Below are positions 1 through 50,864 of a stretch of DNA of 50,864 nucleotides, one piece after another (the stretch's first letter is position 1; every line of letters begins with the position of its first letter). The notes beneath the pieces are model-generated. The model worked only from the letters and a program-made list of their open reading frames with translations, had not been told where the DNA came from and searched no databases. The stretch is from Terriglobia bacterium (lineage in GTDB: Bacteria > Acidobacteriota > Terriglobia > Bryobacterales > Bryobacteraceae), in NCBI GenBank assembly GCA_025350105.1, contig JANXYJ010000003.1, forward strand, positions 1-50,864. Direction: 5' to 3'. Made by a program: the position numbers and the translations under genes.

Positions 1-1
1 G

Positions 2-1201
2 AAAATTCTGCTGTGCCCGCCCGAAGGCGCCGACGCCGCGCGCAAAGCAGCCGCAGGCAAAAACGTTCCCACCTATACATTGGAAATGGACGCGACGGGT
101 GTGGTGACCATCAAAGATGTGGCCATCACCAAGCAGGCCGCGCTGCCCACCGGCGACGACACCGCGCTGGTGCTGCACACCAGCGGCAGCACAGGCCGCC
201 CCAAGCGCGTACCTATTCTGCACCGCAATATGACGGCCTCTACCAGCAACATTGTGGCGCATTATGATCTGACGCCGAAAGATGTTTCGCTCTGCGTGAT
301 GCCTCTGTTCCACGTGCATGGGCTGGTGGCGTCCACGCTTTCCACCTTGCAATCCGGCGGCACGGTGGCCATTCCCGCCAAGTTTAATCCGCTTTCTTTT
401 TGGCGCACCGTTCGTGATTCTGGCGCGACTTGGTATTCGGCCGTACCTACCATTCACAGCCTGTTGTTGCAACGCGCAACCGAGAGACCCGCCGGCTGCG
501 AAGGCTTGCGTTTCATCCGTTCGTGCAGCGCGGCATTGCCTCCAGAGATGATGGCGCGGATGGAAGAACTGTTTGGCGCTCCGGTGCTGGAAGCCTATGG
601 CATGACCGAAGCTTCGCATCAGATGAGCTCCAATCCCAAGCCGCCGCACGCGCGCAAACCCGGTTCAGTTGGTCCCGGCACCGGCGTGAAGATTGGCATC
701 CTGGATGACGTCGGCAACGTGCTGGCTGCGGGCGAGCGCGGCGAGGTTTGCATTCAGGGCCCCAACGTGGTTTCGGGTTACGAAAACAATCCGGAAGCCA
801 ATGAGAAGTCTTTCACCAACGGTTGGTTCCGCACCGGCGACCAGGGCTTCTTGGACGCCGACGGCTATCTCACGCTCACCGGGCGCTTGAAGGAATTGAT
901 CAATCGCGGCGGTGAAAAAATCGGCCCGCGCGAAATCGACGAAGTTTTGCTGGCGCATCCCAATGTGGCGGAAGCGGTTGCGTTTGGTGTGCCGCATCCC
1001 ATGTGGGGAGAAGAAGTGGCTGCCGCCATTGTCTTGAAAGATGCCAAGGAGCCCACGCCCGAAGCCGCCATTCTCGCCTTCTGCAAAGAACGTCTGGCCG
1101 ATTTCAAAATGCCCAAGAAGCTATATGTGGTGGATACCATTCCGCGCACGGCAACCGGCAAGATCCAGCGCGGCGCGGTGGCGAAGGCGCTGGCGGGCTG
1201 A
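2..1201 (+). CDS. Acyl-CoA synthetase, oxalate-CoA ligase type (5' partial)
   Basis: ANL-superfamily AMP-forming CoA ligase whose 5' end lies before the window; the frame is open from base 2, so the ATG at 80 is internal. The ATP-binding loop TSGSTGRPK is at 179-205, followed by the core motif YGMTEAS, the hinge region GWFRTGDQGFLDADGY and the C-terminal ATGKIQRG whose catalytic Lys codon is 1160-1162. The stretch around VMPLFHVHGL and TWYSAVPTIH closely resembles, from memory, the Pcs60/AAE3 oxalyl-CoA synthetases rather than fatty-acid ligases. The next genes on the same strand are a PanE-like reductase, an oxalate-type transporter and malate synthase, which supports oxalate (less likely another small dicarboxylate or malonate) as substrate. 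Ligase class is certain; oxalate specificity is inference. Confidence 0.85.
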   Translation, partial: KILLCPPEGADAARKAAAGKNVPTYTLEMDATGVVTIKDVAITKQAALPTGDDTALVLHTSGSTGRPKRVPILHRNMTASTSNIVAHYDLTPKDVSLCVMPLFHVHGLVASTLSTLQSGGTVAIPAKFNPLSFWRTVRDSGATWYSAVPTIHSLLLQRATERPAGCEGLRFIRSCSAALPPEMMARMEELFGAPVLEAYGMTEASHQMSSNPKPPHARKPGSVGPGTGVKIGILDDVGNVLAAGERGEVCIQGPNVVSGYENNPEANEKSFTNGWFRTGDQGFLDADGYLTLTGRLKELINRGGEKIGPREIDEVLLAHPNVAEAVAFGVPHPMWGEEVAAAIVLKDAKEPTPEAAILAFCKERLADFKMPKKLYVVDTIPRTATGKIQRGAVAKALAG

Positions 1202-1248
1202 GCCTATTGAAGGCGGATTTAAGAAGGTGGATTAAAAATATAGCACCC

Positions 1249-1269
1249 AGCCGCGACCGTAAGGGAGCG
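1249..1269 (+). repeat. Interspersed 21-bp repeat, copy 1
   Basis: Begins AGCCGCGACCGTAAGG and lies in the 100-bp gap between the ligase and the PanE-like gene. An exact reverse-complement copy is at 34472-34492, also intergenic. It behaves like a dispersed REP-type sequence rather than a regulatory site of this operon. Confidence 0.6.
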
Positions 1270-1301
1270 CCGCTTTTCAACGGTTTTACAAAAACATCAC
1301 G

Positions 1302-2279
1302 ATGAAATTCTTAATCGCAGGTGCGGGAGCCATCGGCGGATATCTGGGCGCCCGTTTGGCGAAAGCCGGTGAGGACGTTACCCTGTTCGCGCGCGGGCCG
1401 CATTTGAAAGCCATGCAGGAACGCGGCTTGCAGGTATTGAGTGAAGAAGGTGACTTCACCGTCCGTCCGAATGTCATTGGCGATCTCCAAGAAGTCCAGC
1501 ACGCCGATGTCATCTTCCTTGGCGTAAAAGCCCATGGCCTCACCCAACTGGCGCCGCAGTTGACCCATTTGATTGGCGATCACACCACAGTGGTGAGCAC
1601 GCAGAACGGAATTCCATGGTGGTATTTTCAGAAGTTTTCAGGCTTGCAAGCAGACGAATTCACCGGTCTCCACCTGGAACGCGTTGATCCCGGTGGCGCC
1701 ATCGCCGCGGCGATTCCAGCGGACCGAGTGCTGGCCTCCATCGCCTATTTCGCCACGGAAATCGCCGAGCCCGGCGTGATCCGTCACCACGAGGGCAACC
1801 GGCTTTCGCTGGGCGAACCGGACGGAACGCGGTCGGATCGAGCGAAAGCGATTTCAGATGCGCTGATCAAAGCCGGCATACGTGCACCCGTCACCCAAAA
1901 AATCCGTACCGAAATTTGGGTGAAAATTCTGGGCAATGTGGCGTTCAATCCCATCAGCGCACTGACGCACGCGACGCTCGTAAAAATGGCGCGTGATACC
2001 GAGGTCGGCCCCGTGGTCCGCCAGATCATGATGGAAGTGGAAGCGGTGGCCGCCAAAATGGGCATCACCATGCCGATCTCCCTTGACCAGCGCATCGAAG
2101 GCGCCGCGAAAGTGGGCGAGCACAAAACCTCCATGCTGCAGGATTTGGAGGCCGGCCGGCCCATGGAACTGGAAGCGGTGGTGGGCGCGGTGGTGGAGTT
2201 GGGCGAACGCATGGGTGTGCCCATGCCGCATACGCGAACGGTATATGCTTGTACGAGACTTTTAGGCTTGGGTTCGTAG
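1302..2279 (+). CDS. PanE-like 2-dehydropantoate 2-reductase family; candidate oxalyl-CoA reductase
   Basis: 325 aa, normal length for ketopantoate reductases. The N-terminal Rossmann fold shows GAGAIGGY (residues 7-14) and QNG at 101-103; the C-terminal helical domain carries the catalytic Lys in WVKILGN (K208), Asn at 212, and the substrate-binding SMLQDLEAGRPMELE stretch (277-291). The family reduces 2-oxo acids with NADPH. A PanE paralogue (PanE2) of Methylobacterium extorquens was described as an oxalyl-CoA reductase making glyoxylate; this gene sits between a likely oxalyl-CoA ligase and a likely oxalate carrier, with malate synthase downstream, so I favour that role over pantothenate synthesis. 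Ends 21 nt before the transporter. Family certain, reaction inferred from context. Confidence 0.85.
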   Translation: MKFLIAGAGAIGGYLGARLAKAGEDVTLFARGPHLKAMQERGLQVLSEEGDFTVRPNVIGDLQEVQHADVIFLGVKAHGLTQLAPQLTHLIGDHTTVVSTQNGIPWWYFQKFSGLQADEFTGLHLERVDPGGAIAAAIPADRVLASIAYFATEIAEPGVIRHHEGNRLSLGEPDGTRSDRAKAISDALIKAGIRAPVTQKIRTEIWVKILGNVAFNPISALTHATLVKMARDTEVGPVVRQIMMEVEAVAAKMGITMPISLDQRIEGAAKVGEHKTSMLQDLEAGRPMELEAVVGAVVELGERMGVPMPHTRTVYACTRLLGLGS

Positions 2280-2300
2280 AACAGTTTTTGGAGGACAAAA

Positions 2301-3566
2301 GTGAGTCGCTGGGTTCGTCTAATCGCCGCGGTCGTCTCGATGATCATGATCGCGAATTTGCAATACGCCTGGACGCTGTTCGTCAAACCGCTGATCGCCG
2401 ATCATCATTGGAAACTGCGCGATGTGCAATTCGCATTTTCTATTTTCGTTGCCTGCCAAACCTGGTTCATGCCGGCCGCCGGTTGGGTGATGGATCGCAT
2501 TGGGCCGCGCGTGTTCATGACGGTGGCCGGCGTGATTTGCGGCATCGGCTGGGCTGCGCTGGGTCAGGCGGCAAGCTTGCCCATGCTGTATGCTTTCTAC
2601 GCCGCAGCGGGCATTGGCGCGGTACTGGTCTATTGCGGTTCTATGGGCGTAGCACTGAAATGGTTTCCCGATAGGCGTGGACTGGCGGCCGGTATCACCG
2701 CGGCGGCGTTCGGCTCCGGCACCGCGCTGTTCATTCCCTTCATCGCCCGCTATTTGAAGGCCACCGGCTATAGCAACACATTTCTCTACATGGGCATAGC
2801 GCAGGGGCTGGTCATCATCCTGGCCGCGCAGTTCTTGCGTAATCCCGACCCGGCGGAAGTCACCGCCTTGGCGAATGCTGCCGTGGGAACGGCGAAGCCC
2901 AAGGTCCGCAGCCACGGGGACAATTTCACCTCAGCCCAGATGATGGGTACCACGCACTTCTACCTTCTGTATTTGATGATGCTGATGATGGGCATCGGCG
3001 GTTTGATGGTGACCGCGAATTTGGTGCTGATGGCGGATTCCTTCAAGATCAGCGCGACGGCGCTCACCATTGCGCTCTCCATGAATCCGATTGCCAACGG
3101 CGCTTCGCGTCTGTTTTGGGGCTGGGTTTCCGATCGCATGGGCCGCGAACAAACCATGGTCACCGCGTTTCTGATTCAAGCGCTGGCGCTGGTGAGCGTT
3201 CCGCTGCTGGCCCATGGTTCCGACACCGCCTTTATTTCTTGCCTGGCTATGGTGTACTTCAGTTGGGGCGAAATCTATTCCCTGTTTCCTTCGCTTTCCG
3301 CGGATATATTCGGCACGCGCTACGCCAGCACCAACTATGGTTTTCTGTACAGCACCAAGGGCGTGGCCGCAATCTTTGGCGGCGGATTGGCTGCCATGTT
3401 GTTTGAAAAAATCGGCACTTGGGACGTGGCCTTTTATGGAAGTTCCGTGCTGGCGGTGATCTCGGCGTTGCTGGCGGTTGTGGTCATCAAGATGCCGTTA
3501 CCCCGTAAAGACCCGGCGGCGAATTTAGTCGCGCGCGCGGCGGAAGAATTATCAGCGAGAGGATAA
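2301..3566 (+). CDS. oxlT: MFS transporter, oxalate/formate antiporter (OxlT) type
   Basis: 421-aa, twelve-helix major facilitator protein starting with GTG; GGAGG at 2290-2294 sets the start. The N-terminus ([18 protein letters not shown]) is typical of the OxlT family. Oxalobacter OxlT binds oxalate through Arg272 and Lys355; here an Arg in [10 protein letters not shown] (R270) and a Lys in FLYSTKGV (K353) lie in the matching helices with the same 83-residue separation. That makes oxalate or a similar small dicarboxylate the likely substrate. Stop is 4 nt before malate synthase, so the two are probably co-translated. Whether it exchanges formate is not visible; no oxalyl-CoA decarboxylase is present in the window. 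Confidence 0.87.
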
Positions 3567-3570
3567 TCAA

Positions 3571-5166
3571 ATGGCCACTGGTACGCAAACATCACCGCAA
3601 ACATCATCCATGACGGAATTGCAAATTAACGCTCCTGTAAGCGCCGCGCAAGCGGAGATTTTGACGCCCGAAGCCCGCCGCTTTGTGGCCAAGCTGGCTT
3701 CCGCATTTGACGCCCGGCGTTTGGATCTTCTGGCTCGCCGCCAGGTGCGCCAGGTGCAATTAGACGCCGGGCATTTTCCAGACTTTCTTCCTGAAACCGC
3801 CGGCATTCGCGCCAAAGAATGGACTGTGGCGCCGATCCCCGCCGACCTTATTGATCGCCGCGTGGAGATCACCGGACCCGTCGATCGCAAGATGGTGATC
3901 AACGCGCTGAACTCCGGCGCGAATGTTTTCATGGCGGATTTTGAGGATTCAAACGCGCCCACTTGGAACAATAATCTGGACGGCCAGATCAACCTGCGCG
4001 ACGCCGTGCGCCGCAGCATCGAATACAAAAGCCCGGAAGGCAAGCAGTACAAACTGAATGAGAAGATCGCCACGCTGCTGGTGCGCCCGCGTGGTTGGCA
4101 TTTAAATGAGAAACACGTTCAATTGGGCGGCCGTCCGGTTTCCGGATCGCTCTTCGATTTCGGTTTGTATTTTTTTCACAATGCCAAGCAACTGATGGCC
4201 AACGGGTCAGGGCCATATTTTTATCTTCCGAAGATGGAAAGCCATTTGGAAGCGCGTTTGTGGAACGACGTTTTCAATTTGGCGCAAGACGAATTAGGTT
4301 TTCCGCGAGGCACCATTCGAGCCACGGTGCTGATCGAAACCATTCTGGCTTCGTTTGAAATGGACGAGATCTTATACGAGTTGCGCGATCACTCTGCGGG
4401 ACTGAACTGCGGGCGCTGGGACTACATCTTCAGCTTTATCAAGAAATTCCGCAGTCATCCCAGCTTCGTTTTGCCGAATCGTTCGGAAGTGACCATGGAT
4501 CGGCACTTTTTGAAATCTTATGTTGAGCTGCTGATTCAAACCTGTCACCGGCGCGGCATTCATGCCATGGGCGGCATGGCGGCGCAGGTGCCCATCAAGA
4601 ACGATCCGGTGGCGAATGAACAGGCGCTTGAAAAAGTCCGGCAAGATAAACTGCGTGAAGTGCGCGCCGGGCACGACGGAACCTGGGTGGCGCATCCGGG
4701 ATTGGTGCCCATCGCCAAAGATATTTTTGATGCGCACATGCCCACGCCCAATCAAATTGCGAAGCCGCGCGCGGACGTCAAAATTTCAGCCAAGGATCTG
4801 TTGGACGTCCCCAGCGGCACCGTGACCGAAGCCGGCCTGCGCTGGAATATTGATGTGGGATTGCAATACCTGGAAGCATGGCTGCGCGGCGTGGGCTGCG
4901 TGCCGATCTACAATCTGATGGAAGATGCCGCCACCGCCGAAATTTGCCGCGCTCAAGTGTGGCAATGGGTGAAGTACGGAGCCAAGCTCGACGACGGCCG
5001 CATGGTGACCGCGCAAATGGTGAACCAGGTTGTGGACGAGCAGTTGATCAAGGCCGATCACCAAACCGCGGCTTTCGCCAACGCGGCGAAAATCTTCCGC
5101 GAAATGATGACCAGCGGCGATTTCCAGGACTTTTTGACCTTGCCGGCGTACAACTTTATTGACTAA
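3571..5166 (+). CDS. aceB: Malate synthase A
   Basis: 531 aa, the usual length of the A isoform. Condenses glyoxylate with acetyl-CoA to malate in the cytosol. Visible motifs are [13 protein letters not shown] (120-132), [15 protein letters not shown] (221-235), the conserved RATVLIET (250-257) and the PROSITE-type signature [16 protein letters not shown] (272-287). GAGAGG just upstream supports the start; a second ATG at codon 14 is less well placed. No isocitrate lyase gene is adjacent, so the glyoxylate is probably supplied by another route; the upstream ligase, reductase and transporter suggest oxalate. Confidence 0.96.
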
Positions 5167-5383
5167 GTCCGTCCGTTCAGAAATTACGCTGCAACTGGTT
5201 TCCAAAACGTTTTCCGTTTGTAGGGGGTTTGCGCGCCCGCAGCGGTGGCGTCGCGGTTTTCCGCACCCCAGCTATGGATACGTAGCGGCCGGCTTGCCGT
5301 TTTTGGCCAGATTTTGGGGTATTTCGATGAATTCTAGCCGGTTATCCAAAACAGCGCTGACGTTTCCGCACAGATTCGATCCG

Positions 5384-5791
5384 TCAGCAGCGTGAGTCCG
5401 CCCTTGCTCCTGATTGGCCCACCGCTGCAAACACCCACCTGTCCGCCAGCACAAAATTCAGCACCGCTGTGGCGCTGATGGCGATCAGATTCGCCATCAC
5501 GGGCGGCATTTGAAAGGCGCCCGTCAACAGCCGCATCCAAAGTAAATTCGAAATCAGCGAGACCAATCCGTTCGCAATGTGAAAACGGAGCAGACGGTAG
5601 GGCGTGCGCACTTCCGTAGCCCAGGTCCATCGGCGGTGCCAAGCGTAGTTATGGAGCAGCGCGATCTCCACGGCGATGCCTGTGGCAATCAAATAATGCG
5701 CTCCGAGTTTGACCAACACTTGCAGCGCGCACAACTGCACCGCGATGCCCATCAGGCCCACAGCGGCGAATTTCAGCCAACGCGTGGTCAT
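5384..5791 (-). CDS. GtrA family membrane protein
   Basis: 135 aa with four hydrophobic helices and the GtrA-family features: an N-terminal KFAAVGLMG helix, LLHNYAWHRRWTW in the middle and NFVLADRWVF near the end. GtrA-type proteins are thought to help move polyprenyl-linked sugars across the inner membrane for cell-envelope glycosylation. Its ATG overlaps the stop of the upstream phosphatidyltransferase (ATGA, 5788-5791), so the two are translationally coupled. No glycosyltransferase lies next to it. The 217 bp between its 3' end and malate synthase hold nothing I recognise. Confidence 0.85.
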   Translation of the reverse strand: MTTRWLKFAAVGLMGIAVQLCALQVLVKLGAHYLIATGIAVEIALLHNYAWHRRWTWATEVRTPYRLLRFHIANGLVSLISNLLWMRLLTGAFQMPPVMANLIAISATAVLNFVLADRWVFAAVGQSGARADSRC

Positions 5792-6480
5792 TTAATGAGC
5801 GGCGTTTCTTCTTTATACAACTGCACAGTATGCTGCACGGTGGCTTGCATCAGGATGATGGCCAGCGCTGCCGTCCCGATGACAAACCCGGCGTCGAAAA
5901 TCAGAAAGCGGTAGGGACCCAGCAGCGCATCCGGCCGGTATAACGCATACAGGTTCCCGATGATCAACAGAATCCGCAGCTCCGTCGGCCCGAAATGCCA
6001 GTAGGACAGATGAAACGTGCCGATGGTGTAGGTGGCCAAGTAGATCTCGATCGAAAGCAGCAGATACACGATCAAAAACGCCGCCGCAACTCCGGGCGTC
6101 ATCAGTCCGGAAAGCGCCAAGCCGCCCATCAAGAAGAACGTGCCGATGGCGTCCAGAATGTGGTCGACGTAAAACCCGTAGCGCGGCCGTTGCTGGTTGC
6201 GTACACGGGCTAGCGTGCCATCCAGCGAATCGCCGAACCAATTCAGCACCAGAAAAACGATCACAGCAAGCAACGCCAATTTATAGGTGCGTGACAACCA
6301 GTAACACGCACCCGCCGCCAGTAGCGACGCGAACCCAAGGCCCGTGAGGTGATCCGAGTTTACCCATCCTGGCAGACGTCCGGCAATGTGGATCAGCGCC
6401 CGCTTTTCGGCGGCCGCCAAAAGGCTGGTGTGCTCACGTGCGGCTGGCTTAAAGGATGATTGAGGGGGCGCGGTCGTCAT
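5788..6480 (-). CDS. CDP-alcohol phosphatidyltransferase family protein
   Basis: 230-aa membrane enzyme with six or so hydrophobic helices and the family motif GDSLDGTLARVRNQ... followed by YGFYVDHILD, which supplies the acidic residues that hold the divalent metal and CDP. The family transfers a phosphatidyl-type group from a CDP-alcohol to a second alcohol, making phospholipids or related lipids. The acceptor cannot be told from sequence. The first 40 residues are a soluble extension before the first helix. Coupled to the GtrA-like gene and divergent from greA. Confidence 0.85.
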   Translation of the reverse strand: MTTAPPQSSFKPAAREHTSLLAAAEKRALIHIAGRLPGWVNSDHLTGLGFASLLAAGACYWLSRTYKLALLAVIVFLVLNWFGDSLDGTLARVRNQQRPRYGFYVDHILDAIGTFFLMGGLALSGLMTPGVAAAFLIVYLLLSIEIYLATYTIGTFHLSYWHFGPTELRILLIIGNLYALYRPDALLGPYRFLIFDAGFVIGTAALAIILMQATVQHTVQLYKEETPLIK

Positions 6481-6536
6481 ACTCTTGTAACGACGCCGCC
6501 CATTAAATTAAGTTACGTTCATGTTTTGGTGTTTGG

Positions 6537-6542
6537 TATAAT
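6537..6542 (+). promoter_or_regulatory. Probable -10 box of the greA promoter
   Basis: A perfect TATAAT lies 75 bp before the greA start, with a weak TTACGT at 6513-6518 as a possible -35 element (18-bp spacer). It falls in the divergent gap between the phosphatidyltransferase and greA. Confidence 0.5.
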
Positions 6543-6616
6543 CGCAGCTAGGTTACCCCCTGCCGGATAAGCAAACGGAACCACAAAATATCGATTCCAC
6601 TGGAGCACAGGCCAGT

Positions 6617-7087
6617 ATGGACGAGCTCATCAAAAAGCTCAAAGACGAGATTGCGGCGCTGGACCTCGAGTTTCGCATCGACCTGCCGCGCGAAATCGGC
6701 CGCGCCCGCGCCCATGGCGACCTTAAGGAAAACGCTGAGTATCATGCCGCCAAAGATCGCCAAGGCTACGTGAACGCCCGGTTGGCGCAGCTCAACGGGC
6801 GGCTCCGCGAGCTCTCCATGATCGACATGTCCAAGATCCCAACGGACCGGGTAGGACTTGGCTCCACCGTTGTAGTACTGGATACGAAGAAAGATGAGAA
6901 GATCCGGTATAAACTGGTGACCAGCGAAGATGTGGACGTGGCAAAGGGGCTGATTTCCACCAGCTCTCCCATCGGCCGAGGGTTGTTGGGCAAGCAGGTG
7001 GGCGATGAAGTGAAGATTCAGATCCCGGGCGGCTTACGGGAACTGGAAATCATCGAACTCACCACGATCCACCAAACTGGGTTATAG
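6617..7087 (+). CDS. greA: Transcription elongation factor GreA
   Basis: 156 aa, the standard length. GreA enters the RNA polymerase secondary channel and stimulates cleavage of backtracked RNA. The N-terminal coiled coil carries the catalytic acidic tip in GDLKENAEYHAAKDRQ (about residues 34-49); the C-terminal FKBP-like globular half contains SSPIGRGLLGKQVGDEV. GGAG about 10 nt upstream supports the ATG at 6617. It lies between two CDP-alcohol transferase genes, 52 bp before the second, and may share a transcript with it. Confidence 0.95.
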   Translation: MDELIKKLKDEIAALDLEFRIDLPREIGRARAHGDLKENAEYHAAKDRQGYVNARLAQLNGRLRELSMIDMSKIPTDRVGLGSTVVVLDTKKDEKIRYKLVTSEDVDVAKGLISTSSPIGRGLLGKQVGDEVKIQIPGGLRELEIIELTTIHQTGL

Positions 7088-7139
7088 TTCTAAGGTTGTA
7101 GTTTTGCGAGCACTTTAAGGCAGGACCGGGAGCACCATC

Positions 7140-7787
7140 ATGACTTTCACGCGCGCCATCGGCATGTTCTTCAACAAGATCATCCTGGGCATTGTGCGCG
7201 TGCTGGCTCTGTCCCGCATTCACCCCAACGTACTGACGTTCATCGGCCTGCTGATCAACATTGGCGCGGCGTACTTGTTAGCGTTGGGGCAGTTCCGCTG
7301 GGGCGGCGTGGTGATTCTGGGCGCCAGTATTTTCGATATGGTGGACGGTCGCGTGGCCCGCGAAACCAATCGCGTGACGCGCTTCGGTGGCTTCTTCGAT
7401 TCGGTGCTGGACCGTTACTCCGACGGCGCCCTGCTGATCGGTTTGCTGGTCTGGTACGGCTCCATCAACCGTGCGCCTTACGTTGTGCTCACCGCCATTA
7501 CGATGATCACTTCAGTGATGATCAGCTACACCCGAGCCCGAGCGGAAAACTCGATCCCGACGTGCAAAGTCGGCTTTATGGAACGCCCGGAGCGCATCGT
7601 GCTGGTGATCATGGGCTGCCTGTTCGACCGGATGGCCCCCGCGCTGTGGGTGCTGGCGGTTTTTGGTACGTGGACCGTGGTTCAGCGCATGATCTTCACC
7701 TGGCAGGAAGCCAAGAGGTTGGAGGCGGCGCAGTTGACTCCGCCGGCTGCGTCTTCAACTTCGGTACGGGCGGGCGCGAAGTATTAA
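7140..7787 (+). CDS. CDP-alcohol phosphatidyltransferase, inositol-phosphate synthase-like
   Basis: 215 aa with about six helices and a full catalytic motif FDMVDGRVARETN followed by FGGFFDSVLDRYSD. The later stretch SYTRARAEN and GFMERPERI resembles, from memory, phosphatidylinositol-phosphate / archaetidylinositol-phosphate synthases, in which the Arg residues near ERPER contact the phosphate of the acceptor. So a phospho-alcohol acceptor is plausible, but no inositol-phosphate synthase gene is in the window. Probably follows greA on one transcript. Not closely similar to the 5788-6480 enzyme. Confidence 0.85.
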   Translation: MTFTRAIGMFFNKIILGIVRVLALSRIHPNVLTFIGLLINIGAAYLLALGQFRWGGVVILGASIFDMVDGRVARETNRVTRFGGFFDSVLDRYSDGALLIGLLVWYGSINRAPYVVLTAITMITSVMISYTRARAENSIPTCKVGFMERPERIVLVIMGCLFDRMAPALWVLAVFGTWTVVQRMIFTWQEAKRLEAAQLTPPAASSTSVRAGAKY

Positions 7788-8465
7788 CAACGTTACGAGT
7801 GTGTCGCTCCACTGAAACGCCGGGCGGAGTCCCGCTTTCATTAACGTAACCCCCGCTATTTTCATCTTGATCATCTGGCTGATGTCTCCCGCGGGGAAAT
7901 TGGCCGCCACTAAAGTGGGCGATGATTGCTCTCGAAGGGTGCCAAAAAATGGGCGAACCCTCTCGCGCATCGCTGAAGTTCCAATGGTCGCTGGTGAACC
8001 CCAGCAAATCTATACTGAGTTCGCCGATTATTCCCTAGAATGTCAACGGGGGTACTCCTACCCTCAAAGGAGTTAAGCCAAACCCTCTCCATATCTCTTG
8101 GTAAGTACTAAGGTCTGCAGCATAATAGTCCTACATGAATCGCGAGATGGACCTAGGACCGAGTGACGGCTACCCAAACCTATGCAACAGCGTGGGACTG
8201 AGTTGCGAGACTTGCGTGTCTGATTCCGCTGCCCATCTGGCCTCTATTTGCAAGGGTTTGCGTGGCCCGATGCTCACGCAGCTGTTCGTTCAGATTTACA
8301 CTGAACCTTCCTGTTCCAGAATGTCCCAGCTGTTCGCGGAAAATTACCGCCAAGCGTCCACAACGGAGATGCCCAGTCCCAGGCATGCGGCCGCAGAGGA
8401 ATTACCGTCGGAAGGCCTTGTCTTTCAGGCCAGGGCCGCGGTGGCGTAACTTACAAGGCCGTGAT
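7788..8465. other. 678-bp interval without a recognisable gene
   Basis: Lies between the phosphatidyltransferase and the 3' end of the hydrolase. A 104-codon open frame (8135-8449, plus) has no recognisable domain and no good ribosome site, so I do not call it. A short inverted repeat, ACTCC...GGAGT, is near 8055-8075. Base composition is less coding-like than the flanks; it may be decayed sequence. Confidence 0.4.
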
Positions 8466-9524
8466 CTAGCGCGACGCCTCAGTCAGAGCCGCCGGGGTTT
8501 GCAGCAAGTCCGTCAAATCCTTCTTCCAAAATTTCACCATGCCCGCCGTTCCGTGCCCGCGTGTTTCAGGACCAGCCGGGATCAGGACATACTTGCCGTT
8601 CTTGATCCGTTTCATCTCGCGCTCCATAATTCCCAGCTCCACCGGATTGCGTTCGTCGTCGGCCGAGTTCACCACCAGCACGCGAGCCCGAATGCTTTCC
8701 AGCTGCGGTGCCGGGTTGTAGTCGCGCGAGGAATCCATCTGATAGATGGCGTCATTAGCATCGGCGTTGGACTTTTGCGCCAGCCGTTGGTCCATGATTT
8801 GATCGGCCTTCGCCCGTGTAGGAGCGGAATTGTAAATGGCTGCGGTTCCCCCCGCGGTTGAGGCTCCGAAATACACCTGCGCCAGTTGCAGGTTACGAGG
8901 CTGCGTCGTGTAGTCGCCGCCGTTGTACCCGGCATCACCGCGCACCAGATCGATCACCATGCGGCGCATGATCCAGTTGCGCCCGGCCACTTCCACTGGC
9001 TGCGAGGCCAGCGGCATCAGCAGGTCCATGAAGTCCGGATATTTTTCGGCCCACACCCACGCATGCATGCCGCCCATGGACGTTCCCTGCAGCAAACGCA
9101 AATGCTTCACGCCCAGGTGTTCTGTCAATAAACGATACTGCGCCGCCACCATGTCGTCGTAGTTATACTGCGGAAACTTGGCCCGCATGCCGTCGGATGG
9201 TTTGGACGATTTGCCGTGACCAATGGAATCCGGCATCACGATGAAATATTTTGAGGCGTCCAACGGCTGGCCAGGTCCGAAGAGTTCGCCAGCGAAATCC
9301 GGCCGCAGAAAGCCAGCGCCGTTGCCGCCGGTTCCATGGAGCAGCAAAACCGGTTGCCCGGTTTTCGCACCGACGGTGACGTAGTGCAGCCGCAGTTCCG
9401 GCAGCACTTCGCCCGTATGAAAACGGAAATCGCGGACAGTCCAATCGCCTTCGACGGGGGCAGGGTAATCAGCGGCGTGCACAAGTGTGGCCGCAAACAC
9501 GGCGGCGAGTACAAATGGTTTCAT
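8466..9524 (-). CDS. Secreted alpha/beta hydrolase, homoserine acetyltransferase (MetX)-like
   Basis: 352 aa when started at the ATG at 9524, which gives a clean signal peptide (MKPFVLAAVFAATLVHA); an upstream in-frame start would bury it. The fold belongs to the MetX branch of alpha/beta hydrolases: oxyanion region LLHGTGGNG, nucleophile elbow GTSMGGMHAW, an Asp in VVNSADDERNPVE and a His in RGHGTAGMVKFW. MetX itself is cytosolic, so an exported copy more likely acts as an esterase or acyltransferase on an extracellular or periplasmic substrate. Its 5' end is about 20 bp from the insertion sequence, whose arrival may have replaced the native promoter. Confidence 0.85.
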   Translation of the reverse strand: MKPFVLAAVFAATLVHAADYPAPVEGDWTVRDFRFHTGEVLPELRLHYVTVGAKTGQPVLLLHGTGGNGAGFLRPDFAGELFGPGQPLDASKYFIVMPDSIGHGKSSKPSDGMRAKFPQYNYDDMVAAQYRLLTEHLGVKHLRLLQGTSMGGMHAWVWAEKYPDFMDLLMPLASQPVEVAGRNWIMRRMVIDLVRGDAGYNGGDYTTQPRNLQLAQVYFGASTAGGTAAIYNSAPTRAKADQIMDQRLAQKSNADANDAIYQMDSSRDYNPAPQLESIRARVLVVNSADDERNPVELGIMEREMKRIKNGKYVLIPAGPETRGHGTAGMVKFWKKDLTDLLQTPAALTEASR

Positions 9525-9570
9525 GACCTGATGATTATACAGGGATCGAGTAGAGCCCGAAAGCTTTAGA

Positions 9571-9668
9571 ATTGTCCAACGCGGGATGAGCCTGAACGGG
9601 CATAGTGATTCCAATGAAGGACGAGCCCGAAAGCGGAGTTTGATTCTAATGCGGGATGAGCCTGAAAC
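9571..9668 (+). repeat. Left-end repeat cluster of the insertion sequence
   Basis: Three direct copies of the terminal unit at 9571, 9607 and 9642, at 35-36 bp intervals, each ending in GAGCCTGAA or GAGCCCGAA. The spacing suggests repeated transposase-binding sites on one face of the DNA helix. Confidence 0.75.
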
Positions 9669-9685
9669 AGGGAAGCTTCAGATGA

Positions 9686-10927
9686 ATGCAATTCAGCATG
9701 AAGAACCTGGATCAGCTCAGCTTGGGCGAGATGGAAGAACTGCTCAACAGCAGTCGAAAAGTGACATGGAAAACAGAAAGCAACGAGGACAAGTACACTC
9801 TGATGGCGTCGGTCCTAAAGGCCCAGCAATACGCCAAACTGGGCAAGCGGGAAAAAGGAGTGGTGCGGCGGTTCCTCCAGAAAGTGACATCCACCAGCCG
9901 GGCGCAATTGACACGGCTGATCGGCCAGTGGATGGAGGATAGCAAGATCGTCCGCAGGACAGTCGCGCGTCCACGTTTCGCATCGAGATACACCAGAGCG
10001 GACGTGGTCCTGCTGGCGGCCACCGATGCCGCCCACGAGGATTTGTCCGGCCCTGCGCTACGCCACATTCTGCGCCGCGAGTGGGAGGTATTCGGCCAGC
10101 AACAGTACAAACGCCTGGCCAGGATCTCGGTGTCGCACTTGTACAACCTGCGCAAGAGCGCAGTCTATCGCAGCCAACGAGTGCGAGTGAATCACACCCA
10201 AAGCCGGCAAATCGCCATCGGCGAACGCCGCAGGCCGGACCCCAAAGGCAAGCCGGGATTCCTCCGTGTAGACACCGTTCATCAAGGTCAAAAGGACGGC
10301 AAACCAGGCGTCTACTACATCAACTCAGTAGATACCGTAACGCAGTGGCAGAACATCGGATGCGTGGAAACCATCAGCGAAATGCACATGATTCCCGTTC
10401 TGGAAGCGATCTTGCACCAGTATCCATTCCAGATCATAGGCTTTCACTGCGACAACGGCAGCGAGTTTCTGAACTACCAAGTAGCCAAGATGCTCGGCAA
10501 GCTCCTGGTGGAGTTCACCAAGTCACGGGCTTACAAAACCACGGACAATGCGTTGGTGGAAGGCAAGAACGGAGCGGTCGTCCGCAAGCATATCGGCTAT
10601 GGCTTTATCGCTTCCGAACACGCCGAGGCGCTGCAGAAATTCTTCACCGCGCAGTTCAACCCCTACTTGAACTTTCATCGTCCCTGCGGTTTTGCCGTTC
10701 TGGCCAAAGGAGCGCGCGGCCGTATCAAGCGCCGCTATCCGGCCGACGACTATCGCACACCGTTCGAAAAACTGTGCTCACTGGAGAACTGGCAGCAATA
10801 CCTCAAACCCGGAACCACCGAGGAGTTGCTTCGCACCCAAGCCCTGCAACGCAGCGACACAGAGGCGGCCAAGCAGATGCAGAAGGCCAAGCTCGGCATT
10901 CTCAAGCGCGTCCGACTCGAAGTCTAA
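9686..10927 (+). CDS. DDE (rve-type) transposase
   Basis: 413 aa. The first ~180 residues are a helical DNA-binding region (for example SRAQLTRLIGQWMED and ARISVSHLYNLRK); the catalytic RNase H-like core follows with D196 in RVDTVHQG, D256 in HCDNGSEFLN and E292 in NALVEGKNG, a complete DDE triad. The gene is intact and lies between the repeat clusters. It resembles integrase-core transposases of the IS481-like group, but I do not assign a family. An alternative start at 9701 would remove only five residues. Confidence 0.93.
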   Translation: MQFSMKNLDQLSLGEMEELLNSSRKVTWKTESNEDKYTLMASVLKAQQYAKLGKREKGVVRRFLQKVTSTSRAQLTRLIGQWMEDSKIVRRTVARPRFASRYTRADVVLLAATDAAHEDLSGPALRHILRREWEVFGQQQYKRLARISVSHLYNLRKSAVYRSQRVRVNHTQSRQIAIGERRRPDPKGKPGFLRVDTVHQGQKDGKPGVYYINSVDTVTQWQNIGCVETISEMHMIPVLEAILHQYPFQIIGFHCDNGSEFLNYQVAKMLGKLLVEFTKSRAYKTTDNALVEGKNGAVVRKHIGYGFIASEHAEALQKFFTAQFNPYLNFHRPCGFAVLAKGARGRIKRRYPADDYRTPFEKLCSLENWQQYLKPGTTEELLRTQALQRSDTEAAKQMQKAKLGILKRVRLEV

Positions 10928-11072
10928 TCCGTCGCCAACTAGCAGCGCAGGCCTCTCCAGTGCTGGCCGGGGAAGGGGGCTCAAGCGCCGCCCCCTTCCC
11001 TCTCGACCCTTCCCTGGCTTCAACCAATACATCCACAAGGAGGACTCATTCTGAAGTTACCCTGCGCCTTAC

Positions 11073-11168
11073 TTCAGGCTCACCCCGCATTGGAATCACT
11101 TCGGTGTTTCAGGCTCATTCAGCATTGGAATTATTTTTAACTTTCAGGCTCATTTCAGGATTGGAAAA
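11073..11168 (-). repeat. Right-end repeat cluster of the insertion sequence
   Basis: Three copies of the terminal unit at 11073, 11107 and 11142, inverted relative to the left cluster, each reading TTCAGGCTCA... to ...ATTGGAA on the plus strand. Spacing (34-35 bp) matches the left end. Confidence 0.75.
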
Positions 11169-11189
11169 TGCTGCTTTGCCGCCCAAAGC

Positions 11190-11223
11190 AAAAGCCCCAA
11201 GGCACAACGTCCCTGGGGCTTTT
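11190..11223. terminator. Rho-independent terminator (bidirectional)
   Basis: Stem AAAAGCCCCAAGG / CCCTGGGGCTTTT with one mismatch around an 8-nt loop, followed by T-tracts on both strands. It could end transcripts leaving the insertion sequence rightwards and thiE transcripts leftwards. Confidence 0.75.
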
Positions 11224-11507
11224 ACCAAAACAACTACACAAATTACAGACTCGAACACGAACCGACCTTTTACGTCAGCGTGAAGCAACCGGTCCATATG
11301 AGGAGCGGTTTCGACACTGTTCGAAACCTGAACTTAGAGAGGTCGACGTTTAAGAGTCGGCCACCTCACGCTTAGTTAGGGTACAGTTACTATTACTTTC
11401 AGATGTCATTTAGACTGGACCACCTCCTTCCTCAGTGATGGCTCCATCATAAAGCGAAGTTGGGAATCCTGTCAACGCTTTTTTGTCACTTTTCAGGTAC
11501 TACAGCC
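11224..11507. other. Interval without a gene, right of the insertion sequence
   Basis: 284 bp before the thiE stop. A perfect 7-bp hairpin GGTTTCG-acactgtt-CGAAACC lies near 11306-11329. A T-loop-like GTTCGAGT on the minus strand near 11240 has no matching stem, so it is not a tRNA. Nothing else recognised. Confidence 0.4.
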
Positions 11508-12131
11508 TTATCCGGCCAATTCCATCCATTTCCTGCTGCGGGCCCGAATATCACCATCCGATACGAGGTCGCCAATCACCGCTACCGAATCAGCCCCGGC
11601 ATCGAACACCGCACCCGCGTTGTCCATTGTGATCCCGCCAATCGCCACCAGCGGCAACCTGGTCAACGGGCGCAACCGGCGCAACTCGTCTAAGCCCACC
11701 ACTGGATCCGGATTCTGCTTCGACACCGTGCCAAACATCGGCCCCAACGCCACGTAATCAACGGGTTCATTCAGCGCCGCGCGCAGTTGGCTTTCGTTAT
11801 GGGTCGAGAACCCGATCACACAATTTGCGCCGGTGATGCGCCGTGCCTGCACCGGCGGTAAGTCATCTTGTCCCAGATGAAGGACCGCGCCGAAAATTGC
11901 AGCTAGGTCCGCGCGGTCATTCACGACGAATGGGACTTCCGCCTCCGCGCACAGCTTCGCGATTTCACCCATCTGTGCGACGATCTCTCGCGAATAAAAC
12001 CCTTTGTGACGGAACTGGAGGATCTGCGCGCCGGCTTCCAATATCAGCCCAGCGGTCTTCGCCGGAGCCAATCCGCGGCGAGCACACGCCTCCGTATCCA
12101 GAATCGGATAAAAACGCGGCAGAGTGAACAT
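11508..12131 (-). CDS. thiE: Thiamine phosphate synthase
   Basis: 207-aa TIM-barrel enzyme joining HMP-PP and the thiazole phosphate to thiamine phosphate. Recognisable ThiE motifs in order: ILQFRHK, FVVNDRADLA (N71, D72), HLGQDDLP, IGFSTHNESQ, DYVALGPMFGT and AIGGIT. Length is normal. It stands alone without other thi genes. The peroxiredoxin stop is only 14 bp upstream, so it is likely the last gene of a minus-strand transcript. Confidence 0.93.
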   Translation of the reverse strand: MFTLPRFYPILDTEACARRGLAPAKTAGLILEAGAQILQFRHKGFYSREIVAQMGEIAKLCAEAEVPFVVNDRADLAAIFGAVLHLGQDDLPPVQARRITGANCVIGFSTHNESQLRAALNEPVDYVALGPMFGTVSKQNPDPVVGLDELRRLRPLTRLPLVAIGGITMDNAGAVFDAGADSVAVIGDLVSDGDIRARSRKWMELAG

Positions 12132-12145
12132 GTTCTGGTGTATTT

Positions 12146-12589
12146 TTATCTGGCCGCCGCCAAAACTTCCGCCGCATCCGGCTTCCCGCGCTTGGCGTAG
12201 CGGATCACCCCATCGGGCCCAATCAAATACACGGTGCGTTTCACAATCAATCCGCGCGTGTGATACGCCACACCCATCTTTTGCCCTGGATCGATTAACA
12301 GCGGAAATGGCAGCTTATGCTTGCCTTGAAATTTGCCGTGGCTTTCCGCGCTCTGCGGATTGATTCCAAACACCAGCGTGTTTTTCTGTTTGGCCTCCGC
12401 CCAATGATCGCGGAATTCGCATAACTGCTTGGTGCACACCATGGTGTCGTCGCCCGGATAAAATACCAGCACCACGTTGTGCCCGTGCAGTGAAGCCAGC
12501 GTGACGGTCTTCCCATCCTGATCGGAAAGTGAAAAATCCGGCGCGGCCGCGCCAACCTGCAAGGGATCGGAGAAAAGCCAGTCCAGCAT
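12146..12589 (-). CDS. Peroxiredoxin, Bcp/AhpC-TSA family
   Basis: 147 aa from the ATG at 12589. Thioredoxin-fold peroxidase that reduces hydroperoxides. The peroxidatic Cys is in the PGDDTMVCTKQLCEF segment (C52), with a second Cys five residues later (C57), the spacing of Bcp-type atypical 2-Cys enzymes. The N-terminal VGAAAPDFSLSDQDG is typical. No signal peptide is visible; it should be cytosolic. Followed closely by thiE. Confidence 0.92.
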   Translation of the reverse strand: MLDWLFSDPLQVGAAAPDFSLSDQDGKTVTLASLHGHNVVLVFYPGDDTMVCTKQLCEFRDHWAEAKQKNTLVFGINPQSAESHGKFQGKHKLPFPLLIDPGQKMGVAYHTRGLIVKRTVYLIGPDGVIRYAKRGKPDAAEVLAAAR

Positions 12590-12606
12590 CAACCCTGAAA
12601 ACCGTC

Positions 12607-13119
12607 TTACTTATTCGTGGTGCCGCTCAACCCTGACACCGGTCCCAGATACGCCAGCAGCCGGCCCGCCGTAATGGCCAGAAACCAGCACGCCATTGAC
12701 GCCATCGCCAAAGTTTTGGCTTGCGAAGAAACTGGCTTCTGATCCAGTTCAGGATCGTCAAAAACCACCTTGCGGATTTTGTAAATCAGGAAGGTGCCGA
12801 GCAATACGAAAAGCATCTTGACGCCAAAATCCCAATTGGTCAACTTAGTGGTGGCGTCGGCAATCAGCAGCACCGTGCCCGTCACCAGGTTCAGCCAGAA
12901 GCCAGCCCACAACAACGGATACAACTTCTCCAGCGGTTTCACCGGGACGTTGGGCCACAACCCCAACAAAACCATATTGATGATGGCGCTGAGGCCGGCG
13001 ACAATCGACATGCCAATGGTGTGCAGCACCAGGAATGTGGGAAAGGCCCAAATGGAACTGGACTCCCGCACCCAAATGGAAAACGACATGTTCTCAAGCG
13101 AACTTAGAAAATTGCCCAT
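12607..13119 (-). CDS. Four-helix membrane protein of unknown function
   Basis: 170 aa with four predicted hydrophobic helices (about 22-50, 65-90, 98-115, 135-155). The line 'FPTFLVLHTIGMSIVAGL' and a later His-free core resemble the DUF6644-type integral membrane proteins of soil bacteria, but I assign no function. It belongs with the neighbouring 37-aa and 327-aa membrane proteins: all three are on the minus strand with gaps of 19 and 64 bp. Confidence 0.75.
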   Translation of the reverse strand: MGNFLSSLENMSFSIWVRESSSIWAFPTFLVLHTIGMSIVAGLSAIINMVLLGLWPNVPVKPLEKLYPLLWAGFWLNLVTGTVLLIADATTKLTNWDFGVKMLFVLLGTFLIYKIRKVVFDDPELDQKPVSSQAKTLAMASMACWFLAITAGRLLAYLGPVSGLSGTTNK

Positions 13120-13138
13120 AAATTTCTTTCGAAAGAGC

Positions 13139-13252
13139 TTAGCTGCCCTGTTCTTTTTCGTCCCGCTCCGCGCTTTTCGTCATCATCACGCCCAGCACAA
13201 CCGCCACCACGGTGACGATAAATACCACTGCCAACACCTGCAAACCTAACAT
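13139..13252 (-). CDS. Small single-helix membrane protein (37 aa)
   Basis: ATG at 13252 preceded by GAGGTG at good spacing; the frame ends with TAA at 13139. The product starts MLGLQVLAVVFIVTVVAV, forms one transmembrane helix, and ends in a charged tail (TKSAERDEKEQGS). It lies between two membrane-protein genes on the same strand. The start site, composition and placement make it a credible small subunit, though no family is recognised. Confidence 0.6.
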   Translation of the reverse strand: MLGLQVLAVVFIVTVVAVVLGVMMTKSAERDEKEQGS

Positions 13253-13316
13253 CGCGCACCTCGGTTAAAGTTAGAAGCCATGCTTAAAATGCGCTGCCAA
13301 TGAACGGCAGCCAGGT

Positions 13317-14300
13317 TTAAAATGCGTTGCCGATAAAGGGCAACATGCTGCCAAAATAAAGCACGCCAATCCACAACACAATGGCCGACACCGCCGCGAA
13401 CTTGGCTGTAAACGGCGCCTCATCGCCGGGTTTGATCACCCAGGCTTCGTCCAGCACCGTGAAGTACAGCGCATTCAGGCCGGCGATCATAATCAGCGCC
13501 AGCTTCCAGTGAAACGCCACGTTGGTATCGTATTGATCCGGGCTGGCCACAAAGAACAACATGCCGGTAAGCACGTTGATGCCGAAGCCCAGAATCGCCC
13601 ACGGCAGCAAACGATGCAACGTGGCGAAACTCACATTCTTCATCACGCCCAGCATGCGCAGGTCAATCAGTAAAATCACGCCAATCAGCAAAGTTAAGCC
13701 AATGAAGTGCAGCGTTTCGAGCGACGGCCAACCCCACGGCGAACCCACTACCTGTAAACCAATCTGCCGCGCCAACGGCCATTCGGCCGGTTCCGCCACG
13801 CCACGCTTTTCGGGAGTTGCAATCTCATCGCCGCCCGCCGCTGGCGCAATCACGGCCGACGTCTCCGGATGCCGGATCTCGCCGCCAATGTTGGCAGCGC
13901 GCGTAACCACACCCATGGTGACCAGCGAAAGAATGAGAATCAGGCCCGTGTTCCAGTTGGCCACTTGCTTGAAGCGCCGCAACTGCCACAGTCCCAGCCA
14001 CGCAAACGCGCCGGTTAACTCCATCATCGCTAGCGCCATCAGCGCCGCGCCTTCATGGGTGCGGATCAATGTTTTCGACGCCATGGTGCTGTGTTCCAGC
14101 GCCTTTTGCGCCGCGTTACCGGTAACGTAGGTGCAGAGAGTGACCAGCGCGACGCCCACCAGCAACACCAGGCTCATCCGCTTCAGATCAACGCTCTTGG
14201 TCAGCAGCGCCACAATATACAGGCCCATGGCAATGATGCCGCCAATGGTGGGAACGTGATTTAACAGTAAATGTAAGTGGACCAAGTCATTCAAATTCAT
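13317..14300 (-). CDS. Multi-pass membrane protein of unknown function
   Basis: 327 aa from the ATG at 14300, chosen because AGGAG precedes it; an upstream in-frame codon would add a hydrophilic tail. Two membrane halves are joined by a ~50-residue hydrophilic linker (around residues 145-195). The N-terminal half begins HLHLLLNHVPTIGG, recalling DUF2231-type quinone/heme-associated membrane domains; the C-terminal half (LHFIGLTLLIGVILLIDLRMLG) resembles the 170-aa downstream protein. The conserved His residues could bind heme; that is inference. Confidence 0.75.
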   Translation of the reverse strand: MNLNDLVHLHLLLNHVPTIGGIIAMGLYIVALLTKSVDLKRMSLVLLVGVALVTLCTYVTGNAAQKALEHSTMASKTLIRTHEGAALMALAMMELTGAFAWLGLWQLRRFKQVANWNTGLILILSLVTMGVVTRAANIGGEIRHPETSAVIAPAAGGDEIATPEKRGVAEPAEWPLARQIGLQVVGSPWGWPSLETLHFIGLTLLIGVILLIDLRMLGVMKNVSFATLHRLLPWAILGFGINVLTGMLFFVASPDQYDTNVAFHWKLALIMIAGLNALYFTVLDEAWVIKPGDEAPFTAKFAAVSAIVLWIGVLYFGSMLPFIGNAF

Positions 14301-14465
14301 TGAATGTCTCCTAAAAGCGCAAGCTCCATCAGGGCCCCAAAACACCCTTTGACTTCGCTGCAAGAATATCTAGTGTAAACGATGGAGCCGAACAATTCTA
14401 CCCGATCGCGTTCTGGTACGAAACTTCCCAAGGCAGTCTTGCGCCAGTGCGTTCGCCGGAAAACT

Positions 14466-15242
14466 TTAACGCGCCGCACAGGCCGTTGGGTTCCAGCCGG
14501 ATTGATCGTTCTGCTTTTTGAAATGGGTACTGGTAATAAACGGCTGATTCAGATTCGCCGGATCGTCCACAATCGTGGTTACCACCAGCCAGCTGTCGCC
14601 GTTCGGTTCAATCGTACGGTCGTAGTATTCGGTGAGGACAGTCTTGTCGCTATACGGCACGCCATTCTTGCGGAGATAACCGGCCTTCAATTTCGTCGTG
14701 ATCGCTTTCAGAGATCCGCCGCGCACCGGTCCACCGCGTCCGCCGCCAATAATGTCCCAAGAGGCCTGGGAAACACCCTGCCAATCGCCGCCCGCAGCAT
14801 TTGACGGCTTGAAATTGAAATTGCGGGTTTGCGTGCCGGCGTCAGCTTCTACTTTCAACGTGTCGTCGTCGGCCCACGAAATTCGGATGCGGCCCGGAAC
14901 GCGCATAATCGCCGGCGCACCATAGGACTTGCATTGATTGCCCGCCGCTTCGTCTTTTGCGGGATCCCAAGTGTCCGCCAACTTGCGGCCCTCGGGAGTC
15001 AACGGGACGCTGGCGTAATCGCCCTTCGCCGGGGTCACCATGCGGTAACGCCAATCCTCCGTGACCACCGACACCCATTGGCCAGTGATATCGATGGGAG
15101 CCTGCGCCTTACCATTCCGCGGAGCCGTGGGCGCGCCCTGCGGCGGTTGCGCCAAAACTGTCTGCGACACAAATGGCAACGCGAGCGAGAGCACCGCCGT
15201 AAACAAAAACGGCGCATTGCGCCTCACTTGCAACTTTATCAT
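14466..15242 (-). CDS. Secreted protein, type A (W-G-x-S family), copy 1
   Basis: 258 aa from the ATG at 15242, which gives an N-terminal signal peptide ending near VLAQ. Mature start is Pro/Ala-rich, then DITGQWVSVVTEDWRYRM, TWDPAKDEAAGNQCKSYG, MRVPGRIRISWADDDTLK and a C-terminal SGWNPTACAAR. It is clearly paralogous to the protein at 19380-20192, matching in nearly every block. Family of unknown function, abundant in soil Acidobacteria by recollection; exported, perhaps lipocalin-like beta-barrel. It is separate from the main block by other genes. Confidence 0.75.
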   Translation of the reverse strand: MIKLQVRRNAPFLFTAVLSLALPFVSQTVLAQPPQGAPTAPRNGKAQAPIDITGQWVSVVTEDWRYRMVTPAKGDYASVPLTPEGRKLADTWDPAKDEAAGNQCKSYGAPAIMRVPGRIRISWADDDTLKVEADAGTQTRNFNFKPSNAAGGDWQGVSQASWDIIGGGRGGPVRGGSLKAITTKLKAGYLRKNGVPYSDKTVLTEYYDRTIEPNGDSWLVVTTIVDDPANLNQPFITSTHFKKQNDQSGWNPTACAAR

Positions 15243-15357
15243 AAGGATGCTTTTCTCCAAAAGGGATGGCCTAACCAAGTATTACCGCGAGTTACTGCCC
15301 AAAATTTAGGTTCCGGCAGCGGCATCTAAATTATCGCGCCGCTGCCAGTATCTACTA

Positions 15358-15389
15358 CTGCATCAGACACGTTTGCTGCATCAGACACG
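15358..15389. repeat. Direct repeat, 14 bp twice
   Basis: CTGCATCAGACACG occurs at 15358-15371 and 15376-15389 in the gap between the type-A gene and the DUF6152 gene. Confidence 0.6.
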
Positions 15390-15458
15390 CAACCGCGGCT
15401 GCCAAACCAACATCTGGCCCATTCTCCAGCCGGGCCGATACACGCTGATCCACCAGGA

Positions 15459-15863
15459 CTAGTCGAACGTCCCGCCCCACTTCCAACCATCACTAGGACG
15501 GGTGATGTTCACCATGCGCAAGCGATGATCTTCCGGGTTACGGCCAGGGTTGCCAACGATGATCACATGATCGCCGGGCTTCAACGTCTCACGGGTTACG
15601 CCCTGACGGCCCAACTGGCCGCCTGCGCCCCACTCAATCGCCCAGCGCTGCATGGCGCCCTTTTCATCCGGCGCTTCCACGTGCACAAAGCTGTGCGGAT
15701 TGCGATACAAAAATTGAACCAGATTGCCTTCGATCTTCTGCGTCTTATCTTCAAAATAAGTCGCGGCGAAGGAGTGGTGGGCCGAGGCTCGGCCACTGGA
15801 CAGATACGCCCCAGCGGCGAGTACCAAAGCGAGCAGTGCGCGCTTCATTCCTAAACTGAACAT
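15459..15863 (-). CDS. DUF6152 family secreted protein, copy 1
   Basis: 134 aa from the ATG at 15863, which has GAGGAG seven bases upstream; the ATG at 15869 is too close to it. Signal peptide, then AHHSFAATYFEDK, LYRNPHSFVHVE, RWAIEWGAGGQL and LKPGDHVIIVGNPGRNPEDHRLRMVNI: the pattern of DUF6152, small periplasmic beta proteins of unknown role that start with AHH after cleavage. A second member is at 39320-39793. The exposed His pair suggests metal binding, which is speculation. Confidence 0.82.
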   Translation of the reverse strand: MFSLGMKRALLALVLAAGAYLSSGRASAHHSFAATYFEDKTQKIEGNLVQFLYRNPHSFVHVEAPDEKGAMQRWAIEWGAGGQLGRQGVTRETLKPGDHVIIVGNPGRNPEDHRLRMVNITRPSDGWKWGGTFD

Positions 15864-16340
15864 GAACATTCTCCTCTTTAATTTGAACCAGATGTTGGCC
15901 AGCCGTTGAACTTTATCACACGCCGAAACGATAGGTCAAGACCAAATGGCTTAGCACGCATGAAACATAGCACGAGGTCAACCTGAGCGCGCAAAGCAGG
16001 GAGTCAAAACGCCGTCAGTGACCGGTCAGTGACGGGCATTGTAGTTTTGTTATCAGCCTGTTAGCACACACACTCCCAAACGGCCGCCTGACCGTTTGGC
16101 ATAGAGAATTCGCGTTTCACTACTGCCGCCAAGCTTGCTTCCGTCGTGGATCAAAGAGGTTTCGGATCAAACCCAACCTTCTCGGTAGATTTCGGCCAGC
16201 GCCACGGCGCACTCCAGGCCGGCGGACCGGCGGAGTGCCGATCCGAGCTGCTATCCTTTCCTTTCCGGGCATCCGTGTTTCCTTTCCGATGATCCTTGTT
16301 TCCTTTCCGATCATCCGTGTCCGACCTTAGGAGACTGTTC
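15864..16340. other. 477-bp divergent intergenic region
   Basis: Between the divergently transcribed DUF6152 and SDR genes, so it should hold promoters for both. No clear -10/-35 pair was found. The last ~80 bp contain a 3 x 21-bp tandem repeat (16258-16320) and the SDR ribosome-binding site AGGAGA at 16329-16334. Confidence 0.5.
16258..16320. repeat. Tandem repeat, 3 x 21 bp
   Basis: Units at 16258-16278, 16279-16299 and 16300-16320, consensus TTCCTTTCCGATCATCCGTG plus T. The array ends 20 bp before the SDR start codon and so lies in its promoter or leader. Confidence 0.8.
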
Positions 16341-17114
16341 ATGAAGACTTTTGCCAACCAAGTGGTCGTGATCACCGGCGCCAGTTCCGGCCTGGGCGCC
16401 GCCGCCGCGCTGCAATTCGCCCGCGAAGGAGCTAGCGTTGTGATCGCCGCCCGCCGCATCGATAAAGGCGAAGCCGTGGCGCAACAGATTCGCGCGCTGG
16501 GCGCTGAAGCTCTTTTCGTGCGAACCGACGTTACCGAACGCGCCGACATTGAAAACCTGATCGCGCAGACGCTTGCCAGATTCGGCCGCCTGGACTGCGC
16601 CGTCAACAACGCAGGCATCGGCGGGCCAGTGCTAACGCCTATCGCGGATATCAGCGAAGAAGCTTGGGACCAGGTGATGAACATCAACCTGAAAGCCGTT
16701 TTTATGTGCATGAAGCACCAGATTCCCGCCATGCTGCAACGCGGCAAAGGAGCCATCGTTAACGTTTCGTCCATCTATGGTTACAAGCCCAGCGACATTA
16801 GCCACGCGCCGTACTGCGCCAGCAAATTCGGGGTGATCGGACTATCGAAAACAGCGGCAATCGATTACGCGAAGCAAGGCATCCGCGTAAACGTGGTTAG
16901 CCCCGGCTTCACCCGGTCGGAAATGATCGATCCGACGCAGGAAGCCACGGCGGAATTGATCAAGACCTTGATCCATCGCTACTCCGCGGCCAATCGCGTT
17001 GGTGAGGCGGAAGAGACCGCCGAGGCCATCACCTGGCTGTGCTCCGATGCCGCGCGCTTCGTAAATGGCGCGGTGCTGGCCGTCGACGGCGGCGATACAA
17101 CACGCTTATTTTGA
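16341..17114 (+). CDS. Short-chain dehydrogenase/reductase (SDR)
   Basis: 257 aa, classical SDR length. Start at 16341 is set by AGGAGA. NAD(P)-binding ITGASSGLG near the N-terminus, the NNAG structural motif, and catalytic Ser-Tyr-Lys in NVSSIYGY...HAPYCASKFG. The C-terminus ends in GAVLAVDGGDTTRL, typical of the FabG-like branch. An acidic/basic pattern (AARRIDKGE) after the second strand suggests NADP. Substrate unknown. It is the only plus-strand gene in an otherwise minus-strand secreted-protein block and converges on the MBL gene with 28 bp between. Confidence 0.92.
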   Translation: MKTFANQVVVITGASSGLGAAAALQFAREGASVVIAARRIDKGEAVAQQIRALGAEALFVRTDVTERADIENLIAQTLARFGRLDCAVNNAGIGGPVLTPIADISEEAWDQVMNINLKAVFMCMKHQIPAMLQRGKGAIVNVSSIYGYKPSDISHAPYCASKFGVIGLSKTAAIDYAKQGIRVNVVSPGFTRSEMIDPTQEATAELIKTLIHRYSAANRVGEAEETAEAITWLCSDAARFVNGAVLAVDGGDTTRLF

Positions 17115-17142
17115 TCGCCCGTGTTTCGCGTTACCGCGCGAA

Positions 17143-18150
17143 CTATTTTTTATCGCTCAAGCTTTTGTAGGTGTTCTCCACGAAGCGATCAATCTGGCCT
17201 TGATTGGCCGCATAGAGCGGATCGTAGTCGCGAGTGAGTTTGGCGGCCTTCACTTGATCGAGCGTCATGCCCTTTTTAACCGCGTCCTGAAAACGGTCGC
17301 GCAGGATGGTGGCCATGTCGCGGTATTCCACCACGTCGGCTTCGTCACACAGGTGGCCGTGGCCCGGAATCACATAGGTGCCGCCCTCTTGTTTGTCGGC
17401 GGGAACCGTCAGTTCGATGATCCTGTTCAGCGCCGCGATGACGCCGTTGATACTACCGCCACGCGCAATGTCTGCGTTAGGAAACCCGCCGGGTGTGAAC
17501 AAATCACCCGCACTGATCACGTCGGAACGCCGGAAGTACACAATCGTATCGCCATCGGTGTGGGCGTTGTGCGGATGGATCAACTGGACCGCCTCGCCGT
17601 TAAAGTACAGGTCTTTGCTATCGGTGAAATAAGTATCGGTGGGCAGCGCCCCGAACGGCAGCGCAGGCTGGCCCGCCGCCGGAGGCTTGTTCATCCAGTT
17701 CAGCGTATTTTCGTGGGCAAAAATGGGAGCTGGCGAATTGGCCGCCACTTGACCCGCGAAATTCCCGCCCACAATCAGGTTGCCGGCCTTCGAAAGCGTT
17801 TCATTGCCGCCAGTATGATCGCCGTGCGCGTGCGTGTTGATAATGTTGCGGAGGGGTTTATCGGTCAGTTTTTTGATCTCGGCAAGCATCTTGTCGGCCA
17901 TCGGCGCAAACTGGGTGTCCACCAAAAGCACCCCGTCCTTGCCCACTTGCACCGTGGTATTGCCGCCCGCGCCCACCATCATGTAAACCTGGGTCGGCGG
18001 GGCGCCGCCCAACGGGCCGAAGCCCTGCACCCGGATCACGCGCTCTTCTACTTTGGAAAAATCCTGTTGCTGCTGGGCCAGCATGAGTAATCCGCCGGCG
18101 CTAAACAATACCCCTACGGCCGCTGCAGCCTTAATGAATTTCAATTGCAT
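17143..18150 (-). CDS. Secreted MBL-fold metallo-hydrolase, copy 1
   Basis: 335 aa with a signal peptide (cleavage near residue 25). Complete dinuclear-metal motif NTHAHGDHTGGN (H107, H109, D111, H112), then HNAHTDGDT (H197), SAGDLF (D216) and PGHGH (H264). The relation to DUF-like extensions DMATILRDRFQDAVKKGMT at the C-terminus is shared with the second copy at 20196-21311. The family hydrolyses varied substrates (quinoprotein-relay and lactonase-like members included); the substrate is not predictable. Follows a type-B secreted-protein gene (42-bp gap), as does the second copy. Confidence 0.9.
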   Translation of the reverse strand: MQLKFIKAAAAVGVLFSAGGLLMLAQQQQDFSKVEERVIRVQGFGPLGGAPPTQVYMMVGAGGNTTVQVGKDGVLLVDTQFAPMADKMLAEIKKLTDKPLRNIINTHAHGDHTGGNETLSKAGNLIVGGNFAGQVAANSPAPIFAHENTLNWMNKPPAAGQPALPFGALPTDTYFTDSKDLYFNGEAVQLIHPHNAHTDGDTIVYFRRSDVISAGDLFTPGGFPNADIARGGSINGVIAALNRIIELTVPADKQEGGTYVIPGHGHLCDEADVVEYRDMATILRDRFQDAVKKGMTLDQVKAAKLTRDYDPLYAANQGQIDRFVENTYKSLSDKK

Positions 18151-18192
18151 TTCGCTGGTTACCTTTTTCTGGTTCGACTATTTCGCGACACT

Positions 18193-19068
18193 CTACTTAA
18201 CAGCCGTGTTGGGGTTCTTCATCATCCCGGCCACCTTGGTTTTGTATTCCGGATACATGGTTTCCGCGCCACCGCGGGCTGCTTCTGTCGGAAGCTTGTA
18301 CTTGGTGGGGAACTCCGTCAAAAACGTATTGTTTCCCGGCAGGTGGTGTGGCACCACACCCAGCGGGCGTTCCACTTCCACCACCGATTCACAGGGATAC
18401 GGCGCGATCACTTGTTGCAGGTCCAACACAAAATCCGTGGTCCGCACAAAGGGCTCGGTTAAATACACCGGATCGTTGATGACCACCATCCACGTCATGT
18501 AATCGCCGTTGCGGAAAATATGCTCGGTCACGGTCGCTTTTTCGCTGCGCGGAATGCCGTTACGGCGAATCCATCCGTTCTTCAAATGCGTGGTGGTAAT
18601 GGTGAGCATGTTGCCTTCCCACGTACCGGTAGAAAAACCCTGCCAGGTGTGCGCGGCATAGTCCGGCGGATGCGGGCGGCCGTCCATCCAGATGGTCCGC
18701 TCTGGCGCTTGCCAGGACATGTGAGTGTGCCAGGCAATTGTCTGCTGGGTGTCGCGGTCCACTTCCTTCGACCAGCGAGTGTTGGCCGGACCGCGCATGC
18801 CGTAATCCGACGGATGCGGCTTGCACTGATGTTCGGGTAACGTCAACAGCGAAGCATCCCAGCTATCGGCGCGCAAGCGGGCGGCGTCGGTGATGGGCAA
18901 GCCCAGATAATCGCCGATGTCCGGGCCAGGAATGCGCTCCGGCTGATCTTCGTGGAACCGCGGATTCCATTCGCCTGCCAAATCCACCTGCGCCAACGCC
19001 GGCAGACCGAACAAACCCATCATCAAAATCAGCGACCCTGCTACCTTAACGCCGTTTGTGCGCTTCAT
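18193..19068 (-). CDS. Secreted protein, type B, copy 1
   Basis: 291 aa from the ATG at 19068 with GGAGGC upstream. Signal peptide ends at PALAQ. Conserved blocks: DLAGEWNPRF, GDYLGLPITDAARLRADSWD, LPEHQCKPH, MDGRPHPPDYAAHTWQGFS, TGTWEGNMLTITTTHLKNGW, VPHHLPGN and GGAETMYPEY. Nearly all recur in the protein at 21325-22206. Distantly related to type A (shared W-G-x-S and RRNG/RKNG-P elements). Function unknown; exported. Possibly co-transcribed with the MBL gene that follows. Confidence 0.75.
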   Translation of the reverse strand: MKRTNGVKVAGSLILMMGLFGLPALAQVDLAGEWNPRFHEDQPERIPGPDIGDYLGLPITDAARLRADSWDASLLTLPEHQCKPHPSDYGMRGPANTRWSKEVDRDTQQTIAWHTHMSWQAPERTIWMDGRPHPPDYAAHTWQGFSTGTWEGNMLTITTTHLKNGWIRRNGIPRSEKATVTEHIFRNGDYMTWMVVINDPVYLTEPFVRTTDFVLDLQQVIAPYPCESVVEVERPLGVVPHHLPGNNTFLTEFPTKYKLPTEAARGGAETMYPEYKTKVAGMMKNPNTAVK

Positions 19069-19071
19069 CAA

Positions 19072-19379
19072 TTTGCCTCCCGGATATCACTGCAAAACAG
19101 ACGGCTGTCGAACGCCAGAACTCCGCTAGAATGCTGAAAATACGGGAAAGCCCTCTCGTTTGCAGCCCAGTTCATAACACCATACAGATCAGACTGCTGT
19201 CAACAGCCGTTTGCCGGAGTTGAAGTAGGCCAGAGGCCGCCTGGCGAAGGGGCTGCGCGTGGCCAGAGTTACCACCCTGGAACAAGACTGGCGCGGCCGC
19301 AGGTTTCACAAATATTCCTCGCCAAGCCAAGCCTGCTGGCCGAACATCTATCTAGCCATACATTTATCTGGCCATACAT
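19072..19379. other. 308-bp intergenic region
   Basis: Between the two type-B/A genes on the same strand; probably contains the promoter of the 19068 gene. The end next to the type-A gene carries a 3 x 16-bp repeat (19345-19392). No further element recognised. Confidence 0.4.
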
Positions 19380-19392
19380 CTATCTGGCAGAA
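19345..19392. repeat. Tandem repeat, 3 x 16 bp
   Basis: Units at 19345, 19361 and 19377, consensus CATCTATCTGGCCATA. The third copy runs into the last codons and stop of the type-A gene, so the array probably arose by slippage at that 3' end. Confidence 0.75.
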
Positions 19393-20192
19393 CAGGCCGT
19401 GGGGTTCCAGCCCTGTCCGTCACTCTGCTTCCGGAACTCGTAGGTTTTGATGTAAGGAGGTTGGAAGAACCGCGGATCGTCGACGGTGGTGGTCACCACC
19501 AGGTACTCCTGACGATCGATGTCGACCAGGTGCACAAAGTATTCGGTAATCACCGCGTCGGGTCCATATGGAACGCCGTTCTTACGCACGTAGCCCGGCC
19601 GCATGCCGGTGGTCACCACTCTCAACTGGCCCGGCCTGGGCCCATTCACGGGCGCTGCAGTGGCGGGCGCGAAAAATCCCTGCCGCGGCGCTCCCGGAAA
19701 TTCCCAGCGCGCCACGGAGTTGCCCTGCCAAGTTGACGCACGGTCAGTCTTTCCACCTGAGCCCGCCCCGCCAAAAACAAAAAGCCGGGTTTGCGTGCCG
19801 GTGTCGATGTCCATCTTGAGAGTGTTGTCATCCTGCCAAACCATGTGCAGACGGCCCGGCATGCGCATGATTCCGCCCGCGCCATAAGCCTTGCATTGTT
19901 CGCCGTTGGCCTCATCTTTAGCGGGATCCCAGGCGTTGCTGGCTTGGCGCGCTTCCGCTGTCACCGGAATATATTCCACGCTACCCTTGGGGGGCGTGAT
20001 CATGCGATAGCGCCAATCATCAGTCACCAGAGAGACCCAGTAGCCGCTGATATCCCACGGGGCTGCAGTTCGCGCCGGTGGTGCAACAGGTTGCTGGGCG
20101 CCGGCCTGTTGCTGACCATGCAGTGCCTGGAAAACGCCGGGAGCAGCCAAAATCAGGCAAGCGATCATCGATCTGTGGCGCACAAATTTCAT
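19380..20192 (-). CDS. Secreted protein, type A, copy 2
   Basis: 270 aa, signal peptide ending around LHGQ. Blocks match copy 1 (14466-15242): DISGYWVSLVTDDWRYRM, AWDPAKDEANGEQCKAYG, MRMPGRLHMVWQDDNTLK, TGTQTR, RPGYVRKNGVPYG, and the C-terminal QGWNPTACSAR with its Cys. Only 3 bp separate its start from the MBL gene stop, so it is the last gene of the 23460-to-19380 operon. Function unknown. Confidence 0.75.
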   Translation of the reverse strand: MKFVRHRSMIACLILAAPGVFQALHGQQQAGAQQPVAPPARTAAPWDISGYWVSLVTDDWRYRMITPPKGSVEYIPVTAEARQASNAWDPAKDEANGEQCKAYGAGGIMRMPGRLHMVWQDDNTLKMDIDTGTQTRLFVFGGAGSGGKTDRASTWQGNSVARWEFPGAPRQGFFAPATAAPVNGPRPGQLRVVTTGMRPGYVRKNGVPYGPDAVITEYFVHLVDIDRQEYLVVTTTVDDPRFFQPPYIKTYEFRKQSDGQGWNPTACSAR

Positions 20193-20195
20193 CTC

Positions 20196-21311
20196 CTACG
20201 GCTTGCTGTCCACTTTTTTGCTATTCACTGAGTTGGTATTCAGGCTGCGGTACACACCCTCAATAAACAGGGCCGGTGTGTACACCGGGTTCCGCCCGAA
20301 CCGGCCATCATAGTCAATGGTCAGCTTGGCGGCCTTCACTTGTTCTAGCGTCATGCCTTTTTTTACCGCCCCACGGACGCGGTCGCGCACGATGGTCAGC
20401 ATATCGCGGTAATAGGCCAGGTCAGCCGAATCCGCCAAGCGGCCATGCCCAGGCACCACCATGGTGCCGCCTTCCATCATGTGCTCCACCACTGCGGTGT
20501 CCAGCAGCCAGTTCATCCCGTCGATCATTCCCTGAATGCTGCCGCCGTTTGCCACATCAATCACCGGATAGCTGGCCATGTCAAAAATGTCGCCCGCCAC
20601 CAGAACATCCGACGCCACAAACTGCACGATGGTGTCGCCATCGCTATGCGCGGCGGGCATATGCCACAGAACCACCGCTTCCCCATTGAAGTGGTTCAGC
20701 TTGAATTTGGCTCCGCTGTAGGTTTCCGTTGGCAGTGCGGCCGATGGCGTCTTGACCGCGCTCTTTTGCCGCTCCTCACGCAATACCGGATTCGCATTTT
20801 CGTGCGCGATGATCCAGGCACTGTCTACCGCGATACCAACGTGACTTCTCCCCGCCCTTGAAAACGCGGCATTGCCGCCCACATGGTCCGCATCCAGACT
20901 GGTGTTGATGATGCCCACAATTGGTTTAGCGGCCGGCGGAGCTGCCGTGGTCGCAGTAAACGTCGAACTGCTCCACCAGGCGCAGCTAGGGCCAACGCCA
21001 ACGCAAACCTGCTGCGGCATTTGCGCGGCCGTTACCCTGCGCGACAATTCCTGCACCGCCGCCAGCAACTTGTCCGTGACCGCAACAGGTCCGGTATTCA
21101 CCACCAGAATGCCGTCTTTCCCAATAGATGCCACGATGTTGCTGCCACCCGCTACCAGCATCCATATGTTTCCCTTGATGGGAAGAATTTTGACCGGTGG
21201 GTCTGCCAATTTGGCAGGTTGTACTGCCGGTTGCGCTACTGTTTGCGCCACCAGATGAGAGAGGCTAACGGCTCCCAGTAAAACCGTGGCCAGGCGGAAG
21301 GAAGGTTTCAC
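20196..21311 (-). CDS. Secreted MBL-fold protein, copy 2, degenerate metal site
   Basis: 371 aa starting with GTG; signal peptide ending near LVAQ. Its C-terminal half matches copy 1 closely (VAGDIFD, GGSIQGMIDGMN, VVPGHGRLAD, VRGAVKKGMTLEQVKAAKL). In the metal motif, however, the expected N-T-H-x-H-x-D-H reads NTSLDADHVGGN: the first two His are S138 and D140, while D142, H143, H222, D241 and the PGHG His remain. The usual V-D-T before it is VVNTG. A ~35-residue Ala/Thr-rich insertion (about 95-130) is absent from copy 1. Either a one-metal or a non-hydrolytic version. Confidence 0.82.
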   Translation of the reverse strand: MKPSFRLATVLLGAVSLSHLVAQTVAQPAVQPAKLADPPVKILPIKGNIWMLVAGGSNIVASIGKDGILVVNTGPVAVTDKLLAAVQELSRRVTAAQMPQQVCVGVGPSCAWWSSSTFTATTAAPPAAKPIVGIINTSLDADHVGGNAAFSRAGRSHVGIAVDSAWIIAHENANPVLREERQKSAVKTPSAALPTETYSGAKFKLNHFNGEAVVLWHMPAAHSDGDTIVQFVASDVLVAGDIFDMASYPVIDVANGGSIQGMIDGMNWLLDTAVVEHMMEGGTMVVPGHGRLADSADLAYYRDMLTIVRDRVRGAVKKGMTLEQVKAAKLTIDYDGRFGRNPVYTPALFIEGVYRSLNTNSVNSKKVDSKP

Positions 21312-21324
21312 CGTCTACGTATCC

Positions 21325-22206
21325 TTACCTTCCCCGCAGAGCGGACTTGGTGCCCATGGACCACTCCGCCTCATGCAGCTTCTTCTGAAATTCTGGATAC
21401 ATTGTTTCCGGTCCACCAGTTGCTTGCTCCGCAGGCACTCCGTAGCGCGCGCGAATGTCTTTGAGGAATGGGTTCTCGCCCGCCAGATGGTGCGGCACGT
21501 GATCTTTTTCCAGGCCTTCGTAAACCGAGGTGCAGGGATGCGGCGGCACCAGCGAATTCACATTCAAGCGATACTCCGAACTGCGCACCAGCGGCTCGGA
21601 AAGGTAATTCGGATCATGCACAATACTGATCCAGGTAAGAATATCGCCGCGGCGAATCCACCAGCTGGTCACCGTGGCTTCATCCGAAGCCATCGCGCCG
21701 TTGCGGCGGATATAGTCTTCTTTTAAGTGCGACGTCTCAATGCGCAGGATGTCGCCTTCCCAGGTCGCCGTGGAAAATCCGCCCCAGGAATGCGCCGCTT
21801 CCTCAATCGGACTGGGCCGGCCATCCAGATAGACCGGCATATTTGCGGTTTGGTGCCACTCCGGCTGGTAGGCGACAACTTCGCGACTGGACGGATCCAC
21901 GTCCTTGCTAATCCGCAATTGCGTCGGCCCGCGATAAATGTAAGCCCAGCCATGCGGCTGGCATTGGTACTCCGGCAGTGATAACAGCGCTGCGTCCCAG
22001 GCTTCAGCCCGAGCCAGCCCTGCGGCACTCAACGGGAGACCGAACCAATCGCCCACCCACGGATTTTCCGAGTTGTCCTGCGAGCGCACGACCACCCACT
22101 CGCCCGAAAAATCCGTCTGGACCGGCGCTTGAGCGGCTGCTTCCCGTGCGCAAAACGATGCGACGATCAGTATCGCCGCCAACCGCACGAAATGTGTTTT
22201 GAGCAT
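21325..22206 (-). CDS. Secreted protein, type B, copy 2
   Basis: 293 aa with signal peptide ending at AAAQ. Aligns along its length with copy 1 at 18193-19068: DFSGEWVVV, GDWFGLPLSAAGLARAEAWD, LPEYQCQPH, LDGRPSPIEEAAHSWGGFS, TATWEGDILRIETSHLKEDY, YIRRNGAMASDEATVT, VPHHLAGENPFL and GGPETMYPEF. Lies 13 bp before the second MBL gene and 3 bp after the PQQ-type dehydrogenase, so it is inside one operon. Unknown function. Confidence 0.75.
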   Translation of the reverse strand: MLKTHFVRLAAILIVASFCAREAAAQAPVQTDFSGEWVVVRSQDNSENPWVGDWFGLPLSAAGLARAEAWDAALLSLPEYQCQPHGWAYIYRGPTQLRISKDVDPSSREVVAYQPEWHQTANMPVYLDGRPSPIEEAAHSWGGFSTATWEGDILRIETSHLKEDYIRRNGAMASDEATVTSWWIRRGDILTWISIVHDPNYLSEPLVRSSEYRLNVNSLVPPHPCTSVYEGLEKDHVPHHLAGENPFLKDIRARYGVPAEQATGGPETMYPEFQKKLHEAEWSMGTKSALRGR

Positions 22207-22209
22207 AGA

Positions 22210-23460
22210 CTACTTGGGTGTAACGTGAATCAGTGCGCCGGGATTGGCATCCTCCAGCAGCCACAATGTGCCATCCGGCGCTTCTTCCACATCGCGGATG
22301 CGCTTGCCCACGTTCCAGCGCTCGGCCATCTTTGCGCCGCCGTGGCCGTCAAAGAGGATGCGGTTCAGCGACGTGGTTCCCATGCCTCCGATAAACCCGT
22401 TGCCATTCCACTGCGGAAACGTCCGCGTGCCTTGATAAAACATCAAGCTGCCCGGCGCAATCACCGGCACCCAATAGATCGCCGGCATCGCCAGCTCGGG
22501 CCGCATATCGGGCTTGGGAATGGGAACGCCGTTATAGTTCTGCCCAAAGGAGACCAGCGGCCAGCCATAATTCTTGCCCTTCTCGATCAGGTTCAACTCA
22601 TCGCCGCCAGCCGGACCATGCTCCACCTCCCACAATTCGCCGCTGGGCGAAAACGCCATGCCATAAGGCGTGCGGTGGCCCATCGTCCAGGTCTCCGCCG
22701 GCGTCATGTTGGGCCCAGGGAAGGTATAGGTGCTGACCACTTTCGCCGTCTTGGCGGCTTCGGTGTCACGAGCCGGATCGATCAACGGAATCGTTTCAGC
22801 GCCGATTTTATCGAAATTGGGATTCCCCGGCGCGGGTTTCCCGTCCAGCGTCAGGCGCAGAATCTTGCCTACCGGCTGGTCCGGATCCTGCGCTGGAGTG
22901 AACCGTTGGCGGTCACCCACCGTCAGGAACAGGGATTGTCCATCCGGCGCAAAAGCAATCTGCCCGCCGGGCTGGCCGCCCTTGCCCTTGGGCAACTGGC
23001 GCCACAGCACATTGAAGTTTTCCAGTCGCGCTCCGCCACCTGGCCCACCAGGCCCGGCTGGGACCGCAAGGTTCAGCTTGGCGCGTGCCAGCGCCAGCCC
23101 GCCGCCATATTCACCGGGCTCCACATAAGTAAGATAGACGCTCTGGTCGGTCGAGTAATTGGGCGAAAGATAGATGCCCAGCATGCCGTTCTGCCCCTGC
23201 CAATACACCGCTGGCGTATTGCCCACCATGGTGATCTTTTCGCCCTTCGAAGACACCAGCCAAACCGGCCCAATCTTTTCCGTAACCAGCATCCGGCCAT
23301 CCGGCAGGAATGCCAGCCGCCAGGGCAGTTCAAAGGTGGCCGCCGCCGGGGTCATCGTGAAAGGCATGCTTGCTTCGGGTTTTTGTTCGCCGGCATTCAC
23401 CTGGGCCCAGGCCCCCGCCGAGCCTAAGGTCACAAGCAACACCGCTGTCGCCAATTTCAT
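22210..23460 (-). CDS. PQQ-dependent soluble sugar dehydrogenase (sGDH/Asd-type)
   Basis: 416 aa from the third of three consecutive ATGs (23460), 8 nt from AAGGAG; the other two (23463, 23466) are possible. Signal peptide ends at AWAQ. Six-bladed propeller of the glucose/sorbosone dehydrogenase family: LPWRLAFLPDGRMLVTEK, QIAFAPDGQSLFLTVGD, MGHRTPYGMAFSPSGELWE followed by EHGPAGGDELNLI and KNYGWPLVSFG, which bear the catalytic His and PQQ/Ca contacts. Periplasmic oxidation of an aldose or similar. First gene of the operon leading through type B, MBL copy 2 and type A. Confidence 0.9.
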   Translation of the reverse strand: MKLATAVLLVTLGSAGAWAQVNAGEQKPEASMPFTMTPAAATFELPWRLAFLPDGRMLVTEKIGPVWLVSSKGEKITMVGNTPAVYWQGQNGMLGIYLSPNYSTDQSVYLTYVEPGEYGGGLALARAKLNLAVPAGPGGPGGGARLENFNVLWRQLPKGKGGQPGGQIAFAPDGQSLFLTVGDRQRFTPAQDPDQPVGKILRLTLDGKPAPGNPNFDKIGAETIPLIDPARDTEAAKTAKVVSTYTFPGPNMTPAETWTMGHRTPYGMAFSPSGELWEVEHGPAGGDELNLIEKGKNYGWPLVSFGQNYNGVPIPKPDMRPELAMPAIYWVPVIAPGSLMFYQGTRTFPQWNGNGFIGGMGTTSLNRILFDGHGGAKMAERWNVGKRIRDVEEAPDGTLWLLEDANPGALIHVTPK

Positions 23461-23903
23461 CATCATGTCTCCTTGCATCTCCGGCGCATCTCCCAGGCGC
23501 GCTATCACGCGTTCCGGGCGCCGTTGACTATCATATACCACCGTCTTTCGCGAACGCTTTCGCCTTCTGTCGTCACGCTCCAAATCGGCGACGATGAACC
23601 GTGTATTCGGCTACCTCAGCGATCTGCTTCTCACGCTGCGTTGGGTAGCGGGAGGTCTCCTGGTGGGCGTCCCAAAAACCACGTCCCAAAAACGAGGAGC
23701 AACTGGCAGTTGCTCCTGGTTTTTCGCTTGGTCTTTTCGCTGGTTTTTCGGTTCCTGCCAGGGGCCGGCTCTTGAGCAGACATTTGCAACGCAAGCACAG
23801 CGTCGAAGTAGCCCCAAACGCCGGCCGGCCACGCTGTCAAGAAATTGCCGCCACAAAAAATTGCGCCGTCGGTCCAACTTTGTGGCACGATGGAGCTTAG
23901 GCT
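23461..23903. other. 443-bp divergent intergenic region
   Basis: Separates the minus-strand dehydrogenase operon from the ACP gene. Holds a long hairpin at 23688-23724 preceded by two copies of CGTCCCAAAAAC. Open frames here have no recognisable product and look like translations of the repeat. Confidence 0.45.
23688..23724. terminator. Long hairpin with A/T-rich ends (terminator or REP-like element)
   Basis: 17-bp stem (AAAAACGAGGAGCAACT / AGTTGCTCCTGGTTTTT, one mismatch) around a 3-nt loop. It has the shape of a bidirectional terminator but lies between divergent genes, where none is needed, so a dispersed repeat is equally likely. Confidence 0.6.
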
Positions 23904-24149
23904 ATGTCGGATCCCAACCAAATACAGCGCCTCCGCCGCGTTGTTCAGCAATTTACGAAAGACCCATTACCCGCCGACTCGGAGGAGTCTCTGTTTGAAA
24001 GCGGGCTGCTTGATTCCTTCGCGCTGCCTGATCTCATCAGCGCGCTCGAACAGGAATTCTCCATTAAGATCCCTGACCGCGATTTGAATCCGCGTAAATT
24101 CGATTCCATCGCAAGGATGGAGGAGTACCTGAAGCAGCATGCCGGCTGA
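23904..24149 (+). CDS. Acyl carrier protein
   Basis: 81 aa four-helix carrier. The phosphopantetheine-bearing Ser is in the GLLDSFALPDLISALE segment (DSF rather than the DSL of housekeeping AcpP). The sequence is of the PltL/discrete-ACP kind used in secondary or starter-unit chemistry. Followed after 87 bp by a KAS III homologue on the same strand, so the two likely work together on one acyl group. Confidence 0.87.
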   Translation: MSDPNQIQRLRRVVQQFTKDPLPADSEESLFESGLLDSFALPDLISALEQEFSIKIPDRDLNPRKFDSIARMEEYLKQHAG

Positions 24150-24236
24150 GGTATCCAAGCGTAGCCGGGAAGGCAGCCGCCACCAACCGGAGCGATCATA
24201 AAAATGCATCCGCGGCCAAAGGGAGCGGCTCAATAA

Positions 24237-25178
24237 ATGCCTGCCTATATCCACGGCTTCGGTGCCCATCTCCCCGCACGGATCGTCACTAACACCGACA
24301 TCGCCGACCGGATTGGGAAAACCGCCGACTGGATCGAGAAGGCTTGCGGCATTCGCGAGCGACGCTGGACTGAGCCTGAGATCAGCGTCGCCGACTTAGC
24401 GGTAGCGGCGGCCCAGAATTGCATCGAAAACATTGGCCAGCAAGAAATCGGCCTGATCATTGTGGCCAGTGGTTCGGCTCCCGGCGGATTCCCTGGACCC
24501 GCAACGGAAGTTGCGCTAAAACTGGGGTGCGCCGCTGTCCCCGCCATAGACCTGCCGATGGCCAGCGCCGGATCGCTTTTTGGAATGGTGATGGCTTCGC
24601 AAATGTGTCAACAGTATCGCGACATCTTGGTGATTGGTGCCGAGAAGATGTCTTCGGTTCTGCAAGTTGGCGGCGCGCCGGATCCCAATACCGAAATCTT
24701 GTTCGGCGACGGAGCTGGCGCGGTGCTGATCAGTTCGCGGCCGGGGCGCTGGCGCATCCTGGATTCCGCGCTGCATAGTGACGCCATTTTTCGCGACCGT
24801 TTGTCGTTTGATTGGCACTCGCCATTGAAGATGGACGGCCTGACGGTGATCCTGCAAGCGTCCCGCAAACTTCCGGCAGTGATAGAGGAAGTGTTGACCC
24901 GCCAGAATATCGTCACCACGGATGTAGCCGCGTTCCTGATGCATCAGGCCAATCAAAATTTGTTAATCCGCGTGGCCAAAACACTGGGTGTTGGCGAAGA
25001 TCGTTTCTATCTCAACATCGCAAAGTACGGTAACACGTCGTCGGCGTCCATGCTGATTGCCGCAGCGGAGTGGGCAGAATCGAATCCCCATCCGTCGAGT
25101 CCGATTGTTTTCGCAGCCTTTGGCGCGGGGTTTCATTGGGGCGCGTTGGTGGCTGGGGACGATACGGCCTTGGGGTAG
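24237..25178 (+). CDS. KAS III (FabH-like) homologue with Ser in place of catalytic Cys
   Basis: 313 aa thiolase-fold protein. The FabH triad is Cys-His-Asn; here the nucleophile position reads DLPMASAGS with Ser110 (codon AGC at 24564-24566), while His (LMHQANQNLL, H236) and Asn (KYGNTSSASM, N266) are kept. The dimer-interface and FGDGAGAVL segments are normal. Housekeeping KAS III needs the Cys, so this is probably not the fatty-acid initiator. Ser versions such as DpsC of daunorubicin synthesis act as starter-unit acyltransferases, and KAS III-like acyltransferases that make esters or amides are known. Pairs with the upstream ACP. Alternative: inactive remnant, though the frame is intact. 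Confidence 0.85.
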   Translation: MPAYIHGFGAHLPARIVTNTDIADRIGKTADWIEKACGIRERRWTEPEISVADLAVAAAQNCIENIGQQEIGLIIVASGSAPGGFPGPATEVALKLGCAAVPAIDLPMASAGSLFGMVMASQMCQQYRDILVIGAEKMSSVLQVGGAPDPNTEILFGDGAGAVLISSRPGRWRILDSALHSDAIFRDRLSFDWHSPLKMDGLTVILQASRKLPAVIEEVLTRQNIVTTDVAAFLMHQANQNLLIRVAKTLGVGEDRFYLNIAKYGNTSSASMLIAAAEWAESNPHPSSPIVFAAFGAGFHWGALVAGDDTALG

Positions 25179-25302
25179 CAGTGCGTGCGGATTTGCGAGA
25201 GGAAAGCCTAGCTTTGGCGAGAGAGTGAGTGCCTGCTCGCTAAACCCTTTGCCGCTGTCGTGCGCTACGAAAAGCAAACTCGAGAGAAGCCGAATACCCA
25301 CG

Positions 25303-26217
25303 CTACGGTGTACCAGCAGCGCCACAGTTGTCGCGTCCCGCTTGCCGGCAGTCGTTGTACGCCGCTTGCCGCATCATGCGGAAAACCTCGGCTTCATCGC
25401 GGTCCGCCGCCTTGCTTTGTCCGGCCAACCACAGCACACGCTGCGCAGAATTGTGAAAAGTGATTCCGTACGGATCGCCTCCCATCAGTCTGGCGGTGAA
25501 GCGCAGTTTGCCGCCAATTACGATGCTATGTTCGGTGTCGTTACGGAAACCGATATTGTTGGTGCCGTCCCGCAGCCACTTGGCCCAGTAGTCACCTTTG
25601 GCATTTCCCTGGGCTCCGGCTTTGGCAAACCACGCAACGGCAGTTTGACGATTCTGCGGGACACCAATCCCGAACTGGTAGGCGCGCCCGAGTGAAAACT
25701 GGCCCTTCATCCATCCCTGCTGAGCGCTGGCCTGAAACAAACGGGCGGCCAGATCCCAATTTTCCGGAACGCCCTCGCCTAATTCATAAAACAAACCCAC
25801 TTGATTTTGTGACTCGGGTTCGCCCTGCGCGGCGGCGCGGCTGTACCATTCGAAAGCAGCTTTCGCGCTCTGCTGCACACCGTCACCCTGATCGTAGAGC
25901 AGGGCCAAGCGCAGTTGCGCGACCGCGTTGCCCGCTTCGGCCGCGCGAAGCACGATTTTCGCGGCGCCGGCATGGTCCCCGGCTTGAAAGCGCTGGCCGG
26001 CTTGATCGTAAATGTCGTTCGCCGGAAGTTGCTGGCAGTATTGCCGGGCGGCGGCCGTACGCTGCATTTTACCGGCGCCGGGTTCGATTCCAAGACACTT
26101 CTGCAATACCCCGGATGCCATCACCACGGGCACCGCTGCCAACGAACGCGAATCCATCATCCAGCTCAGCACGAGACCCAGCATGATGAACCTCACGGAA
26201 AGCATCAGCAGACGCAT
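25303..26217 (-). CDS. Secreted Sel1-repeat protein
   Basis: 304 aa, GGAGG nine bases upstream. N-terminal hydrophobic signal or anchor (residues 1-30). Three to four Sel1-type repeats between about 85 and 210, for example AQLRLALLYDQGDGV...AAFEWYSRAAAQGE, SQNQVGLFYELGEGVPEN and GQFSLGRAYQFGIGVPQN. The last 90 residues form a separate beta-like region with four late Cys/Asp-rich turns (DCRQAGRDNCGAAG). Sel1 repeats mediate protein-protein contacts; partner unknown. Confidence 0.8.
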   Translation of the reverse strand: MRLLMLSVRFIMLGLVLSWMMDSRSLAAVPVVMASGVLQKCLGIEPGAGKMQRTAAARQYCQQLPANDIYDQAGQRFQAGDHAGAAKIVLRAAEAGNAVAQLRLALLYDQGDGVQQSAKAAFEWYSRAAAQGEPESQNQVGLFYELGEGVPENWDLAARLFQASAQQGWMKGQFSLGRAYQFGIGVPQNRQTAVAWFAKAGAQGNAKGDYWAKWLRDGTNNIGFRNDTEHSIVIGGKLRFTARLMGGDPYGITFHNSAQRVLWLAGQSKAADRDEAEVFRMMRQAAYNDCRQAGRDNCGAAGTP

Positions 26218-26453
26218 TTGCCGTTACCTCCGGCTAAACTTGGAGCCAGTTTATCATCAGCGATTGCCAGCGCGCAGCAGCGATTTAGCGTTTTGATATC
26301 CGCTAACCACGAAGTGGCCCATGCGGAGGTGCTGGGCGTAATTTTGATGGCTGCGCCTACGACACAGCGAACATTCTCAACCTGCCTGACACGCAGATGT
26401 ACGGCAGGCCCGACCGTGAGTAGAACCTACAACGCTACAATGAAATCATCCTC

Positions 26454-27902
26454 GTGCAAGGCCAAATCTCCACCGTAAATACTCCCAGCGAACAGGCAAC
26501 CACGCACGAAAAATACTCAACGCTCATCCCCATCCTCGTGGCCGGGGCGTTCTTCATGGAGAATCTGGACGGCACCATCATCGCCACCGCGCTACCGCAG
26601 ATGGCCAAATCATTTCATGCCAATCCCGTGGACTTGAGTTCCGGCATGACGGCCTACATGTTGACCCTGGCCGTCTTCATTCCCGTCAGCGGCTGGTTGG
26701 CGGACCGGCTGGGTGCGCGTACCGTTTTTACGTCGGCCATTGCGCTGTTTACTTTCGCGTCCATTCTTTGCGGCATCAGCAACGGCGCGCTGCAGTTCAC
26801 GGCCTTCCGTGTGCTGCAAGGCATCGGCGGGGCCATGATGGTTCCCATCGGCCGCCTGGTGGTCTTACGGGTGACAGAAAAGAAAGACCTGTTGCGCGCC
26901 ATGTCGTTCATTACCTGGCCTGGCCTGGTGGCTCCCGTGCTGGGGCCGCCGCTGGGTGGATTCATCACCGACCGCGCCACCTGGCGCTGGATTTTTTATC
27001 TGAATGTTCCGTTGGGCATTATTGGAATTGCGCTGGCTCTGCTGTGGATTCGCAACCAACACGAAGACTCGCAGCGGCGTTTCGATTGGCTGGGTTTTGG
27101 ATTAGGTGGCACTTGTTGTATCGCCTTCATGTACGGCTTGGAATTGATGGGCCGCCAACACGCCGAGTGGTCTGCTGTCGGAGCTTTTCTAGGCTACAGT
27201 GCGCTTGCGGGCTGGCTGGTGGTGCGCCACATGCGGCGAGTGGAAGAGCCGTTAGTGAATTTAGATTGCTTGAAAGTGCACACCTTTGTGATTGCCATGG
27301 CAGGCGGATCTCTGTTTCGGGTGGCGATCATGGCGTCTCCATTTTTGTTGCCGCTGATGTTCCAAGTAACCTTTGGATTAACCGCGTTTCAATCCGGGCT
27401 GTACGTTCTGGCCATGTTCGCAGGCAACTTGACGATGAAGAGCGTGACCACTCCGGTGCTGCGCAAATACGGATTCCGCACGGTGTTGCTGGTAAACGGT
27501 ATTGTCGCGGCGTTGTTGATTTTGCTTTGCGGATTCTTGCGGCCGTCGACGCCGGTGGCGGTGATCGTCGCGGTTTTGTTCCTGCATGGTCTGACGCGGT
27601 CCATGCAATTCACCAGCTACAACACTCTGGGCTTTGTCGACATCGGCAAGCCATTGATGAGCTCCGCCACCAGCTTCGCGGCGGTAGTGCAGCAGATGGG
27701 CATGGGTTTGGGTGTAGCTGTGGGAGCAGTGGCTTTACGTGCAGCGGCCTGGTTTAGAAACGACACGTCGGGCTTGCCGACGCTGAACGATTTCCATATC
27801 GCGTTTTGGCTGGTGGCAGTGCTGGCGAGTTTGGCGATCATCGATTCCTTCGGTCTGGCGCATCACGCGGGAGCGGAGGTTACGGGGCATGCGAAGGGGT
27901 GA
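26454..27902 (+). CDS. MFS transporter, DHA2 (EmrB/QacA) family
   Basis: 482 aa with about 14 transmembrane helices, starting at GTG. Drug:H+ antiporter features: MENLDGTIIATALPQMAKSF in helix 1, LADRLGARTVF in the first cytoplasmic loop and GPPLGGFITDRATWRWIFY after helix 5. Probably exports a hydrophobic toxic compound; no membrane-fusion partner gene is adjacent. A TACAAT at 26436-26441 could be its -10 box, giving a very short leader. Divergent from the Sel1 gene. Confidence 0.88.
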   Translation: MQGQISTVNTPSEQATTHEKYSTLIPILVAGAFFMENLDGTIIATALPQMAKSFHANPVDLSSGMTAYMLTLAVFIPVSGWLADRLGARTVFTSAIALFTFASILCGISNGALQFTAFRVLQGIGGAMMVPIGRLVVLRVTEKKDLLRAMSFITWPGLVAPVLGPPLGGFITDRATWRWIFYLNVPLGIIGIALALLWIRNQHEDSQRRFDWLGFGLGGTCCIAFMYGLELMGRQHAEWSAVGAFLGYSALAGWLVVRHMRRVEEPLVNLDCLKVHTFVIAMAGGSLFRVAIMASPFLLPLMFQVTFGLTAFQSGLYVLAMFAGNLTMKSVTTPVLRKYGFRTVLLVNGIVAALLILLCGFLRPSTPVAVIVAVLFLHGLTRSMQFTSYNTLGFVDIGKPLMSSATSFAAVVQQMGMGLGVAVGAVALRAAAWFRNDTSGLPTLNDFHIAFWLVAVLASLAIIDSFGLAHHAGAEVTGHAKG

Positions 27903-27951
27903 TGCTCAGTCCTGGCCTCTAAAGCTATTTCTCCAAACCGCCGAATCTTCC

Positions 27952-27969
27952 TATGCGGGATCCCGCATA
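27952..27969. promoter_or_regulatory. Perfect 18-bp palindrome before the site-2 protease gene
   Basis: TATGCGGGATCCCGCATA ends two bases before the ATG at 27972, where a ribosome-binding site would be expected. Could be an operator or an mRNA hairpin at the start codon. Confidence 0.5.
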
Positions 27970-27971
27970 AT

Positions 27972-29174
27972 ATGACACCCGTTCAAACCGCAGGCATTTC
28001 CGGCAACTCCACCACGTTTCAGCCCTCCACCGCCGGAACGGTGAGGCTCTTTTCGGTCTTCGGAGTGCCGGTGCGGTTGCATTTTACCTTCATCCTGTTC
28101 GCCATCTTCGCAGCGGTTTCGGCTTTGGGCGGGGCGCCGGCGAATATGAGCTATGCCATTTTTGTGCTGGGCAGCGCGGTTAGCGTGCTGCTGCATGAGT
28201 TGGGCCACGCGGCTATGGCGGCGCGGTTCCGGGTGCGCATCGTAGAGATCGTCATGTTCCCCATCGGCGGCCTGCCGCGCATGGAGCCGATTCTGCGCCC
28301 GTCCACGGAGATCTGGATAGCGCTGGCGGGGCCACTGGTGAATTTGGTGTTGGCGGTGGGCATCTTCTTTTCGATGGCCGCCATGCGCATTGCCCCCAAG
28401 GTTGCAATTGAGGACCTGTTGCATCCGAATGGCAAAAATGTTTGGGCCCTGCTGCTGTACGGCAACGTGATGATTGCCTGTTTCAATCTGTTGCCTGCCT
28501 ATCCCATGGATGGCGGACGCATTCTGCGCGCGCTGCTTTCTTATGCTTGGCCCGCCCAAAATAATAACGACCGCGCCACGCACATGGCCGCCTGGATGGG
28601 CCGGATGTTGGCGATGGGTATGGGGCTTTACGGGTTGCTGGGATCCAGTTTTATTCTGGTTTTTTTCGCCTTGTTCATTTATTTGGGCGCCGCGCAGGAA
28701 AGCATTGCCGTGCTGGGGCGCTCCCTTTCACACGGGGTGCCGGCGGGCGCAGTGATCATCACCAAGTTCGATACGCTGGACCACGGCTGTACCATTCGCC
28801 AAGCCGCCAATCTGATGTTCTCCACCACACAACCGGATTTTCCGGTGATGCATGGCGATCAAGTGGTGGGGGTGTTTGGCCGCAAACTGCTGGCCCGCGC
28901 ATTGGCCTCCGAGGGGCTGGACGCGTATCTGGCCGGGGTGATGGACCGCGATTTCCTGGTCTTGAATCCGGCTGCGGATCTTGCTGAAATCCTCCCGCTG
29001 ATGGCTCACGGCGGGCGCTGCGCTTTGGTGACGGAAGAAGGCAAAGCGGATGGCAAACTGTTGGGCCTGTTGACGACGGAGCACGTTTCGGAATTTCTGG
29101 TGCTGCGCCGCTTTGGTCTGGAGCCCGCCAGTTTAGCGAATCCGGAGTCGAGCCCGAGCCCCAGCGAAGCTTAG
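27972..29174 (+). CDS. Site-2 protease family (M50) membrane metalloprotease with C-terminal CBS-like region
   Basis: 400 aa. Zn motif HELGH at 75-79 in a transmembrane helix and the third-ligand motif NLLPAYPMDGGR (D180), both intact. Helices occupy roughly 30-250; the last 150 residues are soluble and look like a CBS pair (FPVMHGDQVVGVFGR, CALVTEEG). Such proteins cut membrane-bound regulators within the bilayer; CBS parts often sense nucleotides. No anti-sigma factor gene is adjacent. Start lacks a ribosome site but has the palindrome. Its 3' end overlaps the convergent PEP-CTERM gene by 42 bp. Confidence 0.88.
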   Translation: MTPVQTAGISGNSTTFQPSTAGTVRLFSVFGVPVRLHFTFILFAIFAAVSALGGAPANMSYAIFVLGSAVSVLLHELGHAAMAARFRVRIVEIVMFPIGGLPRMEPILRPSTEIWIALAGPLVNLVLAVGIFFSMAAMRIAPKVAIEDLLHPNGKNVWALLLYGNVMIACFNLLPAYPMDGGRILRALLSYAWPAQNNNDRATHMAAWMGRMLAMGMGLYGLLGSSFILVFFALFIYLGAAQESIAVLGRSLSHGVPAGAVIITKFDTLDHGCTIRQAANLMFSTTQPDFPVMHGDQVVGVFGRKLLARALASEGLDAYLAGVMDRDFLVLNPAADLAEILPLMAHGGRCALVTEEGKADGKLLGLLTTEHVSEFLVLRRFGLEPASLANPESSPSPSEA

Positions 29175-29723
29175 CGACATTTTCAGAGCCAAAATAACCA
29201 GACCAAGCGCTATCAAAACGGCGGAGGCAGGCTCTGGCGTCATCGAATGATGATCGTCACCATCGTGTCCGCCGTCGTGCTCGCCGTCATGTTCACCGTC
29301 GTGTTCGCCGTGGCCGTCTTCCTGGTGCAACTGAGCACCCCAGCCGCTTCCTGACACTGATTGGGCCAGCAAGGTCATCGCTAGTGTAGAGCCGTTGGTG
29401 CTGCTGGACCCCATTGAACTGGATGTCGAGCCCGGCAGATCGGCACTGGTCGGCGGTGACGGGTTTTGCATCCCGTAACCACAATCAGCAGATCCGGCGG
29501 TTATACAGCCACCCGCTAAAGGGTTGGGTAGCACCACCGATGGAAGGGAAACGAAGGGAGCTCCGGTTCCTGAGTTGCCGGTGCCAATGTTGGTTGTTCC
29601 TGTGCCGCCTGCGCTACTGACGGGGTTGGTTGTCACCAAAGAAGTGGCCCACAAACAGCCAGTGAGCGCAGGGAAGCAAAGGACGAGAAGTCGTAGCAAA
29701 TGAAAGATTCGATGTGCCAGCAT
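29133..29723 (-). CDS. PEP-CTERM sorted protein with His/Asp/Glu-rich tract
   Basis: 196 aa. Signal sequence at the N-terminus, a low-complexity Gly/Ser/Thr/Pro middle, then a metal-binding-looking tract with repeated H-D-G-E-H-D-G units (around residues 138-158), and a C-terminal sorting signal: TPEPASAVLIALGLVIL followed by an Arg-rich tail. PEP-CTERM proteins are cut by an exosortase, usually for the extracellular matrix. The exosortase is not in the window. No ribosome site; a shared upstream motif lies 35 nt before the ATG. Confidence 0.75.
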   Translation of the reverse strand: MLAHRIFHLLRLLVLCFPALTGCLWATSLVTTNPVSSAGGTGTTNIGTGNSGTGAPFVSLPSVVLPNPLAGGCITAGSADCGYGMQNPSPPTSADLPGSTSSSMGSSSTNGSTLAMTLLAQSVSGSGWGAQLHQEDGHGEHDGEHDGEHDGGHDGDDHHSMTPEPASAVLIALGLVILALKMSLSFAGARARLRIR

Positions 29724-29758
29724 GCCAATTTAGTTGCCGACACGCGGGATTAGTCTGT

Positions 29759-29774
29759 GAAGTTTATCCCGTAT
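29759..29774 (-). promoter_or_regulatory. Shared PEP-CTERM upstream motif, copy 1
   Basis: Reads ATACGGGATAAACTTC on the minus strand, 35 nt before the ATG at 29723. A copy with one difference lies 35 nt before the other PEP-CTERM gene. Likely a promoter element or regulator site. Confidence 0.5.
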
Positions 29775-29794
29775 TTCCTACCCTTAGGTAAATT

Positions 29795-30370
29795 CTATTC
29801 CCTTGCTCTACTTGGCAGCACTCCTGTGATGGATTGTTTGTAGAGGGCCAAGCCGGCGAGCGCGGCGAACCCTCCGGCCAGTAATATTCCCGCCGATGGT
29901 TCCGGTAAAACCTGGAAGTCGCCATTGATGGTCAAGGTGCCGGTGACGGATTGGATGCTGGTGTTGCTGGAATCGTTGGCGATCACCACAAACTGGTAAA
30001 TTCCGGCGGGCAAAAACGTCGTGTAGGAGAGGCCAACCGTTCGGCTATCAAGGCATGTCCCGGCAAGGCACAGCACGGTTCCGCTGGTGCCGGTGGAACT
30101 GGCTGAGGGAATCCAACTCAATTCGGTGATGGTGTAGCTGCACACGGGGTTGCTGGAAGTGGCGCACGGGTCAATGAAACCGCTTTCCACCGGCACGTCA
30201 AAACTGACCTGGGTGGTATCCGGCAGCGAGAAAAAGACGGCGCTGAGGCCACTATTTCCCATGACCGTGGCGGTGATGGTGCCGGCTGAGGCGGTTGTGC
30301 AAAGTCCTAAAAAGCTGAGCAAAAGAAGGCGGAAATTTCGCCAAGGGTTCATCGTGTTCATCAGTTTCAT
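29795..30370 (-). CDS. PEP-CTERM sorted protein
   Basis: 191 aa. Signal peptide (cleavage near TASAG), a beta-rich mature part with two Cys pairs (DPCATSSNPVCSY and VLCLAGTCLD), and a C-terminal sorting signal with PEP motif LPEPSAGILLAGGFAALAG ending in basic residues. Presumably exported and processed by an exosortase. The N-terminal start at 30370 is supported by the equal distance of the shared upstream motif; no ribosome-binding site is seen. Function otherwise unknown. Confidence 0.75.
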   Translation of the reverse strand: MKLMNTMNPWRNFRLLLLSFLGLCTTASAGTITATVMGNSGLSAVFFSLPDTTQVSFDVPVESGFIDPCATSSNPVCSYTITELSWIPSASSTGTSGTVLCLAGTCLDSRTVGLSYTTFLPAGIYQFVVIANDSSNTSIQSVTGTLTINGDFQVLPEPSAGILLAGGFAALAGLALYKQSITGVLPSRARE

Positions 30371-30733
30371 CTATGAATTAGTGGGGTGGGAGTCTTTTCG
30401 TCGGCGAAGTTTATTCCGTATCACGGGTGCAAAGAAACCAGGAAGTGACGCTATTGCCTAGGGTTGGCCGTGAGCTGCGGAGTTTAAGGATAGGCCCGGA
30501 ACATTTTACCCGTGTCAGGTAAAAAGCACCCGCTTGCGGAAGGAGCTGAATAGTGACGAGCCCATCAAATCAACAGGTTGTACCGGGTGGCGGACCAATT
30601 GCCCTGGGATATGCTTTAGAATAGGGGCATGCCCCGCAAAAGGGGGCGAAGTAAGGGGAAAGAGGTTCTTTTCTCTTGCTCCTTCTTTGAGATAGGTTTC
30701 ACCGGAAGAAGTATTCCCCGGGGAGGTTTTGTT
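30371..30733. other. 363-bp divergent intergenic region
   Basis: Holds the second PEP-CTERM motif (30406-30421), a perfect inverted repeat TTTTACC-cgtgtca-GGTAAAA (30504-30524), a palindrome GGGGCATGCCCC (30624-30635) and GGGAGG, the ribosome site of the coiled-coil gene. Confidence 0.5.
30406..30421 (-). promoter_or_regulatory. Shared PEP-CTERM upstream motif, copy 2
   Basis: Reads ATACGGAATAAACTTC on the minus strand, 35 nt before the ATG at 30370; 15 of 16 bases match copy 1. Confidence 0.5.
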
Positions 30734-31726
30734 ATGGTTGACGATAATTTGGACTCGGTGCGGGCAACGCGCGAGGCCTTGGAACATCAGGCGCAGCACG
30801 AAGCATGGAAGCGCCGTTGGAAACGTTTCTTCATTGGTACATCCACGCTGCTGGCGGTTGGGCTGGCGGCGCTGGCGGGCTACGCATTTAGCATCGCCCA
30901 TCGGGCCGACGGGTCGTTGGCACGGTTGGATGGGATGGACAGAGACATGGCTCAGCTCTCTCAACAAGAGAAGAGCACTGCCGCGAAGTTCAGCATCTGG
31001 GACACCGAGCGCGATCAACTGCGTCTACAGTTGGATAGAACCGGCAGCGACATTCTGCGCCGCGCCGAGGGAATGCGCAAGCAGACCACCGAAAGCGTGG
31101 ATGGGATGATCCGCAAATTGCAGGCGCGGACGGATGGCCAGGTGAATCAGCTGCAGGCCAAAGTGACATCGCTTGAGACCCAACGTTCCGAAGACCACGC
31201 GCAAGTGGCCAGTCTGCAAAAGGAATTGGGCCAGGTGCGCAATGATGTAGCACGGCAAGGCGAGGTGCTGACGGCGGCGCGCAGTGATATCAATGCAACC
31301 AATCTGGGTGCTCAGCGGCAATTGGCCGTGCTGCGCGACGCGAGCGATAAGTTGCTGGATAGCACGCAGCGCAATCGCCAGGACGTGGACCGCATCAACA
31401 AGGATCTGAACAATCAGTCGATGGATCGCTTCGATTTTGAAGTGGCCAAGGGCAAAGTGCAGCAGATCACGCCGAATATTCAGCTGCATTTGACCAACAT
31501 AGATCTGCGTTTTCACCGCGCCGATGGTTGGATGTTCGTCATGCCGGATCGCCGGACGGTTTGGCTGCGCAAGCAAAGCACCTCCGAGCCGGTGATTTAC
31601 TACGGCCACGACGACGGCAAAAAGCGCGAGCTGGTGCTGACGGATCTGACCAGGAATTCGGCCATCGGGTATTTGTTGTTGCCGAAGGGCACCGCGGGCG
31701 GCACGGCGGTGGCGGCAGCGCAGTAG
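30734..31726 (+). CDS. Membrane-anchored coiled-coil protein
   Basis: 330 aa from the ATG at 30734 (GGGGAGG upstream); earlier in-frame codons lack a ribosome site. A charged 30-residue cytoplasmic start (REALEHQAQHEAWKRRWKRF), one transmembrane helix (about 33-53), then a long heptad-rich coiled coil (about 60-235) and a ~90-residue beta-type C-terminal domain (DFEVAKGKVQQITPNIQLHL, WMFVMPDRRTVWLRKQ). Topology suggests the coil and head are periplasmic. No family recognised. Confidence 0.75.
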   Translation: MVDDNLDSVRATREALEHQAQHEAWKRRWKRFFIGTSTLLAVGLAALAGYAFSIAHRADGSLARLDGMDRDMAQLSQQEKSTAAKFSIWDTERDQLRLQLDRTGSDILRRAEGMRKQTTESVDGMIRKLQARTDGQVNQLQAKVTSLETQRSEDHAQVASLQKELGQVRNDVARQGEVLTAARSDINATNLGAQRQLAVLRDASDKLLDSTQRNRQDVDRINKDLNNQSMDRFDFEVAKGKVQQITPNIQLHLTNIDLRFHRADGWMFVMPDRRTVWLRKQSTSEPVIYYGHDDGKKRELVLTDLTRNSAIGYLLLPKGTAGGTAVAAAQ

Positions 31727-31970
31727 GCGTATTCCGTTTTCTGCAACAGTGATTTAAGGCACGAGTGGCTGAAACATCTGGCGAAGGCTCGTGGAGTCAG
31801 CGTGAATAAGCTGATCGACGAACTCTCGACGGTGGCGCTGGTGCAGCATGATGTGGAACTGCGTTTCCGCGCTGCGGCGGCCCGGGGTTCGTCCAAAACA
31901 CGAGGATCGTCCCAAAAAAGGGCGGGCGCTGCTGGGCAAACTGGACCGGGCGTTTGCTCGCCAGAAGTAG
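31727..31970 (+). pseudogene. Broken ribbon-helix-helix (antitoxin-like) gene
   Basis: In frame directly after the previous stop, DLRHEWLKHLAKARGVSVNKL...ELRFRAAAARG resembles RHH/HicB-type DNA-binding proteins, but there is no start codon. At CCCAAAAAAGGG (about 31911-31922) the family-like reading continues only in another frame (KKGRALLGKLDRAFARQK, stop 31968-31970). So it is truncated at the 5' end and frameshifted. The toxin partner is absent. Confidence 0.55.
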
Positions 31971-31981
31971 GTCTGCGATTT

Positions 31982-32776
31982 TTAGAACTCGGGAACGCGG
32001 CCAGCACCTGGCAGGCGGTTGCGGCGGTTGGGCAAAGGGCCGGGACCCTGTTCACTAAAGCGCCGGTTGACGTTACTGGTAGCCGACAGTTCCTCTTCAT
32101 CAAACTGAATTTGCCGGTCCAGCACCATTTCCACAGTGGTGCCTTTGGTAAGAATGGCCTCGGGGCCACGGGTTAACAGGATGACGGCCAGGCCGGCGGC
32201 GGCACCTGCGGCTGCGCCAATGCCCATTCCAGTTCCGGTCATACCTCTGCTGATGCCCGCCAAGGCACCAAGGCTGGCACCGGTGGCAGCGGTGGTTGCG
32301 ACGGTGCGCGCGTCTCCCGCCTTATTGCCTTCGCTGCGGACCGTGCCCTCTTTGCGATCCAGTTCTTGGCTGGAGCCGCCGTCCAGGTTACTCACCTGGG
32401 CGCGGAAATCGCGGGTGGCCCCATTGGGGAGGGTGAGGGAGTCGAAGCGCAGATGAAATTCGCCGCGGCCTTTCACCTTGCCGGGGCGCTTGATATCGGT
32501 GATGGTGCCCATGACGTAGCTACCGGGCGGTATGACAATACGGCCGTCGGCGAGGATGGGGAAGACGGTTTCCAGGTACACGCGATCTCCCGGGGCGGAG
32601 TTTTTGGTGCTGACGCTATTGATCAGACTGAGCGGGACGTGGGTGCCGGTTTGGATAGAGAAGAGCTTGGCGGCTTCTAAGTTTTGTGGGGCGGTGGCCG
32701 GTGTGGCCGGGGTCTGTTGGGCAATTGCCGGAGCGCATAGCAATGCGCAGCACGCGAGCATGGTGAGAAAGCGCAT
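31982..32776 (-). CDS. Secreted VirB10/TrbI-like protein
   Basis: 264 aa. Signal peptide (ends at AIAQ), a Thr/Pro linker, then a beta domain with the TrbI/VirB10-type pattern GTHVPLSLINSV, RIVIPPGSYVMGTITD, KGRGEFHLRFDSLTLPNG (about 40-130), followed by a glycine-zipper segment GIGAAAGAAAGLAVIL (about 186-201) and a disordered C-terminus rich in Arg/Pro. There are no other type IV secretion genes, so it is probably a stand-alone envelope protein. Common in Acidobacteria by recollection. Confidence 0.75.
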   Translation of the reverse strand: MRFLTMLACCALLCAPAIAQQTPATPATAPQNLEAAKLFSIQTGTHVPLSLINSVSTKNSAPGDRVYLETVFPILADGRIVIPPGSYVMGTITDIKRPGKVKGRGEFHLRFDSLTLPNGATRDFRAQVSNLDGGSSQELDRKEGTVRSEGNKAGDARTVATTAATGASLGALAGISRGMTGTGMGIGAAAGAAAGLAVILLTRGPEAILTKGTTVEMVLDRQIQFDEEELSATSNVNRRFSEQGPGPLPNRRNRLPGAGRVPEF

Positions 32777-32839
32777 AGAAGGCGGCCTCGTTCATTAGTG
32801 TAACGCGCTTTCCCGCGGAAAGCGCCGGCAAAGCTCAGT

Positions 32840-33640
32840 TTACTGCAAATTCAAATAACGGCCGGCGGGGCTGAGGCCTTCGGCTGTGGCGATCTGGATT
32901 TGTGGATTGGGCGGGAGGTTGGCCGGTAGAGTCAGGTTGATCTGATAGAGGCCAGCGTAGCCCGGCGCAACGCCGACGTAAGTGATCAACGAAGGGCTGA
33001 TGGCGACGCCGTTGAACAAGACTTGGAAATGGGCTTTGTCAAGAATTTCGGTGGCCGTATCCACGATGGTCTGGGCGCCATTTGATGTATAAAGGGGGCT
33101 GATCAAGCCCAAGCCCGCTGCCCACAGGCTGATGGATTCGCCGGAGCGGGCGGGGTTGGCGCCGGTAATCAGGGACCAATCAAGGTGGGAAGCGATGACG
33201 GTTTGCCCGCCGGAATTCGTAAACAGGCCGGGGGCGGAGCGCTGCAGAAAGATCTGCGCCTGAAACTGAGTGATTCCATTGGCCTGAATGGCCAGGGATG
33301 TGCAGCCGTATACGTAGGGTAACAACATCATCATTTGGCTTGAGGTGAAGGAAAAGATATAACCCTGAATTCCGTTCACTAGAACGGTGGCGCCGGCGAC
33401 GGAGCTGGGTAACACTCCATCGGAGCCGCCAGAGATAGCACCGCCCGGGGTAGGCATGTTTAGGCCCGTGACGGTGATGAAAGAGTAGCCGGTGTAATAG
33501 GAAGAAACGCCGGCTGCGGTATTCGTGATTTGGTTGGCCAGTGCGGGGTCAGTGGGGCAAGAGGAACCGTCCTGGGCGAAGGCGCGGGGTGGAAGGAAAG
33601 AGATCAGGATTAAGAATAGTCCGATGGAAACCGCGCGCAT
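32840..33640 (-). CDS. Secreted protein with TIGR03437 (Solibacter-type) C-terminal domain
   Basis: 266 aa with a signal peptide ending at AFAQ. The C-terminal ~200 residues fit the TIGR03437 domain: SAPGLFTNSGGQTVIASH, NPARSGESISLWAAGLGLI, a VLFNGVAISPSLITYVG turn and PGYAGLYQINLTLPANLP. The domain is almost confined to Candidatus Solibacter relatives and usually ends large secreted proteins; here it makes up nearly the whole protein. Function unknown. Good lineage marker for the window. Confidence 0.85.
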   Translation of the reverse strand: MRAVSIGLFLILISFLPPRAFAQDGSSCPTDPALANQITNTAAGVSSYYTGYSFITVTGLNMPTPGGAISGGSDGVLPSSVAGATVLVNGIQGYIFSFTSSQMMMLLPYVYGCTSLAIQANGITQFQAQIFLQRSAPGLFTNSGGQTVIASHLDWSLITGANPARSGESISLWAAGLGLISPLYTSNGAQTIVDTATEILDKAHFQVLFNGVAISPSLITYVGVAPGYAGLYQINLTLPANLPPNPQIQIATAEGLSPAGRYLNLQ

Positions 33641-33673
33641 ATCGAGATAGTGCGCGGAGCAGGCGTAGGTTCT

Positions 33674-33738
33674 CTTACGGACTTGTCTTACGGCCTTATC
33701 TGGCGGACTTATCTTACGGACTTATCTGGCGGACTTGT
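33674..33738. repeat. Tandem repeat, 5 x 13 bp
   Basis: Units CTTACGGACTTGT, CTTACGGCCTTAT, CTGGCGGACTTAT, CTTACGGACTTAT and CTGGCGGACTTGT in a row, also readable as two 26-bp units plus a half. Lies between the msrQ stop and the start of the TIGR03437 gene. Confidence 0.8.
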
Positions 33739-33744
33739 CTGGGC

Positions 33745-34371
33745 TTACGCGGTTACCGGCGCAGATTTCTGCGGTTTCGTGCCTTTGGTGGTCCACAACA
33801 CCACGCGGTAGAGCATAAGCACAGTGAGGATACCGGCGTACATCAGGGGTTCGCGGACGTTAGACTTCACCAGCCAATAGTAGTGGATGACGCCGGCCAA
33901 AATGCAGAAGTAGACCAGGCGGTGCAGCAGTTGCCAGCGCTTGGGGCCCATACGGCGCACCATGGCTGCGGTGGAGGTGATGGCGAGAGGGGCCATCATC
34001 AGGAAACCAGCCATGCCGAAGGTTATATAAGGACGCTTGAGAACATCGGCGAGCAGGCTTTTGAAGTCAAACATCAGGTCAAAAGTGAAATAGAGCAGCA
34101 GATGGGCGCTGGTGTAGAAGAACGCGAACAGGCCCAGCATACGGCGATAGCGGACGAAGAGGGGTTGCTCGAAGAGCTTGCGCAGGGGGGTTACGGCAAG
34201 GGTGATGCACAAGAAGCGCAGTGCCCAATCGCCGGTGCTGTGTTCCAAAAACTCCACGGGGTTGGCGCTGAGGTTGCCTTTGAATCCCCGCACGACCAGA
34301 AACAGCGCGGGGAGCAGGCAGGCGGCGAAGATGACGCGGCGGGTCCAGGGATTGAGCAGCAGTTTCTTCAC
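33745..34371 (-). CDS. msrQ: MsrQ, heme-binding membrane subunit of periplasmic methionine sulfoxide reductase
   Basis: 208 aa from a GTG at 34371 (reads MKKLLLNPWTRRVIF); a TTG at 34416 would add 15 residues. Six helices with the MsrQ/YedZ features: HSTGDWALRFL, AVTPLRKLF, RRMLGLFAFFYTSAHLLLY, RRMGPKRWQLLHRLVYF and AGVIHYYWLVKS, which include the heme-ligating His residues. It passes electrons from the quinone pool or flavin reductase to MsrP. Its partner msrP is immediately upstream on the same strand. Confidence 0.92.
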   Translation of the reverse strand: MKKLLLNPWTRRVIFAACLLPALFLVVRGFKGNLSANPVEFLEHSTGDWALRFLCITLAVTPLRKLFEQPLFVRYRRMLGLFAFFYTSAHLLLYFTFDLMFDFKSLLADVLKRPYITFGMAGFLMMAPLAITSTAAMVRRMGPKRWQLLHRLVYFCILAGVIHYYWLVKSNVREPLMYAGILTVLMLYRVVLWTTKGTKPQKSAPVTA

Positions 34372-34471
34372 GAGGGTTACGCGTGTGTAAACAGAATTCC
34401 GTCCGTCCAGTCTCAAGGCAAAAAACCTGAGCGGCCAGGTTCAAGCTAGCCAGGTTCAAAATGGATTGCGC

Positions 34472-34492
34472 CGCTCCCTTACGGTCGCGGCT
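34472..34492 (-). repeat. Interspersed 21-bp repeat, copy 2
   Basis: Exact reverse complement of the sequence at 1249-1269, in the 178-bp gap between msrP and msrQ. Next to it GCCAGGTTCAA is repeated directly near 34434-34460. Confidence 0.6.
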
Positions 34493-34549
34493 TGGTGCCG
34501 GATGTTTGCATTTTGGGCACCGGACCTGGCCACGAGCGTCAATGGGGGA

Positions 34550-35497
34550 TTAGTAGTTCTTGCGCAAATCCATTCCTGTGTAGAGGCTGGCCACCTGCTC
34601 GCCGTAGCCGTTGAACTTGACGGTCTTCTTCATGAAGAGCTCGCCCAAGCGGCGTTCGGTGGCCTGGCTCCAGCGCGGATGATCCACTTCCGGATTCACG
34701 TTGGAGTAGAAGCCATACTCGCGCGCGTTGGTGATGTTCCACGTCGTTGGCGGCATGCTTTCGGTGAGCGTGATTTTCACGATGCTCTTGATGCTCTTAA
34801 AGCCGTACTTCCAGGGCACCACTAAACGTATGGGCGCGCCGTTTTGGTTGGGCAGAGTTTCGCCATAGAGGCCAACCGCCAACAGCGCCAGCGGGTGCAT
34901 GGCTTCGTCAATGCGCAGGCCTTCCACATAGGGCAACTGGATTCCGGCCTGGCCGCCCAGCGGCATTTGCTTGGGATCGTGCAAGGTTTGGAAGGCGACG
35001 TACTTGGCTTTGGAGTTGGGCTCCACTTGCTTGAGCAGGGCCGCGAGAGGGAAACCGATCCAGGGTACGACGATGGACCAGCGCTCGACGCAGCGATGGC
35101 GATAGATGCGCTCTTCGAGCGGGGCGATCTTCATGATGGCGTCGAGGTCAAAAGTTTTGGCTTTACCTACCAGGCCGGCCACTTGCACTTGCCAAGGCGA
35201 GGTCCGCAAGGTGTGCGCGTTGCGGGCGGGTTCGTCTTTGCCGGTGCCGAACTCGTAGTAGTTGTTATAGGTGGTGATGTCTTCTTTGGGCGTGAGTTTT
35301 TCGTCCGTGTTGAAGGGACCCTTTACGGTGCCGGCGATCTTGGTGGTGGCGAAAGCGTTGGGCGAGAGTGCCCAGGCGCCAACAATTCCGGCGCCAGCGA
35401 CGCCAAGCGACGAGGACAGGAAGCGGCGGCGATTCTGGTAGATGCTCTTGGGCGTCACATCTGAGTAACGCAGGTCAGCTGGTTTGCGGATCAACAT
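34550..35497 (-). CDS. msrP: MsrP, molybdopterin-containing methionine sulfoxide reductase catalytic subunit
   Basis: 315 aa. Tat signal with twin arginines in [17 protein letters not shown] (residues 21-37). Sulfite-oxidase-type Mo cofactor domain; the Mo-ligating Cys is in [16 protein letters not shown] (C136). Other MsrP features are LEERIY before it, [11 protein letters not shown], and [19 protein letters not shown]. Repairs oxidised methionine in periplasmic proteins using electrons from MsrQ. The gap to msrQ contains a dispersed repeat, which may have been inserted into the operon. Confidence 0.94.
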
Positions 35498-35910
35498 AGA
35501 GGGCCTCTGTTTGCATTATCGGACTTCCGCGACAGGAGTACAACCGGCGGTCTGTCCGCCCATGGAATGCCATTGAGTTGTTTTTCTATTCCAGGCTGAC
35601 GTTTGGCATTGATGCTTCGAGCGCGGATGCTGCGAACGAGCCCAAACCGCGAACCGAAAGGCCAAGCGCCAACTCCATCGGTCTAACAGAATTAACCCAC
35701 CCGCGAGGAAACCGAGAAGCAGGAATAGCCAGCCTTTCAGTAAAATGAGGTTGAGGCACCTGAGGTTCTTCCCATTTCCTTCTTGAGAATTCCTCAACCT
35801 TTGCTGCGGACGGGCGTGATACGATTCTGGAGGCGCGCTGGCGTAACGCCGCGCCGATAGGCGGCGCTAATGGGAAAGCCGAAGAGTCGAACTCGCTAAA
35901 GGAAAACGCA
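35498..35910. other. 413-bp divergent intergenic region
   Basis: Between msrP and the MFS gene. Contains a possible small minus-strand membrane protein (35516-35797, listed separately) and AAGGAA, the ribosome site of the MFS gene. No clear promoter boxes. Confidence 0.4.
35516..35797 (-). CDS. Possible small membrane protein (93 aa), perhaps decayed
   Basis: Codons 16-45 form a convincing transmembrane helix (LILLKGWLFLLLGFLAGG) followed by LDRWSWRLAFRFAVWA, recalling the first half of a small membrane family in which a second Tyr-rich helix follows; here the rest (SQHPRSKHQCQT...) is unlike it. It may be a frameshifted remnant or a chance frame. Confidence 0.25.
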   Translation of the reverse strand: MRNSQEGNGKNLRCLNLILLKGWLFLLLGFLAGGLILLDRWSWRLAFRFAVWARSQHPRSKHQCQTSAWNRKTTQWHSMGGQTAGCTPVAEVR

Positions 35911-37224
35911 ATGTCCACTGCCATTCCATCCACCGCATCCACGAAACCAACTTCGGTTCTGACCAAGAATCAGAAGAGGGGGTTCCTGGCTGCTTGGGGC
36001 GGGTGGGCACTGGATGGAATGGATTCCTTTATCTATGCGTTGGTGCTGGCTCCGGCGCTGAAAGAGTTACTGCCGAATTCGGGGATTGCGGCCACCAACG
36101 CAAATGTTGGCTATTACGGGGCGATTTTGTTTGCGATGTTCCTGGTGGGCTGGGGCTTGGCCTTGGTGTGGGGGCCGATTGCCGATCGCTTTGGGCGTAT
36201 GCGAACGCTGGTGCTGACGGTTTTGTGTTTTTCGCTGTTCACTTTTTTAAGCGCGTTCGCGACCAATATATGGGCCTTGGGAATTTTTCGTCTGCTGGCC
36301 GGGCTGGGGATTGGCGGTGAGTGGAGCGTGGGCGCGACGTTCGTATCGGAAGAATGGCCGGAGGACCGGCGCAAGATGGGCGCCGGGTTGATGCATACGG
36401 GCTATTACTTTGGATTCTTCCTTGCGGCGATTGCGAATTACTTTATCGGTGCGCACTACGGTTGGCGCGCCATGTTCATATTGGGCGGGGCCCCGGCGCT
36501 GATCATCGCCTTCTTCTACGGACGCGTGGAAGAGCCGGAGAAATGGAAACAGAAACAAAATAAGTTGGGCTCGGCATGGACCGCGCTCAGTTCGTTCAAG
36601 CTGCCGTTTTCAAAGTTCTACCGGCGGCGCACCATTCTGAATTCCATTTATATGTTGGCCTCGATTTCCGGATTGTGGGCGGGGACGTCGTATGTGCCGA
36701 CTGCGGTGACTGAATTGGCTACGAAGGCAGGGCACACGGTGCTGGAAGGCGCGCAGTATTCCTCGTATGCAACCGCGCTGATTTCAGTGGGGACCATTCT
36801 GGGTGCGCTGATGACGCCGTTGCTGGCGGAACGTTTTGGCCGCAAAGTGACGCTGGGCTTTTTCTTTTCGATGATGTTCGTGTTCATCGCGCTGGCCTTC
36901 GGAAAAGTATTCTACCTGCAGACGGACGCGCTGTACTGGTTCATGGCATGCCTGTTTTTCCTGGGAATTGGCGGAGCGAATTTTGCCGTGTATTCGCTGT
37001 GGATTCCTGAACAATACGGCACTGAATGCCGGGTGAGTGCATTTGCGTTCACCACCAACATCGGGCGATTCGCGGCGGCGGCGATCACGTTCCTGGTGGG
37101 AGCCGGCGTGCGTCACTATCAGACGCTGGGGATCCCGGTGGCGATGACCTCGGTCGCCTTTCTCATCGGCATTTTGCTGTTGCCGTTGGGTGTGGAGACC
37201 AAAGGCAAGCCGCTGCCAGAATGA
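35911..37224 (+). CDS. MFS transporter, organic-acid/sugar symporter type
   Basis: 437 aa with 12 helices. Loop 2-3 motif GPIADRFGRMRTL, and a loop 8-9 version LLAERFGRKVTL; FRLLAGLGIGGEWSVGATFVSEEW after helix 4 is typical of the metabolite:H+ / sialate and aromatic-acid symporters. Likely takes up an organic acid, substrate unknown. It is followed after 60 bp by the MetE-like gene, which has its own promoter, so the two may be functionally but not strictly transcriptionally linked. Confidence 0.88.
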   Translation: MSTAIPSTASTKPTSVLTKNQKRGFLAAWGGWALDGMDSFIYALVLAPALKELLPNSGIAATNANVGYYGAILFAMFLVGWGLALVWGPIADRFGRMRTLVLTVLCFSLFTFLSAFATNIWALGIFRLLAGLGIGGEWSVGATFVSEEWPEDRRKMGAGLMHTGYYFGFFLAAIANYFIGAHYGWRAMFILGGAPALIIAFFYGRVEEPEKWKQKQNKLGSAWTALSSFKLPFSKFYRRRTILNSIYMLASISGLWAGTSYVPTAVTELATKAGHTVLEGAQYSSYATALISVGTILGALMTPLLAERFGRKVTLGFFFSMMFVFIALAFGKVFYLQTDALYWFMACLFFLGIGGANFAVYSLWIPEQYGTECRVSAFAFTTNIGRFAAAAITFLVGAGVRHYQTLGIPVAMTSVAFLIGILLLPLGVETKGKPLPE

Positions 37225-37236
37225 ACGCGCTATTGC

Positions 37237-37278
37237 TTGTAACGGGAGTTCGCCTGCCCGTATAATCGCGCGTATAAT
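37237..37278 (+). promoter_or_regulatory. Promoter with twin -10 boxes before the MetE-like gene
   Basis: TTGTAA (37237-37242) is 18 bp from TATAAT (37261-37266); a second perfect TATAAT follows at 37273-37278, seven bases before the ATG at 37285. No ribosome-binding site is present. Confidence 0.55.
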
Positions 37279-37284
37279 CGATTG

Positions 37285-38409
37285 ATGCAGCGGAGCACGC
37301 ACAAGATTCTCACCACGCACGTTGGAAGTTTGCCGGCACCGCAAGCCCTTACTGGAGAAGCCGCGGTGCGGGCATTGGTTGAGCGGCAGCGCGAGACCGG
37401 ACTGGACATCATCAACGAAGGCGAGTACACCAAAGGCGGTGACTGGCTGTCGTTCACCGATGATCGCTTTGGCGGATTCACGGCAGGTGAGCGCGAAGGA
37501 CCGCCAGTGGTTACGGTGGGCAAGGACCGCGAGGAGTTTGCGGATTTCTACCAGTGGGCGGCCGAACGCGGCACGTTGTTCTTTGAACCTGGCGATCAAA
37601 TCAAAAAAGTGCGGAAGCACTGGATTTGTACCGGCCCCATTACCTACACAGGCCAGGCGGTTCTGCGGCACGAGATCGATCTGCTCAAGGCCGCCGCGGG
37701 TGCCGCTGGAGGTAGTGGGGGCGAGGGGTTCTTGACCAGCACGGCTCCGGCGAGCTTGGAAGTGTACCGCTCCAACGAATATTACGCGAAAGATGAAGAC
37801 TTTGTGTTCGCTCTGGCGGAGGCGCTGCGCGAGGAGTACCAGGCCATCGTCGACGCCGGTATCATCCTGCAAGTGGACGACGCCTGGCTGCCCGCGCTGT
37901 GGGACCGCATTGGCATCTCCATCGGCCTCGAAGCCTTCCAGCGCCGATGCCATGTGCGCGTGGAGGCGCTGAACCATGCCTTGCGAGGGATTCCTGAGGA
38001 CCGGGTCCGTTATCACTTTTGTTGGGGAAGCTGGCACGGTCCGCATGCCCACGATCTGGAATTGAAGCACCTGGTGGAGATTTTGCTTGCGGTGAAGGCG
38101 CAGGCGTATTTGATTGAAGGCGCCAATGCCCGGCACGAGCACGAATATGCCCTGTGGGAAAGGGTCCGGCTGCCCAACGGAAAGATCCTGATTCCTGGTG
38201 TGATTACGCATTCGACGGACGTGGTGGAACACCCGGAGCTGGTAGCGCAGCGGATTCACAGATTCGCCGCGCTGCTGGGCAAAGAGAACGTGATCGCCGG
38301 AGCGGATTGCGGTTTCGGTGGCCGGACGCATCCGCAGATTGCCTGGGCGAAGTTGCGCGCGCTGGTGGAGGGCGCGAAATTGGCCACTGCGGCGTTGTGG
38401 AGCGCGTAA
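37285..38409 (+). CDS. MetE-like (cobalamin-independent methionine synthase II family) methyl/alkyl transferase
   Basis: 374 aa from the ATG at 37285, about half the length of MetE, corresponding to its C-terminal catalytic barrel. Zinc ligands are recognisable: H244 and C246 in RYHFCWGSW, E278 in LIEGANAR and C342 in AGADCGFGGR. N-terminal TTHVGSLP is the family start. Stand-alone members of this length include archaeal-type methionine synthases and epoxyalkane:CoM transferases, and many unassigned degraders' enzymes; the thiol acceptor here is unknown. No metF or cobalamin genes nearby. The promoter suggests a leaderless or nearly leaderless transcript. Confidence 0.85.
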   Translation: MQRSTHKILTTHVGSLPAPQALTGEAAVRALVERQRETGLDIINEGEYTKGGDWLSFTDDRFGGFTAGEREGPPVVTVGKDREEFADFYQWAAERGTLFFEPGDQIKKVRKHWICTGPITYTGQAVLRHEIDLLKAAAGAAGGSGGEGFLTSTAPASLEVYRSNEYYAKDEDFVFALAEALREEYQAIVDAGIILQVDDAWLPALWDRIGISIGLEAFQRRCHVRVEALNHALRGIPEDRVRYHFCWGSWHGPHAHDLELKHLVEILLAVKAQAYLIEGANARHEHEYALWERVRLPNGKILIPGVITHSTDVVEHPELVAQRIHRFAALLGKENVIAGADCGFGGRTHPQIAWAKLRALVEGAKLATAALWSA

Positions 38410-38490
38410 GGTAGACCGGGAGTGCCATTGGACGAATGACCGTCGACGCCAAGGCGGGCGCTTGATATAGTAGATCGCTGTGAGGCAGAC

Positions 38491-39291
38491 ATGATGAATA
38501 TAAAAAACTTAGTTGCTCTGGCCGCAGTTTCAGCCGTATTGTCGGTGCCCGCGGTGGCCCAACTGAGTGCCGCCAACAGCGCGGGCGTTTCCATTGGTCA
38601 CGTGCATATCAATGCCAAGGACGTGGAGGCGCAGCAGAAGTTTTTCACTCTGTTGGGCGGCGTGGCGGTGAATAACGAAAAGCTGGTGATGATGCAGTTT
38701 CCGGGCATGTATGTGGTTTTGCGCAAGCAGGATTCCAGCGGCGGCACGGTTGGTTCGGTGCTGAATCATTTTGGTTTTCACGTAAAGAGTTTGGATGAGT
38801 TCCTTCCCAAGTGGAAAGCGGCGGGCATTCCGATTGAGGCGGGCAACAACCCCAAACAGATGTATTTGATGGGTCCTGATGACGTGCGGGTGGAGATCAT
38901 CGAAGACGCTAAGATTCCGACGCCGGTTGAGATGCATCATATTCACATGTTCGTGCCGGATCCGTTGGCGGCGCAGGCGTGGTATGTGAAGAATTTCGGC
39001 GCCGTGGCCGGTAAGCGGCTGGCGTTTGAGACGGCGACCGTACCTGGTGCCGAACTCACATTCAGCAAGGCCGATATGCCGCAGGTGGGGACCAAGAACC
39101 GGGGCGTGGATCATATAGGCTTTGAAGTGAAGAACATTGACGTAATGGTGAAGAAGCTGGACGATGCGGGCATTCACGTGGACGCGCCGATTCGTACCAG
39201 CGCGAACGCATCGAAGTTGCGGATTGCTTATGTGAACGACCCGTGGGGAACTTACATTGAATTGACCGAGGGCCTGGCGCCCAGCCATTAA
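38491..39291 (+). CDS. Secreted two-domain VOC (glyoxalase-fold) protein
   Basis: 266 aa; signal peptide with cleavage near VAQ at residue 24. Two vicinal-oxygen-chelate domains, the first from GHVHINAKDVEAQQKFF (about 34-50), the second from HHIHMFVPDPLAAQAWY (about 150-166) and ending WGTYIELTEGL. Potential metal ligands are the His of each first strand and Glu in YIELTE. Exported VOC proteins are unusual; they may be dioxygenase- or lyase-like. GAGG eight bases upstream. Followed 28 bp later by DUF6152, so a common operon is likely. Confidence 0.85.
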   Translation: MMNIKNLVALAAVSAVLSVPAVAQLSAANSAGVSIGHVHINAKDVEAQQKFFTLLGGVAVNNEKLVMMQFPGMYVVLRKQDSSGGTVGSVLNHFGFHVKSLDEFLPKWKAAGIPIEAGNNPKQMYLMGPDDVRVEIIEDAKIPTPVEMHHIHMFVPDPLAAQAWYVKNFGAVAGKRLAFETATVPGAELTFSKADMPQVGTKNRGVDHIGFEVKNIDVMVKKLDDAGIHVDAPIRTSANASKLRIAYVNDPWGTYIELTEGLAPSH

Positions 39292-39319
39292 GAAATCGAA
39301 GCTGGAGGAGTGAAATCAG

Positions 39320-39793
39320 ATGAAATCCAAGTTAATGATGTTAGCTGCAGCGATGCTAGTCAGCTCAGTCCCTACGTTTGCTCATCATGGCGACGCGGGC
39401 CGTTACGAAGACGAAGTGGTGGTGATGAAGGGCACGGTGGTGGAATTGCAGTTGATCACGCCACATTCCATTATTGTGTTTGACGTGGTGGGTGCGGATG
39501 GCAAGACTTCCCGGTGGCAAGCCGAGATGGGCGGCCGCGCGGCGATGATCAAAGAGTTCAATTGGACCAAGGACATGGTGAAGCCGGGCGACAAAATCAC
39601 GTTGACGGGCCGCAAGGTGAAAAGCGGCGCGCCGTATATGAATTTGACTGACCGCGCCAACGTGGTGTTGACCGATAGCGGCAAAGAGATTTTCCGCACG
39701 CCGAACTACGGCACCAACGAACGCAAGCGTCCCGCGCTGGGCATCGGCGTCCCGACGGAAGGCGAAGCGAAGCCAGCGACGCCTGCGAACTAG
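39320..39793 (+). CDS. DUF6152 family secreted protein, copy 2
   Basis: 157 aa with GGAGGAG upstream. Signal peptide followed directly by AHHGDAGRYEDEVV, then MKGTVVELQLITPHSII, RWQAEMGGRAAM and VKPGDKITLTGRKVKSGAPYM. Same architecture as 15459-15863 but diverged. Typical mature N-terminus with two His. Small periplasmic beta protein of unknown role, here between a VOC protein and an FG-GAP propeller. Confidence 0.8.
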   Translation: MKSKLMMLAAAMLVSSVPTFAHHGDAGRYEDEVVVMKGTVVELQLITPHSIIVFDVVGADGKTSRWQAEMGGRAAMIKEFNWTKDMVKPGDKITLTGRKVKSGAPYMNLTDRANVVLTDSGKEIFRTPNYGTNERKRPALGIGVPTEGEAKPATPAN

Positions 39794-39840
39794 TACCGGC
39801 CAACTAACTAAAAGATCGCAAGAAAATGGGAGCTGTCGTG

Positions 39841-41430
39841 ATGACCAGCAGAATGAATGCGCGGAGATTGGTGTGCCTGATCGGTTTAGGTGTGGCGTTG
39901 GCTATTCCTGGCTGGAGTCAAACCAAGTTGAAGCAGACGGCCTATATTAAGGCGGCGAATCCTCACGCTAACGACCATTTCGGCAACGGCGGCGCGCTGG
40001 AAGGGCATGGGGTGGTGCTGAGTGGCGACGGCAGCACGCTGGCGGTGGGCGCGCCGTATGAAAGTAGCGCGGCAAAGGGAGTGAATGGCAATCAGAACGA
40101 CACTTCGCTGTACAGTTCTGGCGCGGTGTATGTTTTCACGCACCCGCGCGGCGATGTCAGCAAGTGGACCCAACAGGCGTATATCAAAGCCTCCAACCCA
40201 GGGCAGAGCTATCGTTTTGGTCAAGTGGTGACGTTGAGCCAGGACGGCAACACGCTGGCGGTTTCATCGTTCTATGAAGCCAGCGCCACCAAGGGTATCA
40301 ACGGAGACCAGAGCGACAAGTCCATTCCGCAAGCGGGCGCGGTTTACGTGTTCACCCGGCAGGGAAATAATTGGACGCAGCAGGCGTACATCAAAGCGTC
40401 GAATACCGGCGAAAAAGCCAAGGGCGAGCAACCGGACGAAGGCGACCAGTTTGGGTTTTCGATCGCACTGAGCGCGGACGGCAACACGCTGGTGGCGGGG
40501 GCGATTTCGGAAGATAGCAAAGCGAAAGGGATCAACGGCGATCAGGAAGATAATTCGCTTGCGTCCTCTGGCGCGGCGTATGTGTTCGTGCGCACCGGCA
40601 GCACCTGGACGCAGCAGGCGTACGTGAAAGCCTCCAATTCCGGCCAAAACGATCTATTTGGTTACGCAGTGGGCCTGAGCGCCGACGGCAATACGATGGC
40701 GATCAGCGCCTATGATGAAGGCAGTTCAGCGCGCGAAATTAACGGAGTGATGGACCGAGGACGCCGTGGATCGGGTGCTGTTTATGTGTTCACGCGCACC
40801 GGCACAAACTGGGCGCAGACGGCGTATTTGAAAGCCGCCAATGCGGAGAACGGCGATTCGATGGGTTATGACTTGGCCATCAGTCAAGACGGGAACACAA
40901 TTGCGGCGGGCGCGGGCGATGAAGATTGTTTGACGGGTGGAATCAATCCTCCGGGTTGCGATAACGAATACAAGACGGACACGTCGACGGGCGCGGCGTA
41001 TGTTTTTGTCCGTAAAGATGGGAAGTGGGCGCAGCAGGCATTTATCAAAGCGTCACACCCCGGGCGCGAAGATTGGTTTGGGGCACGCTTGAACCTGAGC
41101 GGCGATGGCAATACGCTGGCCGTGGGCGCGCAACTCGAAAACGGAGCGGCGAAAGGTATCAACGGCGACGAGAAAGCCTTGACGGCCGAAGATTCCGGAG
41201 CGTTGTATCTATTCAGCCGCACCGGCGACACCTGGGTGCAGGAAGCCTACATGAAAGGCAGCAACACGGAGGCGTACGACGAGTTCGGCGCATCGATGGC
41301 GATGAGCGCAGACGGCAAGCTGCTAGCCGTGGGCGCACGCGGCGAGGCCAGCGCGGCCAAAGGTGTGAACGGCGATCAGAAGGACAACACCGCGATGGGG
41401 GCGGGGGCGGTTTATATTTTTGCGCGGTGA
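39841..41430 (+). CDS. Secreted FG-GAP/integrin-alpha-like seven-repeat beta-propeller
   Basis: 529 aa from the ATG at 39841 (GGGAG eight bases upstream). Signal peptide ends at GWSQ. The rest is seven repeats of ~70 residues, each of the form (W)TQQAYIKASN...D.FG, LS.DGNTLAVGA, KGINGDQ.DN and SGAVYVF(T/V)R; first blocks begin about residues 30, 95, 165, 245, 315, 390 and 460. Seven such units should close a propeller; the KGINGDQ-D loops are Asp/Asn-rich and likely bind Ca2+. Probable extracellular or surface adhesion module. Its TGA overlaps the GTG of the next gene. Confidence 0.85.
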   Translation: MTSRMNARRLVCLIGLGVALAIPGWSQTKLKQTAYIKAANPHANDHFGNGGALEGHGVVLSGDGSTLAVGAPYESSAAKGVNGNQNDTSLYSSGAVYVFTHPRGDVSKWTQQAYIKASNPGQSYRFGQVVTLSQDGNTLAVSSFYEASATKGINGDQSDKSIPQAGAVYVFTRQGNNWTQQAYIKASNTGEKAKGEQPDEGDQFGFSIALSADGNTLVAGAISEDSKAKGINGDQEDNSLASSGAAYVFVRTGSTWTQQAYVKASNSGQNDLFGYAVGLSADGNTMAISAYDEGSSAREINGVMDRGRRGSGAVYVFTRTGTNWAQTAYLKAANAENGDSMGYDLAISQDGNTIAAGAGDEDCLTGGINPPGCDNEYKTDTSTGAAYVFVRKDGKWAQQAFIKASHPGREDWFGARLNLSGDGNTLAVGAQLENGAAKGINGDEKALTAEDSGALYLFSRTGDTWVQEAYMKGSNTEAYDEFGASMAMSADGKLLAVGARGEASAAKGVNGDQKDNTAMGAGAVYIFAR

Positions 41431-41720
41431 GAAAGCCACCGCTTTCGTGGTTAATGATTGGGTCCTTTGTATTGGCGGGGTTGGGCGCGGTTGCAACAGT
41501 CGAGATGACCCGGTGGTCGGCCGACGCGGGAAGGTTAGCATTTACGATAGGGACATTCGTCGTAATACCGCTTTGGGGAATCATCGCCGTGGTCTCCTTT
41601 GCGATTTATGGCAAACCCAGCCTGTGGATCATCCTTGGGGCTCCATTTGTGTTTTCGACACTGGGATATCTGGCCTGGGTGTTGGTAGTAGGATGTTGGT
41701 TGGGCCACAGTTGCTTATGA
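41427..41720 (+). CDS. Small three-helix membrane protein (97 aa)
   Basis: GTG start at 41427 overlaps the propeller stop (GTGA), implying translational coupling. The product has three hydrophobic helices (WLMIGSFVLAGLGAVA, IGTFVVIPLWGIIAVVSFAI, IILGAPFVFSTLGYLAWVLV). Unknown function; stop overlaps the start of the next small gene. Confidence 0.6.
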   Translation: MRKPPLSWLMIGSFVLAGLGAVATVEMTRWSADAGRLAFTIGTFVVIPLWGIIAVVSFAIYGKPSLWIILGAPFVFSTLGYLAWVLVVGCWLGHSCL

Positions 41721-41851
41721 AGAAAGCAGAAAAGTTCAAGATCCGTAGTGATGAGAAGGAGGCAGCCATTCGCCGCTTAGCGAAGCTGAATCTCCCTGTC
41801 GGAAGCCCGCGCCGGATGAAGTGCGAGTCCGTACCCGCACCCAAGCCCTAA
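41717..41851 (+). CDS. Small basic protein (44 aa)
   Basis: ATG at 41717 overlaps the previous stop (ATGA). Sequence begins MKKAEKFKIRSDEKEAAIRR and ends in MKCESVPAPKP; charged, probably helical. The LPVGSPRRMK-type segment faintly recalls small antitoxin-like proteins, but I do not assign a family. Convergent with the cytochrome gene, 11 bp away. Confidence 0.5.
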   Translation: MKKAEKFKIRSDEKEAAIRRLAKLNLPVGSPRRMKCESVPAPKP

Positions 41852-41862
41852 AAGCAGGAAAC

Positions 41863-42969
41863 CTACTTCGCCACCGGCGCCGCCGGCTTTCCGAACTTCG
41901 CCGCATCAATCGCCACGTTGGCCTGCAGTTCCGTCAGTTCGACGTTCTCGCGTCCGTCCAACCAGAAAAGCTGCCAGCGATAAGGCATCTTCACGCCGTT
42001 GACGTCCCGGTAGTCGGCGTAATCCACTTGAATCGGAATGCGGCCCACTGCGGAATTGGCGTAGCGGAGTTGGCGGACCAGAAGGCCGGTCTCATCGTCG
42101 AAGTATAAAGTTCCGAGTGCACCGCCGGGGCCAGTGCCTTGGACTACTTGCACTTTGCGGCCTTCGATAGAGTCCGTGCGGCCCACGCGCCAGTTGGTGA
42201 GCGCTTGCTTGAGGCGGGCAGGGAAGGCCAGTTCGGCGTCGAGTTTCGCGCCGTCCAGTTCGCCGCCGGTCAGCGACATCACCAGCACGGGGCGCAGGGG
42301 CACGGCCTGCCAGGCGTTTTTGCCGTCATAAGCCGCGGTGTTGTCGCCGTCACGGGTATGAATGATCGTGGTGCGCATGCCGGGCTTGGCGTAAATTTCA
42401 AACGCGCGTTTTTCGCCTTCCGGACCGTAGCCCATGCTGGTGCCTTTACCCACTAAGCTGGTGATCGTGTTCCATTTCTGTGCGCCGCCGATGGCGCGGA
42501 TGTATTTGTCCAGAACCTGATCGGCAGTGGGGGCATTGGGATCGGCTGTGACGATATCGTCGGGCTCTTCCTCCGGCGGATTCCCGTAAATGGTGTTCAG
42601 GTTCGGCGTGGTTTTAGGATGATCGCCACCGCGATGGCAGGAGTAGCAGGTGACCACCTGGCGACCGGCAAAAAAGCTTTTGTTGATGCCCTGCATCATG
42701 GAAACCATGCGGCGCGCGGTGATCTTTTTCGGCGTGTTGTCGCCCGCGTAGTTGGCCCAATTACTGTCGTTGGCGGCGTGGCAATTTTCGCAGGACATGC
42801 CCAAGGCCGCGGAAAAAATGCCCATGGTGTTCATGAATTCGTCGACAGGAATTCCTTTCAACACCTGAATGTTCTTAAAAACTTCTTCGGCCATGGGAGG
42901 CTTTGGCGATGGCGTGGCCTGGCCCTGTGCCAGGGTGCAGCCAAAAATAAAGATGGCGATTGCCTTCAT
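41863..42969 (-). CDS. Secreted diheme c-type cytochrome, reaction-centre-cytochrome-like N-terminus
   Basis: 368 aa, GAGGAG upstream, signal peptide ending near GQA. Two heme c sites CENCH (60-64) and CYSCH (108-112) in a stretch MAEEVFKNIQVLKGIPVDEF that resembles the photosynthetic reaction-centre cytochrome c subunit (PF02276-like). Acidobacteria carry such proteins without photosynthesis. The C-terminal ~230 residues form a separate beta domain (outer-membrane-lipoprotein-sorting-like: RPVLVMSLTGGELDG, YFDDETGLLVRQL, VDYADYRDVNGVKMPY). Likely a periplasmic electron carrier or sensor; role unknown. Confidence 0.85.
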   Translation of the reverse strand: MKAIAIFIFGCTLAQGQATPSPKPPMAEEVFKNIQVLKGIPVDEFMNTMGIFSAALGMSCENCHAANDSNWANYAGDNTPKKITARRMVSMMQGINKSFFAGRQVVTCYSCHRGGDHPKTTPNLNTIYGNPPEEEPDDIVTADPNAPTADQVLDKYIRAIGGAQKWNTITSLVGKGTSMGYGPEGEKRAFEIYAKPGMRTTIIHTRDGDNTAAYDGKNAWQAVPLRPVLVMSLTGGELDGAKLDAELAFPARLKQALTNWRVGRTDSIEGRKVQVVQGTGPGGALGTLYFDDETGLLVRQLRYANSAVGRIPIQVDYADYRDVNGVKMPYRWQLFWLDGRENVELTELQANVAIDAAKFGKPAAPVAK

Positions 42970-43036
42970 TTCGTCTTTCTCCTCTTCAACAACTGAGTTG
43001 ACACCGATACCGCCAAGGGCCTCTGGCTTCGCGACA

Positions 43037-43062
43037 TCTGAACTGCGCTTCTGAACTGCGCT
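43037..43062. repeat. Tandem repeat, 2 x 13 bp
   Basis: TCTGAACTGCGCT twice in the 134-bp gap between the cytochrome start and the amidohydrolase stop. Confidence 0.6.
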
Positions 43063-43103
43063 TTCAACTTACTACATTTTGCTGAGTATGCCGCGAGTGG
43101 TTC

Positions 43104-44513
43104 TTAGCCCACCCGCTTGCCCACCGCTTCGAGCGACGCAGCTGCGCCGGCCATCACCTGCTCCGGGTTCATGGCGGTGAGTTTGCCGGAGCGTTTCAGG
43201 ATGCGGCCGTCCACGACGACCGTATCCACGTCGGCATCTTCGGTTGCTTCCACCAACAAATGCGCGGGATCGGTGAATACACCCATGTTCAGGTGATCGG
43301 TGCGAACCATGATCAGGTCGGCGCGCTTACCTGGTTTGAGCGACCCAATCTGATCGTCCAAGCCCAACGCGCGTGCTCCGTCAATGGTTGCCATCTGCAG
43401 AGCGCGCTTGGCAGTGAGCTTGAACTCGTCGAACGCCTTCGCGTTTTCGGCGTTGCGCATCAGCTTGAGAATGCCGAAGATATTTGCGTTGCCGGTAAGC
43501 GGCACGCTGTCGATAGAGACCGCGACAACGATGCCGGCGTCCATGAACGCACTGGCTTTGGTCAGGCCGTAGCCGATACGGAGTTCAGAACCGGGCGAGA
43601 CACTGATGGGCGAACCCGCGGCCGCCACCATCTTCATTTCTTCGGGAGAGGTGGCCAGCATGTGCACCAGCAGAACGTCTTTGCCCAAAAAGTTTTCCTT
43701 GGCGAGTGCGGCCACCTGACCGGCGGGCGTATTTTCGCGCGAGGCCCAGTGCACGCACATCGGAATCTTCAGGCGCCGGGCAATTTCAAACTCCTTGCGC
43801 GCGGCGGCCAAGCCTTCGCGATTGGCCGGGGTGTCGGGACCGAGCGGCACTCCGCCCCACAGAAAGCCCAGCGAAATCAGCCCATCATTCGAATACTTAG
43901 ACCAATTGGCTTGGAAGCTTTCGAGGTCTACCATGTCGATGCGCGTGCCGGCGGGAATGCCGCGATAGGCTCCATAGGACCAGCGGCAGCGAAGGCCAGA
44001 TTCCTGAATCGCACGGATATCCTGCACCGCGTAATCGTGGCGGCGCACGTTGTGGCAGTTGTCGCCGACGGTGGTGACGCCGGAATAGATCGCCTCCGCC
44101 GTGGCCAGCTTCGTCGAGCGGTACATATCAATGGGTTCCATGGCCTGCCCATAGCGAGTGGTGATGGGAAAATAGCCGTCATTGGATTGATCGCCGGCCA
44201 TCGATCGCATGTAGGTGGTCCACATGTGCCAATGAGTGTCGATCAAACCAGGCAACACGATGCAGCGGCGGCCGTCGATGACGGTGGCGGCTTTCGTATT
44301 GATGCTTTTGCCAATTTCTTCAATTACACCGTTCTTCACGCGCACGCTGCCGGTGGCGATGTCGCCCAGTTGGGGGTCCATCGTCATGATGTAGGCGTCG
44401 CGGATGACGAACTCGCCGCGCGCGGGAAGCGGAGTTGGGGTTTGCGCTTTTAGAACTGAACCGGCGGCCGCGCCGGCCAATCCGGCAATGAATTCACGTC
44501 TGCGCATCTTCAT
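43104..44513 (-). CDS. Tat-exported amidohydrolase (cytosine deaminase/TrzN-like)
   Basis: 469 aa. Twin-arginine signal MKMRRREFIAGLAGAAAGS. Amidohydrolase metal motif DTHWHMW (H94, H96), further His in CVHWA and LLVHML, and the conserved Asp in AVSIDSVPLTGN; C-terminal GSLKPGKRADLIMV is typical. The superfamily deaminates or dechlorinates heterocycles or hydrolyses ureido rings; the actual substrate is unknown. Export of such an enzyme is uncommon. Its ATG overlaps the upstream stop (ATGA), so it is translated together with the secreted protein. Confidence 0.88.
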   Translation of the reverse strand: MKMRRREFIAGLAGAAAGSVLKAQTPTPLPARGEFVIRDAYIMTMDPQLGDIATGSVRVKNGVIEEIGKSINTKAATVIDGRRCIVLPGLIDTHWHMWTTYMRSMAGDQSNDGYFPITTRYGQAMEPIDMYRSTKLATAEAIYSGVTTVGDNCHNVRRHDYAVQDIRAIQESGLRCRWSYGAYRGIPAGTRIDMVDLESFQANWSKYSNDGLISLGFLWGGVPLGPDTPANREGLAAARKEFEIARRLKIPMCVHWASRENTPAGQVAALAKENFLGKDVLLVHMLATSPEEMKMVAAAGSPISVSPGSELRIGYGLTKASAFMDAGIVVAVSIDSVPLTGNANIFGILKLMRNAENAKAFDEFKLTAKRALQMATIDGARALGLDDQIGSLKPGKRADLIMVRTDHLNMGVFTDPAHLLVEATEDADVDTVVVDGRILKRSGKLTAMNPEQVMAGAAASLEAVGKRVG

Positions 44514-45316
44514 TTACCAACCAAATGTTCCACGTCTTTATTGTTTTCGTCGCAGATATACTCCAGCAGCTCTGTATCCGCCAGCAGTTCCAGCGGCATC
44601 GTGATGGTCCAGGGCTTGGTGTAGGCCTTAGGGTCGTCAATGGTCACTTGAATTTCCAGATGGCCGAAGTCTTTGCGTTTAAATCGCTCGGTGACGTGCA
44701 GGGATTCGGTGCCGGGATGGCCTCCGTTATCCAGCCAACTGTTTTCGACAAAGCCGGAGCTGTCGACGACCAAAACATCTTTATCCCCATCTTTTCCCCA
44801 ACGCCCGACGGAGTAGCCCTGCCAGTTGGGATTGGGATCTTTGGGCAGCGGGCGGCCGTCCATGAAAATTTGCCGGTAACTGTGGACAGCTTCGTAGAGA
44901 ATCACCACCATGCCGTCGGTGTTCAGAATTTTGAATGGATACGGCACCGCGTTGGATCGCGGCACTCCGCCGGGAATGCAATGCCCGGTGGGGTCGTCTT
45001 TACTCTTGTTGTCCTGGCGTTCTTTGTAGAGCTTTTCGGCCCAGGGTTTAAAGGGGACTTCGCCGGGTTTCAGGTCGCTGGCGATGTTGCCAATGTAGCG
45101 GCTGGTGGGCATCCACAGGCCGGAGATGTCCGGTTTGCCATCGGCCATTTTGGGGACCGGAGCGAAGAGGTTGGGCTGGCCATTTGGCATGCGGGGGATG
45201 CCCTTGGTTGGCACCTGCAGCCATTGCGCGGAAGCTGGAAGCGCGGCCACAGCGAGGGCGAAAGCCAGCACAACAAAGCGCGGCTGCAAGACAGCTTGTG
45301 AAAACGAGAAAGGCAT
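44510..45316 (-). CDS. Secreted protein of the W-G-x-S family (third subtype)
   Basis: 268 aa, signal peptide ending at PASAQ. Family blocks: DISGLWMPTSRY, HCIPGGVPRSNAVPYPFKI, FMDGRPLPKDPNPNWQGYS, VGRWGKDGDKDVLVVDSSGF, WLDNGGHPGTESLHVTERF and TIDDPKAYTKPW, ending with a Cys in YICDENN. Related at a distance to types A and B near 14-22 kb. Translationally coupled to a Tat amidohydrolase, giving a hint that these proteins act with exported small-molecule enzymes. Confidence 0.78.
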   Translation of the reverse strand: MPFSFSQAVLQPRFVVLAFALAVAALPASAQWLQVPTKGIPRMPNGQPNLFAPVPKMADGKPDISGLWMPTSRYIGNIASDLKPGEVPFKPWAEKLYKERQDNKSKDDPTGHCIPGGVPRSNAVPYPFKILNTDGMVVILYEAVHSYRQIFMDGRPLPKDPNPNWQGYSVGRWGKDGDKDVLVVDSSGFVENSWLDNGGHPGTESLHVTERFKRKDFGHLEIQVTIDDPKAYTKPWTITMPLELLADTELLEYICDENNKDVEHLVGK

Positions 45317-45559
45317 GGTGGTAACCCCTAATCAGGGCAATTGTACACCCGAAGCTTGATACCGGTGTCGCCGGGGCTATGCTGGCTTGGTCTTCATTCA
45401 ACCTTAAGGCGCTATGGGTATCCTGATTTTTTGGGCGGAGGCCTTCTTTTAGTTTTCCGGTGCACGGGCGGCGTTGTAGAATGGTGTAGTTTGCTCGCAG
45501 GTGGTTAGAAATAGACGGTCGGCAAAAAGTTTGGTAAAACAGCAAGGGGAGAGGAATTC

Positions 45560-46837
45560 ATGGCAAATGTAGGCAGTGTTGGACTCGATTGGCAACAGCG
45601 CGTGAACTGGGACCGGTTGCGCAAATACCGCTTGGAGCGCGCGCGCGAGAAGATGAAAGCACACAAGCTGGGTGCGATTTTATGCATGTATGACGAAAAC
45701 GTGCGCTACATTACCAGCACGCTGACTCCCGGTTGGAACCGCTTGAAACCTGGTCTGCGCTATGCGTTGTTGTGCGGAGATGATGCGCCGGTGCTATTTG
45801 AGCAAGGCGACATCGGCATGCACATCGAGAAGCATTCGCCGTGGATTCCCAAGGAAAATATCCGCTATTCGTATGCGTGGATCAAGGGTGCGGCAGGGCC
45901 AGCGTCGACCATGCAGGTGAACAAATTCACCAAAGCCATCAAGCAGGAAATGAAGAAGCGCGGCGTGGACGGCATGACGCTGGGCGTGGATTTCATCGAC
46001 ATCAACATGATCAAGATCTTCGAAGAAGCGAAGATCAAGTGGGCCGACGGCATGACGCCGATGATGGAAGCCCGCGCCGTAAAGAACGAAGACGAACACG
46101 AATGCATGCGCCAGGTGGGAGCCATCGGCGATGCGGCGCATTGGGAATTCATGAAGATGCTGAAGCCGGGGCTGACCGAAAATCAGCTGACCGCACATAT
46201 CATGCAGTTCCTGTACAACATTCCGGGGATGGAAGATGTGGAAGACGTGATTGTGTCCAGCGGCTTGAACACGTGGCCCAACTGGCGTAACTTCTCCGAC
46301 CGCATTATCAAACCGGGCGACATGGTGTTCATGGATCTGGCGGCGCTTACTTGGAATGGTTACAAGAGCTGCTACTACCGGACCTACATGGTGGGCCGCG
46401 AGCCCAATCAGCAGCAGAAAGATTACTACGCGCTGGCGCTGAAGTGGCTGTATGATTCGATCAAAGCCGTGAAGGTGGGCGCGACGACGAAGGATATCGC
46501 TTCCAAGTGGCCGTCGGCAAAAAAGGTCTGGGGCTATGAAGAAGAAGATCAGGCCGCGGCCAATTTGTGGGGTCATGGACTGGGTTTGGCGCAGTACGAT
46601 CAACCCGTGATCAGCCGCATCTGGTCGCTGGACCATCCCATCGACATCAAAGAGGGCATGGTGTTTGCGCTCGAAACCCAGCACGGTATCCCGCACAAAT
46701 GGGGCGTGCGCATTGAAGAAATGCTGATCGTTCACAAAGATAGCGTGGAGATTGTCTCCAATTTTCCGGTGCAGCAAATCACGGTTGTCGATCCAATGCC
46801 GGGGTATTCGGACTACGGCAAGTTGGCGGGCCAGTAG
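45560..46837 (+). CDS. M24 (creatinase/Xaa-Pro peptidase-fold) protein with altered metal site
   Basis: 425 aa; GGGGAGAGG upstream. N-terminal creatinase-like domain (about 20-160) and C-terminal pita-bread domain. Metal residues: D259 in MVFMDLAALTWNGY, H339 in GHGLG, E372 in ALETQHG and E386 in RIEEM. The second Asp of the D-x(n)-D pair (GYxGDxTRT in aminopeptidase P) is Cys here: GYKSCYYRT (C271). So it is probably not an ordinary dinuclear peptidase; relatives with changed sites include creatinase, ectoine hydrolase and DddP lyase. Starts the plus-strand cluster that runs to 50581. Confidence 0.85.
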   Translation: MANVGSVGLDWQQRVNWDRLRKYRLERAREKMKAHKLGAILCMYDENVRYITSTLTPGWNRLKPGLRYALLCGDDAPVLFEQGDIGMHIEKHSPWIPKENIRYSYAWIKGAAGPASTMQVNKFTKAIKQEMKKRGVDGMTLGVDFIDINMIKIFEEAKIKWADGMTPMMEARAVKNEDEHECMRQVGAIGDAAHWEFMKMLKPGLTENQLTAHIMQFLYNIPGMEDVEDVIVSSGLNTWPNWRNFSDRIIKPGDMVFMDLAALTWNGYKSCYYRTYMVGREPNQQQKDYYALALKWLYDSIKAVKVGATTKDIASKWPSAKKVWGYEEEDQAAANLWGHGLGLAQYDQPVISRIWSLDHPIDIKEGMVFALETQHGIPHKWGVRIEEMLIVHKDSVEIVSNFPVQQITVVDPMPGYSDYGKLAGQ

Positions 46838-46918
46838 CGTTAAAATTGTTTCAACGGTCAGCGCGTTGTGCCTGATGCAGCGCGCTGGCCAGTTTCTTCC
46901 TGCTTACGTCGTCCATAA

Positions 46919-48241
46919 ATGCGTTCATCTCTTAACTTTTCCTTGATTGTGGCCCTGAACTCGCGCGAGGCCTGCGATGCCACTCGCTTTGGTCCGAAGG
47001 CCGCCAATTTGGCGAAGCTGGGTCAAGCGGGTTTGCCGATTCCAACCGGATTTTGTGTGGACGCTGAAGCCTATCGCATCCAAGTGCGCGCACTTGGATT
47101 GGAAGGCGACGCGTGCGGTGTTTTTGGTGCAAAAGAAAGCGCGCAGGCCCGTCAGCATGCTTTGCAGATGAAGTTGGGCTTGCTCGACAAATCCATCACG
47201 GCGGAAGTTTTGGATCCGCTGCTGGCCGCTTGGGAAAAGCTAAAGACGGAAACCGGAGCGATGACGGTGGTGCGATCATCGGCGTTGGTGGAAGATCGCT
47301 ACGGATCAAGTTTCGCCGGGCAGTTTGAAAGCTATTTAGGTTTAGAGACTGAGGCAGAGTTTATCACTGCGGTGCGTTCGTGTTGGGGAGCGCTGTGGGC
47401 CACCCGCGCGTTGCGCTACATGGCAACGCACGATATCGATCCTGGCGAAACCGCGATGGGTGTGCTGGTGCAGCCACTGGTTTCGGCACGCGTGTCCGGC
47501 GGCGGTCTGAGCGACGTGCAAGGCGAAATGATTTTGAGCGCGACGTGGGGCCTGGGTTCGGCCATTGCGCAGGGCGAGGTCACGCCGGACCGGTACGTGG
47601 TTTCGCGCGCGTGCAAATTGCTTGACCTGACCGTAGGGCGCAAAGATCATCAAGTCGGCTGCGAACATCACATTGATAACAGCGCTGCGCGTGAATATGA
47701 CACATCGACCGAGTTGGTGTCTGAAGCACGCAGCTCGCAACCGTGTTTGACTCTAGCGCAAGCCGAAGAAATGGGCGGACTGCTTCTGAAAGTGGAAGCA
47801 CTGATGGGACTGCCCGTGGAAATTGAATGGGCCATGGATGAGTCTGGGTTCAAACTTGTGCAAGGCCGCCCGCTGCACACGCAGCCTTCAGCGGTGCCTG
47901 ACGAAATCTGGAAAAATCAAACCCGGTTGAATGGCCACGCGGCGGGCGTGGGCTGGGGCACGGGCCGCGCGTGCGTCATCAATTGCGAATGCGAAATGGG
48001 GCGCATTGCACCCGGCGATATTTTGGTGACCAAAGTTGCGGGTCCCGCGCTGAGCCAAATTCTTACGCAAGTAGCGGGCGTCGTGGCGGAGCGCGGAGGC
48101 AGCACGTCGCACATGGCGTCACTGGCTCGTGAACGCGGCATCCCCATGGTTTTGGGAGTGCTGGACGCCACCCGGCGGATTCCGGATGGGTCGACTGTCG
48201 CTGTCGACGGAGTAGCGGGTGTGGTGCGTTGGATGCAGTAA
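46919..48241 (+). CDS. Compact PEP-synthase-like phosphotransferase (ATP-grasp + phospho-His domain)
   Basis: 440 aa against ~800 for PEP synthase or PPDK. The N-terminal PPDK-type nucleotide-binding domain is present (FGPKAANLAKLGQAGLPIPTGF; MTVVRSSALVEDRYGSSFAG; GVLVQPLVSARVSGGG; VEIEWAMDESG; LVQGRPL). It is followed directly by the mobile His domain with GGSTSHMASLARERGIPMV (phospho-acceptor H398). The C-terminal PEP/pyruvate TIM barrel and the substrate domain of rifampicin phosphotransferase are missing. It could phosphorylate a small molecule or a partner protein supplied by neighbours. The gap of 81 bp after the M24 gene has no obvious ribosome site. Confidence 0.82.
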   Translation: MRSSLNFSLIVALNSREACDATRFGPKAANLAKLGQAGLPIPTGFCVDAEAYRIQVRALGLEGDACGVFGAKESAQARQHALQMKLGLLDKSITAEVLDPLLAAWEKLKTETGAMTVVRSSALVEDRYGSSFAGQFESYLGLETEAEFITAVRSCWGALWATRALRYMATHDIDPGETAMGVLVQPLVSARVSGGGLSDVQGEMILSATWGLGSAIAQGEVTPDRYVVSRACKLLDLTVGRKDHQVGCEHHIDNSAAREYDTSTELVSEARSSQPCLTLAQAEEMGGLLLKVEALMGLPVEIEWAMDESGFKLVQGRPLHTQPSAVPDEIWKNQTRLNGHAAGVGWGTGRACVINCECEMGRIAPGDILVTKVAGPALSQILTQVAGVVAERGGSTSHMASLARERGIPMVLGVLDATRRIPDGSTVAVDGVAGVVRWMQ

Positions 48242-48264
48242 AACGTGCGATAAAACATGGTAGC

Positions 48265-48284
48265 TCCGGTCGCCAGACCGGAGA
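48265..48284. repeat. Perfect hairpin, REP-like
   Basis: CTCCGGTC-gcca-GACCGGAG between the phosphotransferase stop and the dehydrogenase start, without a T-tract, so not a classical terminator. May stabilise the mRNA or be a dispersed repeat. Confidence 0.55.
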
Positions 48285-48305
48285 AGTGAATTTACAAGGA
48301 GCCGA

Positions 48306-49307
48306 ATGGTAGGCAAAGCAGCAGGCAAAGCAAAAGTAGTGCTCACCGATTACGTTTGGGAATCGGTGCAGATGGAGCGCGATATTCTGGGTTCGCTGGC
48401 GGAGCTCACTCCGCTGCAAACCAAAAAGCCCGAAGATTTTCTGGCCGAAGCGAAAGACTGCGATGCGCTGCTGAATACCTACGCCGGACCCATCACGGCC
48501 GATCATATGGCACAGATGCCACAGTGCAAAATTATCGCTCGATACGGCATCGGTGTGGATACGATTGACCTGAGCGCGGCCACCGCCGCTGGCATTATCG
48601 TCACCAATAATCCTACTTACTGCATTGAAGAAGTGGCCGAACACGCCATGGCACTGCTGTTGGCGGCGGCGCGCAAGATCGCTTTTTATGATCGTCAGGT
48701 ACGCAGCGGCGTGTGGGCCGTGCCTCCCGGCAAACCGATGTTCCGCTTAGCGGGGAGCACGCTCGGCTTGATTGGCTTCGGAAATATTTCGCGGGCGGTG
48801 GCCGTCCGTGCGGCGTCGTTTGGCATGAAGGTTCTGTTCTACGATCCCTACGTGCAGGACGGCCAATTCCCGGTCCCTGGCGCCAAGGCCGAACTGGCGG
48901 ATGTGTTGAAGCAGGCCGATTACGTTTCGCTGCACGCGCCGCTGATGGCCCAGACCAAGCACATGTTGAACGATGCGACGCTCGCCACGATGAAGCCGAC
49001 GGCGGTGATCGTCAACTGCGGCCGCGGTCCACTCATCGATACCGACGCGCTCGTTCGTGCGTTGGACAACAAAACCATCGCCGGCGCTGCTCTCGATACT
49101 ACCGATCCCGAACCGCTCCCCAATCCGCATGCGTTGCGCGGACGGGAGAACGTCATCATCACCCCTCATGCCGCCTGGTATAGCGAACAAGGCATGATCG
49201 GTTTGCAATCGGGTGCCCCCAACGAAGTGCGCCGTGTGCTCTCCGGAGAATGGCCCGTGAACGTGGTGAATCCGGCCGTGAAGGGCAAGAGCCGGGCCGG
49301 CCTGTAA
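48306..49307 (+). CDS. D-2-hydroxyacid dehydrogenase, CtBP-type
   Basis: 333 aa; AAGGAG upstream. NAD-binding LGLIGFGNISRAVA, the DPYV loop, NCGRGPLIDTDAL and catalytic His in ITPHAAWYSEQ; ARYGIGVDTIDL contains the substrate-binding Gly loop. The AAWYSEQ ending is that of the C-terminal-binding-protein branch. Reduces a 2-keto acid or oxidises a D-2-hydroxy acid; substrate unknown. Between the phosphotransferase and the synthase of the DRE-TIM family, which suggests a shared 2-oxo acid route. Confidence 0.9.
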   Translation: MVGKAAGKAKVVLTDYVWESVQMERDILGSLAELTPLQTKKPEDFLAEAKDCDALLNTYAGPITADHMAQMPQCKIIARYGIGVDTIDLSAATAAGIIVTNNPTYCIEEVAEHAMALLLAAARKIAFYDRQVRSGVWAVPPGKPMFRLAGSTLGLIGFGNISRAVAVRAASFGMKVLFYDPYVQDGQFPVPGAKAELADVLKQADYVSLHAPLMAQTKHMLNDATLATMKPTAVIVNCGRGPLIDTDALVRALDNKTIAGAALDTTDPEPLPNPHALRGRENVIITPHAAWYSEQGMIGLQSGAPNEVRRVLSGEWPVNVVNPAVKGKSRAGL

Positions 49308-49342
49308 GCTTTAGCGTATATTTCAATTTGGAAGGAAACAAT

Positions 49343-50581
49343 ATGTCCCAGACTCCCTGGAAAACAGATAAGTGGTACGTCAGCCCGTGGAATTTTGCAG
49401 AGCCCGTTCTTGAACAACTGCATTTTCCGAAGACGGTGAAATTTCATGACATCACGCTCCGCGATGGCGAGCAGCAGACCGGTGTCATCTTCACCAAAGA
49501 CGACAAGATTCGCATCGCCGAGGGGCTTGCTGAAGCCGGCGTGCATCGCATTGAGGCTGGTATGCCGGTGGTTTCGCCCAGTGATACGGCGGCCATCAAG
49601 GAAATCGTAAAGCGCAACCTGGGGCCCAAGGTTTTCGCGTTTTCGCGCTGCATGGTGGACGACGTAAAGCGCGCTGTGGATTGCGGCGTTTCCGGCATCG
49701 TGATGGAGGTTCCCTCCAGCACCCACATCATCGAATTAGCGTACAAGTGGCCGCTGCAGAAGGCCATCGATCTGTCGATTGAATCCACCGCCTACGCGCA
49801 CTCGCAGGGTTTGGAAGTAGTCTTCTTCCCCATCGATTTCAGCCGTGCGGAAATCGGTTGGGTTCTCGACTTGATCAGCAAAGTGGCTACCGAAGGCCAC
49901 ATGGACGCGCTTGCGTTGGTGGACACGTTTGGCGTGCTGGCTCCGCATGCTATACAGTATCTGGTGCGCGAAGCCAAGAAGCGCATCAATAAACCGTTGG
50001 AAGCGCACTTCCACATGGACTTTGGCTTGGGCATCGCCAACACCATCATGGCCGTGGCGGAAGGCGTGGAAGTGATTCACTCCACCGTCCTTGGTCTGGG
50101 CGAACGCGCGGGCAACATCCCGATGGAAGAAACTGTGCTGGCGCTGAAGATGCTGTACGGCATCGACACCGGCATCAAGACCGAAAAGCTGTACGGTTTG
50201 GCGCGCTTGGTGGAAGAACTCTCGGGACACAAAGTTGCCAGCAATCGGCCGGTAGTGGGCGAAGGCTTGTTCCAGATCGAATCGGGCATCATTGCAAGCT
50301 GGTGGCAGAACTGCGGCAAGGACAACCCCACCGAACTGTTCCCCTATCACTGGAGCGTCGTTGGCCAGCCGGAAGCAAAAGTCGTCATCGGCAAAGGCAG
50401 CGGCATCGATTCCATCAAAGCCAAACTCACCCACATGGGAGTGCAGTTCACCGAAGAGGAAGCCATGAAGGTGGTGATGGCGGTGAAGGAACACTCGCTG
50501 AAAACCAAGGCGCTGTTAACGGAGGAAGAATTCCGCCAGGTGCTGAGCGCCACATTGCCGGCCAAAGCGGTTGTTGCGTAA
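49343..50581 (+). CDS. DRE-TIM metallolyase family: homocitrate/isopropylmalate synthase-like
   Basis: 412 aa from the ATG at 49343 (GGAAGGA upstream). Signature FHDITLRDGEQQTG (DRE motif) near residue 34, the catalytic HFHMDFGLGIANT (HxH) near 225 and GLGERAGNIPMEE near 255. It lacks the LeuA regulatory domain of full-length isopropylmalate synthase, as homocitrate or methylcitrate-type synthases do. Condenses acetyl-CoA (or another acyl-CoA) with a 2-oxo acid, or performs the reverse lyase step. A terminator follows at 50611, so this ends the cluster. Confidence 0.9.
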   Translation: MSQTPWKTDKWYVSPWNFAEPVLEQLHFPKTVKFHDITLRDGEQQTGVIFTKDDKIRIAEGLAEAGVHRIEAGMPVVSPSDTAAIKEIVKRNLGPKVFAFSRCMVDDVKRAVDCGVSGIVMEVPSSTHIIELAYKWPLQKAIDLSIESTAYAHSQGLEVVFFPIDFSRAEIGWVLDLISKVATEGHMDALALVDTFGVLAPHAIQYLVREAKKRINKPLEAHFHMDFGLGIANTIMAVAEGVEVIHSTVLGLGERAGNIPMEETVLALKMLYGIDTGIKTEKLYGLARLVEELSGHKVASNRPVVGEGLFQIESGIIASWWQNCGKDNPTELFPYHWSVVGQPEAKVVIGKGSGIDSIKAKLTHMGVQFTEEEAMKVVMAVKEHSLKTKALLTEEEFRQVLSATLPAKAVVA

Positions 50582-50610
50582 TTCGCTTTCTTGCATGAAG
50601 CCCCGCGGTA

Positions 50611-50645
50611 AAAGACAGGCCCCGGAGAACCAGGGCCTGTTTTTC
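50611..50645 (+). terminator. Rho-independent terminator
   Basis: ACAGGCCC-cggagaacca-GGGCCTGT followed by TTTTT, 30 bp after the last gene of the right-hand cluster. Confidence 0.85.
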
Positions 50646-50666
50646 GTGCTCACCCGCATTTCCAAA

Positions 50667-50748
50667 CACTTGCCAAGCCTGCATGTTGCGCGTTTTTGAT
50701 AATGTCCCACTTGCCAAGCCTGCCTGTTGCGCGTTTTTGATAATGTCC
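50667..50748. repeat. Tandem repeat, 2 x 41 bp
   Basis: Two units at 50667-50707 and 50708-50748 that differ at one position, each ending in GATAATGTCC; a third AATGTCCCC follows at about 50767-50775. Likely the repeated terminal binding sites of the insertion sequence that starts here. Confidence 0.8.
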
Positions 50749-50819
50749 CCATGAGCGGTTAATAGAAATGTCCCCATAAGCGAGCCTCAAAGAGGGGTTC
50801 GAGATGGGGGAGAACAGGG

Positions 50820-50864
50820 ATGAGCGAGCGAGAGATGATGCGCGCGACGGTTTTGGGGCAGGTG
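50820..50864 (+). CDS. Probable transposase, first 15 codons
   Basis: ATG at 50820; visible product MSEREMMRATVLGQV. It reads like the beginning of a helix-turn-helix transposase, preceded by AT-rich terminal repeats. Too little is visible for a family assignment. Confidence 0.4.
   Translation, partial: MSEREMMRATVLGQV

Follow-up and report, generated by a model that had tools for sequence, protein, structure and literature searches.

Where does malate synthase obtain its glyoxylate when isocitrate lyase is lacking? Malate synthase A without isocitrate lyase was found in 75 of 180 genomes of the family Bryobacteraceae, partial matches counted (16 carriers of the reductase described below and 59 non-carriers), and the locus described here suggests one answer. 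Its host is a soil bacterium of the Acidobacteria (Terriglobia bacterium; Bryobacterales; Bryobacteraceae), represented by assembly GCA_025350105.1 (G000; 96.5% complete, 206 contigs). The window, that is, the whole stretch of 50,864 nucleotides that was analysed, corresponds to JANXYJ010000003.1:1-50,864.

Oxalate is abundant in soil. Judging from the sequence, we consider it probable that oxalate, and not isocitrate, feeds malate synthase in this bacterium, in an anaplerotic co-assimilation rather than in growth on oxalate, because malate synthase, if fed by oxalate only, yields no net gain of carbon. The original prediction of reductive oxalate assimilation stood, at the level of sequence, in its chemistry, with which the reductase tree and the ligase relatives fit; for lack of net carbon gain, "assimilation" was too strong a term. 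In the proposed route, an OxlT-type transporter would import oxalate, an ATP-dependent ligase would convert it to oxalyl-CoA, a PanE2-type reductase would reduce this to glyoxylate with NADPH, and malate synthase A would condense glyoxylate with acetyl-CoA to malate. C4 acids would thus be topped up, with acetyl-CoA supplied by another substrate; the substrates, flux direction and cofactor of these steps are predicted. The enzymes are of known kinds and their wiring is new. No description of the operon was found in the literature surveyed, a coverage that largely leaves aside subscription journals.

Operon layout and contig join

Five co-directional genes were observed, in the order aceA-ligase-reductase-oxlT-aceB (Table 1). 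The four co-directional genes predicted for the window were all real: each is an intact open reading frame on the same strand, with a family assignment supported by profile and domain matches. As a four-gene operon, however, the set was incomplete, since a fifth gene, encoding an isocitrate-lyase homologue, lies outside the window, upstream on contig C200, and the ligase gene is cut. Indeed, the window opens inside the ligase, whose missing N-terminus was located at the end of C200. The last 30 bases of this contig are identical to window positions 1-30, and among the contigs of the genome this 30-mer occurs only at these two places. Both the join and the AceA loop described below rest on the assembly, not on reads.

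The 4-bp gap noticed earlier between the transporter gene and aceB (3567-3570) holds, provided that aceB starts at ATG 3571, which is preceded by a Shine-Dalgarno-like GAGAGG; a later ATG, at 3610, is a possible alternative start. Promoter and terminator scans gave nothing clearly above chance, and no promoter was recognised; the genes are presumably co-transcribed. A short repeat, present in two copies in the window versus none in 100 shuffles, is probably unrelated to the function of the operon.

Table 1. Features of the locus, with positions in the window or, where indicated, on contig C200.
Feature	Position	Strand	Basis or remark
Isocitrate-lyase homologue (AceA)	L075:1580-2821 on C200	co-directional with operon	39 bases before ligase start
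Ligase, N-terminal 108 residues	L075:2861-3184 on C200		
Putative oxalate-CoA ligase (AAE3/Pcs60 type)	2..1201	+	C-terminal 399 residues; AMP-binding family
Short repeat	1251..1269	+	Ligase-reductase gap; second exact copy 34472-34490, minus strand
Putative PanE2/ApbA2-type oxalyl-CoA reductase (CoA-acylating glyoxylate dehydrogenase)	1302..2279	+	ApbA and ApbA_C domains, tree, signature
Oxalate/formate antiporter family carrier (OxlT type)	2301..3566	+	TIGR04259, OxlT 8hpj
Malate synthase A (aceB)	3571..5166	+	TIGR01344, 828.1 bits, cut-off 594.5

Ligase, transporter and reductase

The top solved relatives of the ligase were 5ie0, 6qjz and 8aff (oxalate-CoA ligase / oxalyl-CoA synthetase; 394-412.5 bits), far above the malonyl-CoA synthetases (216.5 bits at most), in agreement with the Pcs60/AAE3-like ligase proposed initially. 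A full-length relative (L039) was likewise nearest to oxalate-CoA ligases (418-445 bits), and the ligase showed no departure at columns invariant in 21 relatives. No NCBIfam ligase model exceeded its cut-off, the best being a FadD7-type model with 436.7 of 650 bits for the truncated protein, and none among the matches listed was a model for oxalate-CoA ligase activity. Taken together, these data suggest an oxalate-CoA ligase of the AAE3/Pcs60 type, with oxalate as its predicted substrate.

The transporter scored 421.7 bits against TIGR04259 (cut-off 335) and 326 bits, just above the cut-off of 320, against the L-lactate model; its top solved relative was OxlT (8hpj, 275 bits). The residues of the OxlT oxalate site were taken from the accessible text of PMC10070484. 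As had been noticed from the sequence, Arg270 and Lys353 align with OxlT Arg272 and Lys355, with the same separation of 83 residues. In OxlT numbering, the two proteins are identical at Q34, Y35, T38, Y124, N268, R272, W324, Y328, and K355, and the transporter differs at Q63 (V), Y150 (F), and W352 (Y); the six-residue aromatic cage therefore comprises four identical residues (Y35, Y124, W324, and Y328), a Phe and a Tyr. This pattern is consistent with an OxlT-type oxalate importer, both the substrate and the inward flux being predicted.

ApbA/PanE domains confirmed the presence of a PanE-family reductase beside the ligase and transporter genes, and NCBIfam names it 2-dehydropantoate 2-reductase (412 bits, cut-off 223). 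It keeps residues (N102, K208, N212, S277, and E289) aligned with N98, K176, N180, S244, and E256 of E. coli PanE, which we take to be those that matter for ketopantoate reductase. Alongside these, its signature has an NGxPWW stretch and His274. Where E. coli has N194 and N241, the protein has Leu226 and His274, so that the ketopantoate-type Asn residues are absent, a weak test in that Asn is not the prevailing residue at these columns in the other acidobacterial PanE rows either.

In a quick tree, 13 ketopantoate-type rows (12 of them acidobacterial and so labelled by family and divergence, not function) were separated from 83 rows that included the window reductase (split support 100*). The latter side also held Methylobacterium copies (L076, L170, L206) and a Cupriavidus campinensis copy (L079) with frc-oxc-like genes next to it. 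In the tree, PanE2 of M. extorquens and ApbA2 of C. necator were represented by these same-genus copies of matching identity or gene order: Methylobacterium and Cupriavidus reductases of the set share 49.7-50.9% identity, versus 51% for PanE2 and ApbA2 themselves, according to the accessible text of PMC7486775. The tree was thinned by hand: 35 rows were taken out, of which 10 had no oxalate genes nearby (L059, L146, L149, L153, L156, L159, L198, L201, L202, L203). L165 (wrong frame) and L094 (short) were also left out, as were, at an earlier stage, L056, L060, L061, and L097 and, in addition, rows of fewer than 250 residues; most of the rows taken out were closely related to others that stayed in. 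The phylogeny thus upheld the original assignment, the enzyme grouping with those of Methylobacterium and Cupriavidus oxalate loci and apart from the ketopantoate type, and we infer a PanE2/ApbA2-type oxalyl-CoA reductase, with oxalyl-CoA as the likely substrate and NADPH as the likely cofactor.

No second strong PanE domain was found in the host genome (28 bits at best), so that a second role of the reductase, in pantothenate synthesis, is conceivable. Within the genus, PanE-domain matches above 80 bits were limited to nine cassette carriers and G106, with none in 13 of the 23 genomes; all 23 had some weak match above the Pfam cut-off of 22.2 bits.

Linkage across genomes and the source of glyoxylate

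Gene neighbourhoods were derived from a codon-scored ORF map and tblastn. In the family sample (180 genomes: 25 reductase carriers and 155 non-carriers), the ligase adjoined the reductase in all 25 carriers, and it did so directly in 47 of the best 80 of at least 591 reductase relatives. Among the remaining 33, 16 had frc, oxc, gcl, an OxlT-type gene, or pntAB in the stretch, and 17 lacked both a neighbouring ligase and any other oxalate gene of the search (a ligase lay within 5 kb in 3 of these, and a malate synthase in 1). As a control, 15 ketopantoate-type acidobacterial loci were searched, with a ligase detected in none at 300 bits and in one at 225 bits. Adjacency of ligase and reductase is therefore more than chance. 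Beside some cassettes, we also observed a gamma-glutamyltransferase-like gene, which scored 105.7 bits against 5hft, presumably HpxW (oxamate amidohydrolase), versus 249.7 bits against a gamma-glutamyltranspeptidase; HpxW is not the favoured identity.

Directly after the transporter gene, aceB was found in only 4 of the 25 carriers, all of one genus. Malate synthase A was detected over cut-off in 23 carriers (none was found in G041 and G186) versus 64 of the 155 non-carriers, counts that are uncorrected for kinship. No isocitrate lyase was found over cut-off in 18 of the 25 carriers, and 16 (16 of the 23 with malate synthase A) combined malate synthase A with the absence of isocitrate lyase. 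The aceB product of the operon showed no departure at columns invariant in 33 relatives, and operon-linked aceBs formed their own starred clade in a quick tree. Over cut-off, neither Oxc nor Gcl was found in any of 200 order genomes, including the host, versus 1 of 14 control genomes for each; these searches scored at most six candidates per genome, and many genomes had sub-cut-off matches of related enzymes.

The aceA gene has an uninterrupted frame of 413 codons, and its product scored above the cut-offs of NF011645 (629 bits versus 562) and TIGR01346 (477.7 versus 275.9). At E 1e-60 or better, isocitrate lyase of the AceA type was found in 20 of 257 order genomes, 19 besides the host, of which 18 were compared residue by residue (L254, truncated, among them; L255, with an internal TGA, left out). 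The KKCGH loop is kept in all 18 and replaced by KRG----RG in the operon AceA, and NCSPSF is changed to NAPPSF. The Cys of KKCGH is the catalytic Cys of isocitrate lyase; with the altered loop, both this residue and the catalytic His are gone. In addition, AceA departed at 27 columns invariant in the 18 others, the most among the 19 rows and against none for aceB or the ligase. A frameshift was rejected as the origin of the loop change, as the other two frames of the stretch give no KKCGH. The same degenerate AceA was found in no relative among 23 genus or 257 order genomes, and in the genus only G149 has another isocitrate lyase of this type, which is canonical. No other isocitrate lyase was found over cut-off in the host assembly, from which, given its incompleteness, a canonical copy could be missing. 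The operon AceA is probably unable to cleave isocitrate.

The lost AceA loop, together with the absence of Oxc and Gcl over cut-off, strengthens the initial view of malate synthase as the glyoxylate sink; with AceA probably inactive on isocitrate, oxalate may have taken over as the glyoxylate donor. A broader proposal, to which we give an even chance, is that of an "oxalate bypass", in which environmental oxalate replaced isocitrate as donor, an event recorded in one operon by an oxalate module lying between a loop-less aceA and an intact malate synthase gene. Among soil Acidobacteria, oxalate-fed malate synthesis may then be a widespread anaplerotic route, invisible to oxc surveys. If true, the operon would provide oxalate-dependent C4 synthesis in compact form and would offer a testable answer to the question of glyoxylate supply in family genomes with malate synthase A and without isocitrate lyase, the 59 non-carriers requiring another source. 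One survey reaches Acidobacteria through oxc sequences (PMC10192776); a word search of its accessible main text did not find "synthetase", "reductase", or "glyoxylate". Carriers without oxc over cut-off would be missed by such a marker.

Competing readings and known systems

It is highly improbable that the reductase is a ketopantoate reductase in an operon of unrelated genes: the family models name it so, the E. coli active-site Asn, Lys, Ser, and Glu are kept and the host has no second strong PanE, but the tree position and residue signature are contrary, the ligase accompanies it in every carrier, and 13 genus genomes do without any PanE match above 80 bits. Oxalate detoxification, in which the module would just remove oxalate, with glyoxylate passing to glycine or glycolate and aceB being incidental, seems unlikely. 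The few carriers with aceB directly behind the transporter gene are compatible with it, and aminotransferases, glyoxylate reductases, and the beta-hydroxyaspartate cycle are candidate glyoxylate sinks beyond those surveyed; however, the separate clade of operon-linked aceBs and the strong enrichment of malate synthase A in carriers (kinship uncorrected) argue against an incidental aceB.

Two further readings depend on AceA. A glyoxylate-shunt operon (aceA-aceB) with an added oxalate module and an AceA that functions despite its loop change is compatible with the oxalate route, so that their probabilities overlap, and its own probability is low: the open frame and the scores above both family cut-offs speak for function, whereas the missing Cys and His, the NAPPSF change and the 27 altered columns speak against it, and at other isocitrate-lyase loci aceB usually lies beside aceA on the opposite strand (11 of 16 fetched), unlike in the host operon. 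Oxalate secretion, which we regard as quite unlikely, would reverse the flux: glyoxylate from isocitrate lyase would be turned into oxalyl-CoA by the reductase, acting as an acylating glyoxylate dehydrogenase, and the oxalate released would be exported by the transporter. The position of aceA as first gene of the operon fits this reading, as do the accessible texts of PMC2752808, in which aluminium-exposed Pseudomonas fluorescens makes oxalate via isocitrate lyase and acylating glyoxylate dehydrogenase, and of PMC7486775, in which the C. necator ApbA2 reaction is called reversible. However, little glyoxylate would come from isocitrate, because the AceA loop is lost and most carriers (18) lack isocitrate lyase over cut-off, and the operon aceB would compete for it. 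Moreover, ATP-dependent ligases normally work toward the thioester.

Read as a source of glyoxylate from oxalate, the operon shares features with several known systems. Like the glyoxylate shunt, it includes both the aceA and aceB families, here flanking the oxalate module; unlike the shunt, it has an AceA without the catalytic loop and three oxalate genes between aceA and aceB. Classical oxalotrophy (Frc/Oxc) differs in its oxalyl-CoA decarboxylase, which was not found over cut-off in the host. The plant and yeast AAE3/Pcs60 oxalate-CoA ligases are the nearest solved relatives of the host ligase, but in plants an oxalyl-CoA decarboxylase acts after the ligase, according to the accessible text of PMC8004701, whereas the host has a reductase at this point. 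Judged by the C. campinensis copy, the host reductase falls on the same tree side as C. necator ApbA2. In the accessible text of PMC7486775, deletion of apbA2 slowed growth of C. necator on oxalate, which was abolished without frc-oxc; assimilation via the glycerate pathway and a malate cycle for glyoxylate are also described. Unlike C. necator, these Acidobacteria would use a ligase, and have no Oxc or Gcl over cut-off.

Methylobacterium extorquens AM1 reportedly assimilates oxalate reductively through an oxalyl-CoA synthetase and PanE2 (a finding attributed to Schneider et al. 2012), and the host, from sequence alone, would likewise convert oxalyl-CoA to glyoxylate by a PanE2-type reductase. 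In Methylobacterium, Oxc and Frc are also used for energy, and glyoxylate enters the serine cycle; the host differs in lacking Oxc and Gcl over cut-off and in an operon that ends in malate synthase. At three other Methylobacterium loci, the transporter, reductase, and ligase genes were found together.

Organization of the operon

The original prediction of four co-directional genes held, all four lying on one strand with the expected 4-base gap between the OxlT-type carrier and aceB; family scans of the window proteins assigned an AMP-binding ligase and an ApbA/PanE reductase. The ligase is interrupted by the first base of the window, which is contig C155 in full (single assembly of 4.74 Mb, 96.5% complete). 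The first 30 window bases are the last 30 bases of C200, another contig of the same genome, with no further occurrence of this 30-mer elsewhere in the genome, and a full-length ligase relative matches the C200 end with residues 10-117 and the window with residues 109-506. On C200, a co-directional aceA homologue (413 codons) stops 39 bases ahead of the ligase start, and its product exceeded the cut-offs of NF011645 (629 bits, cut-off 562) and TIGR01346 (477.7 bits, cut-off 275.9). Because the ligase is split between the contigs and aceA lies just ahead of it, the gene order as read across both sequences is aceA-ligase-reductase-oxlT-aceB, with gaps of 39, 100, 21 and 4 bases. The two genes farther upstream on C200 run in the opposite direction.

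An exact repeat, possibly belonging to a dispersed family, has one copy in the ligase-reductase gap.

Coordinates of the operon genes and of other features
Feature	Sequence	Position	Remark
Ligase (truncated)	window	2-1201 (+)	
Reductase	window	1302-2279 (+)	
OxlT-type carrier	window	2301-3566 (+)	
aceB	window	3571-5166 (+)	
19-base exact repeat	window	1251-1269 (+), 34472-34490 (-)	0 in 100 shuffles
413-aa ORF	window	9686-10927 (+)	integrase-core transposase look by eye
Gamma-glutamyltransferase-family gene	L033	2-298	upstream of ligase
Gamma-glutamyltransferase-family gene	L045	11959-13605	upstream of ligase
Gamma-glutamyltransferase-family gene	L051	6314-7900	upstream of ligase
Gamma-glutamyltransferase-family gene	L060	26-1660	upstream of ligase
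Gamma-glutamyltransferase-family gene	L141	from 10043	downstream of reductase, Chloroflexota locus
Reductase-carrier open frame	L097 (contig C116 of genome G132)	from 3355	

Identity of the ligase, reductase and carrier

The resemblance of the ligase to Pcs60/AAE3 was confirmed, since its three best solved relatives (5ie0, 6qjz and 8aff) are named oxalate-CoA ligase or oxalyl-CoA synthetase. Malonyl-CoA synthetases reached roughly half their score, and a full-length relative led to the same outcome. No NCBIfam ligase model was passed by the truncated window protein, the best, of FadD7 type, being under its cut-off.

In a 96-row quick tree with some long branches, a fully supported split separated 13 ketopantoate-type rows from 83 others, and the window reductase grouped among the latter with the Cupriavidus and Methylobacterium copies, as the predicted PanE2 type implies. 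The ketopantoate-type rows had been picked as distant ones, so the informative point is the side taken by these copies, which adjoin frc- and oxc-like genes (Cupriavidus) or a ligase and an OxlT-type carrier (Methylobacterium). Methylobacterium and Cupriavidus copies were 49.7-50.9% identical, close to the 51% given for M. extorquens PanE2 and C. necator ApbA2 in PMC7486775, which also describes slower growth on oxalate after ApbA2 deletion; PMC8411744 reports PanE2 employed in vitro as an oxalyl-CoA reductase. On the window-reductase side, the motif NG-x-P-W/Y-W was found in 114 of 116 usable rows (exceptions, loci L041 and L045), versus 0 of 16 others. Among the 117 rows of that side, one of which (L165) was extracted in the wrong frame, the column of E. 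coli Asn241 held His in 115 and those of Asn98, Lys176, Asn180, Ser244 and Glu256 were conserved in 115-116; the Asn194 column was Leu, Met or Ile. The operon reductase was the sole strong PanE relative found in its genome; PanE-domain matches above 80 bits were absent from 13 of the 23 genomes of the genus, and weak matches above the Pfam cut-off were present in all 23.

The window carrier scored 421.7 bits against TIGR04259, the oxalate/formate antiporter model (cut-off 335). Mapping onto OxlT residues taken from PMC10070484 showed identity at Gln34, Tyr35, Thr38, Tyr124, Asn268, Arg272, Trp324, Tyr328 and Lys355, including the oxalate-binding pair Arg272/Lys355 of OxlT, and the substitutions Tyr150 to Phe, Trp352 to Tyr and Gln63 to Val. 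As an L-lactate carrier model was also narrowly passed (326 bits, cut-off 320), oxalate specificity is no firmer than likely from the sequence.

Linkage of the reductase and ligase genes

A reductase match of E 1e-75 or better was found in 25 of the 180 sampled Bryobacteraceae genomes. The ligase adjoined it in 25/25, shared ancestry not being corrected for, and an OxlT-type carrier was also present in 22 (two loci reach a contig end and genome G198 has none). A named-genome scan gave at least 591 reductase relatives; among the best 80, a few of which coincide with Bryobacteraceae genomes already counted, the ligase was immediately adjacent in 47, from seven phyla according to record titles and again uncorrected for ancestry. 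For 16 of the remaining 33, frc, oxc, gcl, a carrier or pntAB lay in the stretch. The other 17 had none of these genes, although they included three with a ligase at most 5 kb away and one, Chloroflexi contig L168, in which the reductase is followed 0.9 kb downstream by malate synthase. In the acidobacterial locus L131, a gene 1.5 kb upstream of the ligase encodes a distant homologue of malate synthase (32% identity). Among 15 ketopantoate-type acidobacterial control loci, none had a ligase of at least 300 bits and one had a match of 225 bits; nine further loci, with flanks of mostly about 1.5 kb, had no ligase match.

A gamma-glutamyltransferase-family gene lay directly upstream of the ligase in four Acidobacteria loci; both such genes scanned exceeded the TIGR00066 cut-off, and the product may be an amidase freeing oxalate from an amide. 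NAD(P) transhydrogenase genes near the reductase (L077, L080, L081, L152 and L204, from Skermanella, Phyllobacterium, Azospirillum and two mycobacterial loci) would suit NADPH-using oxalyl-CoA reduction. Six reductase homologues of family f3 (L053, L055, L057, L058, L062 and L063) had no clear ligase nearby (just 211 bits in L053) and may have a differing role; a neighbour in L062 looked NadC-like by eye. In L097, a single open frame matched both a short reductase piece and a portion of the carrier, resembling a fused fragment from a second copy of the cassette.

Malate synthase, AceA and the fate of glyoxylate

The window aceB product scored 828.1 bits with TIGR01344, the malate synthase A model (cut-off 594.5). 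This enzyme was above cut-off in 23 of the 25 reductase-bearing genomes versus 64 of the 155 others of the family (Fisher p = 1.4e-6, uncorrected for kinship), and isocitrate lyase in 7 and 9, respectively, counting the degenerate AceA described here; 16 reductase-bearing genomes had malate synthase A without isocitrate lyase. No malate synthase was found in G041, the sister of genome G093. With at most six candidates scored per genome, oxalyl-CoA decarboxylase and glyoxylate carboligase were each above cut-off in 0 of 200 order genomes (control, 1 of 14 each), the best matches scoring 337 bits for a cut-off of 739 (G132) and 523 bits for one of 711 (G122, without the reductase), respectively. 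Placement of aceB immediately after the carrier was seen in 4/25, all of the window's genus, and G162 had aceB nearby on the opposite strand. In a 35-row quick tree with a weak backbone, operon-linked malate synthases (window, L031, L041 and L042) formed a starred clade, apart from the eight others of the genus.

AceA-type isocitrate lyase was present in 20 of 257 order genomes. The operon AceA has KRG----RGAAV where isocitrate lyases of solved structure and those of the order have KKCGH(M/L)GGKV, and NAPPSF in place of NCSPSF; KKCGH was kept in 18/18 other order sequences compared. A frameshift was rejected as the cause of the loop change, the remaining reading frames not recovering the motif. 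At columns invariant in the other 18 rows, AceA departed 27 times, the most among 19, followed by 15 (a truncated row) and 11. The same test, on relative sets of unequal diversity, gave 0 departures for malate synthase (33 relatives), 0 for the ligase (21), 2 for the reductase (20) and 6 for the carrier (20), the last being the highest of its 21 rows. Since aceA retains an open, codon-like frame, we infer that its product has degenerated or been repurposed and that the gene is not a recent pseudogene. No second isocitrate lyase was found in the 96.5% complete assembly.

In the proposed route, oxalate would be taken up, converted with CoA and ATP to oxalyl-CoA and reduced with NADPH to glyoxylate, which would condense with acetyl-CoA to malate. 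Remaking acetyl-CoA from malate loses two CO2; by stoichiometry, oxalate alone would therefore yield no net carbon through malate synthase, with little energy left after the ATP cost. With acetyl-CoA from another source, oxalate would give glyoxylate in isocitrate lyase's stead, and the AceA loop loss next to an intact aceB fits such a replacement. Flux in the reverse direction, making oxalate from isocitrate, is reported for Pseudomonas fluorescens (PMC2752808), but it is improbable here, as it requires a working isocitrate lyase, which the operon seemingly lacks.

The near sister genomes represented by L043 and L042 form a natural with/without pair for an aceB placed between the carrier gene and one resembling folC.
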